From Owenia fusiformis (Eukaryota > Annelida > Polychaeta > Sabellida > Oweniidae), in NCBI GenBank assembly GCA_903813345.2, contig CAIIXF020000005.1, forward strand, positions 36,089,375 through 36,153,374: a stretch of DNA of 64,000 bases, given 5' to 3'. This document shows positions 1 through 64,000 of the stretch, in pieces. Under the pieces are notes generated by a model that searched no databases, was not told where the DNA came from, and was given only the letters and a program-made list of their open reading frames with translations. A program made the translations under genes and the position numbers. Numbering within the stretch: position 1 is the first letter of the stretch; the number at the start of each line of letters is the position of its first letter.

Positions 1-10
1 TATCATAAAG

Positions 11-164
11 TACTGTAAAACCTGTCTAAATCTTAACACTGCTGGTGTTGTAGATTGAGGACCGCTCTTATAATGAGGCTCATAACTTGGGATTTGAAGT
101 GTTTGCCTGAGAGAACTGTTCATGAACTGTTCAGGTACTGTTCATGAACACAGGTTTTACAGTA
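11..164. mobile_element. Short inverted-repeat element (ACTGTAAAACCTG family)
   Basis: Ends TACTGTAAAACCTGT (11-25) and ACAGGTTTTACAGTA (150-164) are perfect inverted repeats, and TA abuts both sides, fitting a TA target duplication. No coding capacity. Diverged relatives lie near 3784-4000, 22593-22800, 23010-23180, 29630-29700, 30550-30750 and 59820-59960. Confidence 0.7.
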
Positions 165-1640
165 TTGTAGTTACCAAGGCATTGACTTGCATCAAGTAAT
201 TGTTATCTCTCATATTTCTGTGCTTGATACTGGACTATTTTTAGCCTTACTTAGTATGTAGATCGTTAATAAAAAATGGCAAGTCATTTACATCAGATGA
301 TTGATCAGTTTAGAGTAAGCAGTCTCGCTCAGTTATTGATAATCCATTTGAGATCAACTACATTTCAGGAGGGAGGGGATAAATCAATCTCATCTTGAAT
401 TTTCATTTTGGGTTTGGTAAGATGAATCCATAATTCAATGATGGATTGACTTTCTTACACAAAACCCTCAAAGAAACTGAAATGGAAGAAACACAATCAT
501 ATACATGTATTGAAATAATATTGTTTTAATAATATATTATAGTATGATTTAATACCCTATCTTCTAATTATATATCAAGATCTCTTGGTCTTGTTTAGAA
601 TAAAACTGAGGAGCGTGAAATTGCCAAGAATTGTTTCCAGCTAAAAGATTTAATCCTGATATGCACATTGTATTAAAAAAGTAAGAAATCAAACTCAATT
701 TAACAGCATGAATTGAGGTGTATTTACATGGACAGAATTATAATACTATTGTGAAGTATATTACAATACCAGAAAACTAATAACATTGTATATGTAAGCA
801 AGTAATATCCATGACATTATCAGGTATTGCTTCAAATATTATTTTTCTCTGGCAGTCATCCTCTGTACGCAGCGATCCAAGATTTCAAAAAGAAGGAATG
901 GATTCTGTATATTTGCCATGGAGGATGTCGATTTACTGTTTTTTGCTACAATTTTCCTCATACTTCATTGGTTAAAATCTGTCTGCAATTTTCATGATGT
1001 AATAATAGCTGAAATGAGAAGAAATGGAAATAAATATTTGTTTTAGTCAATCTAATCATGAATAGATTGTAATTCTTAGAAAGTTATTTGTTCTTCTTAT
1101 ATTGATACTTTGCAAAGGATGTTGGGTCCCATAATCCCCCAGTGATTGTGCATGTACTGTATCTAGTATCTTGGGTACCTTACCTTCATAGTTTCACCTC
1201 ATATGTTCAACTCAAACAACTGAAAAATATCATATATTCACCCCATATCTAGCAAAAATAGGAAACCTTTTTGTACAGATAACCAAGAAGATGAAATGTG
1301 ACATATTTGAGTCATCACAGAACTATGGGATATGCTAACCCTCCTTGGATTAAATGTATAATGGGATCAGGATGACCTTAATGGGAACAAGGGATTCAGT
1401 TAGTTACAGTGTGATCAACATTACCAGTCAATTACCACGCATTTGACTCTCCATTTGTAATACCCATGTCTGCACTAAAGAACATTTAATCTTATTGAAA
1501 ACAGAACAAACAAATTGAGGCGTCTTCTCTTTATATCAGTGCAAAATGAGGTATAGCAAGAAAATCATCAGAGACAGAATATTGAAACATGTAAACTATT
1601 AACTATAAAATTATGTCACCAACATAAGTGGTTACATATT
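165..1640. other. Non-coding stretch with one possible exon
   Basis: No convincing gene. A good acceptor CTCTGGCAG at 848-856 precedes an open stretch in all three plus frames to about 960 or beyond; it could be the end of a gene that starts left of the window. None of the three readings looks like a family I know. Confidence 0.2.
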
Positions 1641-2058
1641 TTTATGTCTCCCAACTTTTTTGTAGACGCTGGTTGGTGTTTGTCATCTGTAACAAATGGC
1701 AGGTAGTGACATTTTGCATGTTAATGTCTTGTATATGAATTCCAATCATTCTATCTTCTATCTCAAGTTCTACATTCAATTCAATTTGTTATATTTCTGT
1801 TCTTTCAGTAATTTAGTCAATTCTCAAAAACGGTGGTTAGGCTCTTATTTTTATCTTGTAAACACAATTTGCATGAACCAATTGCTTGAGCACTGTGACT
1901 CTGGTCAGGTTTGAAGCCAAATGATTGGCGGAATCTCTGTTCATTCTAAGTCTAAGTCTTGTTTTCATCCACTCTTAGATTGCATCTCCCACTTGGTGGA
2001 AGTCGGTGGAAGTTAGGAGACCATAACGATATGTCACCACTTGTGGTGGTCACATAAA
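1641..2058. mobile_element. GTGGTGACAT-family element copies
   Basis: Half-copies of the dispersed element: 1641-1726 (CATCTGTAACAAATGGCAGG then TAGTGACATTTTGCATGTTA) and 1985-2058 (ATGTCACCACTTGTGGTGG). Possibly one element with an internal insertion or two fragments. Confidence 0.5.
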
Positions 2059-3484
2059 AATGATTGATACACATAAACACAAATAAATAATACTTTATTT
2101 AAATATTTATTCCTTACATAATTTTTACACTTATATAATATAAAACTATTTAGTATCAGATACATGTACATATTTAACATTATTATAACTTTAAACACAG
2201 AAATACTACATATACAGTACTATCTTACAGACTGCGGTGAAATTTTAACTAATTGTGAATTCTGTAGATTTAACGATTTAAACAAAGATATCAGATATCT
2301 CCGAGAATTTGGCAATTTGAATTCATAATGGCACGTGTTTTATGTGTTTTAAGCAGTGTTTTGGGTAATTCCATAAATGGAGATTCAGACAGAACGTTCT
2401 AAAAATAACGTCACAGATATACAGATTTTTCCCACCGTTTTATCAGATTTTTAAAATCTTAATACAGTAAAACCCCTCTGATGGGAACATCTTGGGACCA
2501 GCAAGTCTATAACAAGAATAAAAGTGGAAATGTGTTAACATTACAAAGGTGTACACCAGTGTTATCTCAATGAAAGTTTCTACCTTTAATAGATGGAAGA
2601 TTTATTTTATATATTTTCCCCATCTATGCATAAATTTATTTTACCTAGAAGTCAACTAAATTTTTGTGCAATGGATAACATATACAACTCTTTCTAGCAG
2701 AAGAAACTGCCAGTAAATTGACACCAAATTGCTAATAACAGTTACAAGGTAATGAGTAAAAAGAGAATTCTGACATTTATTGCGAATAAAAGCTGCTAAA
2801 AGTTACTTCATAATGGCTGAATTGTTCATGTTACAGGCATTTGGCCTTTGTATAGTATTCCGATACTACAATATTCTTGTTGAATTTGTTTTTTTTGCCC
2901 AGGCAAAAAGATCCAAGTTTGGGAATGAAATATGTCCAAACTTCTCTTGTGCCCATAAGGATACTAATTAAGATTATTAATTAACTTAGCCTATTCTTTG
3001 ATGGTGAATTACAATATGTTAACCCCCTGTCTAACTGAATTATTTCATTTTTCATGAACTTTCCTGCTTAAATAATGGGCTCACATATTAAAGACTTGGA
3101 TTATATATCAAATGAAAGCTTTTATGATTGTTCGGAACAAATTTAGTTTTGCTAAAGGAAAAACCATATGCAACTATAGTGGTGCATAGTTGAACAAGAA
3201 TTAAATAAGAAAATGTTCTAGAATGAGGACCAACCAATATTATTTCTTTATATCCAGTAGATAAGTACAGTCTATTTGCTGACACGTAAATGTCATTTGT
3301 GATGTCATAAATTACAGCAATTTCTAGTATTAAGAAAATAAAAGCTATTTGCCACAACATCTTGGCTTGTAATACTATTGTACAGTCATGGAAGGGGTAG
3401 GGTAAAAATAGCTACCCTTTTAAGCTTGCGAGACTAATTTAATGAAGACTCATTTCATTAAAATTTATTGATGTTACATTATCT

Positions 3485-3623
3485 CCCTCCCACTAAATGT
3501 TTAAAAGCTTCTCTCTCCCACTAAATGTTTAAAAGCTTCTCTCTCCCACTCAATGTTTAAAGGCTTCTCTCTCCCACTCAATGTTAAAGGGCTTCTCTCT
3601 CCCACTCAATGTTTAAAAGCTTT
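3485..3623. repeat. 28-bp minisatellite, 5 copies
   Basis: Unit CTCTCCCACTAAATGTTTAA plus 8 bases, repeated at 28-bp spacing (CACT at 3491, 3519, 3547, 3575 and 3603). The last copies have TCAATG for TAAATG. Non-coding. Confidence 0.85.
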
Positions 3624-3783
3624 TCTAGAACAATTATCTCAATCAGCTTAATCACCCCTGCTTATTTTTCTATCCCAGTCACACCCCCACGTAATTAATA
3701 AGATATAATCTCACGTCCTAAGCATTTTCAAGCTGACAAATACATTATAAAGGAAGTCAATACTCAATTCGAGATGCCATTTA

Positions 3784-4000
3784 CAGTAAAACCTGTATAT
3801 ATGAACACCTCTGTATCCGTACACCTCTCAATATGAACATTTTTTCAGTCCCAATCTTGTTACCTCCCATTAGCTCCCTTGTAAGAGAAACATTGAAATG
3901 TGAACACCTGCGAATCCAAACAAGTTTGGATTAGACAGGTTTTATGATAATTTTTTGGCTGGCCCCAGTAGCGTTTAGATTAGACAGGTTTTACGATAAT
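3784..4000. mobile_element. ACAGTAAAACCTG-family element
   Basis: Begins ACAGTAAAACCTGTATATAT; 3' segments carry AGACAGGTTTTATGATAA and, about 50 bp on, AGACAGGTTTTACGATAA, so the right end looks tandemly duplicated. Same family as 11-164. Confidence 0.5.
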
Positions 4001-4088
4001 TACATTTTTACACTAAGCTGCCTTTGTAATATGGAATACTATTCTGTAATTCTCACGAATGGCCCATAAATTTCAATTATTTTCTCAT

Positions 4089-7000
4089 AGCGAGATCAAT
4101 AGTGCAAAAATAGTTCATTCATGGAACGAAGCGTGAAACTTTCCACATACCATCAGAATACCATTCCCTTTGATTTAAGAGCCAGAGCCATTTTTTTGGT
4201 CCACTAGAATGATCAAAAAATAGTAAGTACCCCCTCCCACCAAATCCCATGGGGGTAGGGAGATATAGGAATATTTTTTTCATAAAAAAATTTCTTTGAA
4301 TATGGTCATACTACAGTTTTAGAGTGCCATTTTCATGGTAAAGAAATTTTGCAAACATAACAAGATGATTTATCATCGATTTTCATCATTGTTAAAGACT
4401 AATCATGGGCGATGCCCACTTTACATACCTTGAACATTTAGGTTATTAAATCTCTATCATGGGTTGGACAAATGAATGTAATTTAGTTTTCTGGATGACA
4501 CCAGATACCTTTTGATGTTAGGTGCTATAATTATAATTAATCTTTGCATTTGACTTCTTAAAGGCTTACATCATATCACAACCCTGTTTAGAAGAAGAAA
4601 GCAAGCAACAAATGTCCCAGATCTACAACATGTATCCACTATTCTATGTACATGTATGAGTCTCTATACTCTCCTGAAGAGAACCTATGCTACAGACACA
4701 ACTGTCCAGAATTTAGATGATGATGTGCTTAAACAGTTTGATGAATGGTGTGCTGACCAAGTGCCTAAACAGTTTGATGAATGCCGTGCTGACCAACAGA
4801 ATGTACCAGTCTTCAAGCTTTGGTTTCTGCTTATTCAAATTGAAATACTGTGCCTTGACTATGTGAGGGCTATAGGACAGGAGAATTTTCCTCTTTATTT
4901 CCAGATGGTTTCTCTTTGATTTTCAAAGTTGTTAAAGACTAGTCATGGGCGACGCCCACTTTTCATATGCTGAACATTTAGGCTATTAAACCTCTTTCAT
5001 GGGTTGAACCAGAACCAGAAGGGCCGCCACAGTCACAGCCTGTAGTCTCTAAATTCTCAAGAAAGCCTATACTACATATACAGCTGTCTAGAATCTAGAT
5101 AATGAAGTGATAAACAGTTTGATGAAAGGTGTGCTGACCAACAGAATGTACCACTCTTTAAGTTTTGGTTTCAGATTATTTGAATCCAAATACTGTGCCT
5201 TAACTAAGTGTAGGCTATTAGAGAGGGAAATTTCCCTCTATATCTCCAGTCAATTAGCAAGCTTGTCACCTGGTTTTTCGTTTTTTGACTTTGTCAATAT
5301 GCTTGCTGAGTACCAGTTCAGTATATCATCAGAACTCAAAGTTCAAAAATGGATACCTTTTGGAAAAAAAAATTAGAAATATCTCACTTCCAATGAAATT
5401 GCAGCTGCCCTTTGACATGATAGGACTATGTTCTCCCCTTATTTCATGCTCCCACAGGTTCAGACACTACACCAGCAAAGGCTGGGAAAATGATTTGGGT
5501 GCCAGTGTAGAAAACATTGCCCCAAGCTTCAGATGCCAAATGCTAGTAAAATGCAGGATTGTAATGGACATGACACCTAGCTCAGTGATAATGATAATAG
5601 AGTGTTGAAGTGCTTAAATGCACAAAATAGGATATTTGAACTGCAGTTAAGATACCTAATAAGGTAACTTGTATCAATTAGTCAAAGTGCTCTCATTAAA
5701 AGCCAAAATAATGTATCATTAATTATGAATTATATATTATTATATCTTTATATCTAAAAGGGATGTGGCCTTTCAATTGACTTACTTAAAGAATTTATCA
5801 TCTTAACATAGATAACTGACTTAATCTTATCAATTTATTCAGCCTTATTAGGTAATTTTCCTATTCACAATAGAAGACTCATTAACTTGTATATTAACAT
5901 GTTGATAAAGTGGGCGTCGCCCTTGGTCAGGCTTTAACAATGAATATCCATGAGAAATACGGATGCAATCTTGAAAATTGTTTTTATACAGTGAAAATAA
6001 CATACTAAAAATGAATATAGATCATATTAAAAAAAAATCAACAAAAAATACTTCCCTCCCCTCCCCCAAGGATTTGATTGGAGGGGGCATTTGCAATTTT
6101 TCAGATTTCATCAGGACACCATTCCCTTTGATTTAAGAGCCAGAGCCATTTTTGTGGTTTACTAGAATGACAAAAAAGCACTTGCATCTTTTTGTTGAGC
6201 ACTTTTGTTTGCAGCTGCATTTTACTAGCATTTGGCATGCATCTGGGGCTTGGGCAATGTTTTCCACACTGGCACCCAAATTATTTTCCCAGCCTTTGTG
6301 GTTATGGATTCCCAACTCAATTGTGAGGGTGAAGCGAGGACTGACATAGGTATAATTGTCTGGAACCAACTTATGCAACTTATGGTGGGATGTTCTCAAT
6401 TTGAGTTGTTTTCTTTGTGAACATTTCTTGTCTTGCAGCATTTACAGTTATTTCATTGTTGTCTCTATTGTATAAAATCTCAACAAAATGTTCAATGATT
6501 GGAATCCAGATATAGTGTCTGAACCTGTTGGGGCATGAAATAAGGGGAGACACATAGTCCTACCATGTCAAAGGGCAGCTGCAATTTCATGGGAAGTGAG
6601 ATATCTCTAATTTTTTACTTTTCCAAAAGCTATCCATTTTTGAACTTTGAGTTCTGATGATATACTGAACTGGTACTCAGCAAACATATTGACAAGGTCA
6701 AAAAACAAAAAACCAGGAGATAAGATTGCTCATTGACTGCAGATAAAGAGGGAAATTTCCCTCTCTGATAGCCCACACAGTATTTCAATTCAAATAATCG
6801 GAAACCAAAACTTAAAGACTGGTACATTCTGTTGGTCAGCACACCATTTATCAAACTGTTTATCACTTCATTATCTAGATTCTGGACGGCTCTCTTGAGA
6901 ATTTAGAGACTGCAGGCTGTGACTGTGGCGGCCCTTCTGGTTCCGGTTTAAACTTGAAAGAGGTTTAATAGCCTAAATGTTCACTGGTACTGGTACATTC

Positions 7001-7709
7001 TGTTGGTCAGCACACCATTCATCAAACTGTTTAGGCACCGGTCAGCACACCATTCATCAAACTGTTTAAGCACATCATCATCTAAATTCTGGAAAGTTGT
7101 ATCTGTAGCATATGTTCTCTTCAGGAGAAAATAGAGACTCGACATACATGTACATAGAATAGTGGATACATGTAGATCTGGGACGTTTGTTGCTTGCTTT
7201 CTTCTTCTAAACAGGGTTGTGATATGGTGTAATCCTTTAAAAAGTCACGATTAATTATAGCACCTAACATCAAAAAGGTATCTGGTGTTATCCAGAAAAC
7301 TGAATTACATTCATTTGTTCAACCCATGATAGAGATTTAATAACCTAAATGTTCAAGGTACAAAAAGTGGGCGTCGCCCATGATAAGTCTTTAACAATGA
7401 TGGAAATCAATGATAAATCATCTTGTTATGTTTGCAAAATTTCTTTACCATGAAAATAGCACACTAAAACTGTAGTATGACCATATTCAAAGAAATTTTT
7501 TTTATGAAAAAAATATTCCTATATCTCCCCACCCCCATGGGATTTGGTGGGAGGGGGTTCTTACTATTTTTTGACCATTCTAGTGGACCACAAAAATGGC
7601 TCTGGCTCTTAATTCAAAGGGAATGGTATTCTGATGATATGTGGAAAGTTTCATGCTTCGTTCCATGAATGAACTGTTTGCCTGTTTTCTTGCACTATTG
7701 ATCTCGCTA
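4089..7709. mobile_element. 3.6-kb imperfect palindrome of a decayed transposon
   Basis: Outer ends TAGCGAGATCAATAGTGCA (4089-4107) and TGCACTATTGATCTCGCTA (7691-7709) are perfect inverted repeats. Long arms match in between, for example around the GGGCGATGCCCACTT and GGGCGTCGCCCATGATA blocks. Broken reading frames such as 4656-4919 (plus) and 6441-6133 (minus) encode pieces with FDEWCADQ and KGWENNLGASVENIA followed by a cysteine-rich CSCKQKCSTKRCKC stretch. Such cysteine-rich stretches occur in transposon-linked proteins of marine invertebrates. All frames are interrupted. Confidence 0.7.
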
Positions 7710-8852
7710 TCAGTAAGGCCTATGTTTCAATATAACAGAGTACACGTGACTGTCATCATGATAATCTACTATTCTATCCATAAGCGATAACAGATATCTA
7801 TGATATATATAAGTAACAAAGTAGGAGGTAAAAATCAAAATGTAACAAACACAGTGGAGTTTCTGTTACACTGTTACTATGACTACAGTATCCATAGCAT
7901 TCATAACACTCACAAAGATGATTGAAAGATCTGTAATAAGAGAGATGTGATTGGACCAGTTCTGATACTCAACCATTTCCCATCATTCAACATCTAAGAA
8001 ACTACATTTGCTTATCGATGAGTGCATGGTTGCCTATGGTAAGGAAGGTGTGCTTGACCAGCTCAAGTACACAACCTCCCACTACTCATGCTACTCTAAC
8101 CAAAATGTTTATGAACCAAATGAAGCTATTTTGTATTTCATCTCATATGATAAGAGGGGGAATAACCCAGGGGAACCAATCAGGTACATCTTTACATGAA
8201 GATACGTTCATCTTTGAATTCTGGGTAATTCCTCCCTCTTACCCATGATACTAATGTTACTATACACTGTGCGTATGGTTGAACAAGAGGTCCAAGTTAA
8301 GAGAGGTATGATATGACCAGTTCTAGTCTAACGTGTGCCCTAATCCTCCCTGTTTGAAAATGACACCAATAGGTGGGCTCACATGGTGGTTCCTTATACT
8401 CAATTGTTCAAATATGACAAGTTGCGAAATACATCATTGATGTGTATTACTTATATAATACAAGTCTATAGGTCATATATAGATCAATAGAATTAGACAC
8501 TTAAAATCCCACAAAAAATGGATATGAGCGTAAGCTAAGGCAGTTTTCATTTGTTCGAAAATTGTTCGATTAATAGATAAGTTTATCGTATGATCTGTAA
8601 AATGAAGCCTTCTGATTGGTCAGTTCTTGTGCTGTACCAATCTGTATTGCTACTGAGATTGTCACCATTGATCATCTCTGTCGCAATACAGAAAATATTG
8701 GTACAAAGGGGACATTCTCATTAGCAATACAGAGGATCACACGATAAAAACTTTATAGTATAGGCCCACCATGTGAGCCAAAATTGACCATTTACAACTG
8801 TACTCTGCATTAATGTCATATTCTCATCTCTGGTAGTGTTCGATCCATGGAG
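7710..8852. other. Non-coding stretch downstream of ADISSP
   Basis: No gene seen. It contains weak inverted repeats (GGTGGGCTCACATGGTGG near 8375 and GCCCACCATGTGAGCC near 8763) that may bound a diverged element of about 400 bp. Confidence 0.3.
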
Positions 8853-8858
8853 TTTATT
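8853..8858 (-). promoter_or_regulatory. Polyadenylation signal AATAAA for ADISSP
   Basis: AATAAA on the minus strand lies about 43 nt past the ADISSP stop codon, so the 3' UTR would be very short. There is no transcript evidence. Confidence 0.45.
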
Positions 8859-8900
8859 AACAATTAAAGGCCACATAAGAGAGGTATGCAAGAACCATGT

Positions 8901-9004
8901 CTAGTCGAACCCCTGCCAGTCACTTCCTTGTTCCGAATCATCGTCGACGTTTATCCCTGTACAGTGGATCCCAGTCTTCAAAGATGGCGTCCCTTTACCC
9001 TTGC
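8901..9004 (-). CDS. ADISSP: ADISSP coding exon 4 with stop (104 nt)
   Basis: The acceptor is CTGTTTTCAG. The exon encodes GKGKGTPSLKTGIHC, then an acidic stretch and SDWQGFD before a TAG stop. GTP-L--G--C and SDW-GFD match the C-terminus of vertebrate C20orf27. The two-base start joins the G left by exon 3. Confidence 0.9.
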
Positions 9005-12000
9005 CTGAAAACAGAACAATATATTGAATTAATAAAACATATTTCTAGACTGTGAATCTTCTATCAGGTCTTTATTTTATTACCTCCCACGGCCATTATC
9101 TATTTCCCACGTAAAGAGAATTGGTTGATCACAAACAAAGTTATTGATGCAGAACTAAAACGGGCTTGACAAACCTCATAGAAAACATGTACGTTATGGT
9201 TCCACATTATATAAGGGTTATCCAAGATGTGTATTGACATAAATGAGTTATACTCAAATAAATAACGAGGTTTCATTATTTGGACACTTTTATGAGATTT
9301 TTCGTGAAATATTAACCTGATATAAAAGCATCCCCGAGTGCAAGCCATTGACTTCGAGTTCAGAACTAAACACCCTAAGCCACAATCTTAGTAATGGATC
9401 CATAAAAACTCAATACTTCATCCTAGATCTTAGATTATTGCAATCTTTACTGAGAGCTAATCGTCATGGAATAGGATATCATTTTTTAAACGCCACTCTC
9501 TGCACTTCTGTATACATAATAGCTACATATCAGAGCTCTTTCAAGCATTTTATATAAAAATAGAAATAGAATTAGATCAAAGGAAAATAAGAGATATTTT
9601 TCCATAATAACATGTTTCCCTGGAAAATAAACAGGGAATAGAATTGATATTCAAAAAATCCCATATCAGATCCCGTGCCAGTCAAAATCCCTTATCAGAT
9701 TCCATAACGTAACTATTCCTCCTCTCGATTTTTTTAAATTTTTCGTTCAGCACTTGTCTACCGAAAGTTATCGTCCTCGGTCAAGAAGACATTTTCCTTG
9801 GCCAATATCATATTTTCCCTCGGAATAAAGTTCATATTCATCCATACCATTTAATGACCTCTATGTTTTATAGCATACAGCATTTATTTTGATGAACTGG
9901 AACATTTCTAAACCTTGAATATCTTATACGAGGTAATTAGTAAAGTTCAGTATTTTTTATTGGAAATTTTCTCTAAATGGATACATAGGAGATATAAATA
10001 TGATTGTTCTAGTTAACATAGAAATAGATACCATTTTAGAACCAATCAGCACTTAAGATTTTAAGCCATGGATCAACATTAAATGTCAAAATAAATATCA
10101 ATTTTATCATCAAATCAACATCTTAGAGTCTGAAATTACATCTCTAAATAAAACATATCAATGTGCAAAGATTGCCCTTCAAACTGACAATATCTCTCTT
10201 AAGATTTTATATTTAATTTTTTTGATATATTAATATAAGTCAAGAGCACATTGGCTGTTGCACATAAGTGTTTCTAACATATCTTTTCACCATACTTCTC
10301 TGATTCTAGCTAGCATGGGCGTAGCGCTATTTTTCTAAGAAGTACGCCACCACCACAGGAACAAGAGTTGAGTGAATCAAAAAACGAGCATTCAGGGGTG
10401 TCTGGGGGTTCTCCCCCAGGAAAATTTTGAAATCTGGTTGTATTTGGAGCGAATTTGCAACCATCTGGTACGCCTGTGCGTACCCAGCGTACTGGGCGCT
10501 ACGCCCATGGCTAGTACTAAAGATGCTAGGGTAGTATCCCCCGATTTAAACCTGGAGTTCAATTACCAAGGTGTGTGTATTACCAGCGACAAAGAATTAT
10601 CTCAAATCGAAGTAATCATTCATTCATTTACGAACATTGATTTCCAATTTGGCCATGTTTTCTTGTGACTGTGTTATACTATAAAATTACAAAGACAAAG
10701 ATTGGTTCCAATGATTCTGGCAGAAAGTTCAAAGCTAATCGTTTTCTTCGGATTACATTAACTTTTCAGCATGAATATAGGGTTGGGACCTCAAAACTAC
10801 GGAATGCCGGAGCGACACCCTTAGGCAACTCTAGATACAAACCATTTCTCATACCCCCCTTATAAAATCTACAGGGGGTACTATAAGACACCTTTATATC
10901 TCAGACACTAATAAGGATATAGAAATTTTCAGGAATTAATTTTAGTATGATGCTTAATCTATATGGCAAAAATCAAGAACAAATCTTAATCCGTTGCTAT
11001 AGCAACAGTAATAGAACATTATTTTGTGGACTTTCATCATTTTACAGTTATACAGTTAACAGTTGAATAACTATGACCATGTTGGTATGCCAAATATTGC
11101 TAGATGGCGATCATCCCTGTGAGAATATCTATGATGAACCATCTTATCTCTTTCCTTCACAAGACTTGGTTACGAGACAGAGATGTGATGAACATCAGAA
11201 TGAAGCAACTCTGATACTATGAAACCCTCTTTTAAGAGTACCCTGAGGGCTGAAGTAAAATACAAGATGAACCCTTCTCTTAGATATATTAGGTAAAACT
11301 CTCAAAAAATGGCAAATTGCAAAATGAATAAACAAATAAATAATTAGTTGCAAATTCACATCTCAACCTAGTATACATTTATGTGAGGCACAATAATAGA
11401 ATTTTTACATTTGCAATTCTAACCATCCAAGTTGTACTCTTATGACATCTCACCTCAAATTTTCTATTTTTTTTTTATTGAAGAAGGAAAATGGTAGGTA
11501 CGGATAAAGCACAAAACACTTACTAATGTTAAGAGTTTATGACGATTTTATCAGCATGGAAACTGTATAATAACCTGACTTCCTCAGAGGATCAGAATGT
11601 AACAGTTTCCCTCCAGGTATCAGGGTACCCAGGAGATTATCATGTCAGAAACTTTCAAGCTGAGATGTAGAAAATGTTTTAAATCCTGCTGTCAGTTTAA
11701 ATCCTACATGCACCTGTACAGGTATTTTTAGTCAAGCACCGATCATATGCTCCCCTCCCTCTAATATTACCTATAGAGAAAACATGCGGGTAGACAATGG
11801 GGGGATTTTTAATATCCGTGTTATTTCAAAAACAATCTATACAAAGACAATGCATATTTACTACCACTCTTAAACAGTATCCTGTTCCAGTTCTATTATT
11901 TTGCCATTGAAGGAATTTAATACAAGCAACGTGGATTTTCTAAAAAAACTAGGATTTCCTGCCAATATTTTCGTACATTTAAAAGAGACATTCATAAAAA

Positions 12001-15000
12001 AAATACCCTCAGGATTTCTTTATTGACTAAATTAGCTTAATCGTTGATGACATCTACAAAGTCTACTCAAAGCCTATTCCATTTTAGACAGAATGGAATG
12101 GCAGTCGTATGTTGACGATGTCAGCGTACATGGAGTCAGTTTTCAGATACATTGACAACTCGTAAGTGTTGATTATGTTACCCAACTAATTGGTAAGATT
12201 TGAGGCGACAGTACCTCCCAATAGATTTCCTCAAGTTTCTAATCAACTAAATATCTAAATTCAATTTATTTAGAAGCAAAACCAGATCATTCATTTCATT
12301 AAGACGATTATGTTACTTCGTTCAAGGTTCATTTAACTATCTATGTCTCTAAGCTATACTCATATACTCTATTTTCATTTTATATAATTTAACAATATTT
12401 ATTCGCCGCTCATCAGATAGTAATTTAGATATCAAGATGTAGAACCTGTTACGGGAAAATCGCAAGCGTTCAATTTCATTGTTTGATCCTATGTCCGAAA
12501 TTGACACACGAAAAAATGATGATAATTTGCAATCAACAATTCAAAATAATTTGAACAGAAGTATGTTTCTAATGGGAGATATATACGTAGAAGCACTTGC
12601 CCCTCTCTCTCTGTATTTTCAAAATTATAAGTAATTTTACACATGATAGATGGACAGATGTCTAAACTTTCAAAGATTCTTCGTTTCATATAAATCTGAG
12701 ATTGGATACTTTTATTATACCGATAAGGCAAATTAGGAAGCATTGCTTTCTGCTTCGGTTATTTTAATACTTTGCATAACCCAGGAGAATATAAATCACG
12801 CAAATATTCTTACAATTAATTCCTTTTTATGCACTCAAATCTTAGTTCGCCTCTCATTGATTTAACAATTAGACGATTACTCCAACTCAGCAATGAGATC
12901 CACCGTTTGTTGTCATGGCAATGCTTTTATCCTCTGTAAAACGACTACGAAATCTCAAGACCTTTTCTAAGAGTTTAAGTCCTTGACTTGCTCTGCTTTA
13001 GTAATACCTTTCAAAAGAGAATGTCGATAGAACCAACTAATTACTCAGCATTTTGGGCATTCAAGTTAAAAAGTTCATCGAGTTCTGGGGCACAGTTAAA
13101 TTTTGAGAAAGGAGAGGTAAATGAATATTTATTTCGTTAGTGAAGAAATATATAAACATTCGAGTAAAAGGCAATTCAACATTTTCAAATTTTGTTATAG
13201 ACAAAGGAGAGATAACACCATAATGAAATGAACCATTGGAAATTGAATACCATCTCTTGGGCAGTACTTGAACATAGATATTAATCTTAAAATAAACAGA
13301 GAAAAAATGGTTTTAATTGAGCCCTCAAGTATTGAGAATGCCAGTTTAATCAATTAGATTATGATGAATTACATCAAGGATTATCACCTGTATGGTCAAA
13401 TGTATTGTTTGAGTTACTATTTCAAGTTTCAACACTTGTTCAAGGGACAACACTTATGAAAAAAATAGCTAAAAATAGCTAGTTACTTTGAAGGAATGTA
13501 TATGGAAAAGAACTAGAAAACAGCAACTCCCGGTGTAACAAAACCCACCAAACAAAACATAGTTTCTCAAATCCCTCGTCATTTCGGACATTTCATGAAT
13601 GAAATAACCGTTAATCAGTATTTCAGCTAGTTATGGCCTGGACACAGAAACCAGCTTTTCTATCCCTATCAGACTTCCCTCAACTTTACTAACCAAGCAC
13701 TCATGATACTCTCTCTGAAGAATTCAATTATAGCTTTAACCCTGATAGGTCTTACTATGTATTTCCAATCTGTGTAATGTAAATCATGGAAAACATGCAA
13801 TTTAGTATCACAATATCACCTGCCACAGTCTTGTATCCACTAATTATTCCATAAAAAGCATTCAACCTGACAATCAAAGCCCATTAGTGCCAATTACTTG
13901 TTTCAGACCTCATTATTACTTATCTACTAAGTAAAGTGATGATAATTAATAGATCAATGGGAATCTATAATAATTATAGTTTTTTGACAGGAATATCTTA
14001 AAATAATTATTATCTATAGGAATATCTTAAAATGTTGCTTGTGCATTTGTCACCATCTATACCTGTTTCTAGGATTGAAACAGAATGTTCATGATATCTA
14101 CTTAAACATTCATGATATCTATTTAAACATTCATGATACTGTATCCACTCTCATGCATGATATTCACTCAAACATTCATGATATTCACTCAAACATTCAT
14201 GATATCCACTCATTCATTTATGATCTATTTGTTCATGATATTTACTCAAACATTCATAATACCCAATCAAACACTCATGATATTCGGTCAAATATTCCTG
14301 ATACCCACTCAAGCATTCATGATATCTACTCAAACATCCATTATCTTCACTCATGGAATTGCACAAACACCAATATCAGGTGCTTAATTCTTTAAACTGA
14401 AAACTCATGAAGGCATCTGACTAGATTGATATGTTTCATCGATTATCGGATAAGTTCTCTATATTTATAAACGCATTAGTTGGAATATCATGCTTTGTTT
14501 TCTGTTTTGCCTTCTAAATCTATTATTCTTGCCTTATTCATAAAAGTGATAGATAGAATATATGGAATAAATGGAATAATATGAAACGTTGGAGCAAGCC
14601 GGATTTCATCTGGGTAATATCAATGCTCCTATATTCTGCAGACAATGTATTTTTAGCATACTAATTGAGAAGTGAAATTTATCATTCTTTGATTGATAGT
14701 TTGTTCTGATGAATGTATTTTTTAACATAACTGTACTTATTATTCAGCTCTGTAAGCAACTCCCCCGAGTAGTAAATCCCACCGAACAAAACATATTCAA
14801 TCAAATCAATCTTCATTTTGATAATAACACGATAGAAATAATAGAAAAACTGAACTGAGTCTGTTAACTGGTATTTCAGTTATTGGATATTAAAAAGTTT
14901 ATGAAAAATTGAGTGGCAATCTTGAAATTTCCTTAAGAAATAGCTGAGGAAGTAATGCAGTATTATATTCTAAGTTTGGAAAAGAAGAATATTACAAACC

Positions 15001-18000
15001 TGAATCCAAATGAAAAAATGAATAATAAAAAGAGGGTCTCTTTTTGTAGAAATACTATAAAGCCATTTGCATAAACTGACTGATTGGGGAATGAACCATA
15101 GCTCTTGGTATTTAAGAGGGTTCATTTATGGTTGTATTGAGAGGTTTGGATTATGTGCAAATGTTTCTTGGGTTCTCATGACAATACTGTTCAATAAGTA
15201 TGCATATGGTAACCAGATTCTCATCATAAAATCTTTGCATCTCATCAGAGGGAGGGGGGGGGGGTGTATAGGGTGCCTGCAACCACAACCCCTTTTGAGC
15301 CAATCCCCAGGGATTTCATTCATGGTGTTGGGGAAAACCAGATGACTTGGAGAAAAGAACGATGTGATCTGGTGAAATAAATAAATCTAGACTTAAAGGC
15401 TTTTTGTAGATGCAGACGCACTCCCCTTGGAAAAGTCCTGGAGATGCCTCTGCACATACCATGTAAGTAAAATAAAATAAAAAGATGAAGTCTCCACTCA
15501 CCTAGTACCCTGGCATGTAATGTTATTGTTAGTGATGCAGTTTTATCTGTGTTTGTAATTATCAGTTCTTCCTTCCACAGTTTTTCTTTGTGAGCATGTA
15601 AGTCAAGCACAACCTCGTGACCTTCCCCTGAAAGTAAGTCAAGGTCATAAATCAAAGTCAAGCACAACCTCATGACCTTCCCCTGAAAGTAAGTCAAGGT
15701 CATAAATGTAAGTGAAGCACATCTTCATGACCTTCGCCTGAAAGTAAGTCAAGGTCATAAGTGTAAGTCAAGCACAACCTCATGACCTTCCCCTGAAAGT
15801 AAGTCAAGGTCATAAATGTAAGTCAAGCACATCTTCATGACCTTCCCCTGAAAGTAAGTCAAGGTCATAAATGTAAGTCAAGCACAGCTTCATGACCTTC
15901 CCCTGAAAGTAAGTCAAGGTCATAGATGTAAGTCACATACAACCTCATGGCCTTCTCTTGAAAGTAAGTCAAGGTCATAAATGTAAGTCAAGCACAACCT
16001 CATGGCCTTCCTCTGAAAGTAAGTCAAGGTCATAAATGTAAGTGAAGCACAACCCCATGACCTTCCCCTGAAAGTAAGTCAAGGTCATGAATGTAAGTCA
16101 AGCACAACCTCATGACCTTCCCCAGAAAGTAAGTCAAGGTCATAAATGTAAGTCAAGCACAACCTCATGACCTTCCCCTGAAAGTAAGTCAAGGTCATAA
16201 ATGTCAGTTAAGCACAACCTCATGACCTTTCCCTGAAAGTAAGTCAAGGTGATAAATGTAAGTGAAATATAACCTCATGACCTGCCCATGAAAGCAGGTC
16301 AAGGATATAAATGTAAGTGAAGCATACACTTATAACCTTCCACAGAAAAAGAAATAAAGGTCAAGCTCAACCTTGCGTCCTCCTGAAAATAAGTCAAGGT
16401 TATAAATCTAAGTCAGCCACAATCTTAAAGTCATAAATTTAAGTCAAGCGTAACCTCATGATTTTCCTCTGAGAATGAAATATAGGTCAAGTTCAACCTT
16501 AATGTCCTCCTGAAAATAAGTCAAGGTCATAAATGTAAATAAGGAAGGCTTACCATGAAAGTAGGTCAAGGTCATTTATGCAAGCACTCTCAAAATCTAA
16601 TAGGAACATACAATATCGAAGTGCATAGTGTACCTCTCTTGCTATGCTAACTCAGTCAATCAGCATAGTGCTTTATAGAAAATGAAGGGCTGACATATAA
16701 ATAATGTTATCTCTACAAAAGTCTGGAAAGTATGATTTGATTTGGAGAATAAATCTGACATTGAGCACCATTTATTAGAACAATTTATCAACTGAATATT
16801 TACAAGATTGGAAATGATCCGGAACTTTTGAATTTATTTTCTAATCATAGCAAAAGACATCAAAAGAATTTTGAAGGGGGTAATTAATTAACAGTCAGGC
16901 TAACATAGTAATATATTTATCTTCATACATTATGACATAAAAAGTCATTATTTCAAAAACTGATGGAATTCCAAGGCAACGATTTTATTAACCGGATGTA
17001 AAAAATTGATTAGCAATGTCGAAGTGTCTGAAAGAGCAGGTGCATTAAAGATAAATAACGGTGTTTGTCATGATAATGAACAGTCTTTAAATACTATTTC
17101 CTCTCACCTTCTTTAATCAACTGTAACTGAAAATTGAAGCAACTTAGTATTAAGATAAAAAATTAGCATACAGCAGGGGTTTCAAAGCCAGCAGGCAACT
17201 GGCAATTATCACCAGTTGTTTTCACAAAATCGCCTGTTGTTTTAGGGACTTTTCAACTTTTCCATGTTAAATTTAGGATTTCCATTAATTTTGCCTGTTG
17301 TTTTCATTCATTTAGCCTGTTGTGAGAAATTCAAGTGAAACCCCTGATACAGCATTAAATACTATCATATTTCAAGGATATTTTTGGGTAAAAGGTACAC
17401 CCCCTCCATAAGTTTGGCAGCAAAAAATCTCATTCTATTAACATATGTAAGCCTGTCTAGGTTTGGTGTTTTAAAAAATCATCAAATTTGCCAGATTTAT
17501 TTCAACTTTATTGTATAAAAGGAACAGAAAAATATTCAAACATTAACATGCTTTAACATCCTCTCAAATGAAGCCTCCCAGTACCTAAACTTGGATAGAG
17601 GGAAAAGTACTATTATATTCAAATGATTGTTTAAATCATGCTTGGTACACTAATCTTATAAAATCATTATTTCTGGTATTATCAGATGTAGAACAGGGTA
17701 TGATGGCTTAGCAAGGGCTATATATCAGTAACCAATATCACCTAATAAATAATTTCAAGTTACAGACACAATAACATGATAACATTTGTGAATTACGATT
17801 CTATCTTATAGTACAACAGCATAACAATATACTTTTGACATCTAAACTGATATATTATATCACAAGTCTTGGGGCTTCCTTTGATTGAGATAGAAAACAT
17901 GTAATTGTAGAAGTATTCTACAAGGCATTTACATGCAAAATGTCACCACCTGCCATTTGTTACAGATGCTGACCAGCAAACGCTTCACACCAACTGCCAA

Positions 18001-21000
18001 ACACCAACAGCCAAACACCAAACTGGAGACTATAACAATATGTCAATTCTTGTAGTGGTGACATGAAAACAATTCTTAAATTACTCTACGGGAGTCCACA
18101 GTTAGCATGCTACAAAGTAGATGTGTGATTGGTGCTAAATGTGTTCAATGGTAAATGCATTCAATGAAGTAAAGTGAGGAATCAATTGAACTAGGACTGC
18201 CACAGGGCCTCAATTCAGCTATCAAATGAGCAATAATACATCAATGAATGCACAGAACCCCATGGCATGTTTTATTCTATTACTGTACTTCTACTTAATT
18301 TGGGAGCCATTTTTATTTGGCAGATCCGCTAAATTGTTAAAGTCAACCAAATTAAGTAGCCGCCAAATTCCTCTGTAATTTTAGTAGCATGTAAATTAGT
18401 ACCACTAGTGCATTGTAATATTGCAAGTCCACCAAATTCATTAGCCGCCAAATGTTCAAAATGGCAAATCTGCCAAATGTTCAAAACAGCAAATCCGCCA
18501 AAATAAGTTGAAGTACAGTAACTGTATCAACCAATAACCCAACAATTTAAACAGCTTTATCAATACTTCACGATAAATAAAGAATGAACCTGAAAGAAAA
18601 TCTAATTATATGGTAGAAGAGCAATGCAAAGAAACAAAATAAAGCAAACAAACTCAATCAATGCACCATAATCAAATGCCAATCAATATATCACAATCAA
18701 TTTGAATATCTTTGGGTCAGCTTGACAGAGAAGTACCAAAATACATGTATAGCAAATTCAAAGAATAGAAGCCTAAGGTAGCATTCGCGAATGCAACTGC
18801 CAGCTGCCGGTTTGATTGCGATTTAGTAACCAACTCATTTACCTGGCGTGCCTCCCAGTCGCTGCAATACAGTTTAATCTCCCCATTTATGCAGCAACTA
18901 AAACTGACTACAAATGTGTTCGGTATTTTAACTTAAAAAACAGTTTTAATGTATGCATATTAATATATTAATCCGGCAGTTTCATTCGCAAATGGTAGCT
19001 AAGTTGAATAATTTTAAGATCGCAATCAATTATAAAGTCGGTAAATTTTAAATTGTATTTAATTTGTTAATTTGCCCCTCCCATTTCCAAGATACAGTCC
19101 TTTACTCACCATCTTCAGATGGAGGAATCTCTAATATCTTAACATGTAGATTCTGTAGGGGATCCTGTAATACATCTTCTCCGAGGGTATCCTTTATAGT
19201 AAACCTGATCTCATACTGATGGTGGATCTCTAAGAAGCCTAAATGCACAGATACATGTTCTTCACTGTCTTTTTTCACTATAATCTCTGAATCATGTTCG
19301 ATTACTTGATCTGTCGGGAAATGCACTCTTCCGTCGTGTCCATCCATTTCTGAATCTGAAGTGAAATAATACAGTTTTAATGTAATTAATGCGAATAACT
19401 GACGCTAAAACTTATTTTCATATAAAGGCCTACATGCATTAGATTTATTATCTATATCATTTAGTTATCTAATTCATTTATCTTTATATGTTTTTACGAT
19501 TTACATGTACATGTATATGATATACTTTATATCAGTATTCTGATACGATTATACATACTGCAGGTAATGCATGTATATCTGAATACAAAGTATGAGGCGT
19601 CCTCTAAAAAATAATGAACCTGTATGTATATAAACCTGACTGTCGTAAATATCCTCAAAATAAGTTCAAGGCTTATGCTACTTTCATCTATTTATATTTG
19701 GAAGCATATCAGTAATTCTAGATTCTTGGCTAATTCTCAGCTGCCCTGACAAACAATAGCTGTTCCTTTAATATATTTAGCACACACTTTAAACCATAAA
19801 GTCAATCTTCGGCCAAGAATAAAATAGCCTCGTTTGTGATTGCCAAGATTATAATAAATATTTCAAGAAAATTGTTTTCGTTAAGGCAGTTCCGTGCTCC
19901 GCAGAAATTTGAATGGTTTCGTAATTGGAAGCCCCTGTTATTTTCAGGTAAATGAGACTGCAGTAGGAGCTGAGCCAACAATGGCCAAGAATGTAACAGT
20001 AACTATGTACCAATAAAATGAATATGAGCATTAGTTCATTAGTTCAGATAAAGTTCAGTTTTTATTTGTCCAAAAATAGTTGAAGGATGGACAGAAGGAT
20101 TGACAGATGGATGGACAATTCATGGACGGACAGACGGACAGACAGACGGACAGACGGACGGACGGATGGACGGACAGATTGATGGATGGAAAGACAGACA
20201 AGCATTTGATTCCATAGGCTCACCATGTGATCCAAAAAAAGGCTCGTTCAAAATTTCAATCCCTAGATGACTAGATAATCCCATGGCAACAAATGCAACA
20301 AATGTATCATACTGAGTCCACATTAATGGATTTAACAGACAATCTCTGTTGCTTACAAAACAGATTCCAATAGATAAGCCGAGATAAAAAGATGTCCAAT
20401 GTTGAATAAACATTTCATAGTACACACAAATATTTACTAACTTGCAAGCTATTTTTAAAGTTAAGTCAACATAAACACAACATTGTATTGGCAACTTATA
20501 ACAACTTATAAATATTAATTCATTAGTGAACATTTCCTCTCGGCAATCTATATTGTCAGGAAGTAAACTGTTATTCAACCGTGAAAGTTCTCAATCCAAA
20601 TCAATCTAATATTGTGTTAATCATGTATGCAACCTTGGTAGAGGATAGTTATGTAAATACACTTATTTTATATTTATTATCCATGGCATATCAAGATTCT
20701 TTTTTCAAATGGATAACCTTGACCAAGAATGGTAATATAATGAAAAAAGTTTTGCCTATTCTTGATATCTCCTCGTCAGACCTCAAAACCGTTTTGATGC
20801 TCATCAATCTAACAACTGATGATATATGAGATCAATCACTGGTGGATCTGGGGGGGGGGGGCTGGGACCCCTTTTCTTGAATTTTTAGGTGAAGGAAAAG
20901 AGTAAAAATAGAAAAATAGATTTATGTACTATTTATTGAAATGTCTGCAGTTTTGAGAGAAATTATCACATATCTCTATCAAATCTTGTTGGATAAGACT

Positions 21001-24000
21001 CAAACTTTCAGGAATTCTTGATACATCACTTATTGATATATTTACAATGTTTCATCATAATTGCTACATCCTGAAATGAGATATTGCATAGTTTTTAACA
21101 TACGTCCAAACTCTGAATCGGAAATGATAAAATTTGCTGACTCAGCTGACTTTTGAGCATGGTTCGCAACCTCTATAAGGAAGGATCCAAAGTCAATTTG
21201 TATCTTGGTAGTTTGCTAACAACGGGGGTTCGCCTTAGACCACCTTTGATTAGGTAATTGAAGTACAGACCTTAATACAGACCCGTCTTCATCAGAAAAA
21301 GCATTGTAGATGGATTTGGAAATAATGATTATTTCAATAAAACTGAATAACACAGGAGACCCTTCGTTAAATTAGTTTTGCAAAAAAGACAATTGATATT
21401 AGTGAACTGACCCCTTAGGAATACTATCATTCTGACAGTTTAGAAAATTGACTGCTTTATAGGGCACTGGGTAGTCTGGAAAGGTCTTATCTTGTTGAAG
21501 CTTGAACAAAACCACTCTGGAAGGAGTTGTCTTTAATTGTTGTCAGTATTTCATAAATATCCATCTTGATCCTCAGGGTTAAAATTATTTACTTTCAGAC
21601 CAAGTAGAAAGTATGGCTCTATAGGTTCAAATTTTCTGTTCAATTTAATTTTCAGTTTTTGCCTTCTTGGTTGGCTTTGTTTTTGATTTGAGGTTTTGCA
21701 TCGATCTTTACATATTTGCATCTATATACTTGAAACTCAGAAGTGAGAACATTTGCACCTACTCAAAAGCAAAATATCCTGGGTTACCTTTAAGGTATAT
21801 CAGTCTTAGTTTGTTTAGCGTGACATTGGTCTCTTCCCAGTGAACAAGTATACTAACTACCTACAGATCGGTAATTAATTAAACTGAAGCATAGCATATT
21901 CGAATTACTTAAATAATTTAACGATAATTTGCGAAATTTTTTACTTTCTACTTGGTACTTCAATCAATATATCAATACATACACAGACATACTTCTATCG
22001 TATATTAGATTAATTTCAATTTATTTTTCCCTGTTGGAAAATTGATATGCTATTAAAAATGTTTTACTTCTGATTCATCACCATGGTAACAGGGATAAAA
22101 TAGAGCCGAAGTGGCTGTAATAGGTATGCCTCTTGAAATATCACGAGTGGGAAATTTAGGAGATGAATAGCCCTTCAATTTGAAGCGATAAAAAATTGAC
22201 AGAAGATCAATGCCCAATTATTTTCTAGCATTATGATCAAGGTGATTTTTACTCTACCAAGCTTTTGCGTATAATATTTCTAAAATGCACAATACTAAAT
22301 TCTTCAAGTATTATTTAATCGGTATTTTCAGGTATTTTAGTTTAGCATTCTGTCTAAAGCAAATGATGAGTCTGTAAAATGAGACATTTGTTGATGGAAG
22401 CAATTTAATAAACTTTGATGTCAAATATAATCATGTCAAAAATATGTACCAGTATAAGTCACGAATTATGATTAATTTTATATATTTTTTTTGTTTACCA
22501 TAATTTTAATATCTTTGATATATCTCATATTAAGATTTAAATGGCATCATTTACTGGACTCACATATTGACACATCCATGGAAGACAAGATACAGTAAAT
22601 ACAGTCCCCAATACAGTAAAACATGTAAAGTGAAACACCTCTAAAAATAGGACACCTCCATATGTGAACCATTTTTTAGAGTCCAATGACCAATTGCCAA
22701 TGTTCAATGGCCCTCCTCTATAAGTGGAACACCTCCCAAGTGGGACACTTTTAGAGGTAGTAAGGTACCAAAGGTGTTCCACTTATGCAGGTTTTCATGT
22801 ATGCAATAGCCACATTGAGATACCTAGAGTATCCCTTTGTACAGAGCCATTCTGGGAATATGACACATACGATTTATTGATATTGAGAGTAATTTCCTGA
22901 CACGTGAAGCAATTACAATTAATTGATGGTTCCACATAGGAAGTTCTATCCATTTGCATGAGTTTGACTATCACCAGACACTCACAGGCCTAGGGAAAAG
23001 TAGTACATTAAAACCTGTGTATATTAAACATGTTTTTGCCAGGAAAAAATGTTCATTGTTGGTAGGTGTTCACTACAGAGAGGGTAATTTATACAGAAGT
23101 CAGCAGAGTATGCACCAAGGAAGAATGCCTACTAGAGAGAGCTGTTCACTAAAGAGAGGTGTTCATTAAGACAGGTTTTTCTCCAGCTTCTACATTTTTC
23201 TTTATCCCTATAGTATCTGGGAAAGACTCCTCTTCAACAATCTTAGTCTTTTTAAGAGTTACAGCAAGTTGTCATTTCTACACATGAAGGCTGACATTAT
23301 TTAGTATTAAGATTTCCATGAAAACAACCTTTTGTATTGATCTTGTCAGCATCAAAACTGTAAATCATTTGAGTTGCTTTGAGGGTAATTCATTACCCCT
23401 TGATGATGGGATTTAGGTACTTTGGAAGTAAAAGAAGTAAAAGACTGGATCATTTAAATTCTAGGTAGAGAAATGAAGTGAACTCTTCTCAAAGGGTATG
23501 TTTTAAAAGTCCTAGTTCTAATCATAGTTCTGAATATAATTTAGTGGATTTGAAAGAATTTTTGAAAGGGTCTAATTGTTTCAGAATACAAACTAATTTT
23601 CAACTTAAAAAAAGATTTACATTTTATGATTTCAATACTTCAATTCATCGAGCATTTCAACAGAGGACAACCTCCTGCTGCCATATTCAAAAGGATGGGC
23701 TTTTGATGGTCAAAAGAAAAATGTCAGGTTAAAATACTGGGAGTACTGTATGTCCTTAAACCATCCTAATGTCCTCAACTGAATGTGGTTAGGTTCAAAA
23801 TATGCTAGCTTCCATTCAAATTCAAAGACATCGATATTTTTTATCGTAGAATAAGGTATGTACTCCATTTCAAATGAATAGCTTTATATATTCAGTTAAT
23901 CTAGAATACAACTTTTCAGCCTTTTTGTATAAACACACATGTCACAGTTGTTCATTTCAGCACTCCCAAACTTAAGATTTCAACATTGTATACTTATTAA

Positions 24001-26327
24001 GTGTTATTAAGAATTTAAAAAAAACACTGTAAGGTGAAAACAACTGAATGTCAACAACGCACAGACAGACAAACACCTGAGATCTCAATTGAACTCAATG
24101 CAAATATTTTATTTACTAAATAATGGCTCTACTAGTAAATACTGGGTTAACACATACAAAAAGTGCTATGAACTAAGAATGCCAAATATACCAGTCCATA
24201 CTAGATAAACTTGATTAGAATTCAAGTCATGTAAATAGTCAAACATGAAAATTACGATTAATTATAGTCAAGCGATAAACAAGTTAATTCTTAGTTTTCA
24301 AATTGATTTGTTTGTTTATCCAAAGACTTTATTAAATCAGTGTAAATACCACCTTTTAGTAAGTGATATTTTAGAAATAATGTTACTCATGACTTGTTAA
24401 CATTGTAAATCTCTAGAGTTGAAATATTCATGTTTAATTATAAACAAGATAAAAAATATTAGTGTTATCTTTTTTTACCTTCCTTTATCTGTTATATTCA
24501 ATTTTTATGAATGTAATGATATTGTATTCAGATTAAAATGGATGGAGAGATGGCTTTAAGCATATAGTCAGTCTTGGAAAAAAGTCTTAAAAAACATGGC
24601 TAATAATAGGGTCTTAGCCACCATTATGAATGGGAGGCATAACTTCAATTATACTTCTTGGGATTTGCAAAAAACTGTAAAACCTTGACACTCGTGCATT
24701 TTTTCCCAGTATATATCTATGGAGTGATCTCCCCCAGCATTAAAGCAAGTGGGCTCAGCCGCGTCACCCACCTGAGATTTTAAATATAGGCTTGCAGCCT
24801 TGCACCAATCTGAAAATTCATTTGCACCCTCTTGAAAATGAGAAAAACATAAAATCGGTATATTTTGACAGATTTTGATCTGAATTGTGAAAATGAGAAT
24901 TTTGCATCCACTTGAGGAATCCTATGGAGAACACTTCCATGGTAACAAAAACATTACTGATATTCTCACAACCATGGATATCCAAGAACACTCGTGGATA
25001 TTCTGAAAAGTATAAGCCTTTCAATCAAGAGATGCACTACACTGTACTTTATAACATGGTTCAGTGAAGTTCCGTATCCCCTGAGAATGCTATCAGTTAT
25101 CAGTGATAGATCTAAAATCGGAACAGAATAATAAATAACCTTTTTTAATTTCATTGCATCACCATGACAACAAACTACAGAAAATACTGTCAGGAATTGA
25201 AGCTCTCTTAAATCATATGCTTCTAATACTAGCAACCCACTGACAATATGACGCTCTGTGCGCTATGAAGAAATACAATGCATGAATGTCATATTTCAAC
25301 AGCATTTTGATTTATTTTGGAGAAACTTCAACAGTTTCTCCATTTGGTTTTAACATGGGCTTTCAAGAGTAACCCTATAGCCCATGGTTAATCATTGGCA
25401 GGAAGTTCTTTTCTTTTGATTTGGTTTATGAACCTAAACTAAAAACATAAGTAGCATCTAGAGATTTTCAATTGAATTTCAAAAAAATCACCTAAGACTT
25501 TTTCCTATTTATTCTGAATACTATAAGCAACCTATGTTAAGATTTGATAATTCAAAATATTTGTTTAAATAGGAAGTGCTGTTCAAAATGACCGATGGAG
25601 TGATTTAATTTGCATATTTGTTACTTCAACTACAGTAAAATTTTAAATGTTTGAGTACTTTGAATTTAAAAAATAAGCAATCAAAGGACCATATTGAAAC
25701 GGTTTACGTAAAAATAGAAACATTTATATTTATCCTAACTGCGCCCCCCCCCCACCCTAAAAAGTCAGAAAATTTGTGCTCACTTTTCCCTTTCAAAATC
25801 ACTTTTCAACAAAATTTGACTCTTTTTTTAATTCGCTCACAGTTATCATCACACGCCCCCCCCCCCCCCAAACACAAAATCCTGGATCCGCCCCTGGGAG
25901 GTATAGATCTATAGTAAGCAGCTGAATTAGGTATTTCAGTTTCATCTGTTACAATTACCTAGCAGCCTATTGGCTGAAAACTACAGCGCATCTGAGACAA
26001 AATAAGGCCGAGACAAGAATACTCAAGTTTCCAATCAATTTCTTCAGTAGATTACAACAGGTAGTCTATACATGTAGGGGCGAAAGTGATGACTGTGATA
26101 CCCATTATGATATGCTAATGCAACATTTGTTTTTCAAACTTGGAAGCCTTGAAACTCAATCACATCAGTCAAATGTCAAACACTGAAACTTTTCAACTTC
26201 ATTCAACAAGACTAAAAACAATAACATGGGCAACATTTCAGTGGTGAAGAGAAGCATTTATCAACGCTAGTGAACGTTTATAATGTAATATAAATGACAT
26301 ACCTTCCTTGGGTTTCTTTTCATCCAT
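8901..26327 (-). CDS. ADISSP: ADISSP / C20orf27 homologue (DUF4517), 4 coding exons, 166 aa
   Basis: Coding exons in transcription order are 26327-26303, 19355-19110, 15627-15502 and 9004-8901. All junctions are GT-AG, the phases agree, and the total is 501 nt (166 codons plus stop). The protein resembles vertebrate C20orf27, the adipose-secreted signalling protein (about 174 aa). Matching blocks are VHF near residue 19, VHLGFLEIHHQYEIRFTI in exon 2, AHKEKLWKEELIIT in exon 3, and an acidic C-terminus ending SDWQGFD. The mammalian protein is reported as a secreted metabolic signal, but I see no classical signal peptide here: the N-terminus is MDEKKPKEDSEMDG. The family fold is beta-rich and the role in invertebrates is unknown. 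The gene is head to head with MAK16. Intron 2 carries a large minisatellite derived from the exon 3 border. The family call is firm; the first exon is the least certain part. Confidence 0.88.
10310..10514. mobile_element. Short inverted-repeat element (ATGGGCGTAGCGC ends)
   Basis: Left end CTAGCATGGGCGTAGCGC and right end GCGCTACGCCCATGGCTAG are inverted copies with one base difference; 205 bp in total, no coding capacity. TAG or CTAG at both borders may be the target duplication. Confidence 0.7.
14085..14345. repeat. 21-bp minisatellite, about 12 diverged copies
   Basis: Unit close to ACATTCATGATATCTACTCA plus one base. The period is a multiple of three, so two plus frames stay open (repeating HDIYxNI or MIxTQTF), but it lies in an intron on the opposite strand to ADISSP and shows no gene structure. 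Confidence 0.8.
15502..15627 (-). CDS. ADISSP: ADISSP coding exon 3 (126 nt)
   Basis: The acceptor is CTTACTTTCAG and the donor is CTAG|GTGAGT. The exon starts GEGHEVVLDL and continues with the conserved AHKEKLWKEELIIT. Its first roughly 30 nt and its acceptor are also the substance of the 55-bp tandem repeat that fills the adjacent intron. This copy is the one joined to the conserved coding sequence. Confidence 0.9.
15597..16570. repeat. 55-bp minisatellite derived from the ADISSP exon 3 acceptor
   Basis: About 17 copies at 55-bp spacing (CCTGAAAG at 15627, 15682, 15737, 15792 and onward), decaying after about 16250. Read on the minus strand, each unit holds CTTACTTTCAG followed by GGGAAGGTCATGAGGTTGTG, the acceptor and first codons of exon 3. 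The copy nearest the exon is the functional border. Each unit also contains TCAAGGTCA and TGACCTT. Confidence 0.92.
17174..17346. mobile_element. Short inverted-repeat element (CAGGGGTTTCA ends)
   Basis: Ends CAGGGGTTTCA and TGAAACCCCTG are perfect inverted repeats. ATACAG occurs directly at both borders (17168-17173 and 17347-17352), a likely target duplication. 173 bp; internal CCTGTTGTTTT repeats. Confidence 0.75.
17936..18064. mobile_element. GTGGTGACAT-family element
   Basis: Left part TGTCACCACCTGCCATTTGT, right part GTAGTGGTGACAT; internal runs of CCAAACACCAA. A compact full copy of the dispersed family. Confidence 0.65.
18281..18520. mobile_element. Short inverted-repeat element (TACTGTACTTCTACTTA ends)
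   Basis: Left TACTGTACTTCTACTTAATT and right (complement) TACTGTACTTCAACTTATTT; a second copy lies at 33012-33238. Internal GCCGCCAAAT repeats. TA borders. Confidence 0.7.
19110..19355 (-). CDS. ADISSP: ADISSP coding exon 2 (246 nt)
   Basis: The acceptor is CACTTCAG and the donor is G|GTGAGT. It encodes the core of the DUF4517 domain, including the conserved GFLEIHHQYEIRF segment, and ends in PPSEDG. The Met codon at 19345-19347 lies inside the exon; an upstream Met in exon 1 is preferred because the exon has a good acceptor before it. Confidence 0.9.
20117..20185. repeat. GGAC/GACA simple repeat
   Basis: Tract of GGACGGACAGACGGACAGAC type, followed by CCATAGGCTCACCATGTGA. The same combination recurs near 63430-63510 in inverted sense, so the tract belongs to a dispersed element. 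Confidence 0.75.
22593..22800. mobile_element. ACAGTAAAAC-family element
   Basis: AATACAGTAAAACATGTAAA at the left and CTTATGCAGGTTTTCATGTA at the right; internal repeats of AAGTGGAACACCTCC type. Diverged ends. Confidence 0.5.
26303..26327 (-). CDS. ADISSP: ADISSP coding exon 1 (25 nt)
   Basis: Encodes MDEKKPKE plus the first base of Asp, followed by the donor GTATGT. The single-base overhang joins AT at the start of exon 2 to give GAT, so the frame runs on to DSEMDGHDGRVHF. The length and acidic/basic character suit the variable N-terminus of the family. Placement rests on phase and donor quality only. Confidence 0.7.
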
Positions 26328-26518
26328 TCAACGACGAATATCAATGTTCTTTACTAGAGTAAACTGAACAAATATCCTGAAATGCATGAAAGATGGAAGC
26401 ACTTATCACGCATGCGCAAAATACTACTTCCGCTTTGAAAAATATACACACATGTGAAAATTTGATCAGTTTAGGTATTAATAAATCAAGTTTCCTGGGG
26501 AGATATAAATAAACCAGC
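26328..26518. promoter_or_regulatory. Shared bidirectional promoter of ADISSP and MAK16
   Basis: Only 191 bp separate the two divergent start codons, so this segment must hold both 5' UTRs and probably the core promoters of both genes. It contains CGCATGCGCA at 26409-26418, a close match to the palindromic NRF-1 site, and ACTTCCGCT at 26426-26434, the complement of an ETS/GABP-type AGCGGAAGT. Both motif classes are typical of animal housekeeping bidirectional promoters. I see no TATA box at a convincing distance. Confidence 0.6.
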
Positions 26519-26533
26519 ATGCAGCAAGATGAT
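26519..26533 (+). CDS. MAK16: MAK16 coding exon 1 (15 nt)
   Basis: ATG CAG CAA GAT GAT followed by the donor GTAAGT encodes MQQDD. This matches the near-invariant MAK16 N-terminus, in which VIW follows directly; VIW opens exon 2. Confidence 0.88.
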
Positions 26534-29500
26534 GTAAGTATCAATGCTTATAGAGATAGTAAAATCACGACATTTAAACCTAATTATCTACAGGAAATAT
26601 GAATGCAGAAAAAATCTACTCCGATTTTTTCTATTATCGCCCATAGATCTAATAGGCTGCCATCTGATCTGAATAAAAAGGGCCTTACTACACTCAGTTA
26701 GCATAACAAAAGTAGGCGGCTGACCTGCTCCTAGTGACTTTGACTGTCGGAGTTTTAAGTGTGTCACTAGGGACGGGGTTGTTTCCATACTGAATTCATG
26801 AATAATTTTCAGAAAAAATAAAAAACAATTTGAGGACATAGGGATAATCTCGGACACGGGCATTGTCAGAAGATCTTTAGTAATTCTTTGTCATCGCTGT
26901 GGTGCTATATAGTCTAATAATGTCCCAGATTTTCTCCTGATACCAAGGGTTTGTCCGGGAATTATTTCAAATTAGCCCATTTCTCTTAGCGTATGAGATT
27001 TCTGTGAGACGATAGCCTACAGCTTGGAAAAAAAGTAACCCGGGTAGTTCCTCGCATTGTCAAGTTTTGTTAAGTGAATAATTTGCAAAGTTTGAAGATC
27101 ACTTCGAGAAATCAATATAATAATTTGATGGAAATATTATGATTTACCCACCTCAGCAGATCAAGCACCATTTTGAAGCCAACCAGCATGTTCAGTATAA
27201 ATGGTCCCCAGTGCAGCAATAAGCCTGCATTACTGATAAAGAGGGGCAATGTCAACGTGGTCTGACAGTCGCCCCAGGGTATCTCAACATAAAGGAACTT
27301 CGTAGGGGGATACATGGACCAACCAGGAAGCTTCCTTTCAGTTTTAAAAATGAGTTGTAAACCCTACAGTTTCGAACATAAATATAAATGACAGGTGGAT
27401 TTGCTGAAGTGAGGATTTCCCATGTTAAAAAGAAGAGAATTTTCAAGAGGCCATACATCAGTGGATGAGATTATACAATATACAATATGTAAAATATACA
27501 AATTATAACACAGAGTTGCATACCCTTCTCTTGAAAGCCCTTGATCTAGACAATATTGAAACTTTTTGTTAAAAATTTGTCAGCAGTTCATGACACCCCT
27601 ACTAGCAGTTACAAAACAATGATTGCTCTACAGCATGTCAGGTAATATTATCGTATAGTGGTCTTGGTGTAATATATTCACAGGAATAATTTTGGTAAGA
27701 TCGTATTATTACATCATATATTCTTTTCTATTTCTCATTTCAGGTGATTTGGAGCATCATCAATGACTCCTTCTGCTCCTTCAAAGTCAGGTAAGTTATT
27801 CAAACATACCACTCTTGTTCAGGTTCAAGCATAACAGCATCAAGAAGCATATTAACTTGAGCTGATTATCCATGTGGGTCAAGTACATCTCCTTAACCAA
27901 TCATGGTTTCTTCAGGATTTGTATGTGTCATGTTTGCTTTCAGTGCCATGGTATAGTTCTAAGAAAGTTAGGAATGTTGATAATAAGGACATGCATTTTG
28001 TTTATTTGATGCAGTTTATCAAGAATTTGTTTGGTACGGAGTTTGTTTTGTAAAGCATTTATGTGTTATAATATCATTACCTGTTACCTGAATGCACTTT
28101 GATGTGGCTGTATACTATAAGTGTAAATGATCATTAATGATGTCACCTATTAAGAATTGTTGAGATATAATCTAAATGTATCATGGCTTTAATGTAAACT
28201 TCAGGGAAAATAGGAACAGTGGTGTCAAATATTTTGTACATATGTGCTTCATTTGAAGGTTTAGACTTTTCTATTTTCTGCCTTTCAGAACCAAAACCCA
28301 GAAGTTTTGCCGGAATGAGTTTAACTTAACAGGACTGTGTAATAGAACAGCGTGTCCTCTCGCCAACAGTCAATATGCAACAGTCAGAGAAGAGAAAGGT
28401 TTGTATTTTTAGGAGGCAACAGAATATAGAGATTGGCTGGAAATAAAAACAATTCCTATAGTTTTCCTTAACCCTCAAACGATTAGGCTATAGAGAATTA
28501 CACCCCCCCCCCTATGATCTCTGAAACAACCAATCATAGGAAGGAGTATTAGGTATCATTTAAAACATGCCATATTCGATTTTAAGTAAAGCCAGCAAGT
28601 TTCAGATCAAAAGACAAACCACAAAAAAGGTTATCAAAAAAATCCTAAGGGGGGGATCTGCCCCCCTAACATCTGAGGGTTAAAAGTAGGGGTGGGACGG
28701 ATAACCAAAATACCGAAAAACCGCGGTTCATAGCCTTTCGGATCGGTTTTCGGATCACGGCCCTACTTTCGGATCAGCTTTTCGGATCGTTTTCGGATTA
28801 ATATTTCATTGGTCAAGTATCAATAAAACAGTTAAAAACACTGTTTTACAGCAACATTTTTGATATTCCTAGTCCCTACCTTGTCTGTCTTGTCTGTTGC
28901 TAGCTCACTCGTCTACTAGATTCGTTTTGTATCCGCGTATTCGTATCCCTCGGTAATCAATCATGTGGTCCCTGGTACTATATTCTTTAGTCGTGTATTC
29001 TAAATAATATGTATTGTTCATGAAATACTATAACATAAAATTCCATCTATAAAATATTGTTATAACGTGGCATAATTGATACAAAGATTTGCGCAAATTT
29101 ATATTTGCGCAGGTTCGATATAGGGTATTATTTTGTGCGCACCCACAATACATTCAAATATGGCGTCTGGATCTCAAATTCCCGTTTTCCCAAAAGAAAT
29201 GAAGATTATTGCAGCCCCCACAAAGCTAAAATCAGCCGTTTGGACGTACTTTGGGTTCGCAGAAGTCGATGGGAAGTTGCTCACTGATAAAACAATTTGT
29301 GAAGTCAGAGACAAAGCAGCTAATCATGTCAATCAATACAAATCCTTAAAATGAATGAACCGAACCGAAAAAACCGAACCGAAGGCTGATGATCCGAAAA
29401 ACCGAACCGAACCGAAACGAACCGTCCCATCCCTAGTTAAAAGCATTTCTTTTCACTTTTAGGTATGATTTAATAGAGCATCTCAGTGGAGTAAATGTTT

Positions 29501-32500
29501 ATAATGACAACATTTTGGAATACCTGGCCACTGGTCTGTGGCATTAATACATCAATTTTGGTGATGATGTCATAGCTTAGATGCTCTGTGATCCCTTAAG
29601 CTCTCCTCCCTTATTACTCATTCAGTACAGAAAAACCTGTATATCCGAACATCTTTTCTATCTAAACACCTTTCAATGTTTACAATTTTTTTCGAATTAG
29701 GTTTTACTATATATGTTTGCATGTTAATGAGGTGCATTGTACTGTATCATGCTTTGTAGGTGTGGCTTATTTATACATGAAAACTATTGAACGAGCGGCG
29801 TTTCCAGACAGGCTATGGGAAAAGGTCAAACTATCAAAAAACTTTGAAAAGGCTTTACAACAAATAGATGAGCATCTCATATATTGGCCAAAGTAAGTTT
29901 ACCGTTTTGAGGAAACTGTATACAGTGTGATTGTGTGTAATGTTTTCTATTAATACATATTTATTACTATACTGTGTAATATGCATTATGTGGACTATTA
30001 AATCTTGTTTTATAGTCTTGTTCAAAATTACAACCAGCTGTCCTAGAAAACAGTAGCACTTGAAATACGGAGAAATACAAAAAGGATTTTCCTGTGTTTT
30101 CAATAACTACTACTATTTCTTACACATGACATGGTACATGATCTTATACTCTGGTCAGATTGTATTTCTGATGCCATCCCGACCCCTCTTCAAATTACAA
30201 CTACCCTGATTTCCATCCAGTTTTATAATTTTTATCTAGTAGTACTTGCTTCTGATTGGCCTAAATCCAGATAGTTTAAATTAATGATACTATAATATTG
30301 TACAGTATTTTTTAGAATACTTTTTATCGTGTTACATATTTAAAATAAACTGTATATATGTACAATAACTTGTGTTAGCTTCCTTGGTAACTATTCCTCT
30401 TACATTTGTCTGCTTATATTTCAGATATTTACGCCATAAATGTAAGCAGAGGTATACAAAAATAACACAGTATTTAATAAGAATACGAAAACTCACCCTG
30501 AAACGAACGTAAGTAGATCGACATGCTAAATTTTGCTTTCAAATTACATGTACAGTGTAAACCCTTCTAAATTGAACACTTATGGAACCTTGCAAAAAAT
30601 AATCATGTTCATGGTATAGGGGTGTTCAGTGTTCATCTTAGACAATTGAAGTAACATGTAGACAATATGAGAAATGAGTATTGGTCTCTGTAAAAAGGGT
30701 TCATACATGAGATTTGACTAAAAGGAGTGTTTGAGTAAATAGGTTTAACTGTGCTAAGTTAAAATGACTTGATTAGGGTAGATTCAGCAAGTTAAGAATA
30801 ACAACAAGTCAATTAAGTTGTCCTGTTAACGTGATTAATGATCAAGGAACAGTTTAGCCTTAATCTTCTAGGTGATTCTTTCATAGTTTTTCAAGCTGTA
30901 TTTTGATACCCTTGGATAGCTACAGATTGCCCTTGTTAAAATTAGAATACATCTTCGTTTACTTGGTTTCTGTTAATCGCAGTGAACACAGTGAAGGCCA
31001 AAGATTATTAGAATGTCCTTGATCATGATTTGTTCATATTCTTTCTACAAAAAATAATAATTTAAAAATGTTTTTGCGACCATTGTACTTCAGTGTTGAT
31101 TTCATGGTAACCTCACATGTACAGAGGCACAAATTAGCTGATAGAGCTTAATTTTGAAATTAGAAATTTCACCTTGTTGACAAAATAAGGTATTCTCAGT
31201 GTGTAACATACTATTGAGTACTTAGTAGTGGTTGGAAAAATCCTAGAAATTAAACATTTTCATTGTTTATTACTAATTGTTGAAAGCATTTTTGAAGCAT
31301 TTTCTGTTACCCTTACAGCGAAGATAAAACATAGGGAGAGAGAAGGAAATATAGAAATTATCCTATGTTAGGTCAGGATATTAGGATGAGGATCTTGGAG
31401 GAAATAAATGTTTACATTATGCCATCTTTTGACAGTACTTGAGATCATAATTGTCTAATACATGATTTTGTGTTACAGTAAAAAGCACATTAACGACTAC
31501 CACATGATATGTTAAATGTGTGTTAATAAGAAGCAAATTGTAGACTAACACAAGATATATATTAAATGTGTTACAGTAAGAAGCTGGTACCATTACAAAG
31601 GAAGATAGAACGTAGGGAAAGACGGAGAGAAGAGAAGGCTTTAGTTGCTGCACAGTTAGATAATGCAATAGAGAAACAGCTCTTGGACAGATTGAAACAA
31701 GGAACTGTGAGTATAAAGATTCCAATACAAGAAAATATATGATATTAAGTTCAATTCAATTTTTTTCAATTCAATTCAGTTTATTTATTTCATAATTCTT
31801 ATATAATATACACTATAAAAACAAGCCGCTAGACACCCTAGTGGGTATATGTTGCGGTTTATCTTCCATTCATTCCCATATTGCCAACATATTTCCTCAG
31901 AATAAACTAGACTACAGATGGTTTATCTAAACTCAGTGTTAATTGTATCTTAATGCACCTATTCAATTTAATAGATTTAATGCCTCTATGACTGTCAGTA
32001 GATTTTGAAGAATTCAGCGGGTTTAATTGTATATTTCAACATGTTAAAAATACCTCTTAAATTAATCTTCTAGGATACATTTCAATGAAAATATGAAAAA
32101 CTTTATGATATTGAATCTTAAAACATGTTTGGGAAAATGCAATATTGATTAAATTTATGTCGTGTATTTGGATTTTGAATTCAAATATATATACACACGA
32201 ACCAATGGGACAGGTGTGAAGAAAAACCCACTAGAGAAAATTAGTGAAATGCCATCTATTTCAGCCTCCAGTCAATATTCTTACCATATATGACAGATAA
32301 TGTCACAGGAAAAGGAATCTGGGTGTAGTATTTTTAGAGATATGTACTGTATCCGTATGTGTATGCATAAGATGGTTTAATTGGTTTAAGTACAAAAACA
32401 CATGTGCCAATCAAATTCTTGCAAGTGATACTTTCATGGAACAAATATTAAATGTATTTGCTTTTTCTAATTTCACATTCTCTACCACCACCTGATATTT

Positions 32501-35500
32501 ATGCTCAGGGCTCTCACCAGGAAATATTTAGGATGTGGTTGAAACATCTCAGCATAAGCATTCAGTCGTGATAAATCATATTTATGTTATATTTTTTATC
32601 CTTTTACATGCTATTATTGTGTATTCAGTCAAGTTTAGACTGTGGAAACAATCATGATTTGCCAATATGTTGTGGTGGGAGCTAAATAGACTGTGGTGCT
32701 GCGCCACAGTCTAAAATCCTATCAAGAGCCCTGTTGCTTATCTGAATTTATTTACTTATAACAGTATGGTGACATTTACAACTTCCCGCAACATGCATTT
32801 GACAAAGCAGTTGAAGAGGAGGAGGTATCAAGTGATGAGGAGGAGACAGAGAAAGAAGGAGAGGAGGGAGGAGACAAACATGTAGATGAGGAACAGGAAG
32901 AGGAATCTGAGGATGAGGTGAGAATAAAATCAGAGTTTGTTTCTTGTGTGTCTGGGTTTCGCTTGTAGGTCTGGTTTTTCCATCTTTATGTACTACTGAG
33001 TGTTCTGTAAATACCGCACTTCTACTTAATTTAGCGCTACTTATTTTGGCAGATTTGCAGTTTTGAACATTTGGTGGCAACTTAATTTGGCGGACTTGCA
33101 GTATTACCATGCACTAATAGTACTACTTAACATGGTACTAAATTACCAGGGAATTCAGCAGCTACTTAATTTGATGGATTATAACAAATTGGCCAAGTAA
33201 CAAATAAAACGGTCGCCAAATTAAGTGAAAGTACAGTAGTGGAACACATTAAAGTGATGAAATCACAGATTGACTATGAACAAACAATGTTGAATTTATA
33301 TTGTGAAAATACAATTGATAGTCTAGCAGGTAGCTGTTCTTGAGATAAATTGGCTGTTCGATCAGAAGGATTTATATCAAAGTGTAAATATGGGGACATT
33401 GAGGAAAAAAGATATTAAAACATAGTTGGAAAGCACAACTAGGCATAAGAAAACAAATCCTTAAAGAGGGACATGGGGTATAAATAGGAGGCAGACAAAT
33501 GGAACAGCCAAAATAATTGGATTTTTGATATTTTCACAAAGCTGGTCAATTTTCTCGATTGATTGAGAAAATATATTGCTTCCAATTTTGTTATGTGTAT
33601 CTTTCAGTGTTTTGATGTTCATATTCTGCAGCTATATGTATTTTAACTTCATCAATTTGTTGGATAGTGATAGGTAATAATATTTTTTTCAAATTAAAAC
33701 TCCTCAATCAAATCAAGTATTAAGCAATGCTGTTGATTAATTTATTTACTAATCCTGACTTTCTGTACCGTGTTAAAGTGTGGATGTAACATGATATTTT
33801 AATGGGAGTTGCTAGAAAGTTTAAAACTGGCCTATAAATTTTAGTCACATTTGCTCTGTGGTATAGAAAATGTGATATAGAAAATCTACATTGAACTGCT
33901 TATCCCTATATTTAAGCTGCATATTTCTCTCAATTTTGGGAAGCTTCGGCTACCATACATTTGCCGTAGGTCAAATGTGACTAAGGCATTAAAGTGATCC
34001 AAAACATAATTTAAACTAAGGCCCTTCATTAAATATTCATTTGAAACATTTATTCTAAACCCTTATAGTTTTCATATTATTATTTACATTTCAGGAGGAA
34101 GTCGAGTATGTTGCTGAGGAGGAATTTGAAGAAAGTGATGTGTCAGATATTGAGGTAATTGTCATAATCATATTTGGTGAGCATAACTCGTAGTGCATCA
34201 CTTAAATCTTGTCATCTTACCTGATCAACTTGAAATTTTTACAAATGCAAGAGCAGACAAGTTCTGATTAGGTTTTGGGCATGCTGGGTAAATTGCTTGG
34301 TGTCCATTTTGAATTTTCTATAAAAAGTGCAATATTTATCAATTTGTATCTTGTTTACTCACAATTGATTTAACAGAGTAGTAAACTAGATTTTTCAAAT
34401 TAGTGTTGGAAATTTATAGATATTATATGTGTCTTCTTCCATGATCCATTACGGGGATAATGTAAATACTGTTGGTCAGATATATCATTCATATTTTATA
34501 TGAATATGCCTTTTGGATTTACAAATTCTGATTCAAAGCCAATTTTCAAAATGGCTACTAATTTTTATTTTTAATACTAGTGATGATTGCATAATATTTT
34601 TCAAAAGGGGAGTGACCACCCAGTATATCAAGACCCTTTCTTCATGTAAATATGAACTTGTTTTATTCTCCCATCTATCCTCCCTACGTACCTTCTTACG
34701 TATGTGCGTCTGTCTGGGCAATAACTGAAATACTGTTGGCTCAATATCTTTCATATTTAATATATTTATACCCCATGTGAGTTCTGATGGAAAACTGATT
34801 TTCATAAATTGCTTCTGGTTGATCTGTAATTTTTCAATGGAGATGCTCTTTTTCTAGTTATTTTAGATTTTTTCCTATAACTGGAAAAGAAAGGGAGTGA
34901 TTTTGATGAAAAGGGCATGTAAGATGATGACAAGCATTTTCAAAGAGCTTTATGATTTTGTCATTGGTGATTTTGTGGTCACTGAGTTTTTAAAACTTAC
35001 CATATCTTACCTGGCCCTTTTATATGTGAATAATTAGAGGCAAGTTTGGCTAATTTAAGCAACAATTTTCAAAAATGGCTACCCTTTGCATTCGTTTGAC
35101 TTCACTTCTTAAAAGAGAGCTTCGTCTTCACTCTTTCAAACTAAAATAAACCTGTGAACTCACCGCGCCAATCAGTGTTTGTCGGCCAAATTTGACCGAC
35201 GTTCTATATATGGTCATTCCTATTGACGTCATCGTTGAGCCCGAAATTGACCAATGGCATGCGCATATTTAATTAGAACGCATTTGGCGTATGTTTCTTC
35301 AAGCTCGTTGATTAGTGGAAGAAAGGTCAGCGCGTAGGTCAGAAGTGATTTATTACCCAAACTGTCACCGGTACCCGTCGTGGGGGCGGGACTACTAAAC
35401 TGTAATATGGTCGCTACTAGGCAGAGTGTAGTTTAACTAGACTCTGCACGCAGGGTAAAAAATGGCAGACATTGTTGTTTAGTGGTATTTGCAATGACTT

Positions 35501-38500
35501 GGCGCTGCAGTAATCTAGTATTTCACCATAATGTGTAGTTTATTATCTGACAAATGATTCTATGACATCAAAAAATTCAATGAAGGTAATGTTAGAAAAT
35601 TGAAATAGTTTATAGTTCATGACGAGCACATATTACACCTCTCACCTAGCTTATCTTTCAGATCTCAATGTCAGCTGTGGTCAGTAAATCATATTTGTAT
35701 CGTTAAAATTACAGTTATCATGCAATGAAATAGGTTGTCATAATAGTGGAAGAGGTTTTGTGAATTGTGTTCCAAAATTAAAAAGTATAATTTTGATATT
35801 TTTACTTCGGAATGTGTAATTATCCCAATGAACATGACAATGATATTTAAGAAACACATGGCAGCCATCTTGAAAGATGGCGGCTTTTACAAGCTATTTC
35901 ACAATTTTTGCTGTAACTTGAAAAGAAGTGGAGAGATTTTGTTCATATTTGATATGTAAATACTCCTAAGCGTGGTACACTGTTTTATGACACTTTGGCT
36001 AGAAGGGTGCCATTTTGAAAATGGCAACCATTTTTACGTTTTAGGATGACCCCAAAAATAATAGAGCAATTTTGTTCATATTTGATAAGTACAATATAAG
36101 GATTTTGTGAAAATGTCAACCATGGCTGTTCGATGGGATTTGCTACGCTTTGGCGTTGCTGTTATCTAGTTTCTACGGCAATCTACGTGTATTATTTAAT
36201 CTTCAAATTGACAATGATTTTATAAACTGATTTGGTAAATGTTTTATTCAGTGGCATTTGCAAATAACTCATGGAAGCTGTTGTTATTTGCTATTCATAA
36301 AATCTAGTTACAGCACTTGGTTAAATAATTGAAATATATGCTGCATACAAACTGATTCTTGATTATTAATTAGAGGAATGTGACTATTTAAATAACATAA
36401 TGTTAGCTTCAAAAGTATACTTCATGTTTTCCTTTGTCATTTTAACTTCAATTGTGGCATTATATTTGACAAGCAGAAAATTGATAAAACATGGCAACAG
36501 TAAACCCAGCATTTCTGAGCGAGAAATGTTTGGGAAGTTAGATAAATTCAAAACAAATGTATTAAACTCTGGATTCAAGGAACAAAGAGTACACGAGAGG
36601 TTGACACCATTTAAAATCAACTCGGAGGCAAACAGAAAACTTGTATTTTACAATAGACTACCAAAATGTGGCTCAAGCACAATGTTAACGTTATTTGGAA
36701 AAAGGAATCAAGTTTTTAAACTGATAAAAACAGATATATATAATAAACGTCAATTAGACGAAAAAGAACTATATGAATTTGTACATTCGTTCAAAATATC
36801 TTCGAAGAAACAGTTAATAGAACGTCATCTTTATTTTGTTAACTTTGAAATACATGGTTTGAGGCAGCCAATTTATATCAATTTAATTAGGGATCCATTG
36901 GACCATACTCTTTCGAGGTATTATTATCACTTTGAAGGGGAATCAATTAAGAGACAATTAAAAGGAATGAAAATCAAAACATTTGAAGAATGTGTAGGGA
37001 ATAATTTGAATAATTCTCTACCAATTAAAGGATGCTTTTTTCTTCAAAAGAATATGTGCTTTGGTTTTGTGGACATGATGAAGCGTGTTCCTATATACAA
37101 TTATTGACCTCTCTAGAGGTTTACTGTCAAAATTATATCCCGAGACTGTAAGCCGAGACCGTAGGTCGAGGTTTACAGTCGAGGGATATAATTTTGACAG
37201 TAAACCGAATGGAGAGGTCTATAATTGTTTTGTTAGTCCGAAGAATATCTTAGATTTTTCTGACCCTTGAAGTTGACTTGAAGTTGGATCCAGACCCTCG
37301 AGACGTTCATGTTGTATTTCAGTATATCGGCAGTAAGTTCACTCAATTGAGTCAAATTACTCTCCTGGGCGAAGTCCACTAAAAGCTTTGTACAAAGTTT
37401 TAGATTTTTCTTCGTATTTTGACTGTCTTTATTCTCTAAGAGACTAACAATATCCTCATCTTCAACATTTTTGAAACGGCTAGTGCTAACGGCGGCCATT
37501 TTATCGTCTGATAATGACGTCATTTTAGTGGAATGCTGGGAATATTATTCACCGGCAATGCATTGCGCGGTGTACAGTTAAAATTATTCACCGCTCGTTG
37601 ACCAATCAAAATCGAGTATTTCAACTGAGGTACTAACAATATGGATTATGGACTAGCAAAGGCCAAACGAAACATCGAGAAATATTACATGCTGATTGGC
37701 CTAACTGAGGAGTATGCTGAAACTTTACAAGCTTTAGAACTTATGCTACCGTCTTACTTTAAGGGCCTTAGTAAGGTTGACATTGATGCTACCTGGAAAA
37801 ACAAAGTACCTGTGTCGAAAAAGATACGACCATCTGAAAAAATAACCCAATTTATCAAAGAACAATTGAGATATAACTACGAAATATACAATTTTGTAAA
37901 ACAAAAATTCCACATCACCTTGAAGAGCTTGGGAATACATGTATATGATAACAGTTCACTTTGAAAGAGTTGGTGATTTTAATAACTACATTAATCATCA
38001 TAACACTAACTGAAGGAAAATGTTTTTTTTCAAATATTTTTAAACACACTTTGAACAACAAAATGTTATAGCCGAAGTTTCTATATAGGTTTGGAATTTC
38101 GCTAACTCTTGTTTTTCAAGGAATTTTAAGAGTTTTGCATATTAAACCTCTAATGACTTACTATTCCTACTTTTTAATAGCATATTTGAATTCAGTGAAA
38201 AACAATGCTTGTAAGATGTTCGATGGGATTTGCTACATCTTGTTGCGGTTTTCTAGTCTGTATCGATAATGATGGCTTACAGGAAAATGATCATAAAATT
38301 CATATGTTTGATGCCAAATAAATTTTGACTCATGACATGTCCAAAACTAGTAAAAATGTATTTTCATTTTGTCTCAACTCTCGCATGGATAAGGCTGGAT
38401 TTTGAAATACATGTAGACGCAAGCACAGTTTACAACATTCAGTCCATTGCCCAGCTTGTTTTTCATGGTCCATTGTCAAGAGTGAAAACTGACTGTGATT

Positions 38501-38914
38501 GGCTTGGCTGTCAGGTAGCTGTGTTAGTTTCGAACTCTGGGTGCAAAGATCAAATGGATTTAGCAGCCATAGTAGTTCAACGTTGTTAAACTCAATAACA
38601 GCGTTCTTTACTATTAGGAATTTTCTTGGCCGTTATTGAGGGGCCATAAGACATGTCAGATAAGAAAGGAGGCCCAGGCTAGGTCTTAAATGTTGTTGGA
38701 CTACAGCCATAGTTGTCATGGAAATTAGTTAATCTAATCATGTATTTATTCTTTCCAGGATGGAGACAGACTGGGTGATTCTTCATCTGATGAGAGCTCT
38801 TCAGACGAGGAGGATCCAAAGGATGCCACAAGGCGGAAAAGACCACATATTGAAATTGAATATGAACGAGAGACTGAACCTTCCACATCAAAACAGAAAT
38901 TACGGACTTTCTAG
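26519..38914 (+). CDS. MAK16: MAK16 homologue, 60S ribosome biogenesis factor, 9 coding exons, 295 aa
   Basis: Exons are 26519-26533, 27744-27790, 28289-28398, 29760-29892, 30425-30508, 31577-31706, 32765-32917, 34095-34154 and 38759-38914. Every junction is GT-AG, the phases agree, and the total is 888 nt (295 codons plus stop; the human protein is about 300 aa). The N-terminus [20 protein letters not shown] and the following [20 protein letters not shown] are MAK16 signatures. The cysteines C-N-x-x-x-C belong to the metal-binding element of the L28e-like domain (about residues 6-120). A basic Mak16 domain follows ([28 protein letters not shown]), then a long acidic tail of Glu/Asp/Ser and a basic end. 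MAK16 works in the nucleolus with RPF1 in early 60S assembly. Intron 3 holds a hAT element and intron 8 a nested sulfotransferase gene. Confidence 0.96.
27744..27790 (+). CDS. MAK16: MAK16 coding exon 2 (47 nt)
   Basis: Acceptor CTCATTTCAG, donor AG|GTAAGT. Encodes [15 protein letters not shown] and two bases of Arg, completed by exon 3. Confidence 0.95.
28289..28398 (+). CDS. MAK16: MAK16 coding exon 3 (110 nt)
   Basis: Acceptor TGCCTTTCAG, donor G|GTTTGT. Encodes [20 protein letters not shown] and the [16 protein letters not shown] segment, the most conserved part of the family, with the cysteine cluster. Confidence 0.96.
28687..29435 (+). mobile_element. 749-bp non-autonomous hAT element with 8-bp target duplication
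   Basis: Ends TAGGGGTGGGACGG and, inverted, TAGGGATGGGACGG differ by one base. GTTAAAAG occurs directly at both borders (28679-28686 and 29436-29443), the 8-bp duplication typical of hAT. Sub-terminal GAACCGAACCG-like repeats face inward. It contains the short BED-finger frame at 29160-29354 but no catalytic domain. It lies in MAK16 intron 3. Confidence 0.92.
29160..29354 (+). pseudogene. hAT transposase N-terminal remnant, BED-like finger
   Basis: A 64-codon frame starting [25 protein letters not shown] matches the BED-finger start (S-x-W-x-Y-F) and TICEVRDKA the zinc-ligand region, but the second ligand Cys is Arg (C-E-V-R) and the frame stops soon after. It is a relic of the parent transposase, without hAT dimerisation or catalytic regions. 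Confidence 0.65.
29760..29892 (+). CDS. MAK16: MAK16 coding exon 4 (133 nt)
   Basis: Acceptor GCTTTGTAG, donor AA|GTAAGT. Encodes [20 protein letters not shown] through EHLIYWPK, completing the L28e-like domain. Confidence 0.96.
30425..30508 (+). CDS. MAK16: MAK16 coding exon 5 (84 nt)
   Basis: Acceptor TATTTCAG, donor AC|GTAAGT. Encodes [19 protein letters not shown] and the basic LTLKR stretch. Confidence 0.96.
31308..31350 (+). pseudogene. Degenerate copy of part of MAK16 exon 6
   Basis: TTACCCTTACAGCGAAGATA then AACATAGGGAGAGAGAAGG resembles exon 6 at about 31585-31630 (CCATTACAAAGGAAGATAGA then ACGTAGGGAAAGACGGAGA). It lies in the intron about 280 bp before the real exon. Confidence 0.5.
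31471..31590. repeat. Tandem copies of the MAK16 exon 6 acceptor region
   Basis: TGTTACAGTAAAAAGC (31471), TGTTAATAAGAAGC (31521) and TGTTACAGTAAGAAGC (31569) are spaced 48-50 bp; the third is the true splice border. Sequence between copies also matches (ATGTTAAATGTG and ATATTAAATGTG). Confidence 0.7.
31577..31706 (+). CDS. MAK16: MAK16 coding exon 6 (130 nt)
   Basis: Acceptor GTTACAG, donor ACT|GTGAGT. Encodes [20 protein letters not shown] and then an alpha-helical run to LKQGT. The acceptor is preceded by near-copies of itself about 50 and 100 bp upstream. Confidence 0.94.
32507..32731. mobile_element. Short inverted-repeat element (CAGGGCTCTC ends)
   Basis: Starts AGGGCTCTCACCAGG and ends CAAGAGCCCT; internal ACTGTGGTGCTGCGCCACAG hairpin. 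An opposite-orientation copy lies at 62612-63613. Confidence 0.65.
32765..32917 (+). CDS. MAK16: MAK16 coding exon 7 (153 nt)
   Basis: Acceptor TTATAACAG, donor GAG|GTGAG. Encodes [20 protein letters not shown], conserved in the family, followed by a Glu/Asp-rich low-complexity tract. Confidence 0.95.
33012..33238. mobile_element. Short inverted-repeat element (CTTCTACTTAATTT ends)
   Basis: Same family as 18281-18520: CACTTCTACTTAATTT at the left and CCAAATTAAGTGAAAGTACA at the right, with GGCAACTTAATTTGGCGG inside. Lies in MAK16 intron 7. Confidence 0.65.
34095..34154 (+). CDS. MAK16: MAK16 coding exon 8 (60 nt)
   Basis: Acceptor TACATTTCAG, donor GAG|GTAATT. Encodes the acidic [20 protein letters not shown]. 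It is in phase with both neighbours. Confidence 0.9.
34660..36175. repeat. Dispersed repeat of the CCGTCC / GGGCAATAACT family, diverged
   Basis: Starts TCCCATCTATCCTCCCTACG with GGGCAATAACTGAAATACTG and ends ATGGGATTTGCTACGCTTTG plus GCGTTGCTGTTATCTAGT. Internal blocks CATTTTGAAAATGGC recur. Same family as 43735-44562. Lies in MAK16 intron 8, left of the nested sulfotransferase. Confidence 0.55.
36400..37964 (+). pseudogene. Uronyl 2-sulfotransferase-like gene, intronless, interrupted by an insertion
   Basis: Two open segments, 36400-37101 (234 codons) and 37641-37964 (107 codons plus stop), lie in one frame once a 534-bp insertion and one ACAAT repeat are discounted, giving about 341 aa. 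The N-terminus has a single hydrophobic segment (about residues 6-25), as expected of a type II Golgi enzyme. PKCGSST (88-94) fits the PAPS 5'-phosphosulfate loop, His143 in ERHLYFVNF is a candidate catalytic base, and [14 protein letters not shown] (163-176) fits the 3'-phosphate site. The second half ([18 protein letters not shown], then [17 protein letters not shown]) matches the C-terminus of UST/HS2ST enzymes, which sulfate the 2-O position of uronic acids in glycosaminoglycans. It sits in the sense direction inside MAK16 intron 8. As read, this allele stops after Tyr at 37107. It may be a young pseudogene or a segregating insertion. Confidence 0.85.
37102..37635. mobile_element. 534-bp insertion splitting the sulfotransferase gene
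   Basis: Flanked by direct repeats ACAAT (37097-37101 and 37636-37640); discounting the insertion and one repeat leaves the host frame intact. The left part, with the adjoining bases 37097-37231, is a fold-back whose arms (about 46 bp) pair around GGGATATAATTTTGACAG. The right part, on the minus strand, holds a 96-codon open frame (37523-37233) with [20 protein letters not shown] and NTKK, resembling the N-terminal part of Crypton/tyrosine-recombinase-type transposon proteins. No catalytic domain is present, so it would be non-autonomous. Confidence 0.7.
38218..38265. repeat. Isolated right end of the CCGTCC-family repeat
   Basis: GTTCGATGGGATTTGCTACA then TCTTGTTGCGGTTTTCTAGT matches 36126-36173 in direct orientation. 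With that copy it brackets the sulfotransferase gene. Confidence 0.6.
38759..38914 (+). CDS. MAK16: MAK16 coding exon 9 with stop (156 nt)
   Basis: Acceptor TTCTTTCCAG. Encodes a Ser/Asp-rich stretch, then [15 protein letters not shown], which matches the conserved C-terminal motif of animal MAK16, and ends before TAG. A variant poly(A) signal ATTAAA lies at 38939-38944. Confidence 0.94.
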   Translation, partial: DGDRLGDSSSDESSSDEEDPKDATRRKRPHIEIEYERETEPSTSKQKLRTF

Positions 38915-39238
38915 ATATTTATTTATTTTCTGTAACATATTAAAAGAAATAATAATTGAATTATTTCACAATTCTAAATCTAGATTTATTACATAATGGG
39001 GTATAGCTGATGTGAATACTTATCAACTGACCAATTTGCAATGCGCCCTGCTGCCACCTTTTGTTACACCAAAGAAACAAGGATTTACCAGCATGATTCG
39101 TGATGTCATAAGTTGTAGGTAACAATATTCTCAAATATAATTCTAAGAAGATTAGCTATTCAAATTTTGTTTGAAAACATTTCTACCTACAACCTTGGAC
39201 AATATGAATTCAGCCAATTTATTTTGGTATTCTTTCAC

Positions 39239-39368
39239 CAAAAATGATTGAGATTTACAAATTTTTGATTTATATCTAAATCTTCTTCAGGTTAACTCAT
39301 ATTACAGTGAGTTAAGCTTTAGAAGATTTAGAAATAAGTTGAAAATTTGTAAATCTCAATCATTTTTG
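39239..39368. mobile_element. 130-bp near-perfect hairpin
   Basis: CAAAAATGATTGAGATTTAC at the left pairs with its complement at the right end; arms of about 55 bp around a GTTAACTCATATTACAGTGA centre. Likely a foldback miniature element. Confidence 0.75.
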
Positions 39369-39370
39369 AT

Positions 39371-39913
39371 GTTTTTATGTCACCACCAAAAAGTGGTGAC
39401 ATATTGTTATGGTCTGCATTTTTTTGTGATGGCGGTTGGTGATCGGCAGTTAGCGATCGGCGGTTTGCTGTTGATGGTTGGTGATCAGCGGTTGGTGTCT
39501 ATAACAAATTCTTAAAACTTCCAATAACTTAACAAATACTGTTTAGACTGACTTCATTTTTTCAAAATCATCTACAAGTTTTCAGAAGTTCAAATCTGAC
39601 TTAATATATAAGATTTAACCATCAGTGACCTTTTCAAGGTCAAAAAATGTCAAAAATGTATTTATTCAACTTGCTTCAAATTGACCAAATTTTTTCAAAA
39701 ATCATCTATAAGTTATCAGAAGTTCAAATCTGACTAGATTTGACCTTCATTGACCTTCTCAAGGTAAAAAAGGTAAAAAAGATCTTTTTTCAACTTGATT
39801 CTAATTGACCAATTTGTTTTTCAAAATCATCTAGAAGTTCTCAGAAATTCAAATCTGACTTTAGTTGAACTAATAATATTATGTGCAACTAAGTGGTGAC
39901 ATTTTGTCATGTC
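39371..39913. mobile_element. Long copy of the GTGGTGACAT family
   Basis: Starts TTTTATGTCACCACCAAAAA and ends AAGTGGTGACATTTTGTCAT. Internally about three diverged units of AGAAGTTCAAATCTGACTT with TGACCTTCTCAAGGT between them; the same unit recurs at 62770-62920. Confidence 0.6.
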
Positions 39914-41353
39914 ATGTTACTGCCTTGTTAACACTACTGCACTTCACATCATACTTTGGTATTCTTTGTTGTAGCAAAATAATGCAGAGTTAAATTGAGA
40001 GGACTAGACTATTAATTTATTTTCTACCATTAATATTCATATGCCTTTGTCATTTACACAGCTGTATGAGGTATAATATACATACACATAAAGGTTAATT
40101 CTTATTTTATATAAACAAGGGAATTATTAATTTATCAACTGAATAATTGCTGAATTGACAATGGAGGTAATAAAGATCCATTAACATAATGAAATTGTAT
40201 TCCCATTTATCAACATAATTGTTCAAAGTATGTAATCTGTTATTTTACATTTGCCACTTTCCGTGTAAAATACATGCTTAAGGACTAAAAGTGTTACAAA
40301 ACAACAAGAAAATGAAACATCTAAAGAGTGCAACCATTCATAAGGAAAACAAACCCTAAATATCCCAAACTATTATCCAATGTGGAAAGATAAAATGTTT
40401 AATAATACCCATTTTCCAAATTGAGAGTGATTATGTTTTTGCTAGATTTTCACATTTTACAGAACTTGCTTTAAGATGGCCTTTAACGTTTTTCATTTCT
40501 CTGCACCACAATGTCCAATCGAGATCATTCGAGTACTTTTGTATTCCTGAGACATTTGAGCATCCGGGAATGGCAACATTTACACAAAATTTGCACGTTA
40601 AATTGATGTAATTTATGACTGAAATTGGGAAGGCAAAAAGCTGTGATTCTTTCAGATGTTCAAACTGTAATATAGAACCTTTTCAATATGGCAGTTGCTT
40701 CCATGTGCTGCTAATAAAGCAATGTATCTTCAAATGAAACCTGTCTCTGGAACACTTTTGTAAACAGTTTTCATGAGCAATTTTGTTTTTGTATCTCAAA
40801 TTTAACTTCTGATTTCAGTCATAAATAACGTCAATATAGCATGCAAACTTAGGCTGGATGTTGTTATTCCCTGATGCTCAAACGTCTCATATAGGTATTC
40901 AGGTCCCTAGCCAGAGGGGTTTGACCTCCCCCCCCTGGCCAAAATTTCAATTTTTCACCATATTGAGCAAGGCACTTTTCAAGTGATTTTTGCCATTTTT
41001 CGGTCAAAGTGAACCCCCTGGAAATTTTAGAAAATGACCCCACCCCTCTCTTGGCCAAAACTTGGCTATGGGCCTGGGTACTTGAATACTATTGATTGGA
41101 CATCATGGTGCAGAGAAAAAAGTAAAAAGAACCTGGAGAACTAGAATAGCACCTTAAATCAGGGATACCTACATTCTCCGATATTAATTCCTGGAACTTA
41201 AATAATAAATAACAGGTGGCACTGATGTCGATTCTGAATATTAAAATACACAAACTGTATCCAACAAACAATATCAATCTTCAAAACCATATTCCAATCA
41301 ATTCACAAATAAATATAAACTAGACATAAAACTGTGGGAGCGATTTGCCGGTC
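39914..41353. other. Spacer between MAK16 and the fibrinogen-domain gene
   Basis: The two genes converge here. Apart from the element at 40900-41076 I see no feature; an AATAAA lies at about 40724 on the plus strand, but too far from MAK16 to be assigned to it. Confidence 0.4.
40900..41076. mobile_element. CAGGCCCGTAGCC-family element, diverged
   Basis: CAGGTCCCTAGCCAG at the left and CTTGGCTATGGGCCTG at the right, with CCCCCTGGCCAAAATTT inside. Same family as 47706-47896 and 48393-48579. Confidence 0.6.
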
Positions 41354-42807
41354 CTAAAATGTTTCATCAAAGTAATAATTATAGCTCCAATTAGGTTCTC
41401 TTGGGCGTATCAGGAACTTCATTTCCTTGAAGGAATACCAGGCATTGTTTAGTTCTTTGTTTTCTTTCCGTTCTGCATCGCTGAAAAGTTCACCAGGCCA
41501 TCCCATCCAACTCATACATCCAAACTTTATGTCACATTTGGTTCCATTCACATACTGTCCAAATGGGTTCACAACACCACAGTAATCTCGGTCCTCGTAA
41601 TCGATATTTGCTTCTTCATAGATGTCATCGGCTGTACCATGAGGTTGGTAATACCACCATGCACCTCTACGTAAAACAGAGCATTTTGGACCATACTTGT
41701 ACATTTCATTCCCATGATCCCAAGTAGTAAATGGGTTGTCGATATACCCATAATCATAATGGTAATAGTGGTAGTCAGTCATAACATCTCTACCAGAGCC
41801 TCGGAAATCTGCTATTCTAACCCCAGTATTACCATTATCGTATGCAGGCATTTGAAAAATGTAATATTCTGCTGTCTCAGTTTGACCACTCCATGTTGTG
41901 AACTCCAACTTTAGCACATATCTTTTCCTATTGTTCTCACTTATCAATGCTGCCAAGTTATCAAGGCCAATAAAATATTCTCCAGGTGGATCACCGAAAC
42001 CAGCTTTATATTCTGCCCAAGTACGATAAAAATCGACACTCCCATCAAATCTATGAGCCACCAGCAACCAGTTTTCCTCACATTGAGCTTTGAAAGATCC
42101 TCCATTCGGAAGCTGTATATTATTGATGCCAGGCTTCTGTTCAATACAAGGTACATCCGAAGGGAGCTCTATGGGAAGTGGGCCAATCATTATTCTCATT
42201 GCTTTGAATGAATAGAACCCATTGTCTTTTCCTTCAAGAAGTTTCTCTGGCCATGCTTTCCAGCTCATACAGTCCATTTCTTTTTCACATTTGGGTCCAT
42301 TATTATATCGTCCAAATAAGTTTGCTTTACCGCAACAGCCCCACCACCATCCATTTGGATTTATAGGATAGATTTTATCAGAATACTGTCCTTTCTTATA
42401 AAGGGAATTACCAGCCGAGCCTTTATATTCTCCCAATCTTAAAGTATACCAGGAAGGCCTATACTGTAGGTCCCAATCAACATAGTCTAATGGGGTGACA
42501 TCAAACTTAAAATAGTCCGCTGTTCTGGTTTCATTTTTCCAAGTTGTTAACTCAATTCGCAGCATATATACATCTTGTGCAGCTGCAGAAGCAAGATTGT
42601 CAAGTCCAATGAAGTACTCTGATGGGGGATCTCCAAATGGAACACTATACTCTTTTTGTTCTTCTTGCGGATCGTGGAAGTCAACACTACCATCAAACCT
42701 TTGAGCAACAACCAGCCATTCTGAGTCACAAACTGCTAGGAAACTTGCACCGTCATCTGTTCTTATAAGATTAACACCTTCTGACTGTTTGTTGCAATTG
42801 TTAGTAC
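41354..42807 (-). CDS. Fibrinogen-domain protein coding exon 3, both FReDs (1454 nt)
   Basis: The acceptor is ATTAAAG after a T-rich tract; the stop is at 41354-41356. One exon encodes both fibrinogen-related domains, so the duplication occurred without introns or lost them. Trp- and Tyr-rich insertions in the second domain (YHYYHYDYGY) make it longer than the first by about 45 residues. Confidence 0.92.
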
Positions 42808-45800
42808 CTTTAATGATACAATAAAAAGTTTTGATGAGGTCCATTATTCTAAGATTTTAATCAATTTAAAATGCAATTGCAAGTACTTTCTTATTATTAT
42901 CAACATTGTTATCATTAACAAAGACATAATTTCAATTTAGATCTAAGTGTATATAACATACGATAGACATACCATCAATTCGAGGAATCTTCAACTGTTG
43001 GATGTTGTTGACAATCCAGCCCAACAATTTTTGTAGCTTCTTGAACTTAGGGTAGAATCGGTTCAACTTTTTTTCAATCCTCTTTGCCTCTTGCAATCCT
43101 CTCAATGCCTTGATGTTTTTACGATAAGTTTTTGTAATATTGAAAGCTTTGAGTAAGTTGTCATTCATGTAAATGAAGCCTACTCTCTTCTCCCAATACA
43201 GCAGATCAAAATAGAGTTTGTATCTAATTTCATAATCGAAATCATTGTGTATGGTGTTGAATGTATCAATCGTCACGTTAAATATAGCCTCAGAATCATT
43301 CTTCATTATACTCAACAGTTGTATTCTGGTGCTATGCCAATCTGTTAGTTGTTTCCAAAACTTTGTTAAACGTTTGCCAATTTTGTGCATCATGTGGACC
43401 GAGTTCTCAGCTATACGTTTATCTTCTTCTGGTATAATCTTTGCATATTCTTGGACTACCTTGGTTGTAGCTTCTAGGAGAGGTTGTGTATTTTTGGGCT
43501 CTATCTTAAGGAACATCTCTGTCAGTTTGAATTCATTCAGATAGTTTACCTTAATGCTTGCTCCTTGACACTGCACATTGCCTTCATCGATTACAAATAT
43601 TAAGCAACACACGATTCCAGAGAACAGGCCTGAAAAATTAGGGTGTGTTTTTCATTTATTCATTTCAAGTTCTATAGTAAGACATCTGTACTTGAAGCAG
43701 CTTAAACAGAATATTTTCTCAGTTAATATTTATTATCCCATCGAACGAAGTTCGGAGGGATATAGGGAACGCCTCCATCCGTCCGTCCGTCCGTACATCC
43801 GTCCGTCCGTCCGGGCAATAACTCAAATACTGTTGGCCCGATTTTGTTAATATTTTGTACACATATATACCCTATGGGGGTAGAAGTTCTGCTCGAAAGC
43901 CAATTTTCAAAATGGCCGCTCATTTCAAAATGCGATTTTGTTCATATTTGGTATGTGAATACTATAAACATTGCACACTGTCTAAAGACACTTTTGGCAG
44001 AAGGCGGCCATTTTGAAAAATGGCTGCCATTTTAACATATTTTACTATAACTCGAAAAGTAGTGGAGCGATTTTGTTCATATTTGGTATGTGAATACTAT
44101 AAGCATGGCACACTGTCCTATGACACTTTTGGTAGAAGGTGGCCATTTTGAAAAAAGATTTGAAAAATGGCCGCCATTTTAACGTATTTTACTATAACTC
44201 GAAAAGTAGTGGAGCGATTTTGTTCATATTTGAATTGTGAATATTGTGAATACTCTAAGCATGGCACATTGTCTAATAAAATTTTGGGGAGTAGTCGGCC
44301 ATTTTGAAAAATAGCCACCATTTTTATGTGTGTTATTTTACAAGTACATGTGTGCGACTTTTCAAAAATTTTATAGGTGGCTACTTAAAAGCATATTATT
44401 TTTTCTGATGACAACTTGGCTAGTGAGCAACCATTTTGAAAATGGTGGCCTTTCTGGTGTGTTGTTTTATTATATTTGCTATATATTTCGTTTGTAAAAA
44501 TGCCAGCCATTTCTGTTCAATGGGATTCGCTACGCTTTGGCGTTGCCGTTGTTCTGGTTTGGTCTTGCTTTTTTCTCTAATTTCTCTATTTATGATTTAA
44601 GTACCTAATTAACTACTTAATTTAGTACCTAATGTATTGTATGTGATACTAGCTAAGTTTCCAAAACTTATATTTTGGTTTAATTCTATTACTATCAGCT
44701 GTATTATGGATATTATATGATAGAGTTTTTAATGGAGTCATTCAAATAATCAAAATTTAACGAATCAAATAGGAGGTACGATAGATAATTATAGAAATAA
44801 CTTTCAATTTAATTGGGCAGAGCATATTTTCTAACATCAACAGACTTGCCAACCTAAAATGAAAAATTTTGGGGAGATTTAAAAAAATTGCGGTACTTTT
44901 ACGGGAGTTTTTTTCAAAATCCGGGAGTTTTTGTGGGAGTCTTTTGATAAAAAGCGGGAGTTTTTACGGGAGATCATTGAAAAAAAACGGTAGTTTTTAC
45001 GGGAGATTTAAAAAAACAGGAGTTTTTGCGGTAAATTTTGAAAAAACGGGAGTTTTTACGGGAGATTTTTTAAAAAAGGTATTTTTCGCGGTAAATTTGA
45101 AAAAACGTGACTTTTTTACGGAAGTTTTCAGAAAAAACGTGACTTTTTGCGGTAGGTTCTGAAAAACGGGAGTTTTTACGGTATGTTTTGAAAAAAAGGG
45201 AGTTTTTGCGGTACATTTAAAAAAAGCGGGAGTTTATACGGTAGATTTCTCTTTAACCAGTCATCAAGAAATTCTGAAAATTTTACACATTGTCAATTTA
45301 ATGGTCATCTTTTGAATGGTAACAATATAATTTAAAATCGATAAATATACTTTTCTCTATATTGCTTTAGAAAACACATTGGACACTTCTTTTGTTCTTG
45401 AAATCATATGTTCGGAATGAAATGAAACATCTATCCGAACCTCATTGGGAATATTGTATTATACAAAGGAAAGTTTGGTGGATTTAAAAAAAAGTATCTT
45501 GTTAATGAAATTAAAGGTTTGTCTTTATCTATTTCGGGGGTTTTTGTTTTAATTTTTTGAATACTTTTTGTTAAATCAACCAAGATTTCCTTTGAACAAC
45601 TATAATATTGTGAAGTCTAAGAAGATGTTGTATATGCTATTTTGTTCAAACTAGCTTCGGAAAGATATTTCATTTCATTCTCAAGAAATGGTAAAAAGGA
45701 ACAAAAATCAATTGCACTAAAATCAAAAAATGTTAACAAAAACAGTAATATAAAATATATGTAAATTATTTTCACATTAAATTGTTGCCAATCAGTCAAC

Positions 45801-46422
45801 ATTACATAAAGGACCATCTTTTTTTACAGAATGTTTTCAATATTTGGTTTAAGAGAAAAACATTGTTAAATTCAGTTCTCCATATTGATACCAATCCTTT
45901 CCAAGAAATGGTGCATCGCAATATAAATAAATCAGCTGTAATAATATTTGCCAAATCATTTTATGTTTTTTTGTTCAAAAACAATTAAAATGATTACATA
46001 TTGTGTTTTCAAAACAATAAATGAATGACTATATTACATTTATAGTTTTTCCAAAATCAGATATTATTTGGTGCAATTGATGTTGAAAAGTCACCTTTGT
46101 ATTATATGGATTCTATCCAAGATATATTTGTAATTTGACATACTTTGGGAATTTGATTTACTTTTGCAACATGCCATTTCTAAAAAATACAGTAACCATG
46201 AAAATATAACAAAAATATTGAAAGTCAAGATAAGTTTTCAAAAAACTTGGATGTGTAATATGCGTATATAAATGAGCTGAGTACATCTACATAAATACAC
46301 CAAATTGTGAATTAAATGAAGGTATTTACAGTAATAGTCACTATGTAAGCCCATGGAACAGTACCATTTTATTAATCAACCAAACTTTAACTATTTTTGT
46401 ATTACTTACGTAGCAAACCCAT
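41354..46422 (-). CDS. Secreted protein with two fibrinogen-related domains, 3 coding exons, 707 aa
   Basis: Exons in transcription order are 46422-46410, 43629-42973 and 42807-41354; phases agree and the total is 2124 nt. The N-terminus MGLLRLFSGIVCCLIFVIDE is a typical signal peptide. Residues to about 223 are helical, with many Lys/Glu/Leu, coiled-coil-like stretches and a few NxS/T sites. Two fibrinogen C-terminal domains follow, at about 228-433 and 443-692. Each has the hallmark RFDGSVDF, FGDPPxEYFIGLDNL, a CGxxNxFGxYxNGxKC block and a final SFKxMxxxIxP strand. The second keeps FTTWD (about 583), near the usual calcium-site position; the first lacks it. Such proteins bind sugars or acetylated ligands in invertebrate immunity or development. 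It differs from molluscan FREPs in having no Ig domain. The family call is firm; the ligand is unknown. Confidence 0.85.
42973..43629 (-). CDS. Fibrinogen-domain protein coding exon 2 (657 nt)
   Basis: Acceptor TTTTTCAG, donor GATG|GTATGT. It begins with the hydrophobic part of the signal peptide (LFSGIVCCLIFVIDEG) and then encodes about 200 helical residues rich in Lys, Glu, Asn and Leu, ending IPRIDG. I recognise no named domain in the helical part. Confidence 0.85.
43735..44562. repeat. Dispersed repeat with CCGTCCGTCCG tract
   Basis: Starts ATCCCATCGAACGAAGTTCG; the tract CCGTCCGTCCGTCCG follows, then GGGCAATAACTCAAATACTG. Three units of TTTTGTTCATATTTGGTATG plus GGCCATTTTGAAAAATGG follow, and the end is GGGATTCGCTACGCTTTGGC. 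Lies in intron 1 of the fibrinogen-domain gene. Confidence 0.7.
44869..45240. repeat. About 27-bp minisatellite, GGGAGTTTTTACGG units
   Basis: Roughly 13 diverged copies of CGGGAGTTTTTACGGGAGAT plus an A-run. One plus frame stays open for 97 codons by chance of the period. Lies in intron 1 of the fibrinogen-domain gene on the other strand. Confidence 0.8.
45241..46409. other. Right part of intron 1 of the fibrinogen-domain gene
   Basis: AT-rich sequence; I see nothing specific. Confidence 0.4.
46410..46422 (-). CDS. Fibrinogen-domain protein coding exon 1 (13 nt)
   Basis: ATG GGT TTG CTA C followed by the perfect donor GTAAGT. It completes a signal peptide with exon 2 in the correct phase (C + GC = Arg). 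Another ATG 11 nt upstream is out of phase. Chosen by phase, donor and signal-peptide logic; not proven. Confidence 0.6.
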
Positions 46423-47705
46423 CCTTGTTGCATGCGTTAATTGTCACAACTGAATAAATCTGCTATTCTACATGAACAGTGAACAGAAAAAAGTCCCAAT
46501 AAGTCATTAACATGCAGTGAACAGGTTAAGCTTGATATTTTATTTGCATATATTCTAGAATTATATTGACCAACATCCTTAATTAAAGGCAGTATACATT
46601 TGTGGTGTGACCACATGTACGGCAAGTATTTGAACACGCACAATAATGATGACTTTATTGGAAAATAAAATAAAAAATAGCAGTGCATAATTCATCAAAC
46701 ATTTCTATGTTAAAGCAAAATAATCAAAAACAATAAAATGGCTGCACTGGTTGTATTGATAGGCAAATGAAGGTAAATTATAACCTGAAAAGCGATGGAC
46801 CTTTCGAACTAGAAATCGGCAGCTCCATGGAGAAGCAAATTCCAACAAACATAATATTCATGAATTTGTATACTGTATGTCACAATGTAATATTTACCAT
46901 CTACTCTACCTGTGAGTTGGAGATAATAAATGACAGTTATTGGAGATCAGTTTCCATCAATTTAAGCATGCGATCATTCAGGAGGCTTAAATCATAAAGA
47001 CAAGGGTTGCCACATTTTCAAATAAAAATTCCCCGATTTTTTGAAGGATTCAGGCATAAAATTTCCAAAAAATGCATTGAACTTCATCAATAGAAAAGAA
47101 AAAAGAGAAAGATTCCATGTTCGATGATTACAAGGACATGATTTTAGAAGTTTTCATATGGTTTTATCTCATGTCATGTATCTTCAGTTTCCATGCCTCA
47201 GAATTCTAAAATTGCCTCACCATCTTTAACATTTTTTTAGGTCAGGCTGTTGCTCAATTATTGGAGAACACTTGGTCTTAATAGAAGCCTTTACAGAGTG
47301 AAAACAAAGTATTTTGCATGAATTAACATTTATTTCTAAAATTAATATTCATTATCATATTCATTGTATTACACTTTATCTATTGTTGTTGTATTGCATC
47401 CTTTATTACAAAAATATATTGTGAGTACATTTACAATTTTATTTTACATAACATATTACTCTTTGAATACATTGTAAATATAGCCTTGGCTTTCAAAATC
47501 ATTGCTTCATCATCGTCAGATTTAAAAATATGAAATATGATATCCCTATCATCAATTCTAAATAAATTCAAAAGAGCGACTCTTTCCGCATCTATGGAAT
47601 GGATATATACTAAAATATCAATTTTGATAGAGCATACTCGAAGCACATAGGACAGAACATGATTAAGTAACACGGATCACAAATGTGCCATTATAAATCA
47701 TCCTA
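46423..47705. other. Spacer between the fibrinogen-domain gene and FAXC
   Basis: Should hold the promoter of the fibrinogen-domain gene and the FAXC 3' UTR. No recognisable gene, repeat or canonical poly(A) signal could be assigned. Confidence 0.35.
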
Positions 47706-47896
47706 CAGGCCCGTAGCCAGGGGGTTCTCAGGGTTTGGGCTAACCCCCCCTGGCCAAAAATTCTTTCAAAATCATGCAGTTTTTCACCACTTCTCAAGTA
47801 ATTTTAGCCATATTTGGGCTAAAATTGTCAAATGTGAACCCCCTTGGAAACTTTTGAAAACTGAACCCCCCTTGGCAAATCCTGGCTACGGGCCTG
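47706..47896. mobile_element. CAGGCCCGTAGCC-family element
   Basis: Ends CAGGCCCGTAGCCAGG and CCTGGCTACGGGCCTG are perfect inverted repeats. Lies just past the FAXC stop, so it may be part of the 3' UTR. Confidence 0.8.
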
Positions 47897-47988
47897 TCCT
47901 ATGATACTCGCCCTATAAGCATGCCTCACATATAACACCTCCTACATTATTGTCACTCAGTCACATTGATACTTTTTTAAACAATTGT

Positions 47989-48083
47989 CTATTTTGTTGG
48001 AGGTCTCGTAATGTTCTCGTTCCAATCTGGCCAGACTTCCTGTTTAATCCTCTCCACGTAATCAACCAAGTTTTGACATGACT
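47989..48083 (-). CDS. FAXC: FAXC coding exon 6 with stop (95 nt)
   Basis: Acceptor TCTTCCAG. Encodes SCQNLVDYVERIKQEVWPDW and a short tail NENITRPPTK before TAG. NLV-Y-ERI---W-W is the conserved C-terminal helix of the family. Confidence 0.94.
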
Positions 48084-51000
48084 CTGGAAGACAGAATAAT
48101 ATTATAGTATAAACAAGGATAACAAGGAACACTGTTTACAATATCGTATCTAAAAATCAAAAATGGCCATATTTACATTTACCCAGAATGCCCAACCACT
48201 ATGCAGTTCAGGACTCCTACTATGAAACATTTCTTTAAAAACTATAAGTAATTTGTCTGAAAATGTGTGAACTGCCGTCACTATTGCCACGTATCATGCT
48301 GACAACAGTATCATACTTATTATGTACGATAAAAAGGAAAACATAGATGTGAATACAAGAACAAGTTACAAGGTGATATGTGACAAAATGTCCAGGCCCG
48401 TAGCCAGGATTTGCCAAGGGGGTTCACTTTTTTGAAAATTCCAGGGGGGTTCACTTTTGACAATTCTGGTCCAAAAGTGGCCAAAATCACTTAAAAAGTG
48501 CTCAGAATGGTGAAAACTGCATGATTTTGAAGGAACTTTTGACGGGGGGGGGGGGGGGGGGGGGGGGGCTACGGGCCTGATGTCACTATATCAAACTGCA
48601 ACACTTTCATTGAAAAATTCAAAATGGCTGCCCAGTAGAAGCATGAAGAGTGAAAGAGTCAGCCATTACTCAGTCACTGCCATCAAAGAATTTTAAGACC
48701 CAAAAGCATTTATTCATCATAAATTACCTGTCACAAATTTCAGATGAGGAGAGCCAGGACTGTGGTAGAGAATTTGAGCCAGCATACCAAATATCGCACA
48801 GTCAACTTCAGATATCTTATCTCCCATTAGGTAATTTTTTTCACCTAAAATAACAAGTATGTACAGTATAATTAATAGTATCTCAGAGCATTTTGGGTAT
48901 TTTATTGAGGTAAAACAATTTTGAAATATACAACAACATGCTTTGGAAGTTCATGGTCAACATGCTTGCAAAGTACCAGTGTGTGATTGATAGGAAATGC
49001 ATTCAATGGAGTTAGGAAATGGTTCAAATGTCTAATTACCCATGTGATTTTTACTCAATTGAGTAATAATAACTCAACAAAGCATTAACATGCAAAATTT
49101 CACCACCTACCATTTGTTACAGACACGCTGAACACCAACCACCAAATGCTAAACACTGTCCACAAAAAAGTTGGAGACTATTGTGGTGGTTACATAATAC
49201 AGTGAACCCTGTGACACATTTTACCCCATTGACAATTTATTCAAAGAAAAGAAACTTAGAATGCAAATACAGATGTACTGTATGATAAGATCTAATTTGT
49301 AGATTGAGAAGTTTAGTTAAAAAAAATATGCACCCCTAGCTGTGACAAAGTTAGCATGATTTCAATATATTGTTCGTGGTTTTATAGATCTTCATTTTTT
49401 CATTCATATAACTGAACTTTCTATTTTCAGAAATAACTGTTATTCAAGGTAATAAAAAGTGACTCAATTTCTAATTCTGATCCCAAAATATCCAAAAACA
49501 GCTGATAAATTAAAATAAAAGAATCTGTTTGTTGCACCAATAAATGGTATACAGCAATTGCCTTGAGTAGATCTAACGCAACTTTCGATATTTTCAGACA
49601 AAAGGTTCATACCATCAATTTACTAGAGTGCTGCTGACTCGATAAAAGGCTGGCGCTGGCTAGAATTGTCTATGGTTCTAGCCAGGATAAAGATACCAGT
49701 TCTTCAACTCAACAATGGGAAGAACTGCTCTACCTTAGTGACTAATATGTCATGATATGACATCTAAAGAGTCGATAAAAGATATATATAATTGATAATG
49801 TAAGTCACATTTTTTAGTTGAGGGAGTATTTAGAAGATGAGCCACTTTAACCTTGTAAGGTGTTCATATAATAACTAAGGGAAGGCATCAAAGGTCCAAT
49901 GTCGGATCAGAAACTAAATAAATGTAGTTTTGACTTTGACTCCCCCCTTCCCCCACAAAACTAATACCATGAAAGTTGATTGCTGACTTCCGGTTTGAGA
50001 ATTTGAAAAATTATTTCTAAAAACGATCTAGTTTTTTTGTTAATTCTTATCATAATTTGTGGCTTTTAAAGGGACCCAACACCTTACAAAACTTCTTAAC
50101 GGAGAGGAATAAGGGAAAATGCTTGCCGGATTCTGAATTTGTGTATTTTCTAATGATTTTTCACCGTCTTAGAATTTCAATTTTTTTCTTTTGAAAAAAT
50201 GAGATTTGCATTGTTTTCCAACTAGACAAATGAGTAAACATGAATAGCTCGAAATCTAACGGTGAGATTTTGTTTTAAAAAATCATGGATATCAAGGCTA
50301 AATATAGCTATACAATAAACATAAAAAAGCAATGCTTGGACTCTTCATATTCACACAAAAAAATAATTAGTAAATGAGGTTTGATATTTGTGAGAATAAG
50401 TTGTACGAGTCGCAATGCTCTACAAACATCAGACTACAGGGTGGATTAGGATCAATGACACACATAAAAATTAATTTAAAAATATTTCATGATAATTATC
50501 TCAAACAAAAGCAGTTAGCGAAGGATACATTTCATTACACTCAATAAATAGTTATCACTTTTGACTATATATACATATCTCATGGGAATGTATTTCCATC
50601 TGCTCAAGATATCATATTTTAGCTTCGAAAATCACAATCGTTGGATAATACATTTGTCTCAGAATGATAGGCCACCCTGTAGCAATGTAGCTTTCACTTG
50701 AAGTGTACCCTTGAGAATAATGAACTTACTTTCAAATTGGTCTTGCTTTTGTGGTGTATGTGGCTTTTTAGCAAATCTGCCACGCTCATTTCTTTCCAGA
50801 ACCATCTTGTTCACATGTAACACTAGGCTATACGCGCATGTATAGACAGATGACATAGATATACATATAAATTATATATTGCACCTGTACTTACTTACAT
50901 GGGAATATTCCCTTTGGAAAAATGCAAATGCATGAACATATATTTTCATCTTATATATGACTTCAAGCTAACATATTATTTCATATTTATATTTTCATAG

Positions 51001-54000
51001 TTAGTCTAACATAAATAATAGATCCATGAGAACAATATTCATTGTTTTCTTAAAAATTGATGGGTTTACTGTGAATTCAATAAATTACAATTTGCAAGGG
51101 GTAAGTATACTGTATGACCTTAGTTGCAAAGTACTGTTTATATATGCAGCTCAATAGCATAAAATATGTTGAATGAAGCATATGGTATGGATTAGTCGTG
51201 TGACACACAAACTGACCAATACATGAGGGTATTAGCTACTTTTCACAGAAACCAAAGGAGGACAGTGCTTTTATTTCAATTGGGAGCTTACCTCCACACG
51301 ACTGATCATGTGACCATGGTGTTGGGTCCCTTTAACAACTTCAGATAGAATAGAATCCATTGAAATGATCTTGATGAAGAAAGCATCAGCTAAAATCTTT
51401 ATTTTTAAACCATTCCTAGACATTTGGAAACAAAATTGCAAAAAAATTGAAATGTTGAAATTTGTCAGATAGCAAATTGAAATGGCTTTGATCCCCCTCC
51501 CCCCTAACTAGATTTATTTAGTTTTCGATCCGGCATCGAACTATTGATGCCTCCCCCTAAGTACATGCACTAACCAAGGAAGTTCGACAGTGCAGATAGA
51601 TCTTTTAATGAAATTTCCTTGATTTCACAAGGAGTGTGTCGACCAATTCCATGTCCCCATGTGGATTTTTTGACCATTCGACCAACATACCAAACCACAA
51701 AGGATGGTACCGAGATTAATTGCTTTATGGCTTTTGTTTTATCTATGTACCAGCGCCATGATGCTATGGCCCTAAAATTAAAAGGTGGTGCTTTAGTACA
51801 GAAGAATATGAATCAGCATGCCATTATAGAGGCACTTCAATGTGAATTGTCTGTTAAACAGGATTTATTTTGGAAAAATGACCTGGTTTTGTCTTTTTTA
51901 TAAAGTGATTTCTGTCTTATACATGTATTCACGGGTTGGGATCCATCGTTTTCAATAGCTTTTGGTCCTAGCATTATTAAACTTCAAACAGAAGTAAAGG
52001 TTACCTGGGAATTAAATACACATTGCAGGGAGTAGGTAATTGTCTTATGTATAATAAAACATATGAGTTAAAAAATAAATGTTGATGTTTTATGAAAAAT
52101 AGCATGCTCCATCATAGGGGACAAATTTTTCGATCCCAACCTATGATACTGCCTCTTTAAAAAAAAGTTCCATGTGTTAATAAGCTAGCTAAAGCAGGGT
52201 CATTTCCATTCTGAAAATTAAGTAAAATGATGTGTATTAATATTATTACATGTCTCCTGATGAATTAATGCCTCATATTACAGCATGCACTAAAGATACG
52301 ATGAACTGAAATTTAATGAAGTAAGGTAGTGTTTTGGGGGTGATTTAGTAGATGTGGGATTAGTGTCGCCATCTATGCATCAGTCAGTCACCTAACTGCC
52401 CAGCCAAAGCATCCAGGTCACCACGGACTATACTCCTTCTTTCCTCCACGGAGTGTCGTCCCATCCCATGACCCCAAAGCTCTAGTCGAATCACCAATCG
52501 GAAAATCCGGGTGAATATCCACAAATATAAGCCCTTATAAGGCAAAATGTCCTCTAACACTGTTAAATCATCACCAAATGTTTCCGCACACATACCCCTA
52601 AGCAAAACACAGATGGCAAGATTTAGTTCAATAGCACATTATAATTTTATTTTAGTCTGGGTTTGATGCTGTTTCAAGGGAATTCCACAAAAGTTTCAAC
52701 AAACTAGTGTGTGGGGATGTTCAAGCCATATATATAAACACTATACAGTATACGTAGTACTACATTATTGACAAGCAAAGGAACTATTATGAGGTTTGGA
52801 AATCAAGGAGAATTGGCTCCCAGGACCGAAATTCGATATTTTTCAACAATGAAAACATCAAAAAGTCGTTTTTTCTGAAATTATAACTGACTATAAATTC
52901 AAAATAAACAGTCCAAAAGATTTGAACCAATATCTTGATCAATTCTTGTGAGTTTTAGAATTTTTCGTTTGGTAATAAGACCAAAATTCACGATTCAAAT
53001 GTTGAAGTGAACAAATGGCGACTGTTTGAATTCGAATTTTGTAATCACGACATACCCATATATGGCAAAATATTGATGTAGCACTCTGGGAAGCAATCCT
53101 CCTTGTTTGGGAATATACGCCTGCATAACAATTAACGATACAAGAATATTATAGACATGTACCTTGTTAGATAACACTTTACTGTTAGATTTTATATTTT
53201 AAGCAAAAGGTGTAACATTGGGAAAACATTGAACAATATACTATAATAAAAATGTGATACATTAAAATTCTAATATCTTAGTCATAATATAGTAAGAAAC
53301 AACTACCAGTAAAGGTTTTCCTCAGTCATTTTTTGGAATGCCCTCGCGATTCCCTTCTCTGATTCTGTTAAGTGAGAGTTGAGATCGATATCCAGTTTCT
53401 TATTCAAGTAGTCAATACAGAACTGTGAATCTGCGACAGACTCCCCATTGTACATTATCCAAGGGGTCTTTCCCTTTTTTGACATCTTGTTTGAGAGATC
53501 ATTCTGAAAAGTAAAACAATTAATTATGTTAGAAATACAAAGAAATAAAGGGTTAACAAGAATACCTGTTTTTAACTTCATGTACTTGAAATAAGCTGGT
53601 GGTGGCTAGTGCTTGCAAGATACCCCATAGGACAAAAGTAGAGAGAACATAGATGATTCCCAATGTAAAGATGAATATCTAGAGATTCATCTCTATATAA
53701 AGATAGGTTTGCCTATGGGCTTTCTCTAATTGAATAGGTTTGTTTTTGAATCTTTGCAAACAGAAGCAAAAAATAATAAGCAAACATTTCTTTGATACAT
53801 ATACCTCTCATTGAAGCAAAGTAGGTATGCACCCACACTGCTTGAGATTTTGGAAATAACCTTGCATCTTCTTGACAACTTAAAAAGTCATGAAATATAA
53901 AATGTTATATAGCCCACTTCAGAAATAAACCTGGGGAGACCACTGTTTTGTTTATGTTTTTTCTTTGGCAACTAATGCTTTCCCAACATTTTTAATTACC

Positions 54001-57000
54001 TTGCACTTAATGCTCTGTAATATAAGTAGACAATAATATTAACAGTGGTCAGAAATTAGGTCAATTTTGGTGTTCTCATATAAGTTGAGAAGACTGTGGT
54101 CATAATGTGGTCAAATGTGGTCATATGTGTTCCAATTTATATCTTTATATATCAAATGTCAGAGACACCAGAAAGCAGTAGAGATAAACATTGGTTTTGG
54201 GTAGCCTTGTAAATTACCCAAATGCGAGTAGGTAGTTACCAGTTTCACCACCAGGTGGCTGATTCGGGTCAATTAACATGGCAGGTATACAAGAAAGTTC
54301 CCTTAAACTTGAATATTATCAACTTAAGTGGCTCAATTTTCATATAACCCTTATGCGTCTGATACTTATACTAATGAAAATATGTCCAGTAAAGCAATAT
54401 ATTATCTGTCCACTAAAAGAAAAGATATTTCATTTTTAGTGATTTTATAGCATGGGGTCTATGGGGAATCTCCCCGAGCTAGAAGTCACATTTTCAAAGA
54501 AAATTAATTTTTCAAAGTTGATTAACAGTTTTTAAAACCACATTTCTAGATGTAATTTTAGATGTAGATTTCAAATATGATATTACTTTGATAGTGCTGT
54601 CCCCAGCTCTGATTTCGGTGATCGGCTAGTATAAAAGGTTTGAGGGTATCATTTTGTTTCAGACACTCGCTAGAGTAAATTATCTTAACTTGAGTAAAAA
54701 TGTGTGGTAAGTAAATTCGCTATGGGCAGTTAAAGAGGCGCCATCTATTCATTTTCAAACAGGGGGTAGGGGTATAAAATAATTTTTAACACATTTTAAT
54801 AGTAAAATGACATTGAAATACTAATAAAATCTTATCAAAAACATTATTTACAATCAGTATGAATTTTCTTGTGTGGATTAGGGTGAAAATAAGGGCATAT
54901 CTTGAAATTCACTACAGGGGCGCCACCTATTTTCGTACTTCTACCACGTGTAATAACTTATTTTAGATTTGTTAAGGTAAGAAATGTACTGAAAAAAATC
55001 ATTCTAAAGGATCTATATATGTAGATACCACATACTTAAAATTGGATCAATAGCTTATTTACCGGGGGAGAAAAAAATTATTGAAATTTAAAATTGTGGC
55101 ATCATGCAGGATAGGGGTGACCATATCTCACATGATTAACTTCCAAAATATGGAGCATATGTATCTCAAATGTGGTCAAAATGGTGTATGTACTCTTGCT
55201 TTGTCATAATATTACTAATAAGAAGTAGAAAAATGATTGTACAATTTCCCAAAATATTAATTCTCATTTTGGCTTCTGACGTCCCAGGGGTGACCATATC
55301 TCACCTTGATAACTTCCAAAATATGGAGCATATGTATCTCAAATGTGCTCAAAATGGTGTATGCACTCTTGCTTTGTCATAATATTACTAATAAGAAGTA
55401 AAAAAAATGATTGTACATTTTAAAATATATTAATTCTCATTTTGGCTTCTGACGTTCCAGGGGTGACCATATCCCACCTTAATAACTTCCAAAATATGGA
55501 GCATTTGTATCTCAAATATGCACAAAATGGTGTATATAGTCTTGTCTTGTCATAATATTACTAATAAGATGTAGGAAAATGATTGTACATTTTAAAAAAT
55601 ATTAATTCTCATTTTGGCTTCTGACGTTCCAGGGGTGACCATATCCCACCTTAATAACTTCCAAAATATGGAGCATTTGTATCTCAAATATGCACAAAAT
55701 GGTGTATATAGTCTTGTCTTGTCATAATATTACTAATAAGATGTAGGAAAATGATTGCTCATTTTTAAAAATATTAATTCTCATTTTGGCTTCTGACGTC
55801 CCAGGGGTGACCATATCTCACCTTAATAACTTCCAAATTATGGAGCATATGTATCTCAAATGTACTCAAAATGGTGTATATACTCTTGCTTTGTCATAAT
55901 ATTATACTAATAAGAAGTAGGAAAATGATTTAATTTAAAAATTTAATTTCAAAAATTTTAATTTTAGCTTCTGATGTCCCTGAATAACTTCTAAAATTAT
56001 GTAACATATACAACTCAAATATACCAAAAATGGGGCATATAGTCTTGCTTTGTCAAAATGCTATTCATGAGATGTAAAAAAATTATTACACCTTTTTTTA
56101 ATTGAAATTTTCATTTTAGCTTCTGAATCTGACATCCCAGGGGCAATTATATCTCACTTTGATATAACTCTCACGATATGCAACATATGCATCTCAAATG
56201 CGTGCCCAAAATGGTATAAATATAGTCTTGTTTTGTCATATTTATTGGATTTATGAAATCAGAAGTTCAGAATTTATGGATTTGACTGTCTCCCCTGAAG
56301 GGTGCAGCTACATATAGCCCAGAGACAATAAGATCTACTTTCAAATATTTGCATCTTCTCCCCAAACACTCCTTATATTACAGGAACAATGGACGATAAG
56401 TCTTTTGCATGCCTTGGATGCAACATCTTTTGTATACTGGTAGCCTATCAGTAGTGTGAGTAGCCTAGCCTCATTTACAAAAATTGGCCCCTTAACCCCA
56501 AATCTGACCCGAAATTTTGAAAACATCCTGAAAAATTAGGCCTAAAAGGCGCATTTATGCCCAAACATACACCAAACTGTCCCACTGCTAAATTACAAGG
56601 GCGATAAGTCACTTCTAATCCTGATTGACCTTCTCAATGCATGGTTTGTCATGTTGTGCTATATTGTTATTGCCCATTCTCAACAATTGTATTCACTGTA
56701 TGGCCTACCGTGCCAAGAATAATGCAATTGTTCCAAAAGCTAAGCTCTTCTTTGGGACCCTAGAAGTGTGGGACATCACAATCATAGATTAAAATTTCAT
56801 TACAATCAATGTATGTTGTATGACAAACATGCAAACTAGAGAATGTTAATGTGGCTAGAAAGATTTATCATTACAAAGAGCTCATTTTCCCATATTTTAC
56901 ATACTCAAAATCCCTTAATTCAGTGTATAATCCAAGGTGCATATATTGCAGGCCACAGGATAACATATTAACAGCTTACATTAGCAGTTGCCATTACTTC

Positions 57001-60000
57001 ATAAATGGAGTAAAATACTCCCACTATTGACAGGCTAAAAGGATTCCTGTATGGATTACAAAAGATGTTGGGTCCAATGTATGCAAGGGAATAATCTCAT
57101 CCATTGTACTTGTAAAGGGTGTTTGGGGAGCAGATGCAAATATTTGAAAGCAGATATTATTTGCCCTGAATTATATGTAGCTGTAGAGGAGACAGTCAAA
57201 ATCCATTGATTCTGATCTGTTGATTTCATGATTCTCAATAAATATGACAAAACAAGACCATTTTGAGCACACATTTGAGATGCATATGTTGCATATCGTG
57301 AGAGTTATCAAGGTGAGATAGCCCCTGAGACACCAGAGGCTAAAATTAAAATTTAAAAAAAATGCAATCATTTTTCTACATTTCTTTAGTAATATGAAAA
57401 AGACAGGACTTTTCTGAGAATATTTGAGGATTATATGTTACGTATCTTAGAAGATATTATTATATGATGCGATATGATTACCCTGGAACGTAAGAAGCTA
57501 AAATTAAAATTTTTGAAATGTATAATCACTTTTCTACTTCTTATTAGTAATAGTATGACAAAGCAAGAGTGCATACACCTTTTTGAGTACATTTGAGATA
57601 GATAATGCTCCATATTTTGGAAGTTATTAATGTGAGATATGGTCGACCCTGGGATGTCAGAAGCCAAAATGAGAATCAATATTATTTTAAATGTACAATT
57701 TTTTTTTTTTTACTTCTTATTAGTAATATTATGACAAAGCAAGAGTACATTCACCATTTTGAGCACATGTGAGATATATGCTCCATATTTTGGAAGTTAT
57801 TATATTAAGGTGAGATATGGTCACCCCTGGGACGTCAGAAGCCAAAATAAGAATTAATATTATTTTAAATGTACAATCATTTTTTTTACTTCTTATTAGT
57901 AATATTATGACAAAGCAAGAGTACATACACCATTTTGAGCACATTTGAGATACATATGCTCCATATTTTGGAAGTTATCAAGGTGAGATATGGTCACCCC
58001 TAGGACGTCAGAAGCCAAAATGAGAATCAATATTTTTAAAAATGTACGATCATTTTTCTACTTCTTATTAGTAATATTATGACAAATCAAGAGTACATAC
58101 ACCATTTTGAGTACATTTGAGATACATATGCACCATATTTTGGAAGTTATCAAGGTGAGATATGGTCACCCCTAGGACGTCAGAAGCCAGAATGAGAATC
58201 AATATTTTTTAAAATGTACAATCATTTTTCTACTTCTTATTAGTAATATTATGACAAAGCAAGAGTACATACACCATTTTGAGTACATTTGAGATACATA
58301 TGCTCCATATTTTGGAAGTTATTAAGGTGAGATATGGTCACCCCTGGGACGTCAGAAGCCAAAATGAGAATTAATATTTTTTAAAATGTACAATCATTTT
58401 TCTACTTCTTATTAGTAATATTATGACAAAGCAAGAGTACATACACCATTTTGAGTACATTTGAGATACATATGCTCCATATTTTGGAAGTTAATAATGT
58501 GAGATATGGTCACCCCTATCCTGCATGATGCCACAATTTTAAATTTCAATAATTTTTTTCTCCGACAGTACAAAAGCTATTCATCCAATTTTAAGTATGT
58601 GATATGAACATATATAGGTCCTTCAGAATGATTTTTTTCAGTACATTTCATACCTTAACAAATCTAAAATAAGTTATTACACGTGGTAGAAGTATGAAAA
58701 TAGGTGGCGCCCCTGTAGTGAATTTCAAGATATGCCCTTATTTTCACCCTAATCCACACAAGAAAATTCATACTGATTGTAAATAATGTTTTTGATAAGA
58801 TTTTATTAGTATTTCAATGTCATTTTACTATTGAAATGTGTTAAAAATTATTTTATACCCCTACCCCCTGTTTGAAAATGAATAGATGGCGCCTCTTTAA
58901 CTGCCCATAGCGAATTTACTTACCACACATTTTTACTCAAGTTAGGATAATTTACTCTAGAGAGTGTCTGGAACAAAATGACACCCTCAAACCTTTTATA
59001 CTAGCCGATCACCGAAATCGGAGCTGGGGACAGCATCATGACTGAATTTTGAATTTTTAATGACGTAAATCAAGATTATTTCTACTCGCATCTGGGTTAT
59101 TGAAATGACACACATTAATTGGCAGACTAGGGGTATGCTCCTGTGCCAAAACATTTGATGTTTAGTAAGCAATGTTCCACAGCTGGATGACTCTAACTGC
59201 ACTTAGCTTCATTCAAGATGGTTGCCAAATTTCTTTCGATTTCGATAAACCTCTGATTTCAGCTAAACTAAGTTGAATCTGGATTCCAAATGTTTTGCCA
59301 TGCAAACTACGTAATAAAGCTAAAGTTGTAAACAACCACAGATAGATGCTCTAACAACCATGATTTGGGAGAATTTTAAAGAAAACAGCTTCACTTAAAA
59401 TGACTCTAACTGAATTTGTCATCATCAAAATCAGTTAGAGTCATTCTAAGTGAAGCTTTTTCTTTTAAATTCTCTGATATCACGGGAGTGTGGGCATTTA
59501 CCGTATTTGAGTTTTTTACAATCCTAGTTTTATTAGTTTGCATGGCGAAACTTTTGGGATCAAAATTCAGCTTAATTTAGCTGAAATGGGAGGTTTGTCG
59601 AAAACGAAAAAATTTCGGCAACCATCTTGAATGAAGCTAACAGGAGTTAGTAGTAAGGTACATTTAGTGCAGTCATTTCTTAGTTTTATACCAGGAGCAA
59701 TACTTTAAAATCTTTCAAGTGAACACTCTGAAAAATTATGGATTAGGACCCCACTTTGGCACTTTTTAAAAATGTTAAGCTCATTTTCTAAAACGAGGAT
59801 CTTCTTTTTCTCAAAGCTTTTTCAAAAGGAACACCACTGGGACTGGTCAGTGTTTATATTGTTCAATGGGAGATAATAAATTTGGGCCGTGAAAATGTGT
59901 GTACATTGGGAGATGTTCAGGTTGGAGGGGTGTTTGGATAGGCAGGTTTTACCGTAAACTGAGGTGAACAAAGGGGAGGCAAAATATTATTTTGGATTTT

Positions 60001-62400
60001 TTACTCAAAAATTGAGTCCTATTCCAAAAAATGGAACCCTATTTTTTAAAGTCATGTCCAACATTTTCTGGCTCTATATCAGCATAAATACCAACATGTT
60101 TTGTAAATGATTTCAAAATGGTATAAGGTCAACATAACATCTCAAGATGAATGTACATGTAATAATAAATAGCCTAAAACATGGTGTTTTTTACCTCATA
60201 TGGTATTTTTGCCACACGCAAATAAGTCTCCAGCTTTAGGGGAAAGGGAGACAGACTGGGGGCATAGGGACCTCTGCTGAGCTGGAACAGTATCACAGTG
60301 TCCCTTGGGTAGTCAGTGCGAGTACTGAAAATATATAAATATTATGAATTAGCTCATAGTGAAATACATGATCTAGCCAAACAATGGAATGTTCATTTTG
60401 GCAGCATTAGAATGTATTATAAGGTCAATATCAGTAAGCAAAGCTTTACACAGGTTTTACACTAATCATTATTCAGAGCATCGCTATTTTCAAAATTTCA
60501 TAACCAGAAAAATATGGTTTTATATGACTACATTGAAAACAAGGCATTAACATGCAAATTTCCCCACCTGCTATTTGTTACAGATGCCAAGTGCTAAAAA
60601 CCAAATACCAAAAACCAACTGTCAAAACAATATGTCACCACTTGTGGTGGTGGTGACATACAAACCAATGCCTTAACCCTGCATTCATTTGCAATGCTAA
60701 ATTTATACTCATACATGTTTTTTCTTGCAACTGAGTCTACAAGCCTATTATTTTGGAAAAGTATTTGAATCATCAAATTCATATTTTACACTGCATGTTT
60801 ATTTTCTTTCAAACATCCCAGACATAACATAACAAGACTGTTTACCTGTTTACCAAAACCAATACATATAGTTGAAATGAGGGTCAGAAAATGACCCTAT
60901 TAGTACCACAGATTGAATATACCATTGAGAAAGGAATAATGATTTTACATTACAGTGTATTAAAGAAATTTGGTGGTTACAGAGTTGACCAATTAGTGCT
61001 ATCATGAGCAGTGGGCAATTTTGTCCAAAATTTTATGGACTTTTTTGAAAGTAATATAAAATAAACAAGGCATTTATATGCACTATGTCACCAATTGCCA
61101 TTTGTTATTAACGCAAAATGCTGGACTCCAGATGCCAAATGCCGAAAAAGGAGGATCATAACAATGTGTCACCACTTTTGATGCTTCTAGATAACATTAT
61201 TGTTAACCTACTCTGAGCTACCTGTGTAGTTTCAAGCAACTCATTATGATACTTAAGGATATTGATAAAAGATTAATTTCCAAATTCATAATTCCTTTTT
61301 TTAGATAACATGATCAGATGCTCATAGTAACGCCCCAACTCCCCTTCCTTTTTTTATCTTATAGGGCCCAAGTATTTGAAGTACCAAGAGTGTCCAATAA
61401 TCAAAATTCACACATTACAAATAATTACGTTTTGTAGTTTTTAGATGTGTATCAAACATTAAATTATGTTATATTACTTTGAAATCTGCAGACTTAGCAC
61501 ATTGACCCTGATTCACAACCTGTCACCCACCACTCGATTATTGGAGCCCTTGGATGTATATACTTGTAACCAATTCACTATTAAGTAACCGGATGCTACT
61601 ATTAACATAACGGTAAAATAGTTGGATACAAATCAACCTCCTTCTGGGTGAAAATGATGAAAATTTCATCCGAGGGAAGTTCATCCATTTTGTTGTAAAG
61701 ACGTAACGTCAACCAGGTGGGGACCAGTGCTTTAAATCAAATCGAGCCTCGGATGAAGAGTCAATTCAATATTCCATTCCCGATAGAATATGTGCCTGAA
61801 CATGCCCCTTTTTGTGATGGCCTACCTTAATCAATTTATTGACATGCAAAACTCCCCATACTCAAAGTATGACAAAAGCTATGAATCAGTTTGTATAAAT
61901 GTTTTACTAATGTTTGACCAAATATTGAACAAATAAAGATTTCTTTTCATGGTTCAACTTACGTGAATGTTATTTTTTCACATGTATTCACTGAGGTCAC
62001 AAAATAGTGATTTATCAAAAGAGGACGAAAATGTATTTATACAAGGCCTAAGTCATCATCAAAAAGTTTCATGTTAAAAAAAGAAATACATTTTATATTT
62101 GCATCCTCCTAATTTTTTACGTCACTTACATTATAGGGATAACGTTAATAATGCATAGCCTGGAGATTCTTTAATTCTGAGTAATTTATTAAAAGTCAAA
62201 GACCAATTCTATGCATTGTATTTTGGTAATCGACATATTTTGATGAGCAATACCAAGTGATAGTGGTAACCTTGGCTCTGCAAATGATGTTCATTTTATT
62301 GATTTGATGTTAAATTTTTTTTCTTGTAATTTATTATATCAATAATATGCAGGCATGTTTTTATAACAGAAATACTATCTTACCTTGAACAACATGGCAT
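47989..62400 (-). CDS. FAXC: Failed axon connections (FAXC)-like GST-fold protein, alternative exon 4
   Basis: Exons in transcription order are 62400-62384, 60324-60195, 53503-53307, then either 4a (52597-52392) or 4b (51771-51575), then 48844-48728 and 48083-47989. Phases agree; the product is 253 aa with 4a or 250 aa with 4b. The thioredoxin-like N-terminal half has SLSPFPLKLETYLRVAKIPY, GKTPWIMYNG and VADSQFCIDYLNKKLDIDLN. The GST C-terminal-like half has WGHGxGRH, NYLMGDKISEVDCAIFG and LVDYVERIKQEVWPDW. These are hallmarks of the FAXC/fax family, related to metaxins and GSTs; Drosophila fax acts in axon growth and C. elegans relatives are cadmium-responsive. No transmembrane segment is present with the exon 1 chosen here, unlike vertebrate FAXC. 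Intron 2 holds a large foldback element. Confidence 0.9.
48393..48579. mobile_element. CAGGCCCGTAGCC-family element with a 25-G run
   Basis: CAGGCCCGTAGCCAGGATTT at the left, GCTACGGGCCTG at the right, opposite in orientation to the copy at 47706. It contains a run of 25 G at 48544-48568. Lies in FAXC intron 5. Confidence 0.78.
48728..48844 (-). CDS. FAXC: FAXC coding exon 5 (117 nt)
   Basis: Acceptor TTATTTTAG, donor ACAG|GTAATT. Encodes EKNYLMGDKISEVDCAIFGM through HSPGSPHLKFVT, the GST C-terminal-like core, with the family's MGDK and D-x-x-x-FG elements. Confidence 0.94.
49080..49198. mobile_element. GTGGTGACAT-family element, diverged
   Basis: TTTCACCACCTACCATTTGT at the left and TTGTGGTGGTTACAT at the right, with CCAACCACCAAATGC inside. 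Lies in FAXC intron 4 (with exon 4b used). Confidence 0.55.
49884..51551. mobile_element. 1.7-kb imperfect palindrome beside FAXC exon 4b
   Basis: Outer arms: GGCATCAAAGG with CGGATCAGAAACTAAATAAA on the left, and TTTATTTAGTTTTCGATCCG with TTGATGCC on the right. Inner arms TTAAAGGGACCCAACACC (50066-50083) and GGTGTTGGGTCCCTTTAA (51318-51335) are perfect inverted repeats. No coding frame recognised inside. Confidence 0.65.
51575..51771 (-). CDS. FAXC: FAXC alternative coding exon 4b (197 nt)
   Basis: Acceptor AATTTTAG, donor CTTG|GTTAGT. Encodes AIASWRWYIDKTKAIKQLIS, then VVWYVGRMVKKSTWGHGIGR and DLSALSNFLG. It matches the FAXC family at the RW motif just after LYW and at WGHGIGRH. Entry and exit phases equal those of 4a, but including both exons would break the frame. 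Confidence 0.85.
52392..52597 (-). CDS. FAXC: FAXC alternative coding exon 4a (206 nt)
   Basis: Acceptor TTGCTTAG, donor TTAG|GTGACT. Encodes GMCAETFGDDLTVLEDILPY through WGHGMGRHSVEE and DLDALAGQLG. It occupies the same position and phase as 4b. It is less like the vertebrate FAXC segment at its start than 4b. Confidence 0.82.
53307..53503 (-). CDS. FAXC: FAXC coding exon 3 (197 nt)
   Basis: Acceptor TACTTTTCAG, donor TG|GTAGTT. Encodes KGKTPWIMYNGESVADSQFC and ends AFQKMTEENLYW; the Trp codon is completed by G at the start of exon 4a or 4b. Confidence 0.94.
54595..59035. mobile_element. 4.4-kb foldback-type element with arms of 172-bp tandem units
   Basis: Ends TGCTGTCCCCAGCTCTGATT and its near-complement at 59016-59035. 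About 520 bp of outer arm is unique in each half. Then come direct 172-bp repeats: in the left half TTCTGACGTCCCAGGGGTGA recurs at 55274, 55447, 55619 and 55791; in the right half the same unit is inverted, about seven copies at 57300-58510. The centre (56230-57290) is also an imperfect inverted repeat. No transposase frame was recognised. This architecture is that of foldback (FB/Galileo-like) elements. Lies in FAXC intron 2. Confidence 0.85.
59193..59650. mobile_element. 458-bp palindromic miniature element
   Basis: CTAACTGCACTTAGCTTCAT at the left; the complement of the right end reads CTAACTCCTGTTAGCTTCAT. Pairing continues through AAGATGGTTGCC and beyond. A second hairpin, ATGACTCTAACTG / CAGTTAGAGTCAT, sits at the centre. 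Confidence 0.8.
60195..60324 (-). CDS. FAXC: FAXC coding exon 2 (130 nt)
   Basis: Acceptor TATTTTCAG, donor GAG|GTAAAA. Encodes DTVILFQLSRGPYAPSLSPF and the KLETYLRVAKIPYE helix of the thioredoxin-like domain. Confidence 0.93.
60540..60662. mobile_element. GTGGTGACAT-family element
   Basis: AAGGCATTAACATGCAAATT and CACCTGCTATTTGTTACAGA at the left, ATGTCACCACTTGTGGTGGT at the right. Lies in FAXC intron 1. Confidence 0.6.
61068..61192. mobile_element. GTGGTGACAT-family element
   Basis: AAGGCATTTATATGCACTAT and GTCACCAATTGCCATTTGTT at the left, ACAATGTGTCACCACTTTTG at the right. Lies in FAXC intron 1, about 400 bp from the previous copy and in the same orientation. Confidence 0.55.
62384..62400 (-). 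CDS. FAXC: FAXC candidate coding exon 1 (17 nt)
   Basis: ATG CCA TGT TGT TCA AG followed by GTAAGA. AG plus T from exon 2 gives Ser, so the protein would begin MPCCSSTRTDYPRDTVILFQ. Phase and donor fit, but another 5' exon outside the window is possible because vertebrate FAXC has a longer N-terminus. Confidence 0.5.
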
Positions 62401-62611
62401 ATTGAAGAATCGCTTATGACTAGTTCTATGTAACTTTGAAAAATCAATATATGCAAGAAGTTAGAGGTGAAACATTGTTAGCTCACGTGGGTGAACTGCT
62501 ATTGTTATTTTTTATTATACTGTCCTGTTGACACACAACCCAGGATTGGTTTGATTTAAAAAAAATTCTGTCTGTTATAAAATCTGCAATAAAGGGGCTC
62601 CCAAGGCAGGG

Positions 62612-63613
62612 CTCTCGCAAGGTATTTAGACTGTGGCGCAGCACCACACTCTATTTAGCTCCCTCCACACCCTATTGTCAAATCATGACTGTTTCCACAG
62701 TCTAAACTTGACTAAATATATAATAATAGCATGTAATGAAGGACCCACGGTCCTGTGCTCACACAGTTTGGAACCTTCAGAGGAACATATATCCTGAATT
62801 TCAAACAAAAATATTGATTTGGATTAAAGGTCAAATCCCAAAACTAATGTCAGATTTGAACTCCTGGCAACTTGTAGATGATTTCAAAAAAAATTTGGTC
62901 AAATTGAAGCAAGTTGAAAAATAACTTATTTTTACTGTTTTTTGACGTCAAATATCTCAAAAACTGTAAAAATTTGATGCTGACATACTATATTGAGCAA
63001 TAGGGAATGCTTAAATCTAGTAATGATGTAATTCATTGCAAGAAATGATCAAGTATAAGGCAAACTTTGAGAAACTTGTCAATCACAAAACCTGCCATTG
63101 ACTTTATACATGAGAAAGTTTCCTGAAAATCCTACTTTTTGTCAAATTTTATATACACCAAAAACTGTAATTCTCAGAGCTTTGAAATCTTCAGAGGACA
63201 TAAGTTGCATATACAGCAACTACTAAAAGTTATTTGAAAGTTCTACTTCAACAAAGTGTCTAGTATTTACAGAAAATTTGACTTTTTGATGTCAAAATCT
63301 GCAATTTCTCGGAAACCGGGCGAACTTGGAAAATGGCGATGATAGGTCAAATAGGCATTATGGATATGCATAAAATGAATGTGGATATGACTCAATCCGA
63401 ATAGCAGTTTTAATTTGTGCGGCCAATGTTGACGGACGGACCGACGGACCATCCGGACGGATGGACCAACGGACGGACGGACGCCTGGTCGATCCCATAG
63501 GCTCACTGTGTGAGACAAAAAGGATAAAACATAACATAAATATGATTTATCATGATTGAATGGTTATTCTGAAGATGTTAGCATCACGCCCTAAATATTT
63601 CCTGGTAAGAGCC
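62612..63613. mobile_element. CAGGGCTCTC-family element with a nested insertion
   Basis: Starts CAGGGCTCTCGCAAGG and ends CCTGGTAAGAGCCCTG. Compared with the 225-bp copy at 32507-32731 it is interrupted after AGCATGTAA (about 62738) by about 770 bp ending near GTGTGAGACAAAA (about 63515). That insert carries the GGACGGACCGACGG tract and the AAGTTCAAATCTGAC-like unit. Confidence 0.6.
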
Positions 63614-64000
63614 CTGCGAGGGGTATGTGACAAGGTTACGTGACCTAAAAAAATGTGACTAAATGTGACTTTGGGGTACTAAAAATGGATGAATATGACA
63701 AATAAATGCCTGCAAGTAACAATTTTGAACATTGACCGGACTGATAAGGGTTGCAAAAGTGACAAAAATAGACAATTCGCTCTGAATGTAAATGGATGCA
63801 AGTAAAAGTGACTTATTCTAATAATCAGTTACCCAGTTTGTATGTTTTGACTGACTAAAAAGGAATGAATCTGACATAATATGACAAGTAAACTTTAAAT
63901 GTGACTAATGACAATTTTGGAATTCTAAAAGTGACTAAGCGACCTCACTACCCCTTCTTGGGAGTAATAAGGTAAGTTAACCTAAAAAGCCCATATGATA
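63614..64000. other. Right edge, no gene seen
   Basis: Contains loose repeats of AAATGTGACTAAATGTGACTTT type (TGACTAA/TGACAA words between 63640 and 63950). No coding feature recognised. Confidence 0.35.

Follow-up and report, generated by a model that had tools for sequence, protein, structure and literature searches.

A single FAXC/metaxin-type gene on the minus strand of contig C5 of Owenia fusiformis carries two versions of exon 4, designated 4a and 4b, which are probably used one at a time; this reading is based on the genome sequence. The gene has a GST fold and lies in the region 36089375-36153374 of the contig (genome of 498 Mb in 525 contigs). This whole stretch of 64 kb is referred to as the window, and its own position numbers are used below.

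Gene layout and splice borders

The features of the locus are as follows.

60195..60324, minus strand: exon 2, start of the GST N-terminal domain, DTVILFQLSRGPYAPSLSPFPLKLETYLRVAKIPYE; borders read from the sequence
53307..53503, minus strand: exon 3, remaining GST N-terminal domain and most of helix 4; last bases TG; PF17172, E 1.5e-17
52801..53105: dispersed repeat of ~305 bp in intron 3
52392..52597, minus strand: exon 4a, 206 nt; conserved C-terminal half WGHGMGRH...DLDALAGQL, without Arg-Trp
51575..51771, minus strand: exon 4b, 197 nt; retains Arg-Trp and WGHGIGRH
48728..48844, minus strand: exon 5, GDKISEVDCAIF segment and helix 6; PF17171, E 1.7e-9
47989..48083, minus strand: exon 6, C-terminus with TAG stop; 45% to the paralog across 20 residues

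Exon 2 is 73% identical over 37 residues to the corresponding exon of a paralog on contig C7. Because the entry phase of exon 2 is 2, the start codon is expected in a first exon further upstream; this exon was not found upstream of 60195-60324. The first-pass annotation had placed 4a and 4b in one gene rather than two, and this held: tblastn with each exon gave no copy of exon 3, 5 or 6 beside 4a or 4b, and neither tblastn nor, for exon 4, a profile search revealed extra copies of exons 3 to 6 in the 64-kb window. A second haplotype or locus copy usable for polymorphism was not found in the genome.

The coordinates, the AG/GT borders and the lengths of 206 and 197 nt (both 2 modulo 3) given to 4a and 4b in the first-pass annotation were reproduced. 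As had also been claimed, both exons enter in the phase that completes the TGG codon begun by the TG of exon 3 and leave in the phase that joins a G to the GT of exon 5. The chains 3-4a-5-6 and 3-4b-5-6 are both open to the common TAG. The expected loss of frame when both exons or neither are used was confirmed: joining exon 3 to exon 5 yields '...LYW' with a stop at the junction, and 3-4a-4b yields '...GQLGP' with a stop two codons on. Only products with a single exon 4 would encode the full protein, since neither or both lead to a stop within two codons of the junction. Exons 4a and 4b are adjacent, similar in length and equal in entry and exit phase, and each has splice sites, which are the features of mutually exclusive tandem exons. 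The intron that separates them is 620 nt long.

We collected AG...GT candidates throughout the 64-kb window that were 180-230 nt long and 2 modulo 3, with site scores at least as high as those of the weaker of 4a and 4b. Two of the 23 candidates (12 on the minus strand, 11 on the plus strand) are open in phase, namely 4a and 4b; this count is a base rate and not an independent p value, because the splice matrix holds textbook frequencies and both the length range and the score threshold derive from 4a and 4b themselves. With this simple matrix, both sites of 4a outscore those of 4b, the acceptor of 4a stands at the 97th percentile, and the donors of 4b and exon 3 are weak, ranking at the 90th and 92nd percentile of GT sites. 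Of 1040 overlapping 200-nt intron windows, 1.2% reach the G+C content of 4a (0.47) and 3.8% that of 4b (0.41).

These splice data bear on a different use of 4a, for example as an alternative first exon of another transcript whose product would run only from inserted helix 4b (see below) to the C-terminus. An in-frame ATG near the 5' end of 4a (WGMCAETF) would permit such a transcript, but it would need neither the good acceptor of 4a nor its exact phase after exon 3, and we regard it as very improbable. The reading in which one gene uses either 4a or 4b after exon 3 is preferred.

Other sequences were noted in and around the introns. The ~305-bp repeat of intron 3 recurs with 89-91% identity at no fewer than 39 further places, distributed over contigs C1-C12 and C151, among the 40 scored of 4253 candidates. 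A 65-nt segment at 53056..53120 on the minus strand, '4x', was considered as a third copy of the exon. It is 2 modulo 3, open in phase, has AG/GT borders and matches 4a in ILPY-G, and lies outside the candidate range of 180-230 nt; it was rejected, with 50 of its 65 nt being the edge of the dispersed repeat and no profile match. The 4a-4b intron contains a weaker repeat match (75%) at 51947-52147, to a single C7 place. Between exons 2 and 3, the intronic region 54800-58820 harbors near-identical open frames on opposite strands (54817-54966, plus; 58664-58813, minus) and ILASDVPGVTISHL-type frames, which suggests that a tandemly repeated element is present there as a large inverted repeat. The open frame at 41357-42856 (minus), 500 residues long and matching the fibrinogen C-terminal domain (PF00147, E 2.5e-46), represents a neighbour gene on the same strand as the GST-fold gene, and an open frame at 36370-37104 on the plus strand has a weak sulfotransferase match above the cut-off (PF03567, 24.4 bits against 22).

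Homology of the two exons and constraint on 4a

In a tblastn search of the window, 4a and 4b were the sole mutual match below E 0.3 (E ~1e-6; 30% identity over 61 aligned residues). To score them independently of each other, an outgroup profile of the exon-4 segment was built without 4a and 4b from 27 rows, that is, the paralog and 26 bacterial relatives (27-41% identity) from a scan of bacterial and archaeal genomes. Scanning of the window with this profile recovered 4b at 46.1 bits and 4a at 29.1 bits, and the next match was no better than E 0.64. Against shuffled sequences, 4b scored 47.9 bits (maximum of its reported shuffles, 971 of 1000, 8.1 bits) and 4a scored 29.9 bits (maximum of its reported shuffles, 841 of 1000, 6.8 bits). 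Whole-genome searches up to E 10 with 4a gave no match beyond 4a itself, the paralog (E 0.011) and 4b (E 0.23); those with 4b gave 4b itself, the paralog, 4a and one place on C6 (E 0.57).

We consider misassembly or coincidence a hardly conceivable source of the second exon. Exons 4a and 4b are not one exon assembled twice, because most positions differ, and the genome yielded no further copy of either; the two open candidates among 23, together with the profile matches, make chance unlikely.

The homology is unevenly distributed along the exon. In global alignment of 4a with 4b, the score was reached by 0 of 5000 shuffles for the whole exon and 0 of 5000 for the C-terminal half, and by 567 of 5000 for the N-terminal half. 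The same division was seen for 4a against the paralog (0 of 5000 for the C-terminal half, 937 of 5000 for the N-terminal half), and for 4b against the paralog no shuffle of 5000 reached the score in either half. By the outgroup profile, the C-terminal half of 4a scored 25.3 bits and the N-terminal half -0.1 bits. The shared order of motifs noted in the first-pass annotation therefore stands from WGHGxGRH on, in the C-terminal half, but does not extend to the N-terminal halves, for which 567 of 5000 shuffles are as good. The initial 40 residues of 4a appear either to have diverged past recognition or to be of other origin; a whole-genome search up to E 10 found no source for the N-terminal part.

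The closest paralog (C7:2901000-2908500) has one exon 4 of 188 nt with phases as in 4a and 4b, and no second exon 4 was detected in its stretch with the exon-4 profile, in which the paralog itself is a row. Exon 4b matches the paralog exon throughout (42% identity, 65 residues, 62 bits), and the match of 4a is confined to its final 34 residues (38.5 bits). An Arg-Trp pair five to seven residues into exon 4 is found in all 27 outgroup rows (26 bacterial and the paralog); it is present in 4b and absent from 4a. The full-length match to the paralog exon and the retained Arg-Trp make 4b the probable canonical exon, typical of the family, and 4a probably a derived version.

This assignment is likely but not proven, because several scores partly favour 4a. 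In 20 exon-4 columns, 60% or more of the outgroup rows agree on one residue; 4b retains this residue in 12 of these columns and 4a in 10, and in two of the latter 4b lacks it. The 4a isoform also scores higher than the 4b isoform against StyI (51.4 and 46.5 bits) and against the Pfam families GST_C_2 and GST_C, and it scores lower against GST_N_4, GST_C_6, Tom37 and GST_C_3. In a tree of exon 4 (29 rows, 72 columns), 4b groups with the paralog (95/94), and 4a is placed beside two bacterial rows on a branch of 3.65 (median 0.32). None of three alternative placements of 4a was rejected (with 4b, p 0.434; with the paralog, p 0.415; all three together, p 0.433), and the tree is uninformative on the origin of 4a.

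We examined whether 4a, or less likely 4b, could be a silent or recently dead duplicate that is skipped, so that the gene makes one protein. The missing Arg-Trp and unrecognisable N-terminal half of 4a, its very long branch in the tree and the single exon 4 detected in the paralog stretch all fit such a history. On the other hand, 4a runs for 69 codons without a stop or frameshift, for which the chance is ~1.2% in intron-like sequence and 1.2-2.4% in neutral drift copies (23-33% identity); in simulated drift from 4b to 33% identity, with substitutions only, 1.6% of 2000 copies stayed open. The constraint on the C block of 4a and its splice sites, which outscore those of 4b, also argue against a dead duplicate. 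In the C block, 4a and 4b differ with pS 0.78 and pN 0.44 (Fisher p 0.02, from rounded counts), and the codons differ for 9 of the 14 residues that they share; for 4a against the paralog, the values are 0.70 synonymous and 0.40 non-synonymous. These codon comparisons show protein-level constraint on the C block of 4a and 4b in the past, with which recent loss remains compatible. Overall, a dead duplicate seems unlikely, and we continue with two exons that would each be used.

The segment encoded by exon 4 in the GST fold

The assignment of the gene to a FAXC/metaxin-type GST fold was upheld, as GST_N_4 and GST_C_6 exceed the curated cut-offs in both isoforms. GST_N_4 (PF17172, cut-off 30) scored 104.8 bits in the 4a isoform and 110.8 bits in the 4b isoform, and GST_C_6 (PF17171, cut-off 28) scored 74.5 and 80.1 bits, respectively; the joined proteins used for Pfam scoring have one extra residue at the exon 2-3 join. 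The gene thus appears to be of FAXC/metaxin type, and its naming as FAXC over metaxin or another animal relative is putative. FAXC proper has an N-terminal membrane segment ahead of the GST domain.

GST_C_6 was detected at eight more places in the genome (C1:23.81M, C7:24.14M, C7:24.39M, C7:38.49M, C9:12.19M, C9:12.20M, C10:18.07M and C10:26.56M), which suggests that this type of family is expanded in the genome. Five of these places have QGIGRK- or QGVGRK-type motifs and another exon layout, and these loci (L009-L013) were left out of the outgroup. The best-scoring bacterial record, CAMATU010000061.1, is a contig assembled from a metagenome and filed under the name Klebsiella pneumoniae. It clusters with a groundwater MAG of the Gammaproteobacteria, and its species name may be a binning error.

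For the position of exon 4 in the fold, we used an AlphaFold2 model of L040, one of the bacterial relatives, computed with 20 additional rows (mean pLDDT 92.1). The solved fold closest to this model is StyI (PDB 9QD3, TM 0.88), followed by chains of the mitochondrial SAM complex and LigF. By alignment, exon 4 corresponds to L040 residues 105-176, and the elements concerned are listed below.

L040 85-111: helix 4, with the invariant Arg110-Trp111 at its end; only this end lies within exon 4
L040 114-124 and 130-151: inserted helices, between helix 4 and helix 5
L040 158-176: helix 5, preceded by the rest of the GHGxGRH turn; exon 4 part

In PMC10452860, extra helices are reported between helices 4 and 5, lying over the glutathione site in metaxin models and blocking it, and the legend of its Figure 4 states that FAXC has the same inserted helices, named 4b and 4c. 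The L040 helices 114-124 and 130-151 would correspond to helices 4b and 4c. Identical positions between exons 4a and 4b number 2 of 25 before helix 4c, 5 of 23 within helix 4c and 8 of 20 in helix 5; the end of helix 4c already contains the opening residues of the GHG motif. By homology to the model, the difference between the exons would be concentrated in a lid made of the end of helix 4 and helices 4b and 4c. Mapped by homology, the exon reaches from the final turns of helix 4 through the whole of helix 5, so that the swap would come close to exchanging one structural element. The first-pass annotation had proposed two proteins with different helical surfaces. This is supported insofar as there are two in-frame versions whose divergence centres on the lid; helix 5 and the GHGxGRH turn are retained in both.

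Proposed lid switch and related systems

It is possible, and we propose it tentatively, that the exchange of 4a and 4b replaces the helices over the old glutathione site and the adjoining Arg-Trp, with the lid of 4a remodelled and possibly of other origin, to give two proteins that differ in the pocket or in a partner surface. A splicing factor would pick 4a or 4b by tissue or stage, and wrong products with both exons or neither would be removed by nonsense-mediated decay. Use of 4b would provide the family-typical lid, with Arg-Trp at the end of helix 4. Use of 4a would retain helix 5 and the GHGxGRH turn under a strongly different lid that lacks the Arg. The likeliest effect of exon choice would be a change of lid above the ancestral glutathione site, which may affect substrate access or partner binding, while the remainder of the protein stays constant.

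As to how the two exons might exclude each other, a steric block is improbable, since the 4a-4b intron, at 620 nt, is seemingly long enough for splicing. Competing RNA duplexes of the docking/selector type were searched for between the last 500 nt of intron 3, the 4a-4b intron and the first 600 nt of the 4b-5 intron. The best energies were reached by 6, 1 and 0 of 12 shuffles, and none of the duplexes was convincing, including that with 0 of 12, because the shuffles were few, three comparisons were made and conservation was lacking.

The arrangement resembles known mutually exclusive tandem exons, which are adjacent, similar in length and identical in phase, are included one per transcript and exchange a domain segment; one-per-transcript use is here predicted from phase and frame. 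It differs from them in that homology is demonstrable in the 3' half only and that no steric or RNA-structure mechanism was found. Among insect GSTs, GSTD1 of Anopheles gambiae swaps C-terminal exons. Alternative splicing is reported for GSTD1 and GSTS1 of A. gambiae (PMC1761136) and for GSTD11, GSTZ2, GSTT3 and GSTO2 of Drosophila (PMC4195677). In these cases, a GST-fold gene likewise yields several proteins via alternative exons around a common part, but these genes belong to other GST classes, and in the present gene an internal cassette would be exchanged between common flanking exons. Frame and decay terms are absent from PMC9013439, and active-site residues are absent from the text of PMC8552685, bar a reference.

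The closest comparison by family is with FAXC and the metaxins, with which the gene shares GST_N_4 and GST_C_6; helices inserted between helices 4 and 5, as in PMC10452860, are seen in the model of the bacterial relative. No description of an alternative exon 4 in FAXC was found in the titles and abstract starts of openly licensed papers on FAXC. The best match among solved structures is the StyI/IsoI epoxide glutathione transferases (PDB 9QD3; NF049950), with E 3e-11 for the 4b isoform and 1.1e-12 for the 4a isoform, and StyI has Arg-Trp at the aligned place. However, the 4b isoform scores 116.7 bits against NF049950, below its equivalog cut-off of 300, and identity with this enzyme is not supported.

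The kind of splicing is already known; the refinement proposed here is a swap that affects mainly the lid, between a probably canonical exon and a remodelled one. If a single protein body does carry either of two natural lids, they would offer a ready test of the role of the lid, be it in blocking glutathione or in the selection of a substrate or a partner such as metaxin 2.
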